DNA of 43,385 nt from a virus. Both the position numbers and the translations under genes were made by a program. The DNA is taken from the IMG/VR virus record IMGVR_UViG_3300032296_000135, positions 1 through 43,385 of that record; one strand, 5' to 3'. Each line of letters starts with the position of its first letter. Positions within the stretch are counted from its first letter, which is position 1. Shown piece after piece: positions 1 to 43,385 of the stretch. The notes beneath the pieces are model-generated. The model saw only the letters and a list, made by a program, of their open reading frames with translations. It did not search any database and was not told where the DNA came from.

Positions 1-1356
1 GCATTCGAGTGGCGCACCAAGTGGCTGCTGCAGGCGCACCGGTACCAGATCCTGCCCTCGGGCGACTGGTGGGACATTTGGCTGCTGCTGGCTGGTCGAG
101 GCGCTGGAAAGACCCGGACGGCTGCGGAACAGCTCGGCTGGTGGGCGTGGCAGCATCCTGAGACCCGATGGGTTGTGGCGGCTCCGACCTCCTCCGACGT
201 CCGCTCGACCTGCTTCGAGGGCGACTCCGGCCTGCTCTCAGTGATCCCGAGCGTGCTGATCAAGGACTACAACAAGGCGCTGCATGAGCTCGTGCTGATC
301 AACGGTAGCCTGATCAAAGGCATCCCGGCGAGTGAGCCTGAGCGCTTCCGAGGCCCGCAGTTTCACGGTGGCTGGTGCGATGAGCTGGCGGCTTGGGAGT
401 ACCTTCAGGACGCTTGGGACATGATGCAGTTTGGCCTGCGTCTAGGTAAGAAGGTGCGGCTGATCTGCACCACGACCCCGAGGCCGAAGGATCTCATCCT
501 CGATCTGGTTGACCGCAGCGGCGACGATGTAGCGCTGGTGACCGCCTCGACTTACGAGAACCTCGACAACCTCGCTGATAACTTCCGCAAGCAGATCCTT
601 CAGTACGAGGGCACTAAGCTAGGACGGCAAGAGATTTACGCTGAGCTGATCGACCCCGAAGAGGGCGGCATGGTCAAGCGTGAGCACTTCCGCCTGTGGC
701 CTGCCAACAAACCCTTCCCTAAATTCGAATACATCATCCAATCCTATGACTGCGCGTATACCGAAAAGACTGTCAATGACCCGACCGCCGCCACCACTTG
801 GGGAGTCTTTAAGCCTCAAGACGGCCCGATGTCTGTCATGCTCATCGATGCGTGGCAAGACCGTCTTCAGTACCCGGATCTCCGTCCGAAGGTTCTTGAG
901 GAGTTCAAAGTTTCGTATGGGGCTGACCCCGAGGATGAAGAGCGAGGAAACTTTGTCGGTGGAAAGAAGGTGGATCTTGTCCTTATTGAAGACAAGGCTG
1001 CTGGGATTAGCCTGATCCAAGACTTACAGCGGGCGCACCTGCCTGTGAGGGCGTACAACCCCGGACGGGCGGACAAGATACAGCGGCTGTCGATTGTGGC
1101 AAACATCATCGCGCACAAGCGCGTGTGGATTCCTGAGAGCACGGTGAAGAAAGGCTACGTGCGTGACTGGGCTGAAGGGTTCGTGAGTCAGATCTGCAGC
1201 TTCCCTGAGTCAACGCACGATGACTTTGTAGACAGTTGCACGCAAGCACTACGGTACTTGAGGGATGCGGGTTTCCTTGACATAGATCCTTACGTTGAGG
1301 AAGATCGGGAAGTTGAATATTACGGACGCAAGAAGGGTAATCCTTATGCGGTGTAA
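1..1356 (+). CDS. terL: Terminase large subunit, 5' end cut by window
   Basis: This is the ATPase-nuclease motor that packs phage DNA into proheads through the portal. The reading frame is open from base 1, so the true start lies upstream; the GTG at 175 is internal because the Walker A motif GRGAGKT lies before it (94-114). A Walker B-like Asp-Glu pair follows at 379-384 in the context WCDELAAW, then the coupling motif TTTPRP. The C-terminal half carries RNase H-like nuclease acidic residues: Asp at 748-750, the Glu-Asp pair ending at 993, and Asp residues at 1219-1233 in HDDFVD. The order and motifs match the COG5323/Terminase_6 type of large terminase. The gene ends two bases before the next start. 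No small terminase is in view; it probably lies upstream. Identification is firm; only the N-terminus is missing. Confidence 0.96.
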   Translation, partial: AFEWRTKWLLQAHRYQILPSGDWWDIWLLLAGRGAGKTRTAAEQLGWWAWQHPETRWVVAAPTSSDVRSTCFEGDSGLLSVIPSVLIKDYNKALHELVLINGSLIKGIPASEPERFRGPQFHGGWCDELAAWEYLQDAWDMMQFGLRLGKKVRLICTTTPRPKDLILDLVDRSGDDVALVTASTYENLDNLADNFRKQILQYEGTKLGRQEIYAELIDPEEGGMVKREHFRLWPANKPFPKFEYIIQSYDCAYTEKTVNDPTAATTWGVFKPQDGPMSVMLIDAWQDRLQYPDLRPKVLEEFKVSYGADPEDEERGNFVGGKKVDLVLIEDKAAGISLIQDLQRAHLPVRAYNPGRADKIQRLSIVANIIAHKRVWIPESTVKKGYVRDWAEGFVSQICSFPESTHDDFVDSCTQALRYLRDAGFLDIDPYVEEDREVEYYGRKKGNPYAV

Positions 1357-1358
1357 CG

Positions 1359-4300
1359 ATGGCAGACCAAAGACGCAAAACGGCTAACCTTTCGATGCGC
1401 GAGACCCAAGAGGGCTTAGCGCCCCATGGGATGCGACACAGTGGCGAGGGCGTTAAAGGCTCGGGCTACTTTGGCTACCTGCCTGCAAGCGATGGCTACG
1501 CTACCGAGATGTCGGCTGAGAATGAGGGCGGCGAGTTCCCGCTGTTGGTGCCGACGCTATCTAAAGAAGAGATCGAGCACCTGCTGGCTGGCAACTCCCC
1601 GACCGATGAGATTTTCCGCAAGGCGGTTGAGCACGCTGAGCGCCGCAAGAAAGAGGGTAAGAGCCCGTATGCTGACCCGACTGGCTTGAAGCATCCGGTA
1701 CCGAAGGCTGATGGAGGGTCTGTCTATTCCCCACGACCGGGGCTGGTGTTCGTTGGGCAAGAGCATGGTCAGATACCTGAGTTGCCGCCGGATGTGAAGG
1801 AGATGGCAAACAAAGTCGGGGCTTTCTACGAAGGCTCTGGTGGTGATAGGTTGCCCGACATTAGATATAGAGGCTCATGGGATGACGCCGCATCTAAGTC
1901 TGTGAAGGGCTATCCGCCTGAGTACCTGTATACCATCTTCACAAACACGGATGTCAACAAGCAGAAAGATGCGCTCGTCGGTGACGACACCATTTTCAAC
2001 AGCTTGCTAAAAAATCAACGTCAGGTAGGATACTTCAAGGATCGGCGTTTCAGTCGGAAGGAGCTTGAGAACTTCCTTGGCTCAATGGGGTCGGAGTTTT
2101 TAAGCGGAAGTAAGAACATAGCGACTGAAAGCAATGTTGAGGATTTCTTAAAGCGCGGCGAGAAGTTGATGTGGGAATCTGGCAAAACCTCGGCGCGAGA
2201 CATGGCGGATAAAGCGAATGAGTCGCGGCAGCGATGGTTGTTAAGTCAACCGAAAGGCGTGTTCTTCGTTGGATCTGATCATCTTGAGAAGTTAAAAGAG
2301 TTGCATGGCGCAGGTAAAGGCGCGTCGGTGCAAAAGAAAGCCGAAGGCGGCACTGTGAATTACGAACTCCCTGACGATGTCACCCCCCAAAATTGGCGCG
2401 ATCAGTTAGAGACGAATGTCTTGAACGATGCCCGTGCATTGATTGGCGTGAAAGAGGGTGGCCCGATCAACCTTGACCGCTTGCTTGAGAAGGCGGTGCG
2501 TAAAGCAAACGGTGGCCCTGCCAATCTTGACGAGATGTTGAGCTGGGCGGTGGCTAAGCACAACCACAAGATGAAGAAGGGCGGCGAGGTCAGCCAGACG
2601 TTCCCGCTCAAGAAAGATGAAGAAGAAGAGCGGATGTTCAGCCCTGCCCCGCTGAAGATCCCTGAGCCGATTACCGACGCGCTAGAGGCATTGAAGCGGC
2701 AGTTCGAGAAAGAGAAGCGCTCAATGTCGAAGCCGGGTGCCGTGCAGGATGTCTTGATGCGTGGCCCTGTGGCGATGTATGCGGGTGCGCCTGCTGACAT
2801 TGTTGGCATGGGCGGTGAGCTGTTGGACTACGTGCAGACAAAGATCCCGGGGATGCGTAAGCCTGCGTCGGTGATGGACACGGGGCCTGAGAAGGTTCCC
2901 CCGATGGGCTATGCGCCTGCGTTTCCGCTGACGCCTAATGAGCCGTATGGCACCGAGGCGGCACAAGAGCTGATGAAGCAGTCAGGGCTGACCACAGGCA
3001 CTGAGCGCCCGTTGTTTGAAATAACTTCAGGGGTGGCTGCACCGTTTGCTGGTATGGCTGCGATGAAGACGGGTAAGGCGTTGGCACCGACGGCGAAAGA
3101 GATGACGCAGTTCGCGCTTGAGAAGAGCATGGAACCGTACCAGATGAACATCATCAAGCCAGAGGGTGGCAACTGGGTGCGGGGCGCGGCTGAGAAGTAT
3201 TTGAAAGACCTGCGCTACGACGAGAGCCTGATCGACCCAGTAGGCGTTATGAATCCGACTGCCAAGGCGGAGGAGACCGCGAGGGTGGCTTCGATGAATA
3301 ACTTCGTCGATAAGAAGTTATCTCGGTATCTCGTAAACCAGATGGGAACGCCTTCTGATCCTTTGCGCTTGCAGGCGGATACGTGGGCTGAGACGCAGAA
3401 GAAGTTGCTGGCTGACAAAGACAAGCAGATCGACAAGGTCAGGTCAGATATTCGCAAAGCGCAGCAGGCGCGTGGCGTTGATCCTGAAGTGCTGACCAGA
3501 TCGCAGGCGAGGTTGCGTGAGTTGCAGAAAGAGCGCGAGCTGATTAACAACCGCAAGGGTTTGCATTTTGATCCGGGGCACGACGACTTTAGGCAAAGAA
3601 TAGGTAGGGACGCAAGATCAAGAGCTGAAATGCCACAGGAAAACCTCGGTGTAACGGAGGTTGCAAAAAATTGGGAAGATTTAAGCGACTCGGCAATTCG
3701 GCAAGGCGCTTATAAAGACATGATTCCTATCGTTGAAAACAGTGTGTCGGCTCAGCTTGCAGCAAAAACGCCGGAGGAATACAACACAATATTTCAACAA
3801 CTGCAGCGCGAAAGTCTTGAAAAAGCAGGCGGTCAGTTTGCTGTAGATAACCCAGAAGCGCTTGCGTATGGAATGAATTCTGGCAGGCCTGCAAGAGACT
3901 TGCGCTTTGACCACATGATGGACGAGATTGATAACGCCCTACGTCCAAGTCAAGGCTTGCCTGATTACCTCCAGCTAAAGTCCAAAGACCTAGACAAGAT
4001 GAGCGTGGCTCAAGTTTCTGAGCACGTAGACAAGATCAACGCATGGCGTGCTAGTCAGAAGGCTGAAGTAGATGCAGCGCGTGCTGCGAATGCTGCGACG
4101 GTTGAGCACAAGGCTTACGACGTAGTGCCGGGTACGGACATTCCTAACGACCAAGGGCTGCGGTGGGTAGAGATCAAAGCGCCAGAAAATATGGATTTGC
4201 CGGAAGGATATTCTATTAAACATGATCCATCACGCGACCGAAATGGGAACATAGTACGGGAGGGGTACCGTTTAGTTTCGCCTGAAGGAAAAATGATTGA

Positions 4301-5117
4301 CTATGGCTCAACCCCAGAAGAGGCAATAAAAAATTATTTTGGCAAACAAGTTGTCGAAGACGCCCTGAAGTACGAAGGCGAAATCCTCCAGCACTGCGTT
4401 GGTGGCTACTGCCCTGATGTGATTGAGGGTAGGTCTCGCATCTTCTCACTCAGGGATGCTGACGGGCGGCCTCATGCGACGATTGAAACAAAGCCGATTA
4501 AAGAAACTGGAAGAAGAAGTGACATTCCAGATGACATCAAGGAAGAACTTCGTGCGCGTGGCGAAGCAATTGGAAGGCAAAAAGCTGATGAGCTTGGGTT
4601 TGGGCCATATAGCGAAGAGGCCGCTTTGGAAGAAAAAATTGCTATTGCTCAACTGATGGATGATTGGTTATATGAAAACCCTCTCGTGTCAGAAAAAATT
4701 GCTCAAATCAAAGGCCTCCAAAATAAAAAGCCAAACGATGAGTACATGCCGTTCATCCAAGACTTTGTGAAGAGCGGTCAATGGTCAGACGTAGGCGACT
4801 TACATAACACGGGATTGTTCAAAGTGACTGAAGGTCAGAAGCTGCCGGGCTTTGCTCAAGAGATTCCGCCGGGCTTCTACACCTTGGATGACTTAAAAAA
4901 GATGGCGGTTGAGAACGAGATGCCGCAAGAGATTCTCGACAACTGGATGAGCAAATTAGATGAACAACGCTTCCGCTTCCTTGGTATGAAGCGCGGTGGT
5001 CGCGTCACTAAAGCCGACCTTGAGCAACAGTACCGCATGGCCTTCGGTGGCGGCGTATTTAACACTGATCCTGACATCACTGATTCTGGTCGGATCATTC
5101 CTGAGCACACAATTTAG
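1359..5117 (+). CDS. Giant PcfJ-domain polyvalent protein between terminase and portal
   Basis: This 1252-residue protein has an unusual place, since terminase and portal genes are normally adjacent. The N-terminal ~110 residues (SGEGVKGSGYFGYLP, then FPLLVPTLSKEEI) look like a conserved phage module. Residues ~110-420 carry spaced Gly-Gly motifs (KADGGSVY, KKAEGGTV, MKKGGEV). A Gly/Ala-rich hydrophobic stretch lies near 470-590 and charged helical stretches at 660-900. Near the C-terminus HCVGGY (residues 1012-1017) followed by RIFSLRDADG and ATIETKP matches the PcfJ-like domain signature. The protein ends with more Gly-Gly motifs (MKRGGRV, AFGGGVF). I infer a virion or ejected multidomain protein; its reaction is unknown. 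Base composition shifts to AT-rich in patches (about 3600-3860, 4190-4730), suggesting mosaic origin. The ATG at 1359 lacks a clear ribosome site; ATG 1395 is an alternative. Confidence 0.8.
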   Translation: MADQRRKTANLSMRETQEGLAPHGMRHSGEGVKGSGYFGYLPASDGYATEMSAENEGGEFPLLVPTLSKEEIEHLLAGNSPTDEIFRKAVEHAERRKKEGKSPYADPTGLKHPVPKADGGSVYSPRPGLVFVGQEHGQIPELPPDVKEMANKVGAFYEGSGGDRLPDIRYRGSWDDAASKSVKGYPPEYLYTIFTNTDVNKQKDALVGDDTIFNSLLKNQRQVGYFKDRRFSRKELENFLGSMGSEFLSGSKNIATESNVEDFLKRGEKLMWESGKTSARDMADKANESRQRWLLSQPKGVFFVGSDHLEKLKELHGAGKGASVQKKAEGGTVNYELPDDVTPQNWRDQLETNVLNDARALIGVKEGGPINLDRLLEKAVRKANGGPANLDEMLSWAVAKHNHKMKKGGEVSQTFPLKKDEEEERMFSPAPLKIPEPITDALEALKRQFEKEKRSMSKPGAVQDVLMRGPVAMYAGAPADIVGMGGELLDYVQTKIPGMRKPASVMDTGPEKVPPMGYAPAFPLTPNEPYGTEAAQELMKQSGLTTGTERPLFEITSGVAAPFAGMAAMKTGKALAPTAKEMTQFALEKSMEPYQMNIIKPEGGNWVRGAAEKYLKDLRYDESLIDPVGVMNPTAKAEETARVASMNNFVDKKLSRYLVNQMGTPSDPLRLQADTWAETQKKLLADKDKQIDKVRSDIRKAQQARGVDPEVLTRSQARLRELQKERELINNRKGLHFDPGHDDFRQRIGRDARSRAEMPQENLGVTEVAKNWEDLSDSAIRQGAYKDMIPIVENSVSAQLAAKTPEEYNTIFQQLQRESLEKAGGQFAVDNPEALAYGMNSGRPARDLRFDHMMDEIDNALRPSQGLPDYLQLKSKDLDKMSVAQVSEHVDKINAWRASQKAEVDAARAANAATVEHKAYDVVPGTDIPNDQGLRWVEIKAPENMDLPEGYSIKHDPSRDRNGNIVREGYRLVSPEGKMIDYGSTPEEAIKNYFGKQVVEDALKYEGEILQHCVGGYCPDVIEGRSRIFSLRDADGRPHATIETKPIKETGRRSDIPDDIKEELRARGEAIGRQKADELGFGPYSEEAALEEKIAIAQLMDDWLYENPLVSEKIAQIKGLQNKKPNDEYMPFIQDFVKSGQWSDVGDLHNTGLFKVTEGQKLPGFAQEIPPGFYTLDDLKKMAVENEMPQEILDNWMSKLDEQRFRFLGMKRGGRVTKADLEQQYRMAFGGGVFNTDPDITDSGRIIPEHTI

Positions 5118-5128
5118 AGGAAAGCATC

Positions 5129-7621
5129 ATGCCTGAAATGCCTATCGACCCTGAGTTTGGTCGTTTCATCGCGGGGATCACGGAGACTGAAGACGGTGGT
5201 GCTTTAGTTGAGATGGAAGACGACGAGATGGAAGTTGAAGAGCTGGAGGATGGCTCTGCGATTGTCCGCGAGTCTGAGTTCAAAGGCCCCGAAGAAGACG
5301 AAGACTTCTACTCTAACCTTGCCGAGACGGTTGACGACCTCGATCTGAGCGTCCTTGCGACCAAGTATCTTGGGATGTTCGAGAAGGATAAGGAAGACCG
5401 CAAAGAGCGCGACAAGCAGTACGAGGATGGATTGCGTCGTACAGGCTTGGGGAACGATGCGCCGGGTGGTGCGAACTTCAACGGTGCCTCGAAGGTGGTG
5501 CATCCGATCATGGCTGAGGCTTGCGTAGACTTTGCTGCGCGGGCGATCAAAGAGCTGTTTCCACCTGATGGCCCAACTCGCACGAAGATTGTGGGTGAGG
5601 TTACGCCTGAGAAGACTGACAGGGCTGAGCGCAAGCGCGACTACATGAACTGGCAGTTGACTGAGCAGATCGAAGAGTATCGGGATGAGCAGGAGCAGAT
5701 GTTTACCCAGCTCCCGATGGGTGGCTCTCAGTACATGAAGATGTGGTACGACGAGCAGAAGAAGCGTCCTTGCTCGGAGTTCGTGCCGATTGACAACATC
5801 CTGTTGCCGTTTGCTGCTTCGAACTTCTACACGGCGCAGCGTGCGACTGAGATGCAGGACATTACCGAGTACGAGTTCCGTGCGCGTATTGATCGCGGGC
5901 TGTACAAGGATGTGGACTTGATCCGTGCCAGCATGGATCCTGAGCCTACAGGCCCTGAGAAGGCGAACGACAAGATTGAAGGCCGTAAGCGTGGCGAGAA
6001 CATTGATGGCTTGCGTCGCGTTTACCACTGCTATACGTACCTTGAGCTGGAAGACGACCCTCGGACGAATGGCAAGTCGGCTCCGTACATCCTGATGATC
6101 GACGAGTTGGACTCTGAGGTTGTTGGTTTGTACCGGAACTGGGAAGAGGGCGATGAGACGATGATGAAGCTCGACTGGATTGTCGAGTTTAAGTTCATCC
6201 CTTGGCGTGGCGCGTATGCGATTGGCCTGCCACACTTAATTGGTGGCTTGTCTGCTGCGTTGACGGGTGCTTTACGGGCGCTTTTAGACACCGCGCACAT
6301 CAATAACTCGGCGACGATGATCAAACTGAAGGGGGCGAAGGTCTCTGGGCAGTCGGATCAGATCGAAGTTACTGAGGTTAAGGAGATTGAAGCGGCTCCG
6401 GGAGTGGACGACATCCGCAAAGTAGCGATGCCGCTGCCATTTAACCCGCCAAGTCCGGTACTTTTTGAGCTTTTGGGGTGGCTGACGCAGGCTGCGAAGG
6501 GTGTGATCACCACTTCTGAGGAAAAAATCGCTGATGTGACCTCACAAGCGCCTGTTGGCACGACTTTGGCGATGATTGAGCAGGGCGCGGCGGTGTTTTC
6601 GGCGATCCATGCGCGTCTACATGAGTCTCAGAAGCGCGTTTTGATGATTTTGGGTCGGATTAACCGCTGGTATCTGGACGATCAGACGAAAGGCGACGTT
6701 GTTGCCGAGCTAGAGATCAGCCGAGACGACTTTAATCGGAATTCTGACGTCATTCCGGTGTCGGATCCGCATATCTTTAGCGAATCCCAGCGTATGGCGC
6801 AGACCCAGATGGTCATTTCGCTGATGGATAAGTACCCGCAGATGTTCGATCAGGCTGCGGTGATCACTAGGATTCTGAAGCAGGCGAAGATTCCGAACGT
6901 AAACGAGCTCATGCCTGCCTCTGCGAAGCCCGTAGAGGCCGCTGCAAGCGACGAAAACGCTGCGATGGCACTTGGTAAGCCTGCGTTCGCTTATCCCCGC
7001 CAAGACCACCTAGCGCACATCCAAGCGCATTTGGATTTTGCTAAGGATCCGATCTTTGGTTCCAATCCGCTGTTCGCTCAGAAGTTCATCCCTCAGGTGA
7101 TCGAGCACGCCAAGCAGCACATGATGCTCTGGTACACGAATCAGATTAACCAATACGCAACATCCGGCACGGAGATCAATCTGCAGAAGTATGCGGACAT
7201 CGATGCGCCTAAAGAGATTGATCGTACTGTGGCGGTGGCTTCTCAGCACGTGGCGATGGATAGCCAGCAGGTGTTTGCTCAGGTGTTGCCAGTATTGCAG
7301 CAGTTGAGCCAGCAGTTGCAGCAGATGACGCAGGCGCAGGCTGAGATGCAGAAGCGTCTGTTGGCTGACCCGCAGGCTCAGGCGGTACTGGAGTCGTCGC
7401 TGGCTGAGACACAGCGTCGAGCTGCACGAGATCAGGCTGACATTGCTCTGAAGAAAGACGAGCAGAAGATCGACATAGCCAAGAATGCTGAGGACAACCT
7501 CACGAAAGAACGTATTGCCACTGCAAAGATTAGCTTCGATGCAGACCGGCTACGTAAGGAGCAGGAAGACACTGCTATTTCGCTGCAAGAAGCAGCACAA
7601 CGCACTTTAGGGAGTCTGTAA
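5129..7621 (+). CDS. Portal protein
   Basis: The portal forms the dodecameric ring at one capsid vertex through which DNA enters and leaves, and it docks the terminase and the neck. The 830-residue length fits the large portals of P22-like short-tailed phages. Features include an acidic N-terminus (residues 1-70), a conserved core near 110-130 (NFNGASKVVHPIMAEACVDF), the segment PIDNILLPFAASNFYTA near 220-240, and a long Gln-rich coiled-coil C-terminus from about 690 to 825, comparable to a barrel or crown extension. The start ATG is preceded by AGAGGAAAG at a normal distance. The stop overlaps the next start (TAATG). Placement before scaffold and capsid genes supports the call. No other function fits as well. 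Confidence 0.9.
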   Translation: MPEMPIDPEFGRFIAGITETEDGGALVEMEDDEMEVEELEDGSAIVRESEFKGPEEDEDFYSNLAETVDDLDLSVLATKYLGMFEKDKEDRKERDKQYEDGLRRTGLGNDAPGGANFNGASKVVHPIMAEACVDFAARAIKELFPPDGPTRTKIVGEVTPEKTDRAERKRDYMNWQLTEQIEEYRDEQEQMFTQLPMGGSQYMKMWYDEQKKRPCSEFVPIDNILLPFAASNFYTAQRATEMQDITEYEFRARIDRGLYKDVDLIRASMDPEPTGPEKANDKIEGRKRGENIDGLRRVYHCYTYLELEDDPRTNGKSAPYILMIDELDSEVVGLYRNWEEGDETMMKLDWIVEFKFIPWRGAYAIGLPHLIGGLSAALTGALRALLDTAHINNSATMIKLKGAKVSGQSDQIEVTEVKEIEAAPGVDDIRKVAMPLPFNPPSPVLFELLGWLTQAAKGVITTSEEKIADVTSQAPVGTTLAMIEQGAAVFSAIHARLHESQKRVLMILGRINRWYLDDQTKGDVVAELEISRDDFNRNSDVIPVSDPHIFSESQRMAQTQMVISLMDKYPQMFDQAAVITRILKQAKIPNVNELMPASAKPVEAAASDENAAMALGKPAFAYPRQDHLAHIQAHLDFAKDPIFGSNPLFAQKFIPQVIEHAKQHMMLWYTNQINQYATSGTEINLQKYADIDAPKEIDRTVAVASQHVAMDSQQVFAQVLPVLQQLSQQLQQMTQAQAEMQKRLLADPQAQAVLESSLAETQRRAARDQADIALKKDEQKIDIAKNAEDNLTKERIATAKISFDADRLRKEQEDTAISLQEAAQRTLGSL

Positions 7622-7797
7622 TGGCGACAACTGATAAGGATCAACAGTCAGAGCTGGTTAAGCAACATCAGCGTATGGCTGCGGGCGCGTGGGTAACTGG
7701 CGAGACGCTCAAGGAGCAGGGCTCTGCGACGATGCCAGAGGCTAACAGCGACCACGGTAATTTCAGTGGTAAGGGCATCGACAAGTCGAACGCATGA
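7621..7797 (+). CDS. Small hypothetical protein, 58 aa
   Basis: A 58-codon frame starts at the ATG that overlaps the portal stop by one base and ends in an ATGA overlap with the next gene, so translational coupling on both sides supports it. The protein is polar, with a helical N-terminus (KDQQSELVKQHQRMAAGAW) and a Gly/Asn/Ser-rich tail. It has no Cys and no membrane segment. The position between portal and scaffold suggests a role in head assembly, but I recognise no family. Confidence 0.68.
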   Translation: MATTDKDQQSELVKQHQRMAAGAWVTGETLKEQGSATMPEANSDHGNFSGKGIDKSNA

Positions 7798-7979
7798 GGT
7801 ATGTGTCCGACCTGATTGACGCGCTGAAGAACGAGCAGGCGAAGATTCAGCTAAGCCTTGCACAAGGGCACGCCCCTACGTTTGACTCGTATCAACGGCT
7901 GGTAGGCAATCACCAAGGCTTGCAAGATGCCTTGGACATTATTAACAATCTATTAAAGGAAGCAGATGAAGATGAATGA
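7794..7979 (+). CDS. Small helical hypothetical protein, 61 aa
   Basis: This 61-residue protein starts in an ATGA overlap and its end overlaps the GroES-like gene by 14 bases. The sequence is mostly helical: an N-terminal helix (MRYVSDLIDALKNEQAKIQL), then SYQRLVGNHQGLQDALDIIN, then an acidic tail. Small helical proteins of this kind are common next to portal genes in freshwater phages. The function is unknown; a head-assembly accessory role is a guess from position only. Confidence 0.7.
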   Translation: MRYVSDLIDALKNEQAKIQLSLAQGHAPTFDSYQRLVGNHQGLQDALDIINNLLKEADEDE

Positions 7980-8400
7980 GCCGGTAGCTTTTGACCAAGC
8001 TGAAATCGAGTGGGCATTTCCCACGGTTGATCCCGGTGCCAAACCTCTTGGAGCAAGAATCTTAGTTCAGTTACGCCGTGCCAAAAAGAAGGCAACTTCT
8101 GCGGGGATCATCCTAGTCGAAGAGACGAAGGAGACCGAGAAGTGGCAGAACATGGTGGCTAAGGTTATCGCAGTAGGCCCTTTGGCCTTCAAGAAGCGCG
8201 ACACAATGGAACCGTGGCCTGAGGGCTCGTGGTGCGAGGAGGGTGACTTTATTCGCGTCCCTAAGTGGGGCGGTGATCGCTGGGAAGTTCTCGTTGAGAG
8301 CCAGCCGGATGAAGATCCTGCGCTTTTTGCAGTGTTCAATGATCATGAGGTAATTGCCAAAGTAACAGGCGATCCTCTGTCTATGAGGGCTTTCGTATGA
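7966..8400 (+). CDS. GroES-like co-chaperonin
   Basis: The 144-residue protein keeps the order of GroES (Cpn10) elements: a first strand GARILVQLRRA (residues 29-39), a mobile-loop-like stretch SAGIILVEE (45-53) comparable to the GroEL-binding loop of bacterial GroES, a strand VAKVIAVGPLAF (64-75), GDFIRVPKW (93-101) and the terminal strand DHEVIAKV (126-133). It is longer than bacterial GroES (about 97 residues) because of a ~22-residue N-terminal extension and an insert near 76-92. Phage co-chaperonins such as T4 gp31 replace host GroES on GroEL to fold the capsid protein. Location between portal and scaffold fits that job. The AAGGA at 7956-7960 favours ATG 7966 over ATG 7972. The gene ends in an ATGA overlap with the scaffold gene. 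Confidence 0.85.
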   Translation: MKMNEPVAFDQAEIEWAFPTVDPGAKPLGARILVQLRRAKKKATSAGIILVEETKETEKWQNMVAKVIAVGPLAFKKRDTMEPWPEGSWCEEGDFIRVPKWGGDRWEVLVESQPDEDPALFAVFNDHEVIAKVTGDPLSMRAFV

Positions 8401-9383
8401 GTGAGAATAAAGACGAATTGATTGTCAAAGAAGCAAGCGATGGATCGGCAATAATCGATCTGCCTGCTGATTTGATGGAAGAAGAGGTTCCTGAGCAGCA
8501 AGCGCAGGATGAGGGCTCTGACGAGGCGGATGACGCTGCTGCTGCGGCTGAGATTGCCGAGGGTGGTGCGGTAGACCCTGAAGCGGAGGCGATGCGTGCT
8601 GCGCGTCGAGCTAAGCGTAAAGCGCGTAAGGAATACCACAAACAAGTTTCTGCCGAGAAAGACGTTCGCTTGCAAAACCTGCAGCGGCAGAACAGTGAGC
8701 TGATGGAACGTCTGTCGGCCTTGGAGCGCAAGCAGACTGGTTCAGATCTCGCCCGGATTGATAAGGCGATTGAAGACCAGAAGATGCGTATCCAGTACGC
8801 CAAGTCCAAGATGAAGGAGGCGGCTGAGGCTGGTGACGGTGATCTGCTAACTGCGGCTGAGGAGATGGTGTACGAGGCTCGTCGTCAGGCTGAAGCGCTT
8901 GAGCAGTTTAAGCGTCGGTCAGTGCAGGAGCCTGCCCAGCAGCCGATTCAGCAGGATCCACAGATGCAGCGGTACGCGCACGAGTGGATGGAAAGTCACG
9001 GCGATTGGTACGACCCGATGGGTGGAAATACCGACTCAAAAATCGCCTTGGCAGTAGACGCATCCTTGGCTGAAGAAGGCTGGAATCCCAAGTCAGAAGA
9101 ATATTGGGATGAGCTTGACAAACGCTTGTCAAAAGTGCTACCGCATCGTTATACTCACATCATAGAAGCAGAACGACCCCAGAAAAGCCGTCCAAAGAAT
9201 GTGGTGACAGGCGGAGGGCGCGAATCAGTCTCTAGTGCGGGTGCCAGTCGAGGTACCTTCACTTTGAACCCAGACCAAGTCCGGGCGATGAAAGAGGCTG
9301 GCATGTGGGATAACCCGGAGAAACGGGCTCGCATGATCAGGCGCTACGCAGTGGAAGCACGTAAAAACGGACAAAGGAGCTAA
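8397..9383 (+). CDS. Capsid scaffolding protein
   Basis: A scaffold directs assembly of capsid subunits into a prohead and then leaves. The 328-residue protein has the usual build: an acidic, Ala-rich N-terminus (residues 1-65), a basic patch (RRAKRKARKEYHK, ~66-80), a long coiled coil (~80-175), a Gln/Pro-rich linker, and a C-terminal helical region rich in Arg and Lys (NPEKRARMIRRYAVEARKNG) of the kind that binds coat protein. It lies between portal and capsid genes, as scaffolds do. The start is in an ATGA overlap with the GroES-like gene. Sequence similarity between scaffolds is low, so the call rests on build and place. Confidence 0.82.
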   Translation: MSENKDELIVKEASDGSAIIDLPADLMEEEVPEQQAQDEGSDEADDAAAAAEIAEGGAVDPEAEAMRAARRAKRKARKEYHKQVSAEKDVRLQNLQRQNSELMERLSALERKQTGSDLARIDKAIEDQKMRIQYAKSKMKEAAEAGDGDLLTAAEEMVYEARRQAEALEQFKRRSVQEPAQQPIQQDPQMQRYAHEWMESHGDWYDPMGGNTDSKIALAVDASLAEEGWNPKSEEYWDELDKRLSKVLPHRYTHIIEAERPQKSRPKNVVTGGGRESVSSAGASRGTFTLNPDQVRAMKEAGMWDNPEKRARMIRRYAVEARKNGQRS

Positions 9384-9385
9384 TT

Positions 9386-9925
9386 ATGGACAGTCGTTTA
9401 AAGAAATCCCTCAATACTGGTGGGCGCGAATCACGCGCTAGTCTTGACTCAAGTCGAGAGGCACCGGAGGAAATGTTTGTATCCGCCGAAGAACGTCGCA
9501 AGATGTGGAAGGACGAATGGGTACAAAGCGCATTGCCGCCAGCCCCTGACCTGCCCGGATGGCACGTCTGCTGGCTTTCGACAACCAACAGTTACGACAG
9601 CATCGATAAGCGCTTGCGCCTTGGCTACACCCCAGTGATGGCGGATGAAGTCAAAGGGTACGAGAATTGGCGCGTAAAGGCTGGCGAACATAGCGGTTAT
9701 GTCGCGTGCAATGAGATGCTGCTGTTTAAGATCCCTATGGATACGTACCAAGACATCATGGCGCACTTCCACCACGATCAACCGTTGGAAGAAGCGAATA
9801 AGATCAAGGTACAGGCGGAGTCTCAAGTTGGACGCGATAGCCGAGGCAAAGCTCTCGGTCAAGTCGAAGGCGACGGGTTGGAGCAAATTGACAAACCGAT
9901 TCCTGCCCCTATGTTTCATGGGTAG
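9386..9925 (+). CDS. Conserved head-region protein of unknown function
   Basis: The 179-residue protein sits between scaffold and the capsid genes, with AAGGAG at 9374-9379 ahead of its ATG. The core PGWHVCWLSTTNSYDSIDKR followed by LGYTPVMADEVKGYENW looks compact and conserved, and I recall similar proteins in other freshwater and soil phages at the same place. The C-terminus is charged and glycine-rich and ends KPIPAPMFHG. There is no membrane segment and only two Cys. A head-assembly or capsid-associated role is inferred from position; no enzyme motif is visible. Confidence 0.75.
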   Translation: MDSRLKKSLNTGGRESRASLDSSREAPEEMFVSAEERRKMWKDEWVQSALPPAPDLPGWHVCWLSTTNSYDSIDKRLRLGYTPVMADEVKGYENWRVKAGEHSGYVACNEMLLFKIPMDTYQDIMAHFHHDQPLEEANKIKVQAESQVGRDSRGKALGQVEGDGLEQIDKPIPAPMFHG

Positions 9926-9950
9926 GTCTTGAAACCTAATGGAGTGAATT

Positions 9951-10550
9951 ATGTCTGCTACTGCTGCTCCGTTTGGCCTGCGCCCTGCATTCCATCCTTC
10001 CGGTCTGGATCGTGCAGTTGCTCTGGCTAACGGTATTGAAACCGTTTCCACCAGTGGAAACACCTCGCTTGGCTATGCCTCGAACATCTTCAAGGGTGCG
10101 CCCGTCAAGATGAACACTGGCGGCTACATTGAAAACATCTCTTCGTCGGAAGCGTTCCTCGGTGCCTTTGCTGGCGTTGAGTGGACTGACGCCACAGGTC
10201 GTCGTCGCGTGTCGAACTTCTGGCCTGCGAACGAATCGTTCCAAGTTGGTTCGGTGATTGCGTACTACTACCAAGACCCTAACATCGTTTATGAGATCCA
10301 AGCTGCTGGCACCCTGACTCAGGTTGCTATTGGTGATCAGTTCGATGTTTCTAACCCAACTGCTGGTTCGGCCTCGACTGGTCTGTCGTCTGCTGCAATG
10401 AGCACCACTGGTGCTGGTAGCGGCGCGACTAACCAACTGCGTGTCATCAACATTGCTCCGTACCCGGACAATGCTTGGGGCGATGATTACCCTATCGTGC
10501 AAGTACAGATTGCTCTCAGTCAGTACGTTGCTGCGATTAACGCTATTTAA
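9951..10550 (+). CDS. Putative capsid decoration or minor head protein
   Basis: The 199-residue protein directly precedes the major capsid gene. The start APFGLRPAFHPSGLDRA and the internal segment FAGVEWTDATGRRRVSNFWP are typical of a family found beside capsid genes in many uncultured short-tailed phages. The chain is rich in Ser, Thr, Gly and Ala with predicted beta-strands and a flexible stretch near 140-165, as in decoration or head-stabilising proteins. The ATG is preceded by TGGAG. An alternative is a second coat component. The family name is not certain, but a structural role in the head is likely. Confidence 0.72.
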   Translation: MSATAAPFGLRPAFHPSGLDRAVALANGIETVSTSGNTSLGYASNIFKGAPVKMNTGGYIENISSSEAFLGAFAGVEWTDATGRRRVSNFWPANESFQVGSVIAYYYQDPNIVYEIQAAGTLTQVAIGDQFDVSNPTAGSASTGLSSAAMSTTGAGSGATNQLRVINIAPYPDNAWGDDYPIVQVQIALSQYVAAINAI

Positions 10551-10565
10551 AGGAGGGCATGAATC

Positions 10566-11480
10566 ATGGCAGCCCCAATGAGAAGTACCGACTTTCGTAG
10601 CATAGTCGAACCTATCCTGAATGAATGTTTTGATGGTGTCTACGATCAGCGTACTGATGAATGGTCTCGCGTATTCCGTGAGCAAGAAGGTATCCCACGT
10701 AACTACCACGAAGAGCCAGTGTTGTATGGTTTCGGCGCTGCTCCGCAACTGCCTGACGGTACTCCTGTTACCTATCAGCAGGGCGGCGTGCTGTTCCTGA
10801 AGCGCTATGTCTACTCGGTCTATGGTCTGGCATTTGCTCTGACCAAAGTGCTGGTAGAAGATGGTGATCACATCCGTATCGGTCAAGTCTATGCCAAGCA
10901 CTTGGCACAGTCGCTGATCGAGACGAAAGAGACGCTGTCTGCAAACGTGCTGAACCGTGCGTTCAACTCAGCCTATCCGGGTGGTGACGGCGTTCCTCTG
11001 AACTCCGCTTCGCATCCGATTGTCAACGGCACCTTCAGCAACCTGCTGACGACTGCTGCAAACCTGTCGCAGACTTCTCTGGAACAGATGCTGATCCAGA
11101 TTCGTCAGGCAGTTGACAACAACGGCAAGAAGATCCGTCTGGTTCCTCGTCAGCTTGTTGTTGCCCCCGGCAACATCTTCCAAGCAGAAGTTCTGCTGAA
11201 GTCGGTTCTGCGTTCTGGTAACGCGAACAATGACGTCAACCCAATCAAGTCAATCGGCCTGTTAGATGAAGGCGCTGCAGTTCTGTCGCGTCTGACTTCT
11301 TCGACCGCTTGGTGGGTGCAGACTGACGCTCCAGAGGGCATGAAGCTGATGATGCGCCGTGGTCTGGAGAAGACGATGGAAGGTGACTTTGAAACTGACT
11401 CGATGCGCTACAAGGCAACCGAGCGTTACGACGTTGGCTTCACTGACCCACGTGCCATGTACGGCACTCCGGGCGTCTAA
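10566..11480 (+). CDS. Major capsid protein, HK97 fold
   Basis: This 304-residue protein is the likely shell subunit. A helical N-terminus with DEWSRVFREQEG is followed by a strand region (residues ~50-90), a segment ANVLNRAFNSAYPGGDGVPL that recurs in Mu gpT-like and related capsid proteins, the beta-rich RLVPRQLVVAPGNIFQAEVL (P-domain-like), and a C-terminus ERYDVGFTDPRAMYGTPGV. AGGAGG at 10551-10556 points to ATG 10566; the ATG at 10559 is in another frame. The position after scaffold and before a hairpin at 11488 fits a highly expressed capsid gene. At 304 residues it is near the small end for HK97-fold coats. Confidence 0.9.
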   Translation: MAAPMRSTDFRSIVEPILNECFDGVYDQRTDEWSRVFREQEGIPRNYHEEPVLYGFGAAPQLPDGTPVTYQQGGVLFLKRYVYSVYGLAFALTKVLVEDGDHIRIGQVYAKHLAQSLIETKETLSANVLNRAFNSAYPGGDGVPLNSASHPIVNGTFSNLLTTAANLSQTSLEQMLIQIRQAVDNNGKKIRLVPRQLVVAPGNIFQAEVLLKSVLRSGNANNDVNPIKSIGLLDEGAAVLSRLTSSTAWWVQTDAPEGMKLMMRRGLEKTMEGDFETDSMRYKATERYDVGFTDPRAMYGTPGV

Positions 11481-11487
11481 ACCAATT

Positions 11488-11505
11488 GGGGAGCTTCGGC
11501 TCCCC
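11488..11505 (+). terminator. UUCG tetraloop hairpin after the capsid gene
   Basis: A perfect 7-base-pair stem (GGGGAGC with GCTCCCC) closes a TTCG loop seven bases after the capsid stop. UUCG loops are unusually stable in RNA. There is no run of T after it (TCCTA follows), so it may act as a weak terminator, an attenuator or a 3' end that protects the capsid mRNA. The next gene starts 20 bases further on. Confidence 0.6.
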
Positions 11506-11512
11506 TCCTAAT

Positions 11513-11517
11513 AGGAG
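11513..11517 (+). promoter_or_regulatory. Ribosome binding site deciding the start at 11525
   Basis: AGGAG lies seven bases before ATG 11525. It rules out a longer reading frame that would start at 11486 inside the hairpin, and it is too close to the out-of-frame ATG at 11520. Confidence 0.7.
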
Positions 11518-11524
11518 AAATGAA

Positions 11525-11971
11525 ATGCAAACCTATTTTGGTTCGACGCTTCGCGCTGGTTCAGGCACGCTGACCGATACGGTTGATGGTGGCTTCGTTG
11601 TAATGACGCAGACCACTACCGTTACTACTGCAGCCGCAGGTACTGCTACCAGTGCGACGCTAACCCTTCCAGCTTCATCCCAGATCATCGATTTCTACGT
11701 TGATGTGGTTCAAAATGAAGCGGTTGGTGGTGGCACTGCTACTGCGATTGCAATGACCATCGGAACTGCTGCTGCGGGTACGCAATATGTATCTTCAACA
11801 GATGTTTTCGCTGGCGGTCGTATAGCACTGACTTTTACGGCGGCTCAATTGACGGCTATGTCAAACATTGGTACGTCGCAATCAGTTGTCATCACGCTTG
11901 ATCCTGATGGCACGATCAGCACAACACAGGCGATTGTTCGTCTGACCGTTGTGTATGCTCAGAAAGTTTGA
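11525..11971 (+). CDS. Hypothetical beta-rich virion protein
   Basis: The 148-residue protein begins MQTYFGSTLRAGSGTLTD. It is Thr/Ala/Gly rich with alternating polar and hydrophobic residues, suggesting a beta-sandwich (for example SQIIDFYVDVVQNEAVGGG and TISTTQAIVRLTVVYAQKV). There are no Cys and no membrane segment. It lies between the two UUCG hairpins, directly after the capsid gene, where decoration or head-fibre proteins often lie. I do not recognise the family, so a structural role is inference from place and composition. Its end is close-packed with the next gene. Confidence 0.7.
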   Translation: MQTYFGSTLRAGSGTLTDTVDGGFVVMTQTTTVTTAAAGTATSATLTLPASSQIIDFYVDVVQNEAVGGGTATAIAMTIGTAAAGTQYVSSTDVFAGGRIALTFTAAQLTAMSNIGTSQSVVITLDPDGTISTTQAIVRLTVVYAQKV

Positions 11972-11975
11972 GGAG
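11970..11975 (+). promoter_or_regulatory. Ribosome binding site deciding the start at 11983
   Basis: GAGGAG lies seven bases before ATG 11983 and overlaps the stop of the preceding gene. It favours this ATG over an in-frame TTG at 11968. Confidence 0.7.
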
Positions 11976-11982
11976 CCACACT

Positions 11983-13035
11983 ATGGGCCAGTTCAAACCA
12001 ATGGTCAAAATGATGACCACCGAGCCTAGCATCGAGCTAAAGCTCAAAAAGGGTGGGCATGTAGCTATGCCTAAGATGAAGGCTAAAGATCACGGCACAG
12101 GCAGCAAGAAGATGGCTGACGGCGGTATGTCAGGCGTTCTCTCTCGCGCTGGCCTGCCTCCGGGGCCTGTTGGTGGTGCGGCTCCTGCTGCTCCTTCAAT
12201 GGCTGCGCGTCGTAAGGCGATGATGGGTCGTAAGAAGGCAGACGGTGGCGAAGCTCTCAAAAAGCACGCTGCTTTGCCTGCTTCCAAGGCTCACAAAGGC
12301 CTGAAGACCGGCGGTGTTCCGATGGATCAGGGTGGCTACAAGAATGGCGGCAGCGTCATTCCTGTGAGCGCATCGAAGAAGGGTGCTGAAAAGTACGATG
12401 AAACTTTGATGCACACTGCTAAGCCTGATCATTCACCGGCTAAGACTGGCGATGTGAAGATGGGCAACGGTGGTGGCTACAAGCACGGTGGCAAGGCTCA
12501 TAAGTATGCCAAGGGTGGTGGCGTTGAGGGTAACGTCAGCAGCTCCCGTCCGGGCGTAACTAACACGACTACCGGTGAGGTTCGCAAGGGCAATGCAGGC
12601 GGCTTTAAGAAGGGTGGTGCCCTAAAAAAGTTTGCTAGGGGTGGATCGGTAAACGACTCAGGCAAAGCGGTTGCTATGCCTCAGGGTTACAAAAAGCCGC
12701 CCACCCCTGTCAGCATCAACCAACTGTCTGGCACCTATAAAAAGGGTGGCAAAGTACGAAAGTACGCAGAAGGTGGCATGTCTGACAAAGAGCAAGCCAA
12801 GGCTTACGACAGATTCTATGCGGATGAAAAAGCTGAAAATCAAGCTGACCGCGAGGCTATGTTGAATGCTTTGAAAAACCCAGTGGATGCACTGAGGTCT
12901 CTTCCAGATCGGTTACGGAAGGGATACGAAGAGCTGAAGAAGGGTTTGCAGGGTTCTGGCTCGGTAACAACTACTGAGCGCGAAGTAAGTCGGACAGTAA
13001 CACCGACGAAAAAGCGCTACGGCGGTGCGTGTTAA
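11983..13035 (+). CDS. Lys/Gly-rich protein with repeated Gly-Gly motifs
   Basis: The 350-residue protein is strongly basic and built of short units in which a small basic or polar segment ends in Gly-Gly, for example LKKGGHV, MADGGMS, KADGGEA, LKTGGVP, YKNGGSV, YKHGGKA, YAKGGGV, FKKGGAL, FARGGSV, YKKGGKV and YAEGGMS; I count about 16 Gly-Gly sites. Between them the chain looks disordered, with a charged helix at ~265-310 and the end KKRYGGAC. The same motif occurs in several other virion proteins of this phage. I infer a DNA- or capsid-binding structural protein, or an assembly scaffold carrying many copies of one docking motif. It resembles no enzyme. It is flanked on its 3' side by a UUCG hairpin. 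Confidence 0.75.
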   Translation: MGQFKPMVKMMTTEPSIELKLKKGGHVAMPKMKAKDHGTGSKKMADGGMSGVLSRAGLPPGPVGGAAPAAPSMAARRKAMMGRKKADGGEALKKHAALPASKAHKGLKTGGVPMDQGGYKNGGSVIPVSASKKGAEKYDETLMHTAKPDHSPAKTGDVKMGNGGGYKHGGKAHKYAKGGGVEGNVSSSRPGVTNTTTGEVRKGNAGGFKKGGALKKFARGGSVNDSGKAVAMPQGYKKPPTPVSINQLSGTYKKGGKVRKYAEGGMSDKEQAKAYDRFYADEKAENQADREAMLNALKNPVDALRSLPDRLRKGYEELKKGLQGSGSVTTTEREVSRTVTPTKKRYGGAC

Positions 13036-13041
13036 ATAAGG

Positions 13042-13061
13042 CAGGGGGCTTCGGCTCCCTG
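13042..13061 (+). terminator. Second UUCG tetraloop hairpin
   Basis: An 8-base-pair stem (CAGGGGGC with GCTCCCTG, one G-T wobble) closes a TTCG loop six bases after the preceding stop. It closely resembles the hairpin at 11488-11505 and is followed by TCATTTAT rather than a long T run. The two hairpins bracket the two genes after the capsid gene, so they may set mRNA end points or stability. Confidence 0.58.
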
Positions 13062-13080
13062 TCATTTATGGGGCTTTGAA

Positions 13081-13386
13081 ATGAAATTACAGACTGTTTC
13101 CCAAACAGGCGTTGGGTCAAGCACCCCGATTGTCATGAACCTGAATGCGACACCGTTCAATGTTGGGTTTGGTGTTGTGAAGTCTGGCACTGTTGACTAC
13201 ACCGTTCAGCACACCTTTGACGATCCTACGGTTGCTTTTTCTACTTGGTTCCCGCATCCGACAGTAGCTGGTGCTATTGCGAATGCTGATGGCAACTACG
13301 CATTCCCAGTGACGGCTATTCGTGTGACGATGAACTCAGGCGATGGCACTGTTACGTTGAAGTTGATTCAGGCAGGCATTGCGTAA
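13081..13386 (+). CDS. Small beta-rich virion protein
   Basis: The 101-residue protein (MKLQTVSQTGVGSSTPIVMN, then VDYTVQHTFDDP and FPHPTVAGAIANADGNYAFPVTAIRVTM) is predicted to be a small all-beta domain. I recall comparable proteins in many freshwater phage contigs near capsid genes, without a known role. The stop overlaps the next start by one base. A neck, decoration or tail-spike accessory role is possible. The ribosome site is weak (GGGGCT), and the gene follows the hairpin at 13042. Confidence 0.72.
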   Translation: MKLQTVSQTGVGSSTPIVMNLNATPFNVGFGVVKSGTVDYTVQHTFDDPTVAFSTWFPHPTVAGAIANADGNYAFPVTAIRVTMNSGDGTVTLKLIQAGIA

Positions 13387-13616
13387 TGGCTGGCGGCGTC
13401 GGTTTTGAGAACGTAGCAAACTTTGCGAATACCTATCCGGGTACTGCAACGGGCGTTGTCGCTGACGCAAGCGCTGGTAATGGCAATGATGTAGGTGGGC
13501 AGTCGGTTATCGTGAGAGGGCCTGTGCCACCACCCGGAGGCCCGTACTACATACTGATGGAAAGCTCCGGTTACGTTCTACAAGAGAACGACGACAAAAT
13601 TGAGTTGGAGTCCTAA
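13386..13616 (+). CDS. Small hypothetical protein, 76 aa
   Basis: The start overlaps the previous stop (TAATG). The protein has a Gly/Ala/Asn-rich first half and ends with YILMESSGYVLQENDDKIEL, a short hydrophobic-acidic strand pattern that I have seen at the ends of small phage tail-region proteins. There are no Cys. The role is unknown; the tight packing with its neighbours and the shared region suggest a virion component. Confidence 0.66.
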   Translation: MAGGVGFENVANFANTYPGTATGVVADASAGNGNDVGGQSVIVRGPVPPPGGPYYILMESSGYVLQENDDKIELES

Positions 13617-14198
13617 ATGGCAGACACGAAGATTTCAGCAATGACTGCGGCAACTCTGCCATTGACTGGTACAGAGTTAGTCCCAATCGTTCAGGGCGGC
13701 AACAATAGAAAAACAACGGTTGCGGATATTGTCAGCGTATCCAGATCGTATGGCTCGTGGAGTGATTCAACTGACCAGACAGGTAGCACGACTGCTGGCG
13801 CGGTGATTACCTTCAATACGCAAGACATAGCAGATTCGATCACGCTAGTTGATAACAGCAAATTTACGGTGCCAAACACTGGCATTTACGATCTTCAGTT
13901 CAGCGCTCAACTAAAGAACACCGACAACGCCCAGCATGAGGCGACGATTTGGTTCAAGGTAAATGGATCAGATTTGGCTAACTCAGCGACGATTGTGACG
14001 ATACCTGCGCGAAAGAGCGCAAGTATTTTTGGTTATGGCGTAGCCGCTTGGAACCTCTTCTTTAGCCTAAATTCAAGCGACTATGTAGAGATTTATTGGT
14101 TGAAGTCTAACGCTGCGGTGACGTTGGAGCATCTGCCGAGCACGGCTGAGTATCCAGCAATTCCGTCGATCATTCTCAGCATTCAGCAGGTGGCTTAA
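13617..14198 (+). CDS. C1q/TNF-like jelly-roll fibre protein
   Basis: The 193-residue protein begins with an attachment-type segment (TKISAMTAATLPLTGTELVP, then IVQGGNNRKTTVADI) that recurs at the start of many phage fibre proteins and, in diverged form, in the 762-residue fibre at 16316. The rest (TGIYDLQFSAQLKNTDNAQH, then EATIWFKVNGSDL and SDYVEIYWLKSNAAVTLEHL) has the strand order of a C1q/TNF-like jelly roll, a fold that forms trimers and binds surface ligands. I infer a short trimeric head or tail fibre. It starts right after the previous stop and ends just before the DUF6321 gene. Confidence 0.72.
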   Translation: MADTKISAMTAATLPLTGTELVPIVQGGNNRKTTVADIVSVSRSYGSWSDSTDQTGSTTAGAVITFNTQDIADSITLVDNSKFTVPNTGIYDLQFSAQLKNTDNAQHEATIWFKVNGSDLANSATIVTIPARKSASIFGYGVAAWNLFFSLNSSDYVEIYWLKSNAAVTLEHLPSTAEYPAIPSIILSIQQVA

Positions 14199-14603
14199 AT
14201 GCCAGCCAAGTCTAAATCTCAGTTCCGCTTGATGAAGGCGGCTGAGCACAACCCTAAGATTGCCAAGCGGGTAGGTATCTCGCCTGATGTTGCGGCTGAG
14301 TACACTCAGTCTAATGTCGGCAAGAAGGCCTACGGTAAGCTGCCAGAAGCAAAAAAAAATGGTGGCGTATCTTTAGCTATTGGTCGCGGTGAGAAGTTGC
14401 CTGCAGATCAGGGCGCTGGATTGACAGCGAAGGGTCGGGCGAAGTACAACCGTGAGACGGGTAGTGACTTGAAGGCTCCGCAACCGGAGGGCGGTAAACG
14501 TAGGGACTCATTCTGTGCGCGTATGGGGCCTGTAGCTGAGAAGAGCGAACGTGGATCACGCGCAAGGGCTTCGATGAAGCGTTGGAACTGTCCCGGTTGG
14601 TGA
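14199..14603 (+). CDS. DUF6321-like protein
   Basis: The 134-residue basic protein starts MPAKSKSQFRLMKAAEHNP, a segment like the N-terminus of small phage proteins related to DUF3008. Its second half contains GLTAKGRAKYNRETGSDLK, then KRRDSFCARMGPV and a final RWNCPGW, the hallmark pattern of DUF6321 (G-x-K-G-R-x-x-Y-N-R, R-x-S-F-C-x-R, R-W-N-C). The two conserved Cys and several basic residues suggest nucleic-acid or metal contact, but no function is established. It contains a KKNGGVS motif like those in other virion proteins here. An AAGGCCTAC-type composition break is not seen. Confidence 0.78.
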   Translation: MPAKSKSQFRLMKAAEHNPKIAKRVGISPDVAAEYTQSNVGKKAYGKLPEAKKNGGVSLAIGRGEKLPADQGAGLTAKGRAKYNRETGSDLKAPQPEGGKRRDSFCARMGPVAEKSERGSRARASMKRWNCPGW

Positions 14604-14610
14604 GGTGAAT

Positions 14611-14910
14611 ATGAAAAAAGGTAAAAAGATGGCTGTTGGTGGTTTGAGCAGCTTTGTAACTGAAGGTGAGCAATCATCAGTCACAATCCCCGGTAGCACT
14701 GCTGGTAATCCCGGCGCTATGACAGACGTTGTAAGGCAGGCTAGTGCTTTCGCTCCCGCGACAAATGACTTCCGTCCTTACTCAGAATACTCGCAAGAGG
14801 CTGCAGAGCCTACTTCGCAGGCGACTGGTCAGGCGATGAAGAGTGGTGGTAAGGCGACTTGCAAGATGTCTTCAGGCGGTAAGAGATCGTCTAAATGCCC
14901 TTCATGGTAA
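14611..14910 (+). CDS. Small basic Gly-Gly motif protein
   Basis: This ~99-residue protein begins MKKGKKMAVGGLSSFVTEGE and ends MKSGGKATCKMSSGGKRSSK followed by CPSW. The termini carry the Gly-Gly motif seen across the phage's virion proteins; the middle is polar and probably disordered. The CPSW end recalls the CPGW end of the preceding DUF6321 protein, so the two may share a C-terminal interaction. GAGGTG lies just before ATG 14611; a GTG at 14605 in the same frame is the alternative start. The function is unknown. Confidence 0.66.
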   Translation: MKKGKKMAVGGLSSFVTEGEQSSVTIPGSTAGNPGAMTDVVRQASAFAPATNDFRPYSEYSQEAAEPTSQATGQAMKSGGKATCKMSSGGKRSSKCPSW

Positions 14911-14919
14911 GGAAAGCAC

Positions 14920-15978
14920 ATGGCTTACTCTGGAACAGTCGGTCAAACGGTCATTTCAGTGCAAGATTTGATCGACCACGGTGCTCGACGCGCTGGAAAA
15001 CTGGCTGAAGAACTGACTTCGGAGCAAGTTTACTCAGCCAAGCAGTCGCTTTTCTATCTCTTATCTAATCTTTCCAATATTGGCATCAATTATTGGGCGA
15101 TTGGGCAAAAAGTCTTTGGTCTGAAGGCTGATCAGTTCATCTATGAGCTGCCTTTGGGCTCAATTGACGTCCTAAATGCCAACTACCGCACGATGAACCG
15201 CCCAACAGGGGGGTATTCGGCGTCTTCTGGCATCGCAAATAATGCGTTTGACAGCAATATCGATACGGTTTGCGTTCAAACATCGCCTAACGGCAACATC
15301 TCGGTGAACTATGGCACTAATAACCCTATCTACGCTGGCTCTATTGGTATTCTTCCGGGCGTATCAGGAAACTTTGACATCCTTTTGGAAGTTTCCAATG
15401 ACGGTTCGAGCTGGACGCTCCTCGAAGACACCGGAGTAACGACTTGGGTCGATAACGAGTGGATTTGGTACCAGATTGATCCGGGTGCGAGTAAGCAGTA
15501 TTACCGGATGCGCGAGACTGGCGGCAATACGCTGCAGGTGCGCGAGTTCTATGTAGGGAATAACAGCCGAGAAGTCCCGATGGCGCGTCTGAACCGGGAT
15601 GACTACGTGTCTTTGCCGAACAAGAACTTTACTGCGAACCAGCCGTATCAATTCTGGTTCAACCGGACTATTCCGAGACCGCAGATCAACCTATGGCCTA
15701 CGCCTTCTGACCCTTTTGTGCAGATGGTGGTGTGGTATTCGCGTCAGGTGATGGACGTAGGTGCCTTAGACGGGCAGCTAGAAATCCCTGATCGCTGGTA
15801 TTTAGCGGTACAGAACATGTTGGCGCACCAGATGTCGATGGAGTTGCCGGGTATTGATATGGCTCGAATTCAGTATCTTGAGATGCAGGCGGAGAAGTAT
15901 CTATCTCTGGCTGAGTCTGAAGAGCGGGATAAGTCGCCGATCTATCTGGCACCGAACATCGCGGTATACACGAGGTAG
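14920..15978 (+). CDS. gp4-like head-tail adaptor with inserted discoidin-like domain
   Basis: The 352-residue protein has an N-terminal part (residues 5-95: VQDLIDHGARRAGKLAEELT, then LFYLLSNLSNIGINYWAIGQ) and a C-terminal part (225-352: PYQFWFNRTIPRPQINLWPT, then DRWYLAVQNMLAHQMSMELP) like the P22 gp4 family that extends the portal and closes the head. Between them residues ~101-215 look like an F5/8 type C (discoidin) domain: NAFDSNIDTVC, the strand FDILLEVSNDGSSWTLLEDT, then KQYYRMRETGG. That fold commonly binds sugars or phospholipids. I infer a neck protein that displays a carbohydrate-binding domain outward. It follows a small gene with AAGGAAAG before its ATG. Adaptor identity is likely; the domain insertion is inferred from sequence pattern. 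Confidence 0.8.
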   Translation: MAYSGTVGQTVISVQDLIDHGARRAGKLAEELTSEQVYSAKQSLFYLLSNLSNIGINYWAIGQKVFGLKADQFIYELPLGSIDVLNANYRTMNRPTGGYSASSGIANNAFDSNIDTVCVQTSPNGNISVNYGTNNPIYAGSIGILPGVSGNFDILLEVSNDGSSWTLLEDTGVTTWVDNEWIWYQIDPGASKQYYRMRETGGNTLQVREFYVGNNSREVPMARLNRDDYVSLPNKNFTANQPYQFWFNRTIPRPQINLWPTPSDPFVQMVVWYSRQVMDVGALDGQLEIPDRWYLAVQNMLAHQMSMELPGIDMARIQYLEMQAEKYLSLAESEERDKSPIYLAPNIAVYTR

Positions 15979-15980
15979 TT

Positions 15981-16316
15981 ATGCCGAGGTTTCTTGACAC
16001 ACTAGGTTACTCGGACATAGCGATTGCAGTCTGCGATCGCTGTAAGATGAAGCGTCCGCACGCCGATCTGTCAAAAGACCCGAACTTTCCGGGGCTGATG
16101 GTTTGTAGTCATAACTGTAAAGACCAGTTTGACCCGTATCGGTTACCGGCTAGAAAGACTGAGCGGATCACGCTTCGGTTCCCGCGCCCTGATGTTAGCG
16201 TGGCGGTAGATCCGAATGATATTGTGACGACAACTGGGTTTGTACTATCGACTAACCAAAACACAGATGATCCTGAGAACAACGGGAATCTGGATGTTAT
16301 TAGCACGGCACCATAA
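15981..16316 (+). CDS. Zinc-ribbon-like phage neck or tail protein
   Basis: The 111-residue protein begins MPRFLDTLGYSDIAIAVCDR and contains CDRC followed ~22 residues later by CSHNC, a spacing that could bind one zinc ion. The segment FDPYRLPARKTERITLRFPR is strongly conserved in my memory of this family, which lies beside gp4-like genes in many short-tailed phages. The role is unknown, probably structural in the neck. The start lies two bases after the previous stop and the end overlaps the fibre gene start (TAATG). Confidence 0.76.
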   Translation: MPRFLDTLGYSDIAIAVCDRCKMKRPHADLSKDPNFPGLMVCSHNCKDQFDPYRLPARKTERITLRFPRPDVSVAVDPNDIVTTTGFVLSTNQNTDDPENNGNLDVISTAP

Positions 16317-18604
16317 TGGCACAGGTCACGATTACCCAATTACCAGCCGCCCAGTCGCTTACTGGGACGGAGTCGGTTCCGATTAGCCAGAACGGGCAGA
16401 CCGTCCAGACGACGGTCGCGGCGATTGCTAATTCCCCGACGCAACAGCAGACATTCATTACCGTTAACACTGAGTCAACGCTGCCAAACTCGCGCAGGTT
16501 GCAGGGCGGTACGGGCGTAGGCCTGACGGACACCGGCGCTCTGGGTTCGATCTCAATCATCCTAAACGGTGCCTCTGGAAGCCTTGAATCCTCCACTAAC
16601 GGGATGATTGCCAAGACGAGCGGCAGCACCGTGGTGGGAAGGACGCTCACAGGCTCGTCTACAGGCGTTACAGTCACGAATGGCGACGGGGTGGCTGGTA
16701 ACCCAGTCATCGCGCTAAATGGCCCTGTAGGCTCTATAAATGGCCTCAGCGGGTCTGGCATCCTAGTGTTGCAGAACAGCTCCTCCGTGGGGGCTGTGCA
16801 GATCACCGGCACGGCAGGTGAGGTTGCGGTTACTGATGGCGATGGCCTGTTGGGCAACCCGACAATTTCTTTGGATGCTTCGGGTGTAGCCGCTGGTACT
16901 TATGGCTCTGGCACACAGGTAGGGCAGTTTGCGGTTGATAGCAAAGGCCGGATTACCTCTGCGACTAACGTCACGATCACGGGCTCAGAGAACGTCATCG
17001 GTGGTGCCGCAAACCAGATTCTGTATCAACTCGGCCCGAATTCAACCAGCTTCACCGTAGCCCCGACTTCTGCCGATACGTTCCTGAAGTGGGATGGCTC
17101 GGGGTTTGTTTGGGGTGCGATTGCCGGTGCGGGTACGGTTACTTCGGTTGATGGATCGGGTGGTACGACTGGTCTGACGGTCACTGGTGGCCCGATTACA
17201 TCTTCGGGAACTCTGACGCTAGGCGGCACCTTAATAGTTGCCAACGGCGGTACAGGCGCAACTTCTTTAACTGGTTACGTAAAAGGCAACGGAGTAAGTG
17301 CATTTACGGCTGCGGCGACTATCCCAAACACCGATATTACCGGTTTGGGAACGATGTCTACGCAAGCCGCGTCCTCGGTTGCGATCACTGGTGGCAACAT
17401 CAATGGCACGACCATAGGTGGTACGACACCGGCTGCGGGTACTTTTACCTCGGTGGCGATGACAACGGGCACGATTACCACGCCTCCGAGCAGTGGCAAC
17501 GACATCGTCAACAAGACCTACGCTGATTCGATTGCCTCAGGTATCAACTTCCACCAAGCCTGTAAGTACGCGACAACTGCGGCTTTAGCTGCGAATACGT
17601 ACAACAACGGGGTATCTGGGGTAGGTGCGACATTGACGGGTAACGTCAACGGAGCGCTTACGGTTGATGGGTATACGTTTACCTCGCCTGCTGACGATGG
17701 CACCCGGATTCTGGTCAAGAATGAGTCGAATTCGGCTCACAACGGCGTTTATACGCTGTCTGCAGCGGGAAGCGCTGGTGGCCCTTACATCCTAACTCGG
17801 GCGACCGATTTTGATACAGCAGGTACGGGCGTTGATCAGATTGATCAGGGTGACTTCTTCCTGATTACTTCGGGTACTGCGAACGCCAATACCTCGTGGG
17901 TACAGCAGACACCGCTACCCGTTATCGTAGGCACGACAGGCATTACCTTCACGCAGTTTGGCGCACCGCTGACTTATACAGCGGGAACGGGGCTTTCCGA
18001 GTCTCCGGCGTATACGTTCAATATTGCCAACACTGGGGTGACGTCAGGTAGTTATGGTGGTGCGGCAACCGCCGTTACGCTGGCGATCAATGCTCAGGGT
18101 CAGATCACCAGCGCAACGGATGTATCAATTGCGATTGCAGCTAGTCAGATTACCTCTGGGACGATTGATTCGGCACGTATCAGCGGCTCATACACTGGCA
18201 TTACGGGTGTCAATACGCTGACCGCAGGCACTTGGAACGCCACGACGATAGCTGTAGCCTATGGTGGCACAGGGCTGACAACCTACACCGCAGGCGATCT
18301 GATCTATGCGAGTGGCTCTGCAACGCTGTCTAAGCTCGGTCTTGGGGCGACAGGCTATGTTTTAGTGGCAGGGGCTGCAGCGCCTGAATACGTGGCTCAG
18401 AGCACCCTGTCTGTGGGTTCCGCTACGACGGCGACCAACGCTACGAACGTCGGCACAACATCTACGACGACGAATGCTGACTTCTTCATTCCGTTTGTTG
18501 CTGCCTCCACCACTGGCAATCAGGCACTTGGAGTAGACGCCGGTATTACCTACAATCCATCAACTAATGCGATTACTGCCGGAATATCCGGTGGGACGTT
18601 CTAA
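16316..18604 (+). CDS. Large tail fibre protein
   Basis: The 762-residue protein is Gly/Ser/Thr-rich and repetitive. The N-terminus (TITQLPAAQSLTGTESVPIS, then TTVAAIA) matches the attachment segment of the C1q-like protein at 13617. Two copies of a fibre unit are visible: TYGSGTQVGQFAVDSKGRIT near residue 195 and SYGGAATAVTLAINAQGQIT near 580, each followed by SAT and a short strand. A module with VANGGTGATSLTGYVKGNG and a domain from ~400 to 540 (YTLSAAGSAGGPYILTRATD) are common in tail fibres. The C-terminus ends AITAGISGGTF, nearly the same as the end of the protein at 31184. It probably forms a trimeric, extended fibre for host adsorption. Confidence 0.82.
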   Translation: MAQVTITQLPAAQSLTGTESVPISQNGQTVQTTVAAIANSPTQQQTFITVNTESTLPNSRRLQGGTGVGLTDTGALGSISIILNGASGSLESSTNGMIAKTSGSTVVGRTLTGSSTGVTVTNGDGVAGNPVIALNGPVGSINGLSGSGILVLQNSSSVGAVQITGTAGEVAVTDGDGLLGNPTISLDASGVAAGTYGSGTQVGQFAVDSKGRITSATNVTITGSENVIGGAANQILYQLGPNSTSFTVAPTSADTFLKWDGSGFVWGAIAGAGTVTSVDGSGGTTGLTVTGGPITSSGTLTLGGTLIVANGGTGATSLTGYVKGNGVSAFTAAATIPNTDITGLGTMSTQAASSVAITGGNINGTTIGGTTPAAGTFTSVAMTTGTITTPPSSGNDIVNKTYADSIASGINFHQACKYATTAALAANTYNNGVSGVGATLTGNVNGALTVDGYTFTSPADDGTRILVKNESNSAHNGVYTLSAAGSAGGPYILTRATDFDTAGTGVDQIDQGDFFLITSGTANANTSWVQQTPLPVIVGTTGITFTQFGAPLTYTAGTGLSESPAYTFNIANTGVTSGSYGGAATAVTLAINAQGQITSATDVSIAIAASQITSGTIDSARISGSYTGITGVNTLTAGTWNATTIAVAYGGTGLTTYTAGDLIYASGSATLSKLGLGATGYVLVAGAAAPEYVAQSTLSVGSATTATNATNVGTTSTTTNADFFIPFVAASTTGNQALGVDAGITYNPSTNAITAGISGGTF

Positions 18605-18614
18605 GGAGTAAGAA

Positions 18615-19397
18615 ATGGCACAAGCCGGATATACGCCGATTGTCATCTACCACAGCACGACGGGTTCGGCTGTTCCTACTGCTGGGAACCTAGCCCCCGG
18701 AGAGTTAGGGCTGAACATCGCAGACATGAAGCTGTACTGCGAAAACTCCTCGGGTGTGGTGACTTTGCTGGCCTCTGCTGCGGGTGCTTCTGGGGATGTG
18801 ACGTTAGCCGGTAATAACGCTTTTACAGGCGCAAACACCTTTTATAACGGAACAGGCCAGACGTTTGGCACGGCGACATCGACACAAGACGGATTGATTC
18901 TGGCAGGTCGAGCTGGTGGTAGTTCTTCGTATCGCGTGACATTACAGCCGGGAACTTTGTCAGCCAGCAGGGCGGTGACTTTCCCTGATTCGGATACAAC
19001 GGTTCCCATCGCATCTCAAACCCTGACATTCTCTGGCCCAACCGCTGCAAGAACCTATACGCTGCCGGATGAGGCTTCTTCGCTCGGGTTTAGGAACATT
19101 CCTGCGGTAGCTGATAAAACCACCTCTTACAGCCTGCAGACCTCAGACGTAGGTCGAGTGGTGGGCGTTGGTTCTGGCGGCTCGATTACGATCCCTGATG
19201 CGACGTTTTCTGCGGGTGATGCGGTCATCATCTTCAACAATACGACCGCAGGGATTACGATTACTTGCTCGATCACGACGGCTTATATTGCTGGAACGGA
19301 TACTGACAAGGCGACGATGACACTAGCGACTCGTGGTATTGCAAGCATACTGTTCGTATCTGGCACTGTGTGTGTTGTTACAGGGAATGTCACCTAA
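18615..19397 (+). CDS. Tail fibre protein with Mtd-like N-terminus
   Basis: The 260-residue protein begins with an attachment domain (AVPTAGNLAPGELGLNIADM, then KLYCENSSGVVTLLA) of the kind found at the N-terminus of many phage tropism proteins. A beta-helical fibre stretch follows (TFYNGTGQTFGTATSTQDGL), then TYTLPDEASSLGF, then a C-terminal module of about 68 residues (SITIPDATFSAGDAVIIFNN to the end). A diverged copy of that last module makes up the small gene at 26936. The start follows TAAGGAGTAAGAA; the stop overlaps the next start (TAATG). Host recognition is the likely role. Confidence 0.78.
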   Translation: MAQAGYTPIVIYHSTTGSAVPTAGNLAPGELGLNIADMKLYCENSSGVVTLLASAAGASGDVTLAGNNAFTGANTFYNGTGQTFGTATSTQDGLILAGRAGGSSSYRVTLQPGTLSASRAVTFPDSDTTVPIASQTLTFSGPTAARTYTLPDEASSLGFRNIPAVADKTTSYSLQTSDVGRVVGVGSGGSITIPDATFSAGDAVIIFNNTTAGITITCSITTAYIAGTDTDKATMTLATRGIASILFVSGTVCVVTGNVT

Positions 19398-21559
19398 TGG
19401 CGCTCGTACTCAAAAACAGAGTCAAGTCCACTACCACGACAACAGGTACGGGGACGATTACCCTTGGTGCCGCTCCGGCGGGGTATCAAGATTTTTCTGT
19501 GATTGGTAGTCCATCTAGTGGATGGGACACATCTGTTACTTTTTACGACCAATCATTTAGTGTTTTTGCTCAAGTAAGTAATCCGCAAGGCTTGTTTTTT
19601 AAGCCAGACGGTTTGAAAATGTATGTTGCAGGGCCTTCCATTGTTAATGAATATGATTTGTCTACGGCATGGGATGTTTCGACCGCCACTTATCTACAAA
19701 ATTTTTCAGTAAGTGCTAATGCACAAGGGTTATTTTTTAAGCCAGATGGTTTAAAAATGTATGTTGTTGACAGCTCTGGAAACGTTGTCAAAGAGTATGA
19801 TTTGTCATCTGCTTGGAACATTACTACAGCCAGTTTTCTTCAAAATTTTTCTGTAGCCACGCAAGAAACTGATCCTTTCTCAATATTTTTTAAGCCTGAC
19901 GGATTAAAAATGTATGTGGCAGGCTCTAATGAAAGCGTATATGAATATGATTTGTCTTCTGCTTGGAATATAAGCACGGCTTCTTATCTTCAAAGCGGTA
20001 GCGTTTTAACGGTTGGATCGAACACGCGTGGGTTATTTTTTAAACCTGACGGTTTGGCTCTGTTTATTCTGGCAGCAAATGATCAGCTTGGGTATTACAA
20101 GTTATCAACCGCTTGGAATGTTTCAACAATTTCCTATCAATCACAAGTTACGCTAACTACATCAGGCGGATCAATAACTGGCACAGATTTGTTTTTTAAG
20201 CCAGATGGTTCATTGATGTATGTTGTAGATGATGGAATAAGTGATGCGTTTGTAGCGCAATATGATGTTGGGGGTAATAATACCTACTACACCATCGTAG
20301 GTGGAACACAGTGGGAAGTCGGTATCGGTTTTGCTACCACAAGTGGACGAGGTCTCTTCCGCACACAGGTATTTGGCTCTTCCAACAGTGGCGCGAAGGT
20401 AGACTTTGCGGCAGGCACTAAAGATGTGTTGTGTGCTTACCCAGCTGCGGCGATGCCTCTAGGTGTGCCGTACTGCGATGATAGTGAGATAGGTACTGAT
20501 CTCTCAGGCTGGACAGCGTTCCAAGCAGCGTTGAATAACGGTGTGGCAGGTGGCACGACGTTCGGGAACAATAATACAAACGGCATAACAAGCACGTATG
20601 CAATAACTGATACAAGTGGAAGCAACAAGTATGCGGGCGGTGTTTTAGCGCCTAACGGCGACATTCACATGGTGTTATACAGTGGCGTTACCGTTGGGCA
20701 AAAAATATCAATTACTGGTGTTGTTTCAACATATTCCTTGATACAAACTACTGGCGCTTATACAGGAGGTGTTCTTGCTCCTAATGGCGATATTCACTTT
20801 ATTCCCAGACAGTTATCTGCTGGAAGCGCGGTAGGTCAAAAAATAAACGCCTCTGGCGTTGTCTCTACTTATTCATTGGCTTACACAGCCGTATCAGAAA
20901 TTTATTTTGGTGGTGTTTTGTCAGCAAGCGGAGAGGTGCATTTTGTTCCACACAGCGGAGTTAGAGGACAAAAAATTTCAACTGCTGGCGTTGTATCAAC
21001 ATATTCGTTGATCTACACCACAACAAATGCATACGCAGGCGGGGTATTAGCCCCTAATGGTGATATACATTTTGTTCCTCATAGGGCGGCAGTAGGGCAA
21101 AAAATATCATCAGCCGGAGTCGTTTCTACATATTCTTTGGTTTATACAACTCCTCTTGCTTATTGCGGGGGTGTTGTATCACCGAATGGAGATATTCATT
21201 TTATTCCGGCCTATGCAGATAGAGGGCAAAAAATATCAGTTACAGGTGTTGTGTCTACCTACTCATTAATTAGAACTACTGTTAATAGTTATTTTGGTGG
21301 TGTGTTAGCTCCAAATGGAGACATTCATTTTGTTCCCTATGATGCTCCTGTAGGGCAAAAAGTTTCAGCAACAGGCGTTGTTAGCACTTATTCTCTTGCA
21401 TTTACTGTGCCGAGCGCATATCAAGGTGGCGTCTTATCTCCAAATGGAAATATTTATTTTATTCCTGCAATAGCTTCAAGAGGTATGCAAATCTCCACCA
21501 ATCCCGGTCAGCCGCTCGGCCCCGGTGTCTGCCTCAGTTCTTTCCTGAACAAGTTCTAG
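19397..21559 (+). CDS. Propeller tail fibre A (5-bladed plus 7-bladed)
   Basis: The 720-residue protein has a ~33-residue N-terminus shared with the next two genes (LKNRVKSTTTTTGTGTITLG). Five repeats of ~50 residues follow, each with FFKPDG and a strand MYV, then YDLS-AW-STA-YLQ. A linker domain (YYTIVGGTQWEVGIG, then VDFAAGTKDVL) leads to seven repeats of ~42 residues with GGVLAPNGDIHF, GQKIS and GVVSTYSL. Repeat numbers and a split half-repeat before the first copy suggest closed 5- and 7-bladed beta-propellers. The C-terminus ends CLSSFLNKF. I infer a receptor-binding fibre. ATG 19397 overlaps the previous stop; an in-frame GTG at 19370 is unlikely. Repeat regions are AT-richer than the ends. 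Confidence 0.85.
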   Translation: MALVLKNRVKSTTTTTGTGTITLGAAPAGYQDFSVIGSPSSGWDTSVTFYDQSFSVFAQVSNPQGLFFKPDGLKMYVAGPSIVNEYDLSTAWDVSTATYLQNFSVSANAQGLFFKPDGLKMYVVDSSGNVVKEYDLSSAWNITTASFLQNFSVATQETDPFSIFFKPDGLKMYVAGSNESVYEYDLSSAWNISTASYLQSGSVLTVGSNTRGLFFKPDGLALFILAANDQLGYYKLSTAWNVSTISYQSQVTLTTSGGSITGTDLFFKPDGSLMYVVDDGISDAFVAQYDVGGNNTYYTIVGGTQWEVGIGFATTSGRGLFRTQVFGSSNSGAKVDFAAGTKDVLCAYPAAAMPLGVPYCDDSEIGTDLSGWTAFQAALNNGVAGGTTFGNNNTNGITSTYAITDTSGSNKYAGGVLAPNGDIHMVLYSGVTVGQKISITGVVSTYSLIQTTGAYTGGVLAPNGDIHFIPRQLSAGSAVGQKINASGVVSTYSLAYTAVSEIYFGGVLSASGEVHFVPHSGVRGQKISTAGVVSTYSLIYTTTNAYAGGVLAPNGDIHFVPHRAAVGQKISSAGVVSTYSLVYTTPLAYCGGVVSPNGDIHFIPAYADRGQKISVTGVVSTYSLIRTTVNSYFGGVLAPNGDIHFVPYDAPVGQKVSATGVVSTYSLAFTVPSAYQGGVLSPNGNIYFIPAIASRGMQISTNPGQPLGPGVCLSSFLNKF
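19520..20276 (+). repeat. Five FFKPDG propeller repeats, fibre A
   Basis: Five in-frame repeats of about 50 codons, each centred on FFKPDG plus a strand ending MYV or a variant (the fourth reads ALFIL). The chain before the first copy (SGWDTSVTFYDQ) could supply the closing strand of the last blade. Confidence 0.85.
20581..21500 (+). repeat. Seven GGVLAPNGDIHF propeller repeats, fibre A
   Basis: Seven in-frame repeats of about 42 codons. A half repeat (ITSTYAITDT) precedes the first GG copy, as expected for velcro closure of a ring of blades. Residues after HFIP and after STYSL vary most between copies. Confidence 0.87.
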
Positions 21560-21569
21560 GATCATTGTC

Positions 21570-22952
21570 ATGGCGTTTGTTACCAAAGATCGCATAAAAG
21601 TTACGAGCACCACGACAGGGACAGGTACGTTCACGCTAGGGGCAGCATCTACTGGCTATCAGAACTTTTCCGGCGTGGGCGATGGCAATCAGACCTATTA
21701 CACCATCGTAGGTGGAACTCAGTGGGAAGTAGGAATAGGCACGTATACCGCTAGTGGTACGACCTTATCCCGCGATACCGTGCTGGCTTCGTCTACCGGA
21801 TCTGTGATTGACTTTGCGGCGGGGACGAAAGATGTCTACGTACCGCAGCCTTCTGAGAACACACAGGGATCAGCGCCGACAGGGGACAACAGTTCTATTG
21901 GCACGGATGGCGTAGCATTCGACAACTTCCAGAAGAACTTGTACCAGAGCATCAACGCTGGGGTGACTTTTAGGAATAACGGTGTTGCGGGTGTGGTAAG
22001 TACGTTTAGTTTGGTTTATACAGGTGGCAGTTATTGGGGTGGTGTGTTTGCCCCTAGCGGAGATATACACTTTATCCCTAATGGAGCCGCTGTTGGTCAA
22101 AAAATAAATTCTTCTGGTGTTGTCTCTACTTATTCACTGGTTTACACCACAAGCGATGCGTATCAAGGCGGCGCATTGGCAGCAAATGGCGACATTCATT
22201 TTATTCCCAAAGACGCAAATAGAGGTCAAAAAGTAAACGCATCAGGCGTTGTTTCCACTTATTCTTTGGTTTATACGACAGCAGGTGCTTACACAGGCGG
22301 TGTTTTGTCTCCAAATGGAGATGTTCATTTTATTCCCCTAAATGCCAATAGGGGTCAAAAGGTGTCATCGGCGGGCGTTGTTTCTACTTATTCTTTAGTT
22401 TATACGAGAACAAACGCATATTTAGGTGGAGTTCTTGCACCGAACGGGGACATTCATTTTGTTCCTTATTATGCAAATAGGGGTCAAAAAATATCAGCCG
22501 CTGGGGTTGTGTCTACATATTCGCTGGTTTATACGTTATCTGAGGGATATGCTGGAGGCATATTGTCTCCAAACGGAGATATACACTTTGTTCCACAAAA
22601 GGCAAACGTAGGTCAAAAAATATCCTCAGCAGGAGTCGTATCCACTTATTCTTTAGTTTATACAGCAACAACAAACAAGTATGATGGTGGAGTTTTAGCT
22701 CCTAATGGTGATATTCATTTTGTTCCTTGCGATGCTAATGTTGGACAAAAAATATCAGCCATTGGTGTTGTATCTACATATTCATTAGTTTATACAACAA
22801 CAGGAGCATATCGAGGTGGTGTATTAAATTCAAGTGGTGATATTTATTTTGTTAAATCAACGAGTGCAACAGTAGGCCAAAAAATCTCCACCTGCGCCGC
22901 CATACCCTTCGGCCTTGACACCTGCCTAAGCTCATACCTCAATAAGTATTAA
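21570..22952 (+). CDS. Propeller tail fibre B (7-bladed only)
   Basis: The 460-residue paralogue has the shared N-terminus (TKDRIKVTSTTTGTGTFTLG), goes directly into the linker domain (YYTIVGGTQWEVGIGTYTAS, then DFAAGTKDVYV) and then into seven GGVLAPNGDIHF-type repeats preceded by a half repeat (GVVSTFSLVYTGG). It ends CLSSYLNKY. The 5-bladed propeller of its two neighbours is absent with clean edges. The gene lies ten bases after fibre A, with only a weak AGGAT before the ATG. I infer a shorter receptor-binding fibre that may form mixed or alternative fibres with A and C. Confidence 0.85.
   Translation: MAFVTKDRIKVTSTTTGTGTFTLGAASTGYQNFSGVGDGNQTYYTIVGGTQWEVGIGTYTASGTTLSRDTVLASSTGSVIDFAAGTKDVYVPQPSENTQGSAPTGDNSSIGTDGVAFDNFQKNLYQSINAGVTFRNNGVAGVVSTFSLVYTGGSYWGGVFAPSGDIHFIPNGAAVGQKINSSGVVSTYSLVYTTSDAYQGGALAANGDIHFIPKDANRGQKVNASGVVSTYSLVYTTAGAYTGGVLSPNGDVHFIPLNANRGQKVSSAGVVSTYSLVYTRTNAYLGGVLAPNGDIHFVPYYANRGQKISAAGVVSTYSLVYTLSEGYAGGILSPNGDIHFVPQKANVGQKISSAGVVSTYSLVYTATTNKYDGGVLAPNGDIHFVPCDANVGQKISAIGVVSTYSLVYTTTGAYRGGVLNSSGDIYFVKSTSATVGQKISTCAAIPFGLDTCLSSYLNKY
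21981..22890 (+). repeat. Seven GGVLAPNGDIHF propeller repeats, fibre B
   Basis: Seven in-frame copies plus a leading half repeat. Near-identical peptide units are encoded by clearly different synonymous codons in each copy. Confidence 0.87.
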
Positions 22953-22962
22953 GGATCACACC

Positions 22963-25140
22963 ATGCCTTATGTCGTTAAAGATAGAGTAAAAGTAACAAG
23001 CACAACGACTGGTACTGGCACGTTCACGCTCGGCGCGGCGGTCACAGGATTCCAAGGGTTTTCTTCGTTAGTTCCTAGTCCAGCATGGAATATCACATAT
23101 TCTAGTTATTTGCAGCTTAAAGACGTAGGGGCGCAAGAAACATCCCCGCAGGGTATATTTTTTAAGCCAGATGGTTTAAAGATGTATGTTGTTGGCGCAA
23201 CTGGCGATGACGTTAATGAATACGATTTGTCCTCCGCATGGGATATATCAACAGCCACATACCTTCAAGTTTTTTCGGTATCAGCCCAAGACACCTCGCC
23301 ACGAGATTTGTTTTTCAAGCCCGATGGTTTAAAGATGTATGTCGTTGGAGCAACCAACGATTCGGTTTATGAATATGATTTGTCATCTGCTTGGAATGTT
23401 TCTACAGCGTCTTACTTACAAACAAAATCCGTATCAGCACAAGACACAACCCCAACTGGAGTATTTTTTAAAGATGATGGCACCAAAATGTATGTTGTTG
23501 GTGGGACTGGAAATGACATAAATGAGTATGATTTATCGTCAGCTTGGGACATTTCCACTGCATCTTATTTAAGAAATTTTAGTGTTGTATCACAAACAAC
23601 ATTGCCACAGGGTGTGTTTTTTAAGTCGGACGGCTTAAAGATGTACATAATAGCCGCCAATAACATTTTTGAATATTCCTTAGGAACTGCTTGGAATATT
23701 TCAACTGCTGCGTATTCTTCTTTGTTTGAAACTAATTTACAAGGAACTGGAATATTTTTTAAGTCGGACGGCTTAAAGTTTTATATAACTGAAACTAGTA
23801 ATGCTGACGTTCGTGAATATGATTTAGCAACTTCCATTAATACTTATTATTGCCTCACCAATGGTACAGATTGGGAGGTTGGTATTGGCGAAGTTTCATA
23901 TCCCGGAACATCTTTGATTCGTAGCACTGTCCTTGAATCATCCAATAGCAACAACAAAGTAGATTGGAGTGCCGGAACTAAGGATGTGTTCTGTACTTTC
24001 CCCGCAGACGCGACAGAAGGAACAGTACCGCAGGGGGATACCAGTCAGGTAGGCACTGATCTGGTGGCGTGGACAAACCTGAAGAAAGAGCTAGACCGTA
24101 CCGTCATCAACGGTGTGCCGTACAACAATAATGGGCTTGGCGGCGTTTACAGTACGTATAGTTTGATTAATACGACTAGCTCAGGGACGGAGTTTTATAT
24201 AGGCGGCGTATTGGCGACTAACGGAGACATACACTTTATTCCTGTATATGCAACTAGAGGACAAAAAGTATCTTCATCTGGCGTTGTATCTACTTACGCA
24301 TTAGTTTACACAACAGGCGAAGGATATACGGGAGGTGTATTAGCTTCAAATGGAGACATACATTTTGTCCCACAAAAGGCAGCCGTTGGTCAAAAAATAT
24401 CTGCTTCAGGGGTCGTTTCTACATATTCGTTAGTAACAACTGGCACCCCGGGATATATGGGTGGTGTATTAGCGCCTAATGGTGATATACACTTTATTCC
24501 ATATTCTGCTTCGGTTGGGCAAAAAGTATCAGCAGCAGGTGTGGTATCAACTTATTCGTTGGTGTATACGACCGGCAATGCTTATTTTGGCGGAGTTTTA
24601 GCGCCAAATGGTGATATACATTTTGTTCCATTTAGTGCAAACAGGGGGCAAAAAATATCATCAGCGGGTGTTGTATCTACTTATTCATTAGTTTCAACAT
24701 CAACAGTAAATGGTCAATATATGGGCGGCGTTTTGGCAGCAAACGGCGACATACATTTTGTTCCTAGAGATGCTAGTCGAGGGCAAAAAATATCAGCGGC
24801 TGGTGTGGTTTCTACTTATTCTTTAATTTATACGACCGCAAACACCGCTTTCACTGGTGGAGTTCTTGCGCCAAATGGTGACATCCATTTTGTCCCATTT
24901 ACAGCTCCGGTTGGACAAAAGGTATCCGCATCGGGTGTTGTCTCAACATACAGTTTACTTAGTGTTCCCGGAGGGGGGGTATCTCAATATCTTGCTGGCG
25001 CGGTATTATCTCCAAGTGGAGATATTTATTTTGTTCCGGGTGGAGCATGGCCCAATTCAACAATGCCCGGTCTAAAAATATCCACCGGCACAACAAGAAA
25101 TATAGGCTACGCCCTATCGCCGTTCTTCAATAAATTTTAA
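22963..25140 (+). CDS. Propeller tail fibre C (5-bladed plus 7-bladed)
   Basis: The 725-residue protein repeats the layout of fibre A: shared N-terminus (VKDRVKVTSTTTGTGTFTLG), five FFK-DG repeats (FFKPDG twice, FFKDDG once, FFKSDG twice), linker domain (TYYCLTNGTDWEVGIG, then VDWSAGTKDVFC), seven GGVLAPNGDIHF repeats with a leading half repeat (GGVYSTYSLINTT), and the end GYALSPFFNKF. The ATG follows AAGGATCACACC. Repeat-rich parts are AT-rich while gene ends match the genome's composition. I infer a third receptor-binding fibre; the three genes look like products of duplication followed by divergence and domain loss or gain. Confidence 0.85.
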   Translation: MPYVVKDRVKVTSTTTGTGTFTLGAAVTGFQGFSSLVPSPAWNITYSSYLQLKDVGAQETSPQGIFFKPDGLKMYVVGATGDDVNEYDLSSAWDISTATYLQVFSVSAQDTSPRDLFFKPDGLKMYVVGATNDSVYEYDLSSAWNVSTASYLQTKSVSAQDTTPTGVFFKDDGTKMYVVGGTGNDINEYDLSSAWDISTASYLRNFSVVSQTTLPQGVFFKSDGLKMYIIAANNIFEYSLGTAWNISTAAYSSLFETNLQGTGIFFKSDGLKFYITETSNADVREYDLATSINTYYCLTNGTDWEVGIGEVSYPGTSLIRSTVLESSNSNNKVDWSAGTKDVFCTFPADATEGTVPQGDTSQVGTDLVAWTNLKKELDRTVINGVPYNNNGLGGVYSTYSLINTTSSGTEFYIGGVLATNGDIHFIPVYATRGQKVSSSGVVSTYALVYTTGEGYTGGVLASNGDIHFVPQKAAVGQKISASGVVSTYSLVTTGTPGYMGGVLAPNGDIHFIPYSASVGQKVSAAGVVSTYSLVYTTGNAYFGGVLAPNGDIHFVPFSANRGQKISSAGVVSTYSLVSTSTVNGQYMGGVLAANGDIHFVPRDASRGQKISAAGVVSTYSLIYTTANTAFTGGVLAPNGDIHFVPFTAPVGQKVSASGVVSTYSLLSVPGGGVSQYLAGAVLSPSGDIYFVPGGAWPNSTMPGLKISTGTTRNIGYALSPFFNKF
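23080..23835 (+). repeat. Five FFK-DG propeller repeats, fibre C
   Basis: Five copies of about 50 codons with the consensus GIFFKPDGLKMYVVG then EYDLSSAW-ISTASYLQ. An opening segment (AWNITYSSYLQ) matches the second half of the unit and could close the ring. Confidence 0.86.
24139..25086 (+). repeat. Seven GGVLAPNGDIHF propeller repeats, fibre C
   Basis: Seven copies of about 42 codons plus a leading half repeat. The last copy is diverged (YLAGAVLSPSGDIYFVP) and has a small insertion before GLKIS. Confidence 0.86.
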
Positions 25141-25161
25141 CCACCACACAAAGGAGAGAGT

Positions 25162-26514
25162 GTGTACAACCGAGAGAAAATCATCGCCGCGATGCAGGAA
25201 ATCTACGACGAGTCTAAAACTATTAAGCCATACGTCGTGATTGCACAACCTCGTCGCAACTTAGAAGAAACAGCCGCACAGAATTTCGATGGGTATGACG
25301 GTCTGCACGTAGACCTGATGGGCTTCTCACATGGCTTTTGCAATATCGGCGGTGAGAAGGTAGACGTTGCCCGTAACTACCTGATTGAGCAGGCGCTGGA
25401 GTCTGGTGCCAAGTACATGCTCTTTATCGGTGAGGATACGGTTGTTCCTTACGACGCATTCAAGAAGCTGATGCGTACGTCCGAGCAGTATCCTGACGCT
25501 GTGATCACGGGTGTGTACTACATCAAGTGTTCAGACGCGATGATCATGGTGCGTGAGGGTGACTGGATCACAATCCCGAACGTCGATCCGGGGCAGATCA
25601 TTGACGCTTGGCAGACTGGCATGGACATCATGCTAATCCCGATTAAGATCCTGCAAGACATGAAGGCAGAGAACCCTGACTTGCCCTTCTGCTGTATTGG
25701 CAACAACATTAATGACGAGATACCGTTCATTGGTGAGGACAACTTCTTTGTTCACCGTTTGCACAAGCGCGGCACCAAGCTGCTAGTCAATACGGACGTT
25801 CAGTGCCTGCACATGGACTTGGCGACAGGTATGTACACGGCGCATCCGTCGGTGGATTTGAAGAACTACTACACCAACATCCCGCCTACCAGACCGCTGA
25901 CGCTGGATGATAAAGACTTTATTGATCGGCGCTGGGCTGATCGTTTGCCTAAAGGCACTGGCCCCGGTGCTGGATATGCGGCAATCCTTGCTCAGATGCA
26001 GGAGGAAGGCCAGCCTATCCGCTTCAACATGGGTTGCGGTCGTGATCGGTTGGAAGGCTATATGGGTGTCGATATGCACAGCGACACCGACATCAAGATG
26101 GACATCATGGAGCTTGATCTGCCAGAGGGCTGTGCAGATGAGATATTTGGCAGTCATGTGATTGAGCATTTCCCGCAGCATCGAGCGCCGGGCGTATTGG
26201 CTAACTGGCACAAGACGTTGAAAGATGGCGGCAAGCTGGTGCTGGAGACGCCTGACCTTGAGGGGTTGTGCCGAGACTATTTGGAGCAGAGCGGCGCAGA
26301 TCAGCACATGACGGCGATGTGTATTTTTGGGGCGCATGTAGATAGGATTACGCCTGAGACTGAGAAGAACGGTGCGTTGTCTCCTCATCTGTGGGGCTAT
26401 ACCCCTAAGTCATTGGCAGACTTGTGCGCCCATGTGGGATTCAAAGACATCCAGATACTGCCGCCGACTGGGCAGCATCCGGGCAAGAACTTTAGATTGG
26501 AGGCTACAAAATGA
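25162..26514 (+). CDS. Glycosyltransferase-methyltransferase fusion protein
   Basis: The 450-residue protein joins two enzyme-like halves. Residues ~1-250 look like a GT-A glycosyltransferase: VDVARNYLIEQALESGAKYM leads to FIGEDTVVP (Glu91-Asp92) in the place of the metal-binding acidic motif, then ITGVYYIK and FIGEDNFFVHRLHKRGTKLL. Residues ~285-445 are a class I SAM-dependent methyltransferase: motif I FNMGCGRDRLEGYMGVD (288 onward), the acidic MDIMELDLP, then SHVIEHF and LKDGGKLVLETPDL. I infer modification of a glycan, on host surface, virion or DNA; the target is unknown. Position just after the fibre genes suggests a fibre- or receptor-related target. Start is GTG after AAAGGAGAGA. The end overlaps the next gene by four bases (ATGA). 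Confidence 0.82.
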   Translation: MYNREKIIAAMQEIYDESKTIKPYVVIAQPRRNLEETAAQNFDGYDGLHVDLMGFSHGFCNIGGEKVDVARNYLIEQALESGAKYMLFIGEDTVVPYDAFKKLMRTSEQYPDAVITGVYYIKCSDAMIMVREGDWITIPNVDPGQIIDAWQTGMDIMLIPIKILQDMKAENPDLPFCCIGNNINDEIPFIGEDNFFVHRLHKRGTKLLVNTDVQCLHMDLATGMYTAHPSVDLKNYYTNIPPTRPLTLDDKDFIDRRWADRLPKGTGPGAGYAAILAQMQEEGQPIRFNMGCGRDRLEGYMGVDMHSDTDIKMDIMELDLPEGCADEIFGSHVIEHFPQHRAPGVLANWHKTLKDGGKLVLETPDLEGLCRDYLEQSGADQHMTAMCIFGAHVDRITPETEKNGALSPHLWGYTPKSLADLCAHVGFKDIQILPPTGQHPGKNFRLEATK

Positions 26515-26939
26515 GCATTTCACTTGAGGGCGTTGCGTCTAACCTAGCGGGTGAAGAGCGTGCGCTGGCTTATCTGAAGGTTGAGCATAACGGGCAGACG
26601 TATGACTGGACGCTGTTTATTCCAGCAGGTGCTGACCTGTCGGCTTATATCGCATCCAAAGAGGCGGCGATCTATGCTGACATTGATGCCAAAGAAGCTG
26701 CTTGGGCTGTTGCCCCTAAGACTCGGGAGATTCCTGATCCTATGGGCGGTGAAACGCGGACGGTGGATATTGATAAGTCCGAGGTCGTGCGGCCTGACAA
26801 CCCTGACTACTACGCTCTGCGTCGTGCCGAGTATCCATCTTTGGCTGACCAGTTGGATGCGATGTGGAAGGGTGGCGAGGCGGCGACTGCTATGACAGCC
26901 AAGATTGCTGAGGTTAAAGCTAAGTATCCGAAGACATGA
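26511..26939 (+). CDS. Putative tail assembly protein, XkdW-like C-terminus
   Basis: The 142-residue protein has an N-terminal beta-rich part (ALAYLKVEHNGQTYDWTLFI), a central linker, and a C-terminal helix with YPSLADQLDAMWKGG. The pattern Y-P-S/P-x-x-D-Q-L-D-x-x-W/Y recurs in phage tail-region proteins such as XkdW. These often lie beside fibre genes and may act as assembly helpers, but this is not proven here. It is coupled by ATGA overlaps to both neighbours. No signal peptide or membrane segment is visible. Confidence 0.68.
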   Translation: MSISLEGVASNLAGEERALAYLKVEHNGQTYDWTLFIPAGADLSAYIASKEAAIYADIDAKEAAWAVAPKTREIPDPMGGETRTVDIDKSEVVRPDNPDYYALRRAEYPSLADQLDAMWKGGEAATAMTAKIAEVKAKYPKT

Positions 26940-27205
26940 AGCTGCTAAAGGAGCACGCTAATAAGATCGTGAACATTGAGCATTCCCCGGTAGTCGTGAT
27001 TCCTGCCGGGGAATTTTCGCAAGGAGATGCTCTGATTCTCTTTAACAACAGAGATGAGTTTGGAACAATCCAGTGCGAAGTGCAGAATAGTTATCGGTCT
27101 GGCTATACGGTGAAGTCTACGATGATTGAGTTCCCGCCGAGGTGCATGATGAATGCGGTTTTCATTGATGCGGATACGGTGGTGTTTATGAGAGGTCTAG
27201 CATGA
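26936..27205 (+). CDS. Stand-alone copy of a fibre C-terminal module
   Basis: The 89-residue protein is beta-rich. From residue ~18 it runs parallel to the last ~68 residues of the fibre protein at 18615: VVIPAGEFSQGDALILFNNR against SITIPDATFSAGDAVIIFNN, followed in both by a Thr/Ile strand pair, a short T-M segment and a final strand with V-F or C-V. I infer a fibre tip or a small capping protein that became a separate gene, or the reverse. It has four-base overlaps with both neighbours. Confidence 0.65.
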   Translation: MKLLKEHANKIVNIEHSPVVVIPAGEFSQGDALILFNNRDEFGTIQCEVQNSYRSGYTVKSTMIEFPPRCMMNAVFIDADTVVFMRGLA

Positions 27206-27312
27206 GCGGGATTGTGTTGATGTTCTTTGGTGGTTCTGGCGCTGCGGCTGGGGTTGTCTCTGATGGCACATTTTCGGGTGCGCCACTGTCGGACATATCT
27301 TTTGGCGGATAG
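27202..27312 (+). CDS. Very small hypothetical protein, 36 aa
   Basis: A 36-codon frame starts in an ATGA overlap with the preceding gene and ends eight bases before the GTG of the next. The peptide is hydrophobic at first (SGIVLMFFGGSGAAAGVVSD) and Gly/Ser-rich after. The strongest support is the coupling overlap and the fact that it fills the gap exactly. No family is recognised. It could be a membrane peptide of the lysis cassette, but this is a guess. Confidence 0.42.
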   Translation: MSGIVLMFFGGSGAAAGVVSDGTFSGAPLSDISFGG

Positions 27313-27319
27313 TTAGGAT

Positions 27320-28006
27320 GTGGATCCGCTAACTCTTTTAGCTGCGGCGAACGCGGCTGTAGCAGCAGTTAAGAAGGGGTGTGAGCTTTACAAAGAGATT
27401 AAAGGCGCAGCGGGCGAGGTCAAGGAAGTACTAGATGATCTGAAGGAGCAGTACAACAAGATCGTCGATCCGACGCCAGTACAGAAGCAGCAGTACCACG
27501 CAGAAGTCCAGCGTGTGCAGGAGATAGCCAAGGCTGACCCTAACGATGTGTTTACGGACATCGGTAACCAGCTAGGCGCGTTGATGGATGCGTATGACGC
27601 TATCAGCAAGCTGTTCTTAAAAGAGCAGTTGGAGGCCAAGCAGGTCTACAGAGGTGAAGAAAGTATTGGCAGGCGGGCATTAAAGCGCATCCTGATTACG
27701 TCAAGGCTAGATGCGATGCTGACTGAGATACGCGAAACCATGGTGTATCGCAGCCCGCCGGAATTATCTGGACTCTGGGGCAAGTTTGAGGAGATGTGGC
27801 AGCGGATCGTCAAAGAGCAGGAAGAGGCTCACGCAGAGGAACTTAGGCTGGCACAGATAGCATCATGGCGACGCAGAAGAAGAATAGCGGAAGTCAAAGC
27901 AAAAGCGGCTTGGGTGTCGGCAACGGTATTCGTAATTATATGGGCAGTGGCTCTAATGTTTCTGACGACAAGAAGCGCGATGATGAGAACGTCCCTTGGT
28001 CACTAA
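27320..28006 (+). CDS. Membrane-anchored protein of the lysis region
   Basis: The 228-residue protein has an Ala-rich N-terminus (DPLTLLAAANAAVAAVKKGC), long charged helices (residues 20-180), a basic stretch RRRRR near 186 and a single membrane segment near the C-terminus (WVSATVFVIIWAVALMFLTT). I recall similar proteins before holin genes in freshwater phages, without known role. The arrangement of coiled coil and C-terminal anchor could suit a lysis regulator. The start is GTG after TTAGGAT. The last ~140 bases are shared with the next gene in another frame. Confidence 0.72.
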   Translation: MDPLTLLAAANAAVAAVKKGCELYKEIKGAAGEVKEVLDDLKEQYNKIVDPTPVQKQQYHAEVQRVQEIAKADPNDVFTDIGNQLGALMDAYDAISKLFLKEQLEAKQVYRGEESIGRRALKRILITSRLDAMLTEIRETMVYRSPPELSGLWGKFEEMWQRIVKEQEEAHAEELRLAQIASWRRRRRIAEVKAKAAWVSATVFVIIWAVALMFLTTRSAMMRTSLGH

Positions 28007-28170
28007 TCGTCACGGTAATGGCTGTCTTGTTGATGTTCTTCGTCATCATGCCGATCCTAGCATTTATGTACTACGACATGTATTACGCCACACAGGCGGC
28101 AGTCCAAGAAGTTAAGAAGATGAAGGAATTGCGGAGAGAGATTTTGGAAGAACGACTCTACGGAAGGTAA
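27865..28170 (+). CDS. Single-span membrane protein overlapping its neighbour
   Basis: The 101-residue protein has a polar, disordered N-terminus (residues 1-42), one strong membrane segment (WSLIVTVMAVLLMFFVIMPI, ~45-68) and a charged C-terminal helix (EVKKMKELRREILEERLYGR). The first 142 bases lie inside the preceding gene in a different frame. A later in-frame ATG at 27940 would still overlap. No clear ribosome site precedes ATG 27865. Its end lies two bases before the holin gene, which supports a real gene in the lysis cassette. The function is unknown. Confidence 0.65.
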   Translation: MATQKKNSGSQSKSGLGVGNGIRNYMGSGSNVSDDKKRDDENVPWSLIVTVMAVLLMFFVIMPILAFMYYDMYYATQAAVQEVKKMKELRREILEERLYGR

Positions 28171-28172
28171 TC

Positions 28173-28685
28173 ATGCTGACTCTCATCTCTACTATTGGCG
28201 GCTATATCGTCGCCCTGTTCCCCAGACTTTTTGACATGCTGCAAGACCGTGCTGACAAGAAGCACGAGCTAGACATCCTGCACATGCAGATGCAGCAGCA
28301 ACTCCGGTTGACGGACAAAGGCTACTCGCCGGCGGATAAGACGGAAGAAGTCCGAGAGAACGATGAGCAGGATCACCAGCAGTACATGGCTCAGATGGGC
28401 ATGATCTACGGCAACCAAGAGAAACTCTTGGAATCCTCGTCCCAGTGGGTCAAAGATATGACCGCCGCTACTCGGCCTTTCGTGACCTTCATCTTCGTGT
28501 TTGAGCTAGTCCTGATCAACCTGCTGACCATGCTGTGGATCTTCCTACACGGCGACAAGGTCACTTCAATCGGTGAGCTGATTCAGATCATGGAGATTGT
28601 GTTCGACGCTGACGAGATGGCGCTCTTAGGAACGATCATCGCTATGTGGTTTGGCTCCCGTGGCAACTCGAAGGCTGGCAAATGA
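28173..28685 (+). CDS. Holin, three-membrane-segment type
   Basis: The 170-residue protein has hydrophobic segments near residues 2-22 (LTLISTIGGYIVALFPRLFD), ~102-128 (TRPFVTFIFVFELVLINLLT) and ~150-163 (ALLGTIIAMWFGSRG), separated by a charged, Gln-rich stretch. This fits the GTA-type three-segment holins, which share the T-R-P motif before the second segment. Holins open the inner membrane at a set time and let lysozyme reach the cell wall. The end overlaps the lysozyme start (ATGA), which supports coupling. Confidence 0.78.
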   Translation: MLTLISTIGGYIVALFPRLFDMLQDRADKKHELDILHMQMQQQLRLTDKGYSPADKTEEVRENDEQDHQQYMAQMGMIYGNQEKLLESSSQWVKDMTAATRPFVTFIFVFELVLINLLTMLWIFLHGDKVTSIGELIQIMEIVFDADEMALLGTIIAMWFGSRGNSKAGK

Positions 28686-29167
28686 AACTGCCGGTTGCCA
28701 CAATTGCAATGATCAAGCACCACGAGGGGGTAAGATACAAGCCCTACAAGTGTCCGGCTAAGTTGTGGACTATCGGGGTGGGGCATGTGCTCTACCCTGA
28801 GCAGGGCAAGATGCCAATTGATCAACGAGATAAGTTTGCCCTAAAAGCAGAGGACTCCCGTGTATTTAGCAAAGACGAAGTGGATACGATCCTTGAGAAA
28901 GACCTACAGCGCTTTGTCGCTGGTGTTCTTCGTTACTGCCCTGACCATCTTAACGAAAATCGCTTGGGGGCGTTGGTCAGCTTTGCATTCAATGTTGGGC
29001 TAGGCACCCTCCAGAGATCTACCCTGCGGCAGAAGCACAATCGCGGCGACTTTGAGGGGGTCAAGCAGGAGTTCCTGAAGTTCACCAAGGCTGGCGGCAA
29101 AGTCTTGCCGGGTCTGGTGAAGCGCCGGAATGATGAGATTTCCCTGTACTTCGCGGAGCCCAAGTGA
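28682..29167 (+). CDS. Endolysin, GH24 lysozyme with E-C-T active site
   Basis: The 161-residue protein is a T4-type lysozyme that cleaves the glycan of peptidoglycan. The catalytic region reads HHEGVRYKPYKCPAKLWTIG: Glu15 is present and Thr30 is at the expected +15 position, but the +9 position, Asp20 in T4, is Cys24. ALVSFAFNVGLGTL and LVKRRNDEISLY are further GH24 hallmarks. There is no signal peptide, so release depends on the holin. ATG 28682 overlaps the holin stop (ATGA); an in-frame ATG at 28646 lies inside the holin gene and is unlikely. The stop overlaps the spanin start (GTGA). Confidence 0.9.
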   Translation: MKLPVATIAMIKHHEGVRYKPYKCPAKLWTIGVGHVLYPEQGKMPIDQRDKFALKAEDSRVFSKDEVDTILEKDLQRFVAGVLRYCPDHLNENRLGALVSFAFNVGLGTLQRSTLRQKHNRGDFEGVKQEFLKFTKAGGKVLPGLVKRRNDEISLYFAEPK

Positions 29168-29637
29168 ACCCATATCTAGTTTTGGTAGGTGTAGCCGCTG
29201 TCAGCATCTTTGGCGGGCTTTCTTACTACAAGGGCTATGAAGGCGGTCAGGAGGCCGTACAGCAGGCTTGGGACAAAGAGAAGGCTGAGACAGCCGCTGC
29301 TTACAATAAACTGCTTCAGGAGGCTGTAGAGCGCCAGCAGCAGCTTCAGATGGGTGCGGACAAACTAAGACAGGAGAAGACCCGTGAAACGCGTGATTTG
29401 CTTGCTCGGAATACCGCTTTGGCTAACAGCTTGCGCGACCGCCAAACCCGTCCCTCCAGTGCCGTGTCCAGTGCCACCAGTGCTGGATCAAGTGCCTGTA
29501 CCGGAAAAGAGCTTTACCGAGAGGATAGCGAATTTCTTGTCCGGCTCGGTCGAGAAGGGGATGAGCTCAGGATCGCCCTCAAGCAGTGCTACGCCCAGTA
29601 CAACCAAGTAAGGGAGTCCTATGAGCAGCGCCGTTAA
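29164..29637 (+). CDS. Rz: Rz-like inner-membrane spanin
   Basis: The 157-residue protein has an N-terminal membrane anchor (YLVLVGVAAVSIFGGLSYYK) followed by a long periplasmic coiled coil (residues ~27-95) and a Ser/Thr-rich linker. This is the build of Rz i-spanins, which join with Rz1 to fuse the two membranes at the last step of lysis in Gram-negative hosts. The start is GTG in a GTGA overlap with lysozyme. The Rz1 gene lies inside it in another frame, as in lambda. The Ser/Thr/Ala-rich linker (~98-112) is where the Rz1 Pro-rich region is encoded in the other frame. Confidence 0.85.
   Translation: MNPYLVLVGVAAVSIFGGLSYYKGYEGGQEAVQQAWDKEKAETAAAYNKLLQEAVERQQQLQMGADKLRQEKTRETRDLLARNTALANSLRDRQTRPSSAVSSATSAGSSACTGKELYREDSEFLVRLGREGDELRIALKQCYAQYNQVRESYEQRR
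29372..29376 (+). promoter_or_regulatory. Ribosome binding site of nested Rz1
   Basis: AGGAG lies seven bases before the GTG start of Rz1 and inside the Rz coding frame, which supports separate translation of the nested lipoprotein. Confidence 0.65.
29384..29611 (+). CDS. Rz1: Rz1-like outer-membrane lipoprotein spanin, nested in Rz
   Basis: The 75-residue protein lies wholly inside Rz in another frame and starts with GTG. A short signal sequence ends in the lipobox LTAC with Cys17 as the lipidated residue. A Pro-rich stretch follows (KPVPPVPCPVPPVLDQVPVP), typical of Rz1. The mature protein would be anchored in the outer membrane and bind the end of Rz. Together they imply a host with an outer membrane. 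The nested layout and the lipobox make the call strong. Confidence 0.86.
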   Translation: MKRVICLLGIPLWLTACATAKPVPPVPCPVPPVLDQVPVPEKSFTERIANFLSGSVEKGMSSGSPSSSATPSTTK

Positions 29638-30013
29638 GTCAGATCCGGCTAAATGGAAGCGCATTGTTGCTTCTGTGAAAGCCTCTGGGAAGGGTGGATC
29701 TCCGGGGCAGTGGAGCGCCCGGAAGGCTCAATTAGCAACTCAGAAATATAAAGGTGCCGGAGGGGGTTACAAAGGCCCAAAAAAGGCAGATAATTCACTT
29801 GCAAAGTGGACAAAAGAAGACTGGGGTACGAAGTCTGGCAAACCGTCCACACAAGGTTCTGAGGCGACTGGCGAAAGATATTTGCCGAAGCAAGCCCGAG
29901 AAAAATTAACTCCTGCCGAGTACGGTGCTACGACCCGTGCCAAGAGAGAGGGTACTAAACAAGGCAAACAATTCGTCCCGCAGCCTGAATCTATCAAGAA
30001 AAAGGTGTGGTAA
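29621..30013 (+). CDS. DUF5872-like basic protein
   Basis: The 130-residue protein is rich in Lys and Gly. GKGGSPGQWSARKAQLATQK, then GAGGGYKGPK, and later WTKEDWGTKSGKPS, ERYLPKQAREKLTPAEY and TTRAKREGTKQGK match the pattern of DUF5872, a family known from phages and large viruses but without a known role. The composition suggests nucleic-acid binding or a packaged virion protein. The start lies inside the end of Rz (17-base overlap) and the stop overlaps the HNH gene start (TAATG). Confidence 0.78.
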   Translation: MSSAVKSDPAKWKRIVASVKASGKGGSPGQWSARKAQLATQKYKGAGGGYKGPKKADNSLAKWTKEDWGTKSGKPSTQGSEATGERYLPKQAREKLTPAEYGATTRAKREGTKQGKQFVPQPESIKKKVW

Positions 30014-30564
30014 TGACGACTGCCGCTGTATCAAAAAATGGGTTATTGGAAGGTTTCCATAAACACCACATAATTCCAAAACATCTTGGGGGCACTGATG
30101 ACCCCTCAAACTTGGTCGTTCTCCATCCGTATGACCATGCCATCGCTCACTTTGTCCGCTGGAAAATGTTTAAAACAGACGGGGATGCTTGGGCGTTTAA
30201 TCGTTTGAAGACTTGGCTAGATAACGGCGCTTCATCCGCTAAAGGTATGCGGCATTCTGAAAGCACAAAAGCCAAAATTTCCGCCGCAAAAAAAGGTAAG
30301 CCAAGCAATCGAAAAGGTGCAAAGCATACCGAAGAAACGATACAAAAAATGCGTGAGTCCCATCTTGGGCAGAAGGCTTGGAACGCTGGCTTGGTTGGCG
30401 CTCAAGTAGCTTGGAACAAAGGTGTTCAAGGCGCTCAAACGGCTTGGAATAAAGGTTTAAAAGGCGTCGTCAAATGGGATGATGAGGCAAAAGCCAAACA
30501 CTCAGAGAAGATAAAAAAGGTTTGGGAAAAACGTAAACAGGAGGCCGTATGCCAGCCGCTGTGA
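30013..30564 (+). CDS. HNH homing endonuclease with NUMOD3 repeats
   Basis: The 183-residue protein has an HNH nuclease core: HHIIPKHLGG (His18, His19), SNLVVLHPYDHAIAH with Asn33 and His42. NUMOD3-type DNA-binding repeats follow near residues 79-120 (HSESTKAKISAAKKGKP; HTEETIQKMRESHLGQ), then three W-N-x-G units (residues ~123-150). This is the layout of free-standing homing endonucleases that cut intron- or gene-free alleles and spread. The gene is AT-richer than its neighbours. It overlaps the next gene by 16 bases and contains that gene's ribosome site. ATG 30013 in a TAATG overlap is preferred to GTG 30007. Confidence 0.88.
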   Translation: MTTAAVSKNGLLEGFHKHHIIPKHLGGTDDPSNLVVLHPYDHAIAHFVRWKMFKTDGDAWAFNRLKTWLDNGASSAKGMRHSESTKAKISAAKKGKPSNRKGAKHTEETIQKMRESHLGQKAWNAGLVGAQVAWNKGVQGAQTAWNKGLKGVVKWDDEAKAKHSEKIKKVWEKRKQEAVCQPL

Positions 30565-31181
30565 TGACATACGATAGCTTGGTTGCTGATATATCAAGCT
30601 ATTTGGAGCGTACCGATCAGGCGACGCTAGAAAAGATTCCTACGTTCATCATGCTCGCCGAGCAAGTGATCGCTGCTGAGATCAAGTTTCTTGGCAACCT
30701 TACCCCTATGCAGTCTAACCTTGTGACAGGTCAAGCGGTGGTAGATAAGCCTGCCCGCTGGCACAAGACTGTGTCGATGAATGTTACCGTCGGTGGTGTC
30801 AGACAGCCTGTATTCCTGCGTAAATACGAGTACCTGCGGGAGTATTGGCCTGATCCTACCCAGACCGACCCACCGAAGTTCTACGCTGATTACGACTACA
30901 CCCACTGGCTGATCGCCCCTACCCCGGACGATGACTATGCCTTTGAGGTGCTGTACTACGAGCGCATCCAGCCTTTGGATTCGTCCAACCAAACTAACTG
31001 GTTCACCATCTACGCCCCACAGGCGCTGCTGTACGGCACTCTGCTACAGGCTATGCCGTTCTTGAAGAACGATGAGCGCATACCGATGTGGCAGGCTCAG
31101 TACGACAAGATCATGCAGGTACTGAAAGCCGAAGACATCCAGCGGATGGGTGATCGTCAAGCCATTGCATTGGATAGCTAA
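30549..31181 (+). CDS. Head-tail adaptor, tail-tubular-A-like
   Basis: The 210-residue protein has an N-terminal helical region (TYDSLVADISSYLERTDQAT, then IPTFIMLAEQVIAAEI), a beta region with VFLRKYEYLREYWPDP and a C-terminal YAPQALLYGTLLQAMPFLKN. This pattern belongs to adaptor proteins that join portal and tail nozzle in short-tailed phages. A separate gp4-like adaptor exists at 14920, so the two may form successive rings. AGGAGG at 30539-30544, inside the HNH gene, is four bases before ATG 30549; the in-frame ATG 30564 is too far. Confidence 0.76.
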   Translation: MPAAVMTYDSLVADISSYLERTDQATLEKIPTFIMLAEQVIAAEIKFLGNLTPMQSNLVTGQAVVDKPARWHKTVSMNVTVGGVRQPVFLRKYEYLREYWPDPTQTDPPKFYADYDYTHWLIAPTPDDDYAFEVLYYERIQPLDSSNQTNWFTIYAPQALLYGTLLQAMPFLKNDERIPMWQAQYDKIMQVLKAEDIQRMGDRQAIALDS

Positions 31182-31183
31182 CT

Positions 31184-32410
31184 ATGAGCTACAACAGTCC
31201 CTTCACCGGAACGGTGATCCAGCCCACGGATGTTTCTTTCCGTGCGATAACCCTATCGGCTAATACGCAGCTTCAGTGGCCTATTAACGGTAACGCAACG
31301 GATGACTACGCAGCCCGGATCATGAACGTGACGGCGACGACTTCGGGTCTGTCGCTGTACATGCCGCCTGCAAACCAGACTTCGGTAGGTAACGACGCCC
31401 TGATTCGAAACGTCGGGGCAAATACCTTCACCGTTAAGACGTATGACAACGCTGGCACGATCATCTCGATTGCCGCTGGTGAGACGAAGTACATCTACAT
31501 CACAAACAATAATACCGAGGCAGGCACTTGGGGCACGATTGCTTTTGGTGTTGGCTCCTCAAATGCTGACGCTGGGACACTAGCTGGCTACGGTCTGTTG
31601 GCTTCGGGCGTGACGCTTAATCAGTCGCATCCTGTTACGACCTTCAGTACCCCAGCTACAGCGACTGCTGCTTACCGCGCACAGACGTATGTGTGGACAG
31701 GTGGTTCGGGTACACTGACTTTAGATACCGTCGCTAACCTTGGCAATAACTGGTTTGTGATGCTGAGGAACGCTGGTACGGGTGCTTTGACTGTTGCGGC
31801 TCAGGGTGGAACGCTGATCAACGGTTCTGCCTCAATCATCCTGCAGCCTTCAGACTCATGTATCGTGGTCTGTTCTGGATCGGCTTTCTATACGGTTGGC
31901 TTGGGTAAATCTACGCAGTTCAACTTTACCCAGTTGACGAAAGACGTCTCCGCAGGCGGTACGTTTACGCTCACGACTACTGAAGCATCTAACGTCATCC
32001 AGAAGTACACAGGTACTTTGCTAGGGAACGCGACAGTTATCGTTCCCCCGACGGTTCAGGTCTACTACATCATCAACGAGGCGATTGGTGGGGTCAGTAA
32101 CTACGATGTGACGATCTCTACAGGCTTGGGCAATGATGTAACGATTGCTCAGGGCGAGAGTTCTATCGTCATCTGTGACTCTGCAAATATCATCGCTGCG
32201 ATTACTGTTTCGGTGGGTCTTACTAACGTATCTCTTGCAGATGGCACTGTTGCCGCTCCTTCTTTGAACTTTGCAAACGAAGTCAGTACAGGTATCTACC
32301 GCGCTACTTCTGGTGAGTTCAACATCGCTGTTTTAGGCGTGAATGAATTTACAGTTAGTGCAAACGGTATTACTGCACCTAGCGGTATTTCTGGCGGGAC
32401 ATTTGTATGA
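31184..32410 (+). CDS. Fibre-like virion protein of the neck region
   Basis: The 408-residue protein is beta-rich with Thr, Ser and Gly throughout. It starts SPFTGTVIQPTDVSFRAITL, a segment I associate with phage fibre or nozzle proteins, then has repeated strand units (LIRNVGANTFTVKTYDNAGT; VMLRNAGTGALTVAAQGGTL) and ends ITAPSGISGGTFV, close to the end of the fibre at 16316. It lies between the adaptor and the gp10-like gene, so a tail-appendage or nozzle-decoration role is likely. The stop overlaps the next start (ATGA). Confidence 0.74.
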   Translation: MSYNSPFTGTVIQPTDVSFRAITLSANTQLQWPINGNATDDYAARIMNVTATTSGLSLYMPPANQTSVGNDALIRNVGANTFTVKTYDNAGTIISIAAGETKYIYITNNNTEAGTWGTIAFGVGSSNADAGTLAGYGLLASGVTLNQSHPVTTFSTPATATAAYRAQTYVWTGGSGTLTLDTVANLGNNWFVMLRNAGTGALTVAAQGGTLINGSASIILQPSDSCIVVCSGSAFYTVGLGKSTQFNFTQLTKDVSAGGTFTLTTTEASNVIQKYTGTLLGNATVIVPPTVQVYYIINEAIGGVSNYDVTISTGLGNDVTIAQGESSIVICDSANIIAAITVSVGLTNVSLADGTVAAPSLNFANEVSTGIYRATSGEFNIAVLGVNEFTVSANGITAPSGISGGTFV

Positions 32411-34497
32411 CCGCAAAGGTTTTCACCTTAGACACCGAGCCGGGCGTTCAGCGCGACGGTACCTTCTTCGACAAAAATTTGTATGTTGATGGTCGTTGGG
32501 TACGCTTTCAGCGCGGTCGCCCACGTAAGATCGGTGGCTATCGGTCGATGACAAACGAAGTACATGGTTTGTCTCGTGGTGTCTATGTGAACTCTGAAGA
32601 CGGCTTCAACCGTATCTTCAGTGGCTATTCAGCGGGTTTGGAGAACTTTTCGGTTGACAATAACGGCATTGGTGCAGGGCTTACGCCTTTTACGTTTGGC
32701 GGCAGTATTCTTACTTTAGGGACGGTCATCGGTGGTACTACATATACTAACGGTACTTATACAAATGTTAGTCTTACTGGCGGTACTGGTACTGGCGCTA
32801 AAGCAACGATAGTTGTCGCCGGTAACGTCGTCACGACTGTCACAATCACAACAAGCGGCACATCCTATTCTGTTGGCGATTCTCTGACTGCTCCAGCTTC
32901 GGCTATTGGTGGTACAGGTTCAGGCTTCTCTGTGCCTGTGGCTACGGTTCAATCAGGCTTCACCGCAAGTGATTTGAACCTCTGGCAGTTCGATGCGATG
33001 TACGACTCTGCAGGGTCACAGAATACCCTGCTGTTAGCGCATCCGGGACTGAATCTTGCCCAGATCGACAACACAGCAAACTCGGCAGTTTTAGCTGGTT
33101 CTGTACTGGGATCGGTCGTTACTCCGCTTAAAGACATCAACGGGCCAACGCCTACAGGCAACGTCGTGTCGGTCTCTGGGGGTGTGGTGGTTCTACACCC
33201 TTACGTGTTTGTCTATGGCGACAATGGGTTAATTAAGAACTCCGCAGCAGGTGATCCGTTTGACTGGAACAGCGCAGAGTCTAACGAGGTATCAGCAGCT
33301 TCTACGAAGATCGTAAAGGGCTTGCCAGTTCGAGGTGGTTCTAACTCCCCGTCTGGCTTATTTTGGTCGTTAGATTCGCTCATCCGAGTGTCTTATGCGC
33401 CGCAGACTTTGGGTGTGTCTGGTACTCAGAACTGGGCACCATCTACCTATTGGCGCTATGACACCATTTCTAACCAAAGTTCTATTCTTTCTTCTCAGTC
33501 TGTTATTGAATACGACGGCATTTATTATTGGATTGGGGTTGATCGGTTCCTCCTATACAACGGGGTAGTCAAAGAAATTCCCAACTCAATTAACCAGAAC
33601 TATTTCTTTGACAATCTGAACTATGCTCAGCGTCAAAAGGTCTGGGCGACCAAAGTGCCTCGGTACGGCGAGATTTGGTGGTTCTACCCGCATGGCGACT
33701 CGGAAGAGTGTAACAACTGCATCATCTACAACGTCCGCGAGAACACGTGGTACGACGGTGGCTTTAGTCCGGGTGCTGCGCGGTCGGCTGGTTACTTCTC
33801 GCAGGTCTTTAGGTTTCCAGTAAACGCTGGAACTAACCTGACAACTGAAGAGCCTATCTTCTCATCGAGCATTACTACGACTAGCGGTAATGCTGACATC
33901 GAGATGGCGAACACAAACCAGATTGGCTTGAATCAAGTCGTGGATTCAGCAAGCATCCCTAGTGGTGCCTATGTGATTGCTATAGCACCGAGTGCTACAC
34001 CGGGGAACATCACGGTCACCCTATCTGCTAATGCGACGGCCTCAAATACGGAGACCGCTGAGTTTGTGACAATGGCTGGGTTAACGACGATTTGGCAGCA
34101 TGAGATTGGCACAGATGCGGTTGACGGTCAGAACACGTTGGCGATTGAGAGCTATTTCGAGACATCGGACTTAGGCTGGGTAGCGGGTGGCCCTGCACAG
34201 TCTCCGAACATTCCTAATGGCAGCATCGGCGAGAACAAGTGGCTGCATATCGAGCGTATTGAGCCAGACTTTGTGGCCTCTGGCGAGATGTATGTCCAAG
34301 TCGTTGGTCGTCCTTACGCGCAGGTTGAGGACGTCTACAGCCAGCCGTATGCATTTGATCCGAACACGAACAAGATCGACATGCGTGAGCAGCGCCGACT
34401 AGGTCGTTTAAAGTTTGGCAGCAACGTACAGGGCGGTAACTACCAGATGGGTCGTGTCTTGATTAGCGCCAACTTCGGTGATGTCAGGGGCTACTAA
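32407..34497 (+). CDS. gp10-like packaged-DNA stabilisation protein with two inserted domains
   Basis: The 696-residue protein begins EPGVQRDGTFFDKNLYVDGR then WVRFQRGRPRKIGGYRSM, the usual start of P22 gp10-like tail nozzle proteins that plug the head after packaging. Core segments include NSAAGDPFDWNSAESNEVSA and EIWWFYPHGDSEECNNCIIY, and the end GRLKFGSNVQGGNYQMGRVL. Two segments look like insertions: residues ~105-181 (GGTTYTNGTYTNVSLTGGTG type, a common fibre beta-domain) and ~488-553 (SITTTSGNADIEMAN, then ITVTLSANATASNTE). These would decorate the nozzle outward. Starts in an ATGA overlap; the stop overlaps the next start. Confidence 0.82.
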   Translation: MTAKVFTLDTEPGVQRDGTFFDKNLYVDGRWVRFQRGRPRKIGGYRSMTNEVHGLSRGVYVNSEDGFNRIFSGYSAGLENFSVDNNGIGAGLTPFTFGGSILTLGTVIGGTTYTNGTYTNVSLTGGTGTGAKATIVVAGNVVTTVTITTSGTSYSVGDSLTAPASAIGGTGSGFSVPVATVQSGFTASDLNLWQFDAMYDSAGSQNTLLLAHPGLNLAQIDNTANSAVLAGSVLGSVVTPLKDINGPTPTGNVVSVSGGVVVLHPYVFVYGDNGLIKNSAAGDPFDWNSAESNEVSAASTKIVKGLPVRGGSNSPSGLFWSLDSLIRVSYAPQTLGVSGTQNWAPSTYWRYDTISNQSSILSSQSVIEYDGIYYWIGVDRFLLYNGVVKEIPNSINQNYFFDNLNYAQRQKVWATKVPRYGEIWWFYPHGDSEECNNCIIYNVRENTWYDGGFSPGAARSAGYFSQVFRFPVNAGTNLTTEEPIFSSSITTTSGNADIEMANTNQIGLNQVVDSASIPSGAYVIAIAPSATPGNITVTLSANATASNTETAEFVTMAGLTTIWQHEIGTDAVDGQNTLAIESYFETSDLGWVAGGPAQSPNIPNGSIGENKWLHIERIEPDFVASGEMYVQVVGRPYAQVEDVYSQPYAFDPNTNKIDMREQRRLGRLKFGSNVQGGNYQMGRVLISANFGDVRGY

Positions 34498-34754
34498 TGT
34501 CTGATATTGCGCTCGTCTACGATCCTCGGTACCACACGTTTGAGTCGTGGGCTTCTTTAATGGTTGAGGCGTATTCCACGCAGCAGTTGGCTATTCCTGA
34601 TGGCGATTGGAAGACTTGGGCGGCTGGCTTGAAGGCGATTGATGTTTTCTCAAACGAGGCGATCCCCGGCCCTTACGTGTATGACAACTGGCAAGACTGG
34701 GCGGCTGCATTAGTGAATGCAATCAATGTTAACCCATACGCTCCGGTGAAATAA
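34497..34754 (+). CDS. Small Trp-rich hypothetical protein
   Basis: The 85-residue protein contains two similar units, FESWASLMVEAYSTQQLAIP and WQDWAAALVNAINVNPYAPV, each with a Trp-containing helix. It is acidic to neutral with no Cys. One-base overlaps (TAATG) tie it to the gp10-like gene and to the DUF4214 protein that follows. It is probably a virion or assembly protein; the family is not recognised. Confidence 0.7.
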   Translation: MSDIALVYDPRYHTFESWASLMVEAYSTQQLAIPDGDWKTWAAGLKAIDVFSNEAIPGPYVYDNWQDWAAALVNAINVNPYAPVK

Positions 34755-36673
34755 TGGCACTGAAAAAGTCCGACGTTAACTACGTCTACCAAAACTATCT
34801 TGGCAGAGACCCAGACGAGGGTGCTGTGGCTGATTTGGTTGGTCAGGATATTAGTCGTGCTCAGCTTGCCGATACGATTCTGAACTCGGATGAGTACAAG
34901 AGTATGACTCCGCAGGATCAGATCAGCCGACAGTTTCAGAATGTCTTAGGTCGTGGCCCAAGCGATGCTGAGTTACAGCGCGTCATGGGGATGGATGACT
35001 ATTACAACTACTCGTCAACGACGATGGGTGGCGCTCAACCTGAGCGGCTAGATTTCAGGCCCTCGGTACTGCGTAGTGACTTGATGAAGCTGCCCGAGGC
35101 TAACTTAGTCCGAGTCTTTAAGAACTATCTAGGTCGCCTGCCGGACGAAGAGGCATACCGAAACTACTTAACGCAGTTTGAAGCTGAGCCCCATAAAGGG
35201 GTAGACACGATGGGTCAGCAGTCCCGCCGTGAGCAGAAGCTAGTCGATACCAACTATGACTACGCGATGGATCCCAAGCGGATCGAAGAGGTAGGCTGGT
35301 CGCCTGAGGCTCAGGAGTACATCAACTCGAAGTTTGAAGCTGAAGCTCGTAGATATGCCGAAGAGAAGGGCATTGAGCTGCCTGATGACTTCGCTGCATT
35401 AGCTCAGCTCAGAAACCCATACCAAGACAATCGTGCTGGTATGGAGGGGCTCAACCTAATGAACCCCATTTCGTTCAATGAGGGTCAGTATTACCCCGCT
35501 GACTCGGCTGCTGATTACGACGTCTACTCTGGAGCTGACGCCTATGACCTCCCTACGTATGCCATGTGGTTCTCGCAGGCGGGGACTGCGGCGTTTACGG
35601 ACGAGGATAAAGCCCAGCAGATGATTGATCTGTATGGCCCTGCAGCGGCGGTTGATGCGTATGCCGCAAACCCCGGCAATTTTGTGCGGGATGCTGCGGC
35701 TGGTGTCTATGTCAACAACTGGCTTGAGCAGAACATCGATCCGAACGTCACGGCTGAGGGTAAGAACGCTGATAAGTTGGCGGCTTTAGGTGTGCGCTAT
35801 CAAGACTTGTCAAAACGAGCGATTGATCTGGGTGCCGATCCTGAGGACATTGCTCAGACTACGGCTCAGAAGGTAGACAAGGTTGCTGCTGACTACCAGA
35901 CTTACTACAACGACACTCACGAGAATACGTTCTTTAAGTTCCTGCTGGCTGCAGGCGGCTTATTTCTAGGTGCGTATGGCCTGAGTCAGGTTTTGGGCGC
36001 TGCGGGCGCTGGAGCTACTGCTGGGGCTACTGCTGGAGCGGGGGCGGGGACAAGCGTTGGTGGCGGGTTTGTTGGTGGCGGTTATGGAAGTATCGGCCCA
36101 GCAGGCTTTACATCAGCGGCAGCAACGCCTGCGTATGTGGGAACAAACATCCCAAGCACTATTTTTAAGACCCCTACAATGCCCGGCTACATATCGCCGG
36201 GAGGTGCTCCGGCTGCTGGTGGTACTGAGTTATTGGGTGGCGGCTTAAAGATGCCGGGTTCAGTAACTGGCTCGACAATACCCGGAGCGAGTGGTGTTGG
36301 CAATATTAAGGTGGCATCAGGACAGGGTCTAGCACCTAATGTTGGTGCCAAAGTAAATGCTGGCGCTCAGCAGATTGGCACGGGTTCGGTGGGATTGAAG
36401 TTCCCCGGCGTGACAACGCCACCGGGTGGTCTGTCTAGCTTTGTGAATAAAGCAAAAGATGTTGTCGGGAAGGCGTCTGATCTCTCTGACATCGTTAGTG
36501 GCGGACAACAGCCTCAACAGCAACAAAATCGATATGGGGTGCCTATTTATCGCAACCCTGCTGAGCTTTTCCCTGTAACAAATACTATGATGTCGCCTGA
36601 AGAGATTATGGCGAGACGAACAAGTAAGCCTACCTTTGTAGGCGGTTTAGAGGCTATAAGGAACTTAACATGA
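34754..36673 (+). CDS. DUF4214-repeat internal virion protein
   Basis: The 639-residue protein has at least three DUF4214-like helical units near the start: YVYQNYLGRDPDEGAV (residues ~10-25), FQNVLGRGPSDAEL (~61-74) and VFKNYLGRLPDEEAY (~121-135). A mixed helical region follows, then a hydrophobic Gly/Ala-rich stretch (~393-450, FLLAAGGLFLGAYGLSQVLG then GAGATAGATAGAGAG) and a Gly/Pro-rich C-terminus. I infer a protein carried in the virion and ejected with DNA, where the hydrophobic region could cross the cell envelope. DUF4214 has no settled function. The end overlaps the next gene (ATGA). Confidence 0.74.
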   Translation: MALKKSDVNYVYQNYLGRDPDEGAVADLVGQDISRAQLADTILNSDEYKSMTPQDQISRQFQNVLGRGPSDAELQRVMGMDDYYNYSSTTMGGAQPERLDFRPSVLRSDLMKLPEANLVRVFKNYLGRLPDEEAYRNYLTQFEAEPHKGVDTMGQQSRREQKLVDTNYDYAMDPKRIEEVGWSPEAQEYINSKFEAEARRYAEEKGIELPDDFAALAQLRNPYQDNRAGMEGLNLMNPISFNEGQYYPADSAADYDVYSGADAYDLPTYAMWFSQAGTAAFTDEDKAQQMIDLYGPAAAVDAYAANPGNFVRDAAAGVYVNNWLEQNIDPNVTAEGKNADKLAALGVRYQDLSKRAIDLGADPEDIAQTTAQKVDKVAADYQTYYNDTHENTFFKFLLAAGGLFLGAYGLSQVLGAAGAGATAGATAGAGAGTSVGGGFVGGGYGSIGPAGFTSAAATPAYVGTNIPSTIFKTPTMPGYISPGGAPAAGGTELLGGGLKMPGSVTGSTIPGASGVGNIKVASGQGLAPNVGAKVNAGAQQIGTGSVGLKFPGVTTPPGGLSSFVNKAKDVVGKASDLSDIVSGGQQPQQQQNRYGVPIYRNPAELFPVTNTMMSPEEIMARRTSKPTFVGGLEAIRNLT

Positions 36674-39327
36674 GCCCACTATTGATGATGGCTGATGGCG
36701 GAAATGCCAGCGAAGCGCAAATCAAGGCAGCGTTTATTGAGAAATTAGGCCGTGAGCCAGAGCCAGCCGCGCTTAATTACTACAAAACGCAGAGCCCTGA
36801 AAAGCTCTCGGCTGATATTGCTGGTTCAGCAGAACGTGCGGCTATTGTTGCGAGAGGCTCTACAACTCAAGCCTCGTCTAGTTCCGGCGGTGGTGGCGGT
36901 GGTGGAGGTGGTTCCTCGGGCGCTGCCTCTACAAATAAATCTGTTTTGGACTCAATCAAGCAGATTTACCTCGAGCAGCTAGGTCGTCCTGCTGATTCTG
37001 AAGGGCTTGATTATTATGCTAATCAGATAGCCACAGGCAAGAAAACCGCAGCACAAGTAGCGGAAGAGCTTGACCGCACGACTGATGGTTTCAACTACGA
37101 CCGGCAACAGATTGTCTCTGCTTATCGTAAAAACTTTGGAAGAAATCCTGACGAAGCGGGTATTCAATATTGGTTGGGTCAAGAAGATAAAAATCTTTAC
37201 ACCCAAGAACAGTTTGCCAATGCATTTAAAGGATCTGCTGGTGGCGTTGATGCTCAAGCATTAGCAAATAACCCACAGGGATTTTCCAAGGCTGTTATCG
37301 ATGCGTTGGGGGCAGACCCCTTCGCAGGCGGTTTTGCGTATGACAACCCATATATCTTTGATGAGGCGACAGCAGCATTAAGACCTAATGTTTCAAAAAC
37401 CGCTGCTGGTCAGTACGTTCAATTCGTTAATCCGATTACACAGCGTCCTACGTACAGTGGATATACGCCTGATGGGCAGTTCAAGGTCTTCGCTGGTAAC
37501 GACGTATTGCAGCCAGATCGTATTCGTCAGGCGGTCAACCTAGCGACGATCTCTGGCTCTCTGTCTCAAGCAGATGCTGATCGCATTTTGAGTGCGGTTT
37601 CCACTCCAGAGAAGTTTAGAGAGATTACAGGCAACGGAGACCCGAACGCTAACACCCTCTATGCCCTTCTGTCTGAGCCTAAAGCGACAGTCGTGTTGGA
37701 TGCTTTGGGCGTTCAGATTGGCGAAGACGCTGATGCCTCTTTGGCAATGGCTGAGTCGGCTGCGCGTCAACAAATTGTTGATAGGGCAAGAGAGCAGACT
37801 GGGCAAAACATCAACCCTGCGACTTTACTGCAGGCTGATGTGGCAAAAGAAATGGGCGTTAAGTTCCCATATCCATTTACCAAAGAAAACCTAACGATAG
37901 ATCCGGCGACTGGGCAGCCAATCCGCACGATGATGACGGCAGAGGATGTTGCTAATAACATCTTCACGTATCTAAACATCCCAACGGATAAAGAACTCAA
38001 GAACATCATATTGACGCCTCCGGGTGGCACAGCACCGGGTGGTGGTACGCCAACAACCCCGCCTGCAGTCGTGGGGACTACGGGTGACTTCCGTGGATTG
38101 GCTTTCCCAGAAGCGCGTCCGACGACGATCAGCGAGACTCCGGCGATGTTGAATTTCGCTCCTTACGCATTGACGCAGCCGGGGTCGGGTCAGCAGAAGA
38201 CGACTGAACCTCAGCCGGTGATCCCCACAGTAGATACCAGAGTCGATCCTACGACGGGTACTCTGTTAGGCGCGGTGATTGGCTCTCTGATGCCAACTCC
38301 ATCTGGGGGTGGTGTAATTCAGGGCATTACAGATATTGTTGACGCTGCCGGTAATGTTGATTACTCAAAATATAATCAAGACGTTTCTTCTGTGCCTATA
38401 GTGGCAGAGCGTAATAGTTATTACACCCCTACAACACGGAACATTATTAATTCGGGTAGCGGTTACTATGCCCACGGTGGTATGGCAACTCCTTTAATGA
38501 AAGAGGGCGGTATGGTTCCCCATTTTGCAGACGGCGGTGCAAATCAAGTAGCTCAAGGCCTTGATAAGATTATCTCTGCCCCATCAGCTCGTGGCGCTTT
38601 GATTGGTGCCTTGATGACCCACTTAATGAACGCTCAGGCGCAGTCTCAGGCGGCTAATGCGTACCGAGGCATCGATATGTCTAAGGTAGGTGTTATCCCT
38701 CCAAGAACGACTCAAATCGGGCCTGTCAGGTTTGCTCCTTACCGTCAGTATGCGTCGGCTCCTGAGATTCCTCAGTCGATCAGCAGCCCGATTAATATCG
38801 GTGCTTTGAGAGCTAGTCAGACCCCTATGACCAGCTTCACGCCGACCACAGGTATGGTGAACCCACTGGCTAGACCGTTGAATGAGGTTATCCCTACGCA
38901 GATGGCTGATGGTGGCGCTGCTTACTACACCTACGGTCAGCATGTTGACCCTATGCAATACCTACAGAACATGGCTCAGGGCGGTATGGCACACGGTGGC
39001 CTGAACGAAGTCCACCACGCTGACAACGCTCCTCTAGTTCAGGGTCGTAAAGACTACCGCGCTGGTTCGGCTGTAACAGGCCCCGGCGATGGTCAGTCGG
39101 ATGACATCCCAGCGATGCTGGCAGATGGTGAGTACGTCTTTGATGCGGATACCGTGGCTCAGCTTGGTAATGGTTCTACGAAGGCTGGCTCAAAGATTCT
39201 CGATAAATTTAGAGAGGAACTCCGGGCTCATAAGCGCTCGGCCCCAGTGAATAAGATTCCTCCCCCTGCAAAATCCCCGCTGGCTTACCTAGCCGCAGCA
39301 CAAAAGAAAGGAGCTCGCCGTGGCTGA
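36670..39327 (+). CDS. DUF4214-repeat virion protein with Gly-Gly motifs
   Basis: The 885-residue protein has DUF4214-like units at residues ~18-57, ~93-140 and ~147-189 (F-I-E-K-L-G-R-E-P; Y-L-E-Q-L-G-R-P; Y-R-K-N-F-G-R-N-P), with a run of nine Gly (73-81) between the first two. The C-terminal third holds Gly-Gly motifs (YAHGGMA, MKEGGMV, FADGGAN, MADGGAA, MAQGGMAHGG) and ends with a widespread phage module (VTGPGDGQSDDIPAMLADGE, then YVFDADTVAQLGNGSTKAGS). I infer an internal or ejected virion protein related to its neighbour at 34754. The 3' end overlaps the second HNH gene by eight bases. Confidence 0.76.
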   Translation: MSPLLMMADGGNASEAQIKAAFIEKLGREPEPAALNYYKTQSPEKLSADIAGSAERAAIVARGSTTQASSSSGGGGGGGGGSSGAASTNKSVLDSIKQIYLEQLGRPADSEGLDYYANQIATGKKTAAQVAEELDRTTDGFNYDRQQIVSAYRKNFGRNPDEAGIQYWLGQEDKNLYTQEQFANAFKGSAGGVDAQALANNPQGFSKAVIDALGADPFAGGFAYDNPYIFDEATAALRPNVSKTAAGQYVQFVNPITQRPTYSGYTPDGQFKVFAGNDVLQPDRIRQAVNLATISGSLSQADADRILSAVSTPEKFREITGNGDPNANTLYALLSEPKATVVLDALGVQIGEDADASLAMAESAARQQIVDRAREQTGQNINPATLLQADVAKEMGVKFPYPFTKENLTIDPATGQPIRTMMTAEDVANNIFTYLNIPTDKELKNIILTPPGGTAPGGGTPTTPPAVVGTTGDFRGLAFPEARPTTISETPAMLNFAPYALTQPGSGQQKTTEPQPVIPTVDTRVDPTTGTLLGAVIGSLMPTPSGGGVIQGITDIVDAAGNVDYSKYNQDVSSVPIVAERNSYYTPTTRNIINSGSGYYAHGGMATPLMKEGGMVPHFADGGANQVAQGLDKIISAPSARGALIGALMTHLMNAQAQSQAANAYRGIDMSKVGVIPPRTTQIGPVRFAPYRQYASAPEIPQSISSPINIGALRASQTPMTSFTPTTGMVNPLARPLNEVIPTQMADGGAAYYTYGQHVDPMQYLQNMAQGGMAHGGLNEVHHADNAPLVQGRKDYRAGSAVTGPGDGQSDDIPAMLADGEYVFDADTVAQLGNGSTKAGSKILDKFREELRAHKRSAPVNKIPPPAKSPLAYLAAAQKKGARRG

Positions 39328-39808
39328 GCGTGGCGCTAGATATGAGGCAATGCAAAAAGGCGAAGCTCACTACTTTACTGGCAAGCCTTGTAAGTACGGT
39401 CACATTTCTTTAAGACATACGAAATGCAAATCCTGTTTGGCTTGTAGGGCGATAAAGTCACAAAAATCAAGAAATATAGAACCGCAAGAAACCAAACTAG
39501 AGCGACAAAAACAGGTTAGAAATTGGTTTGCAAAAAATAAACACATGCGGTCAGTTTATGAAGCAAAATATCAACAAGCAAAAATTAAAAGAACCCCTAA
39601 GTGGATGTCCGAAGATGATTTTTGGATGATCAAAGAAATTTATGAACTTGCAGCTTTGAGAACAAAAATGTTGGGGTTTTTATGGCATGTTGATCACATT
39701 ATCCCAATAAGGGGCAAAAACGTTTCTGGCCTTCATGTTCCGTTAAATCTGCAGGTAATTCCTTGGATTGACAACGTGAAAAAATCCAACAAATTTAGCG
39801 AGGCATAA
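39320..39808 (+). CDS. HNH endonuclease with Cys/His zinc-like motif
   Basis: The 162-residue protein starts with GTG after AAAGGAGCTCGCC and overlaps the previous gene by eight bases. Residues 24-42 hold C-x3-H and C-x2-C-x2-C (PCKYGHISLR, then CKSCLACR), a likely zinc site. The nuclease core is HVDHIIPIRGKNVSGLHVPL followed by NLQVIPWIDNVKKSNK (His123, Asp125, His126, Asn143, Asn152). The gene is visibly AT-richer than its neighbours, as expected for a mobile nuclease. I infer a free-standing homing endonuclease lying between two virion genes. Confidence 0.85.
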   Translation: MAERGARYEAMQKGEAHYFTGKPCKYGHISLRHTKCKSCLACRAIKSQKSRNIEPQETKLERQKQVRNWFAKNKHMRSVYEAKYQQAKIKRTPKWMSEDDFWMIKEIYELAALRTKMLGFLWHVDHIIPIRGKNVSGLHVPLNLQVIPWIDNVKKSNKFSEA

Positions 39809-39809
39809 A

Positions 39810-40808
39810 ATGGCAGATATATTTCAGGGAGCGCCAAATCCGGCAACCGTAAGTACAGATCAGACTGTCACCTCGTCCCCCGAGTTTTACACCAATTACC
39901 TTCAGGACATCGCTAACCTCGGTCAGGCGGCGGTTCAGCAGGGTGGTGTAGCTGGCTTTAGCCCTCTGCAACAGCAGGCGTTGAATCTTGCTCCTGACGT
40001 AGCCTTTGCGGGTAGCGGCTCAGCAGGTACAGGTCAGCAGTACCTGACGGCTTCAGGTGCTACGCCGGCGACCTCAATGGTCAACCAGTACATGGATCCG
40101 TACCTACAGAACGTGGTGGGAGAGATGGGTCGCCTGCAAAACCGGGCAATCCAAGAGAACTTTTTGCCTAACCTGCGGGCAGGTGCTGCGGGTTCTGGTC
40201 AGTTCGGTAGTCAGAGGGCTGCACAGATTGCATCACAGTCTCTCAGAGACCTGCAGTCCGATCTGTTGGGTCGCCAGTACACCGCGCTATCCGAAGGCTA
40301 TAGAGGCGCTCTAGGCGCTGCACAGAAGGATTTAGAGCGGCAGTCGCTGGCTGGTCAGGCTTTGGGGCAATTAGGACAAACTCAGCAGACTCTAGGTGCC
40401 GCAGGGCTCAAGACTTTGTATGACTTGGGTGCTAAAGAGCAGGAGCTAGGTCAGAGAGTATTAGACCAGCCCATGAAGCAGGCTCAAGATTATTCTAAGT
40501 TGCTGACGGGTGCTGTTATTCCTGCAAGTACCACCAAACAGACTATCGGATCGACTGGCTACTCAAACAGCCCACTGTCACAGATTGCTGGGTTGCTGTC
40601 GTTGTTTGGCTCTTTTGCTGGCGGCAATACGGGAACAGCTCAGAACTCTACCTCATCTGATCTTGGGGTCGCTCAGCAGGCGGTCAACCTAGCCAACTCC
40701 ATCAAAAAATTTGGTGGCTATGCTGACGGTGGTATGGTGAATCCTCAAGTTGCCTACACTGATGGGCAGGGTAATTTTTACGACGCAAGCGGCTATCTCG
40801 TGGAGTAA
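39810..40808 (+). CDS. Internal virion protein, putative ejection protein
   Basis: The 332-residue protein is Ala/Gln/Gly-rich. The conserved segment MVNQYMDPYLQNVVGEMGRL followed by GSGQFGSQRAAQ and a helical stretch to ~230 is a pattern I associate with phage DNA-ejection or internal proteins. A hydrophobic stretch (IAGLLSLFGSFAGG, ~264-277) could insert into membrane. It ends with FGGYADGGMVNPQVAYTDGQ, another copy of the Gly-Gly motif. It lies between the HNH gene and the coiled-coil protein. The function is inferred. Confidence 0.74.
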   Translation: MADIFQGAPNPATVSTDQTVTSSPEFYTNYLQDIANLGQAAVQQGGVAGFSPLQQQALNLAPDVAFAGSGSAGTGQQYLTASGATPATSMVNQYMDPYLQNVVGEMGRLQNRAIQENFLPNLRAGAAGSGQFGSQRAAQIASQSLRDLQSDLLGRQYTALSEGYRGALGAAQKDLERQSLAGQALGQLGQTQQTLGAAGLKTLYDLGAKEQELGQRVLDQPMKQAQDYSKLLTGAVIPASTTKQTIGSTGYSNSPLSQIAGLLSLFGSFAGGNTGTAQNSTSSDLGVAQQAVNLANSIKKFGGYADGGMVNPQVAYTDGQGNFYDASGYLVE

Positions 40809-40811
40809 CTC

Positions 40812-42719
40812 ATGGCTGATATGTACGACGAATATGATGACGAGGAAGCCGCACCGGCAGAAGATCAATCTGCGCTGACTCAGGCTTACCTGAACACTAC
40901 TCTTCAGCGTAAGAACGAAGCTAAGGCGCAGATGGAGAAGCTGATCCGTGCGCTTGATGCGCGTCGGAACATGCCGTTCGACCCCATGCTGATGCGTGTA
41001 GCGGGTGCTTTGTTGCAGCCTACTAAGACAGGATCGGCTGGCGAGTCTATCGGCTATGCAGCGACCGCCGCTGCTGATGAAGCAGAAAAGCAAGCGCTTC
41101 GTGGCGTTGATATTGCCAAGATGGAGTTTGAGCTGGGCGAGAAGATGCGTCAGCAGCAACAAGGAGTAGACGCTCTGCAGTTGGCTATGGCTTATGAGCA
41201 GGGTACGTTGCCACCGGGAACACCTAATCTAGGCGCTCCACCAGTGCCTGCAGCCGATCAACCAGCCGGTGCTTTGCCACAAGCCGAACCGCAAGCTGAT
41301 CGTATTGGTCAGATTGTAACGGCTGCGGCACCTACTACTCAGATGGCACCTGCTGCTGAGATGCCACTTGCCGGTAGCCGTATGGCTGAATTGCAAAGAA
41401 TGGCGCAAGAAGAAGGACAAATGCCTGCTGCGGCTGCCCCCGTCATTGCTCTTCCATCTGGCCCATTGCCGCCTGCGCGTCGTCGCGCTCCTGATATTAC
41501 TCCGGGAGGAGCAGTCGGTTTTGCTCTGAAAACCGGCGCTCCAGAGTATTACGCATTTAGAAAAGAACAAGAGGAGTTGAATTTAAGAAGACGGGATATT
41601 GAGCAAAAAGGCTACAAACCCATCACCATTGATGGCAACACAATCCTTTTGAGCCCCGGACAGCTCAGACGTTTTACTAATATGCAGAACAAAGGTGATG
41701 CGGAAGGCATCAATAAGTTTTATAAAAACTTGGGATTATCTTCCCCATTCGTAAAAGAAGAAGATGGCACCTATCGTGTAAAAACTTCAGCAGAAAAGGA
41801 AAGAGAAAAAGCCTTGGCTGCTGGCATTGATCAGAAGGATTTCCAAACTGTTTATGGCCCATTTAAGTTAACGCCTGAACAATACGCAAACTTCATTAAG
41901 ATTAATGAGGCTGATCCAGAAATGGGTAGGTCTTATTTGGCAAAGTTCGCTCCTTCTGAAAAGGGAGCTGCAGCCGGTGAGCGTCCAAAACTCATAACCA
42001 CCGATGTGCAAAAGCAAACAGAAGCTAAGCAAACGGAGGTCATGAAAGAAGACGTCAAGCAATCTTCTGAGTTGGCTACTTTGTCTCAAAAGAGAGCAAG
42101 TGAGGCTGCTGAGCTTAAACAAGCGATTGACGATCTGGCCTCTAGTGCAAAGAGCAATCCAAAAGTATTCGGCTTGCTACAAGGGCCGGGATATGTGAAA
42201 GCGATTGCTCGTGCCGTTGATGAGGGCAGCAATTCAGTGAAATTAGGAAAAATTGCAGAAGGCAAGCTTTCCAGAGAAGATTTGTTGGCTCTGCAAGATG
42301 CAGCTAATGCAGAAGCAAGAATGCGAAACATCATAAGGAAAGCAGCCCGAGTTCCGGGTGAAGGTGCAACATCTGATCTTGAAACAAGAATGCAGGCGGC
42401 TTTGGCTCTGACTACCAGCATGAGCCCTGAAATCGTTAGGATTCGCGGTGAAGTTATGCGCGAAAGAGCCATGTACGATGAAAAGGTTTTTGAACTTTGG
42501 AGCAAGTTCAAAAAGGAAAAGCAGGGCTATTTCCAAGAGTTTGTTAATGAGTCGAAAGAGTTTAAAGATTTGAAAAAGAACTACGAGTCTCGGCTTGAAA
42601 ACATTCGTAGAGATAATGCCAAGTTCTTTGGTGGCTCATCAAAAGCTCCTGCATCAAGGGCAACGCCTAGTGGTGAGGCACCAGCATCTGGCGGCGCTCT
42701 TCAAAGATGGACGAGGTAA
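40812..42719 (+). CDS. Large coiled-coil internal virion protein
   Basis: The 635-residue protein has an acidic start (ADMYDEYDDEEAAPAEDQSA), helices with NMPFDPMLMRVAGALLQPTK (~55-75), which recalls the start of other phage internal proteins, a Pro/Ala-rich linker (~135-225), and long charged helices from ~240 to 610. No enzyme motif is seen. GGAG at 40803-40806 precedes the ATG. It is inferred to be packaged and ejected with the DNA, because it lies in a run of large non-tail proteins typical of short-tailed phages. Confidence 0.72.
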   Translation: MADMYDEYDDEEAAPAEDQSALTQAYLNTTLQRKNEAKAQMEKLIRALDARRNMPFDPMLMRVAGALLQPTKTGSAGESIGYAATAAADEAEKQALRGVDIAKMEFELGEKMRQQQQGVDALQLAMAYEQGTLPPGTPNLGAPPVPAADQPAGALPQAEPQADRIGQIVTAAAPTTQMAPAAEMPLAGSRMAELQRMAQEEGQMPAAAAPVIALPSGPLPPARRRAPDITPGGAVGFALKTGAPEYYAFRKEQEELNLRRRDIEQKGYKPITIDGNTILLSPGQLRRFTNMQNKGDAEGINKFYKNLGLSSPFVKEEDGTYRVKTSAEKEREKALAAGIDQKDFQTVYGPFKLTPEQYANFIKINEADPEMGRSYLAKFAPSEKGAAAGERPKLITTDVQKQTEAKQTEVMKEDVKQSSELATLSQKRASEAAELKQAIDDLASSAKSNPKVFGLLQGPGYVKAIARAVDEGSNSVKLGKIAEGKLSREDLLALQDAANAEARMRNIIRKAARVPGEGATSDLETRMQAALALTTSMSPEIVRIRGEVMRERAMYDEKVFELWSKFKKEKQGYFQEFVNESKEFKDLKKNYESRLENIRRDNAKFFGGSSKAPASRATPSGEAPASGGALQRWTR

Positions 42720-42722
42720 ATC

Positions 42723-43385
42723 ATGGCTGGTCGATACAAGAGTGGCACCGAAATTCTTGAGAGCGAAGAATTTAAAAGCGCACCCGACGATGATGCGCGA
42801 CGTCGCATTGTTTTGAGGGAGCTGAAGGCAGATCCTGAGGCTTGGAAAGAATTCCAAAATGCTTCTGGGGTTGAGCAGAATGATTTTTTTAACTTTTACG
42901 GGCTTGGGGATCCAATCGTAAAAGCTGAGCCTCCCGCAGATCAAGCCACTACTTCAGAAGCTCAACAAATTTCTGAGGAAAGAAAAGGCGACATCACACC
43001 GCCCGAGCCAAAAGGCACGTTTGAGCAATATATGGGCGTTCCCGGTGAGGATGTGGCTGCTGGCGCAGGATTCGCTGGGCTTGGGTATGGGGCGTTACAG
43101 CCTTTTATGGAAAAGGCTCAAGGAACCACATTTGCTCAGTTAGAGTCTGCCAAAAACAAGTTCTTTGCTGCTGAGACGAGGTTAAATAACTTACAGCAGT
43201 CTCTCAAAAATGTGCCATCCAGCGTTCAAGCGCAACAGGCTTTTGAAGCTGCTAAAGCAGCGCGTGACGCAGCCAGACAAGAGTTGATGGTTTTACAAGA
43301 AGCCGCAAAAATTGGCAATTTGCCAGAGCGTGTACCGGCTCCTCCATCTGCTCCTGCTGCCCCTACGGGTGACTTGGTGCCTACC
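42723..43385 (+). CDS. Internal virion protein, 3' end cut by window
   Basis: The frame is open from the ATG at 42723 to the window end, giving 221 codons. It begins GRYKSGTEILESEEFKSAPD with a helical, charged N-terminus, an acidic/Pro-rich linker (residues ~60-100), a short Gly/Ala hydrophobic segment (DVAAGAGFAGLGYGALQPFM, ~110-130) and a coiled coil (~130-200) before a Pro-rich stretch. AGGTAAATC precedes the ATG. The full protein is probably a large ejection protein, possibly with an enzyme domain further on; this cannot be judged here. Confidence 0.68.
   Translation, partial: MAGRYKSGTEILESEEFKSAPDDDARRRIVLRELKADPEAWKEFQNASGVEQNDFFNFYGLGDPIVKAEPPADQATTSEAQQISEERKGDITPPEPKGTFEQYMGVPGEDVAAGAGFAGLGYGALQPFMEKAQGTTFAQLESAKNKFFAAETRLNNLQQSLKNVPSSVQAQQAFEAAKAARDAARQELMVLQEAAKIGNLPERVPAPPSAPAAPTGDLVPT

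Follow-up and report, generated by a model that had tools for sequence, protein, structure and literature searches.

Three tandem, probable tail-fibre genes of an uncultured phage with predicted seven-bladed propellers that vary on one face

The window analysed here, the whole 43,385-nucleotide stretch of the virus record IMGVR_UViG_3300032296_000135, carries three tandem genes (A, B and C) that most probably encode three tail fibres with exchangeable receptor-binding seven-bladed propellers, a reading in which the binding and the recombination are presumed and to which a probability of about 0.74 is given. According to this explanation, A, B and C would be tail-fibre adhesins, each composed of an N-terminal docking module and of a terminal, closed seven-bladed propeller of the Vgb-lyase kind. 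The blades would have a common frame, residues in or beside the D-A and B-C loops of one face would vary freely, and this face would most likely bind a cell-surface receptor, with a glycan as probable ligand. In A and C, the docking module would be interrupted by another propeller, probably five-bladed, and recombination would swap propellers among related phages behind better-conserved docking modules. Receptor binding, ligand type, virion location, oligomeric state and stoichiometry are points that we infer, and the three fibres could serve multivalent or multi-host recognition. Such proteins would make up a recognition system that recurs among uncultured phages, with a standard ring, a free face and nearly always three copies per phage.

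All three genes are encoded on the plus strand. Fibre A (gene position 1; 19397..21559; 720 aa from the ATG at 19397) consists of an N-terminal module (N-module) with an inserted five-repeat domain, a seven-repeat domain and the tail CLSSFLNKF. Fibre B (position 2; 21570..22952; 460 aa) has an uninterrupted N-module, a seven-repeat domain and the tail CLSSYLNKY, and fibre C (position 3; 22963..25140; 725 aa) has an N-module with an inserted five-repeat domain, a seven-repeat domain and the tail ALSPFFNKF. An ORF check confirmed the coordinates that the preliminary description had given for three tandem fibre genes within 19397-25140, and the common N-terminal stretch of ~35 residues and the related C-terminal ends were found as it had claimed. 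In A, the five-repeat domain sits inside the N-module, between 'FSVIG' and 'NTYYTIVGGTQWEVG', which adjoin each other in B. Upstream of the trio lie two tail-fibre-like genes (762 and 260 aa; 16316..19397, +) with weak PHROG tail matches, the best PHROG match of the 762-aa protein being a family of unknown function. Downstream lies a gene for a methyltransferase-domain protein with a weak glycosyltransferase match (25162..26514, +), which has homologues elsewhere. The gene order of the locus resembles that of the phage record MW202545. PHROGs yielded a functional family for none of A, B and C, and the name 'fibre' is used because of the N-module, the locus and the neighbouring genes. Eight phage records are similar to the N-module of B, at 41-75% identity. 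Five carry a tail-fibre annotation, for example for the N-termini matched in MW202481 and CRP-6 (75% and 62% identity, respectively). Judged by sequence, A, B and C are predicted tail fibres, having an N-module in common with annotated tail fibres and lying in a tail-fibre locus.

Among close relatives, 39 distinct clusters (window included) have flanks of >1 kb at either end, and 37 of them contain exactly three such genes; a homologue of the methyltransferase/glycosyltransferase-like protein directly follows the trio in 37 of 38 cases in other loci. A tree of the N-modules was built from 27 clusters of three complete genes, drawn from the 37 loci (counting the window) that have seven-repeat genes, 71 of its 81 rows being different. 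The N-modules cluster by gene position, with 6 label changes against a minimum of 2 and a mean of 38.7 in shuffles that ignore relatedness. The C-terminal tails are also mostly position-specific. These position-specific N-modules and tails fit three separate docking roles, and some phages that lack the seven-repeat domain have fibre genes with a related N-module. Both would be expected if A, B and C formed three independent homomeric adhesins with separate attachment points and three alternative receptors, as opposed to one mixed fibre. This is a version of the proposed explanation and does not exclude others; it gives by itself no reason for the near-constant number of three genes or for the two types of N-terminus, and we rate it at slightly less than even odds. 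It is doubtful, at considerably longer odds, that A, B and C form one obligate heterotrimeric fibre tip, one copy of each, presenting three hypervariable faces at once. If they did, the tip would be an antibody-like scaffold with a fixed frame, the free binding loops of 21 blades and whole propellers swapped, and the three-gene rule would mirror the threefold symmetry of fibres. In that heterotrimer reading, a role in modifying the fibre, or else its target, would be conceivable for the conserved downstream methyltransferase/glycosyltransferase-like protein.

The preferred reading, tail fibres ending in closed propellers, depends on the fold of the seven-repeat domains (A: residues ~399-702, 20591..21502, from repeat profile and homology; B: residues ~144-444, 21999..22901, from profile, Pfam and a PDB match; C: residues ~397-709, 24151..25089, from model and fold match; all +). 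In the AlphaFold model of C, this part comprises 28 strands (residues 395-707). Full-length C was used in a fold search that in effect tested residues 389-714 only and that retrieved Vgb lyase 2z2o_D (Z 33.2, rmsd 2.3, 295 of the 295 residues of 2z2o_D aligned), a match that spans model residues 389-710. An open solenoid, named in the preliminary description as an outcome that would speak against rings, is not seen in the model of C, with its 28 strands and its match to a seven-bladed fold. As modelled, the seven-repeat part of C is a seven-bladed beta-propeller of the Vgb-lyase kind, with ring closure judged by the fold match, and by homology the seven-repeat domains of A and B would be the same propeller. 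The Pfam family Vgb_lyase (PF24684) matches B with 56.7 bits (E 2.2e-15), above the gathering score of 50 bits, and matches A (41.6 bits, E 8.9e-11) and C (38.4 bits) below it; B also matches PDB 2qc5 in sequence (E 4.1e-09). The whole-chain pTM of C is 0.51, and the mutual arrangement of its domains is not fixed by the model.

Depolymerases are frequent in phage tail proteins. Together with the relationship of the seven-repeat domains to Vgb lyase in both sequence and fold, this favours seven-bladed domains that are enzymes like Vgb lyase, acting as lyases or depolymerases on cell-surface polymers. However, in an alignment of modest confidence the last-blade histidine of 2qc5 corresponds to R415 of B, at the hypervariable repeat position 14, and the glutamate two residues before it corresponds to A413. 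Motif and numbering suggest that this histidine is H270, the catalytic residue given in the entry title of 2z2p, and B is the protein that was aligned. The identity of B as a Vgb lyase enzyme is disfavoured, since by this presumed correspondence His270 is not kept, and an enzymatic role of the domains in general appears improbable.

The five-repeat domains (A: residues 41-290, 19517..20266, from profile and model m209780f38a9d; C: residues 40-289, 23080..23829, from profile and AlphaFold model; both +) are probably five-bladed propellers, according to the models. In C, this part comprises 20 strands (residues 48-287). As the search with C had covered only residues 389-714, a separate model and fold search were made for the five-repeat part of A. 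Its pLDDT is mostly >90 across residues 51-250, and it shows 18 strand elements, two of which (74-88 and 97-114) cover two strands each by the repeat register, giving 20. The solved structures that score best against it are NHL and WD40 propellers (Z at most 17.9), which we take to have six or seven blades, so the case for a five-bladed ring is made by the strand count, the pLDDT and the multiples of five. The Foldseek matches listed include 6r60, a solved entry of a five-bladed fragment, at rank 40. Phi11 Gp45 is absent among the 50 entries listed by the fold search, an absence that is compatible with kinship. Lentibacter phage ICBM2, Roseobacter phages CRP-9, CRP-13, CRP-738 and CRP-2, and Synechococcus phage S-SKS1 encode proteins, annotated as hypothetical or unannotated, that are related to this domain of C at 37-50% identity; no seven-repeat domain was detected in them, the 12 records matched by B being other ones.

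Known or proposed phage receptor-binding proteins with a single propeller, five-bladed or seven-bladed, have been reported (PMC4901313). These include Staphylococcus phage phi11 Gp45, which has a stem, a platform and a tower, with one five-bladed propeller per chain in a homotrimer; the C-terminal domain of phage phiKZ gp131 (4GBF), a single seven-bladed propeller; and PRD1 P2, a single distorted five-bladed propeller. The passages of PMC4901313 that describe the last two mention no trio and no 5+7 arrangement. Unlike phi11 Gp45 as portrayed there, A and C have the five-repeat domain inserted in the N-terminal module and followed by a seven-bladed one, and the genes stand three in tandem. The phi11 type is defined by a coiled-coil stem, a five-bladed platform and a tower; the models of C and of the five-repeat part of A show no long helices. 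Vgb lyase (PF24684; 2qc5, 2z2n, 2z2o, 2z2p) has the same seven-bladed fold as the model of C and a sequence still recognisable in B; the seven-repeat domains differ from it in their near-uniform blades, in an apparently hypervariable catalytic His position and in their place at the end of a fibre-like protein. The earlier remark that no such phage fibre set is known stands within the literature searched and the protein searches of 50,697 phage records: three tandem propeller fibres are described in no title or abstract of that literature, which included few subscription papers. With tblastn, B matches 12 of the 50,697 records, none covering 80% of it; the propeller part is matched in four of them, two Cylindrospermopsis and two Streptococcus suis phage records (24-35% identity). 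A near-identity search of window positions 18000-26500 against phage records gave zero matches. Among genome contigs scanned with B, 21 stretches match a pattern and zero encode a relative, and the scan thus provides no link to a host or prophage. The portal protein has relatives in Caulobacter and Roseobacter phages, from which alphaproteobacteria may be guessed as hosts.

Searched with a profile of the ~43-residue unit, A, B and C show seven copies each; by the corresponding profile, the ~51-residue unit has five copies in A, five in C and zero in B, in agreement with the counts first proposed. From this profile count, 5 seven-repeat ORFs truncated at a locus end were left out. The 'leading half repeat' noted at the same time is, in the model of C, one outer strand at the start that completes the last blade; the strand tally is 1 + 6x4 + 3 = 28 for the seven-repeat part and 1 + 4x4 + 3 = 20 for the five-repeat part. 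The repeats are not due to chance, since B matches Vgb_lyase with the E-value given above and the counts recur in homologues. The homologous loci were the best 80 of 117, the best 80 of 502 and the best 80 of 148 (72 distinct), so the counts describe close relatives. Seven copies are present in 143 of 150 distinct complete seven-repeat proteins (14 ORFs cut by the locus end left out), and 14 copies in one. Complete five-repeat ORFs have 5, 10 or 15 copies in 70 of 76 cases; that count, which left out ORFs cut by the locus end (24 five-repeat, 5 seven-repeat), includes duplicate retrievals of some contigs as well as four phage records, and 90% dereplication leaves 56 ORFs, 51 with multiples of five. 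Each repeat family has one genuine six-copy exception (L216, L096). Repeat numbers that vary freely among homologues, which would have spoken against closed rings, are accordingly absent. Across many phages, the counts of the five- and seven-repeat propellers stay fixed, unlike the blade-number continuum that PMC9218822 reports for highly repetitive propellers.

One face of the ring is hypervariable (~49 positions per propeller) and the frame is almost invariant. Entropies were calculated for proteins with seven copies only (672 copies, 588 distinct, from 96 proteins), and reach 2.65-3.73 bits at repeat positions 9-11, 14, 29, 30 and 32 across the 588 distinct copies. These seven variable positions and 21 frame positions were picked after the entropies were seen, the other 15 positions being intermediate. 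Among 378 ungapped 43-residue copies out of the same set, copies differ by 0.03-0.05 at the frame positions and by 0.57-0.69 at 4-fold silent sites; the difference at the variable positions is 0.82-0.83. The corresponding comparison of five-repeat copies comprised 485 ungapped copies, 320 of them distinct. DSSP on the model of C assigns each variable position to the D-A loop, the B-C loop or the beginning of strand A, and the face was deduced from this and from the strand order. Insertions occur solely after positions 8-14 and 29-32. The intermediate positions 39 and 40 (1.94 and 2.25 bits) form the C-D turn, on the opposite face. Such a frame with mapped variable loops would be a natural object for studies of binding specificity. 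Variable loops are common in propellers generally.

The near-identity of the frame residues could also reflect a recent tandem amplification in which the copy number has no selected meaning: propellers often arise anew by amplification of a single blade, with blade numbers forming a continuum around the family median (PMC9218822), and silent differences of 0.59 within proteins against 0.66 between phages leave room for some homogenisation. However, silent sites differ by 0.57-0.59 within a protein, so the blades are mostly old, 92% DNA identity is reached in two pairs of 43-residue blades only, one of them within a protein (84 distinct proteins), and the count of seven is kept in nearly all relatives; recent duplication is rejected as very improbable. 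WRAP of Nostoc likewise has near-uniform blades in a ring, and PMC9218822 describes it as amplified very recently, with no synonymous changes, whereas the blades studied here differ widely at silent sites. A diversity-generating retroelement, which would suit variation limited to set positions, is disfavoured to the same degree, because reverse transcriptase PF00078 is found in 0 of 18 records, possibly fragments (the control being positive in 3 of 14 known genomes), and the most variable codons are not adenine-directed (first-base A 0.22 and 0.26 at positions 14 and 29, all four bases common). The fibres make receptor-binding diversification testable in phages without an evident retroelement.

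Propellers differ clearly between closely related phages. The contrast is sharpest at position 2, where the N-module in front of the propeller is near-identical. Between B and its position-2 counterpart in locus L040, the silent difference is 0.09 in the N-module, 0.10-0.29 in the flanking genes and 0.57 in the propeller. At positions 1 and 3 the N-modules also differ (silent difference 0.27-0.48), and the step into the propeller is therefore weaker there. A divergence step at the module boundary is thus clear at position 2, and recombination is its presumed cause. The propeller of A is 85% identical to that of locus L006.

The linear virus record of 43,385 bases encodes three consecutive predicted tail-fibre genes, A (19397-21559, +), B (21570-22952, +) and C (22963-25140, +), whose products of 720, 460 and 725 aa each contain seven copies of a 43-residue unit (consensus STYSLVYT...AY.GGVLAPNGDIHFVP..A.RGQKIS..GVV). 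A and C each carry in addition five copies of a unit of ~51 residues, built around FFKPDGLKMYVVG, which is located within the N-terminal module (N-module); the corresponding module of B is uninterrupted. The preliminary description, which claimed seven repeats of ~42 residues in all three fibres and five of ~50 residues in A and C, had the copy numbers right. Terminase (175-1356), portal (5129-7621) and capsid genes lie upstream, and the gene order resembles that of MW202545, whose portal is the nearest among phage records (61% identity) and in which genes named tail fibre and endosialidase follow the tail adaptor. A GroES-like co-chaperonin gene (7966-8400) is located between the portal and capsid genes, and a chaperonin-10 gene occupies the matching place in MW202545. 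Eight phage records match the N-module of B at 41-75% identity, five of which are annotated as tail fibre.

The AlphaFold model of C (54 sequences; mean pLDDT 82.5, pTM 0.51) comprises 20 strands in the five-repeat part and 28 in the seven-repeat part, each domain having one leading and three closing strands, which is what a ring closed by both of its ends requires. The modelled seven-repeat domain (residues 389-710) matches virginiamycin B lyase (Vgb lyase), a seven-bladed propeller (Z 33.2, rmsd 2.3, 295 residues aligned; Foldseek TM-score by target 0.87-0.89), which supports the earlier proposal of a closed propeller ring for this part; B scores above the gathering score of the Pfam family Vgb_lyase, and A and C below it. 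Residues 1-345 of A were modelled separately (14 sequences; mean pLDDT 78.4, mostly >90 over residues 51-250). The five-repeat part of A shows 18 strand elements; by the repeat register, elements 74-88 and 97-114 are each a pair of strands, giving 20. Among solved structures this part is matched best by NHL and WD40 propellers (7nyq: Z 17.9, 215 residues aligned, rmsd 3.4), which have six or seven blades, and the predicted five blades therefore rest on strand count and repeat number.

The repeat counts had been expected to be fixed rather than freely varying, and this holds in homologous loci, with one genuine six-copy exception in each family. The best 80 of the 117 loci matching B, together with the window, contain 97 complete ORFs with the 43-residue repeat; 94 have seven copies, and the other three are pieces (L030, spread across two overlapping ORFs, and L012, a fragment beginning inside the repeats). 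In an enlarged set (the loci found with B, the best 80 of 502 and the best 80 of 148 loci, and five phage-record stretches) there are 150 distinct complete proteins: 143 with seven copies, one (in L226) with 14, as two runs of seven, the first within the N-module, and six with 3, 3, 4, 5, 5 and 6, the genuine six being that of L216. In L238 the seven-repeat gene (L238:6246-8936) is broken after the fourth blade and three blades are encoded by a separate ORF ~500 bases further; a glycine-rich stretch separates the two parts. Of the 76 complete ORFs of close relatives that carry the five-repeat unit, 70 have 5 (22 ORFs), 10 (44) or 15 (4) copies and the others 4, 6, 7, 8, 11 and 14; multiples of five persist in 51 of 56 ORFs after 90% dereplication. 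The ten-copy proteins have a linker after the fifth FFKPDG anchor in all six examples inspected. L142 (8 copies) has five, then three, and L096 (11 copies; L096:3603-6704) has six before the linker and five after, the six being a clear break of the rule among close relatives. L128, L167, L168 and L170 are divergent and, judged by eye, some of their copies probably escape the profile. Uncultured phages commonly carry the five-repeat propeller: relatives are encoded by 502 stretches, of which the best 80 (L086-L165) contain it as a single, double or triple set of five, frequently with no seven-repeat domain.

Among 588 distinct copies of the 43-residue unit, 21 positions (the frame) are at least 91% conserved, seven (9, 10, 11, 14, 29, 30 and 32) have entropies of 2.65-3.73 bits, and 15 are intermediate, including 39 (1.94 bits) and 40 (2.25 bits), mostly small residues in the C-D turn, on the face opposite the variable loops. 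With these sets picked after the entropies were seen, amino-acid difference over 378 ungapped copies is 0.03-0.05 for the frame and 0.82-0.83 for the variable positions. Four-fold silent sites differ by 0.57-0.59 within a protein, 0.66 between phages and 0.69 among the window's own copies, and such divergence around a near-invariant frame argues that the frame is maintained mainly by selection. In the window's 21 copies alone, six of the seven variable positions rank as the most variable, position 9 being twelfth. Insertions occur only after positions 8-14 and 29-32. In the model of C, the variable and insertion sites correspond to the D-A loop, the B-C loop and the start of strand A (residues 494-499 lie between or in strands 485-489 and 498-503, and residues 514-517 between strands 509-513 and 519-522), and the strand order places both loops on one predicted face. 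The five-repeat unit (320 distinct copies) is most variable at positions 22, 24, 40 and 41 (2.56-3.33 bits), then 21 (2.23 bits), likewise D-A and B-C according to the model of A. When B is aligned to the Vgb lyase structure 2qc5, the presumed catalytic histidine (H270, named in the title of 2z2p) falls on variable position 14, so the variable face apparently corresponds to this relative's ligand face, without its chemistry.

Of 39 distinct clusters (window included) flanked at each end by >1 kb, 37 contain exactly three seven-repeat ORFs; L232 has two, and L169, a Cylindrospermopsis phage, has one. The rule also holds for a second type, with proteins of ~370-390 aa matching B only from about residue 90-118 onwards, whose trios occur on contigs of ~15 to 177 kb. 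In the first type, N-modules cluster by gene position (6 label changes; least possible 2, shuffled mean 38.7), and the tail consensus (27 sequences each) is CLSSFLNKF, CLSSYLNKF and ALSPFFNKF at positions 1, 2 and 3, mostly position-specific with exceptions, which argues that the triplication is old and that the three places have been kept distinct. Propellers mix more across positions (12 label changes). Between the window and L040, four-fold silent difference is 0.10-0.29 in flanking genes, 0.09 in the position-2 N-module and 0.57 in the position-2 propeller; the same step is 0.12 to 0.70 for L008 and 0.15 to 0.60 for L006, and is less sharp at positions 1 and 3 (N-modules 0.27-0.48, propellers 0.51-0.65). 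Its simplest cause would be recombination between related phages, replacing whole propellers. A reverse transcriptase was not found in any of the 18 records searched. Extra stretches, which we take by eye to be laminin-G/concanavalin-like, are inserted in the N-module in L216:3191-5212 and ahead of the propeller in L229:6237-8015, and the front part of the fibres seems to accept different extra domains.

The folds are known. Single propellers are described in established or proposed phage receptor-binding proteins in PMC4901313 (the five-bladed phi11 Gp45, PRD1 P2 and phiKZ gp131), and beta-propeller lectins in some injection-system fibres in PMC12923769; PMC9218822 describes highly repetitive propellers as frequent products of recent amplification, whose counts form a continuum. 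No trio of tandem propeller fibres of this kind was found in the published literature searched; the arrangement is new and the pattern of variation striking. Binding of a receptor ligand is predicted, and the three proteins might join in one fibre.

Of 38 other trios followed by >1.5 kb of sequence, 37 have a homologue of the next gene in the window (25162-26514) beginning at most 300 bases after the last propeller gene; L041 is the exception. The product of 25162-26514 scores above the Pfam cut-off for a methyltransferase domain and weakly matches a glycosyltransferase PHROG, and tblastn gave no match to the gene in 50,697 phage records. The homologue is also encoded behind trios with a different N-terminus, e.g. 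in L228 (71% identity).

Follow-up and report, generated by a model that had tools for sequence, protein, structure and literature searches.

The closest described counterpart of the protein reported here is A064R of the chlorovirus PBCV-1, which combines two glycosyltransferase (GT) domains and a class I methyltransferase (MT) in one protein. The MT domain of A064R adds a 2-O-methyl group to the terminal rhamnose of the capsid glycan, and A061L, a separate chlorovirus MT, adds the next methyl to that glycan (PMC9614988). Few phage virions are known from experiment to be glycosylated, and the cases covered in the literature available to us concern the capsid and tail tube. Mycobacteriophages such as Che8 are reported to carry glycans on virion proteins, together with phage GT genes (cited in PMC11256854 and PMC12619734); the acceptors are capsid and tail-tube subunits, as opposed to the propeller fibres that we propose below. 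Searches of the literature available to us found no glycosylated tail fibre with a phage-encoded enzyme.

The window, meaning the whole stretch of DNA analysed, is a virus record of 43,385 bases that is classed as linear. Its structural proteins are closest to those of MW202545, an uncultured 57-kb phage (capsid protein 90% identical), and next closest to those of Caulobacter phages such as GB2A and RW (capsid protein 77%). Like A064R, one of its gene products joins a viral GT-A domain to a C-terminal class I SAM methyltransferase in a single soluble chain. A064R, however, comes from a eukaryotic virus, has two GT domains rather than one, and has been shown biochemically to act on an N-glycan of the major capsid protein. 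We would therefore describe the fusion protein as working like A064R in outline, without filing it as a member of that family.

Other known systems resemble one aspect of the locus each. STIV A197 is also a viral GT-A protein and, of the PDB entries, comes closest in fold to the GT half (E=4.9e-8, 15% identity), but it is a single-domain protein of an archaeal virus, and TM-scores of 0.46/0.63 indicate a shared fold and not the same specificity. A 788-aa protein of an uncultured phage, annotated "Methyltransferase FkbM", has a GT domain that matches our GT half in fold only, and its GT and MT families are different. The systems for Gtr O-antigen seroconversion rely on membrane GTs and a flippase, whereas the protein studied here has no membrane segment and no such neighbour genes. 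What is new here is the near-obligate linkage of the GT half to a single family of beta-propeller tail fibres. The striking part is this linkage together with the exchangeable methyltransferase, not the fusion itself.

The two halves of the fusion protein

The genes and domains considered below, all on the plus strand, are as follows.

19370..21559, +, first propeller tail fibre, 729 aa
21570..22952, +, second propeller tail fibre, 460 aa; the N-terminal ~95 residues match annotated tail fibres
22963..25140, +, third propeller tail fibre, 725 aa, with two propeller-type repeat regions; directly upstream of the fusion gene
25150..25159, +, Shine-Dalgarno-like AAAGGAGAGA, read directly from the sequence
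25162..26514, +, GT-methyltransferase fusion gene, 450 aa, GTG start
25162..25956, +, GT-A glycosyltransferase half, residues 1-265, defined by conservation, model and fold matches
26014..26511, +, class I SAM methyltransferase half, about residues 285-450, with NMGCG motif I, D304 and SHVIEH
26511..26939, +, small protein, 142 aa, phrog_9114, translationally coupled to the fusion gene; in most but not all loci

The reading frame is exactly that given in a preliminary description of this DNA. Its GTG is preceded by the Shine-Dalgarno-like AAAGGAG, and its stop overlaps the start of the next gene in an ATGA at 26511. Scans of the window for Rfam families and tRNAs gave no hits. The first IMG/VR scan returned 63 relatives, most of them 67-99% identical over the full length, and later IMG/VR scans with the GT half added further fusion and GT relatives. 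By the Nei-Gojobori method, dN/dS between the window and close relatives was 0.016-0.059 in the GT half, against 0.044-0.112 in the MT half; these values use only pairs with estimable dS, several of which are near saturation. Both halves are maintained under strong purifying selection, and the low dN/dS together with the 63 relatives argues that the open reading frame is not a chance one. Pattern scans found no relatives of the GT in GTDB genomes, and phage records held no relative of the whole fusion protein, with only weak matches to the halves separately, so hosts and cultured relatives are uninformative about function.

We found the GT half difficult to place by sequence. Its match to Pfam Glycos_transf_2 (E=0.03, 14.7 bits) falls below the gathering cut-off of 23.3, and we therefore do not file it under CAZy GT2; it also matches the PHROG family phrog_34859, "glycosyltransferase", at 3.4e-6. 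PDB sequence searches with this half gave designed TIM barrels and a portal protein, and nothing useful. A full-length model from 19 sequences was poor in the GT half (pLDDT 67.6), which a deeper, GT-only alignment with 28 diverse relatives mended, giving an AlphaFold2 model with a pLDDT of 92.8 and a pTM of 0.89. After A197, the best PDB fold matches of this model were SpsA and the collagen glycosyltransferases COLGALT1 and LH3, and Foldseek assigned a probability of 1.00 to SpsA, A197 and COLGALT1, which points to a GT-A (SpsA-like) fold. Among viral structures, the best matches were phage proteins called GTA-type. With TM-scores near 0.4-0.6, these comparisons support the modelled GT-A fold but do not extend to specificity.

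Residues of catalytic type are conserved across 69 distinct full-length GTs. The invariant residues are Q29, P30, R32, D68, N72, D92, T93, G191, D193, H217 and H228, and they lie in the motifs QPxR, DxARN (one exception), G-E/D-D-T (90-93), GED (191-193, one exception) and QCLH (214-217), with H228 beyond them. The DxD region directly follows a strand at 85-89: the last Asp (D92) is present in 69/69, position 91 is E or D (57/12), and the place of the usual first Asp is taken by Gly90 (68/69), which counts against the function proposed below. An acidic ED-type motif with a later His is also present (E192 in 68/69, D193 and H217 in 69/69), and these three residues probably have a catalytic role. 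The highest 19-residue hydropathy value in the protein is 1.17, under the threshold of 1.6.

The MT half was easier to classify. It passes the Pfam cut-offs for Methyltransf_23 (E=5.8e-7, 29.8 bits against 27) and Methyltransf_11 (E=7.8e-5, 23.7 bits against 21.2), and its model matches class I SAM methyltransferases in the PDB. An NCBIfam match of the fusion protein to CmoB was meaningless. Among 47 distinct proteins that script-based sorting placed in the MT11 group, G291 and G293 of motif I are kept in 46, as is D304, the sole exception being a protein that reads FNISEQ, of the type found without motif I at locus L185. The preliminary description had proposed a GT-A-like half with an E-D acidic motif joined to a SAM methyltransferase half in one 450-residue chain, and had suggested structure prediction of each half. 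Pfam now bears this out for the MT half and the GT-A model and the retained GED motif for the GT half, both predicted folds agree with it, and loss of key catalytic-type residues in both halves was not seen across homologues. GT plus methyltransferase chemistry is likely.

Linkage of the glycosyltransferase to a family of propeller tail fibres

Seven-blade-like repeats of the form VSTYSLVYT...GGVLAPNGDIHFVP are common to all three upstream genes (19370-25140). In the middle gene, the N-terminal ~95 residues match the N-termini of annotated tail fibres from Roseobacter, Methylophilales and other phages, which identifies these genes as tail fibres with a propeller end. Both long fibres (22963-25140 and 19370-21559) carry a second, different repeat region of the FKPDGLKMYVVG type ahead of the shared propeller. 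The propeller fibres end in a near-invariant [FL]NK[FYL], with a loose form in 171 of 178 distinct C-termini from related loci; this ending may form a closing strand or act as a tag for recognition.

The fusion gene had been described as lying beside fibre genes and between these and the lysis genes. It does lie beside the fibres, which form a tandem array ending 21 bases upstream, but the lysis genes are further off (endolysin at 28646, Rz-like spanin at 29164). Of the neighbours on which the argument for a surface target was built, the lysis genes are uninformative; conservation extends to the upstream fibre and, in most cases, to the small protein downstream. Beyond the lysis genes, between them and a virion structural gene, is an HNH/homing endonuclease gene (30007-30564).

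To measure the linkage from the fibre side, we searched IMG/VR with the fibre family alone and then scored each locus for the GT. This gave 75 fibre loci, of which 12 end at or shortly after the fibre, leaving 63 that are informative. In 60 of these 63, the GT and the last fibre gene are 3-80 bases apart, a count that does not represent independent trials since the loci are related to one another. In one further locus (L251) the GT is elsewhere on the same contig, and in two from the same phage type (L304 and L305) there is no GT on the available contigs. From the GT side, nearly all GT loci with enough sequence have a propeller fibre ending directly before the GT; at L188 the GT is present and no fibre of the propeller family was found on the contig. 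The dependence is thus not absolute in either direction. Neither the GT nor a propeller fibre was found in MW202545 or GB2A, and a Cylindrospermopsis virus has a more distant propeller without a GT.

The pair of loci without a GT, L304 and L305, have three propeller fibres with the small downstream protein directly behind them and no GT in between. Theirs is the only such phage type found, and it offers a natural control.

The fibre-GT cassette occurs in contigs of ~60 kb, in contigs of 230 kb and adjoining T4-type connector genes, and such different contexts show that it moves between phage lineages as a unit. Across these very different phages the GT remains 52-68% identical to the copy at L190.

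Exchange of the methyltransferase partner

The methyltransferase is less constant than the GT. Besides the Methyltransf_11/23 type of the window, the GT is fused to Methyltransf_24, to a Methyltransf_24/RMNT_CmcI domain (L284) or to another Methyltransf_11 (L188); it stands alone at L113/L148, L143, L180, L182, L184, L189 and L190, and at L191 a separate MT gene overlaps its end. By BLASTP, the partner MTs form two groups, one MT11-like and one MT24/CmcI-like. On the GT tree, partner type needs 7 changes and the GT-alone forms need 6, with at least 4 of the latter forced by well-supported branches; these counts are approximate, since the branch leading to L284 is very long and a script made part of the class assignments. 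Sequence comparison thus shows the GT as a conserved core and the fused methyltransferase as an exchangeable add-on, replaced in other loci by other MTs, by extra GTs or by nothing.

Two features of the partners bear on their substrate. The fused MT of L284 matches RMNT_CmcI (rhamnosyl O-methyltransferase/CmcI) at 2.3e-7, and partners of the MT24 type have weak TylF matches, which suggests that the methyltransferases are relevant to sugars. At L185 (5001-8501) the fused MT lacks motif I, and behind it are a short gene, which resembles a glycosyltransferase by eye and has no Pfam hit, and a separate Methyltransf_24 gene that may replace the degenerate domain. Near some GT copies there are also additional GT, MT or GDP_Man_Dehyd genes, or a gene for a 2OG-Fe(II) oxygenase. 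These variable partners look like outer decorations.

Two loci have longer gene sets of this kind. Behind the GT of L182 (6321-10652) come genes for a 2OG-Fe(II) oxygenase and a GT2 protein, together with a separate and unrelated GT2-Methyltransf_11 fusion, which has the same GT-MT layout as the window protein but different GT and MT families, so that the similarity is at the level of fold only. At L116 (7845-12444), two genes follow a GT-MT24 fusion, one of the GDP-mannose-dehydratase/epimerase type and one for a GT2 protein; the fibres lie ~40 kb away on this contig.

Proposed function and candidate acceptors

We propose that the fusion protein is a soluble, bifunctional enzyme that would probably be expressed late and act in the cytosol on newly made fibre protein. 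The GT-A half would use a nucleotide sugar and attach the sugar, possibly the first one, to the adjacent beta-propeller tail-fibre protein, and the MT half would use SAM to O-methylate that sugar and so cap it. The GT core would travel with the fibre, and the cap would be exchanged between lineages. NAD-epimerase genes occur in only 2 of 12 related records (56-64 kb), so that in most of these phages the enzyme, if active, has to draw on sugar nucleotides of the host. That one protein adds and methylates a sugar, as originally suggested, fits all of our findings as a candidate chemistry drawn from sequence and model. The earlier list of targets (fibre, capsid or host surface) can be narrowed in favour of the fibre by the linkage to one fibre family; nothing that we found specifically supports a capsid glycan, a host polymer or control of re-adsorption. 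We give even odds to glycosylation and methyl capping of the fibre by this protein, and the third propeller fibre (22963..25140) is the favoured acceptor. The benefit may be in receptor binding, stability or shielding, for example.

A GT that is kept in such dissimilar phages needs an acceptor that is kept as well, and the fibre is the only shared element that we found, which is why we favour it. Linkage to a receptor-binding fibre is, however, also expected for an enzyme that alters the receptor. Superinfection functions are often encoded beside receptor-binding genes, and the enzyme could modify a host surface glycan or its cytosolic precursor that serves as the receptor of the fibre, so that infected cells and debris stop binding progeny. 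The tie between GT and fibre family would fit this explanation, as would the nucleotide-sugar and glycan genes in some GT neighbourhoods. We nevertheless consider this, the main rival reading, unlikely. The GT is conserved among phages whose hosts and surface glycans probably differ and which share the fibre, and its place among structural genes suggests late expression, when a surface change would be slow. The lack of a membrane segment, by which it differs from the Gtr systems, is as expected for a cytosolic enzyme acting on newly made protein. Decoration of another virion protein seems to us less likely again. The ATGA-coupled 142-aa protein is present in most loci and is a candidate, along with the capsid protein or another tail protein, and the known virion glycans of mycobacteriophages sit on capsid and tail tube (PMC12619734). 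The small protein was nonetheless not found at GT loci L284 and L301-L303, and the closest sequenced phage has the 90% identical capsid protein and no GT.

The remaining explanations change the substrate of one half or of both. The MT half could methylate protein or something else, with its fusion to the GT incidental, since Methyltransf_11 and Methyltransf_23 do not specify a substrate and motif I is missing from the fused MT of L185. We regard this as improbable: two MT groups (MT11-like and MT24/CmcI-like) are fused to the same GT, one fused type matches a sugar O-methyltransferase family, L191 has a separate MT gene, and another such gene lies behind the degenerate domain of L185. Several phage glycosyltransferases act on DNA (cited in PMC12619734), and the enzyme might likewise decorate a hypermodified base. 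This is very improbable, as PF00303 (thymidylate synthase/hydroxymethylase) is in 0 of the 12 related records of 56-64 kb, the gene lies in the fibre region and tracks the fibres, the fold matches are protein- and glycan-modifying GT-A enzymes, and no match to a known DNA-modifying enzyme was found.

Returning to the fibre as acceptor, we tentatively suggest a portable module of tailed phages in which a dedicated GT reads a conserved feature of the fibre, such as [FL]NK[FYL], and starts a glycan whose cap each lineage can swap; we consider this possible but rather doubtful. Swapping different O-methyltransferases or adding GTs would perhaps vary the decorated fibre, for a change in binding or for escape. 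A GT tied to the fibre and an exchanged methyl cap would make a clear, testable case of receptor-binding fibres modified post-translationally, and if the proposal is true, predicting host range from fibre sequence alone misses a layer.

Elsewhere in the window, an open reading frame of 1252 aa (1359-5117) between the terminase and portal genes has a short PcfJ-like match near its C-terminus.
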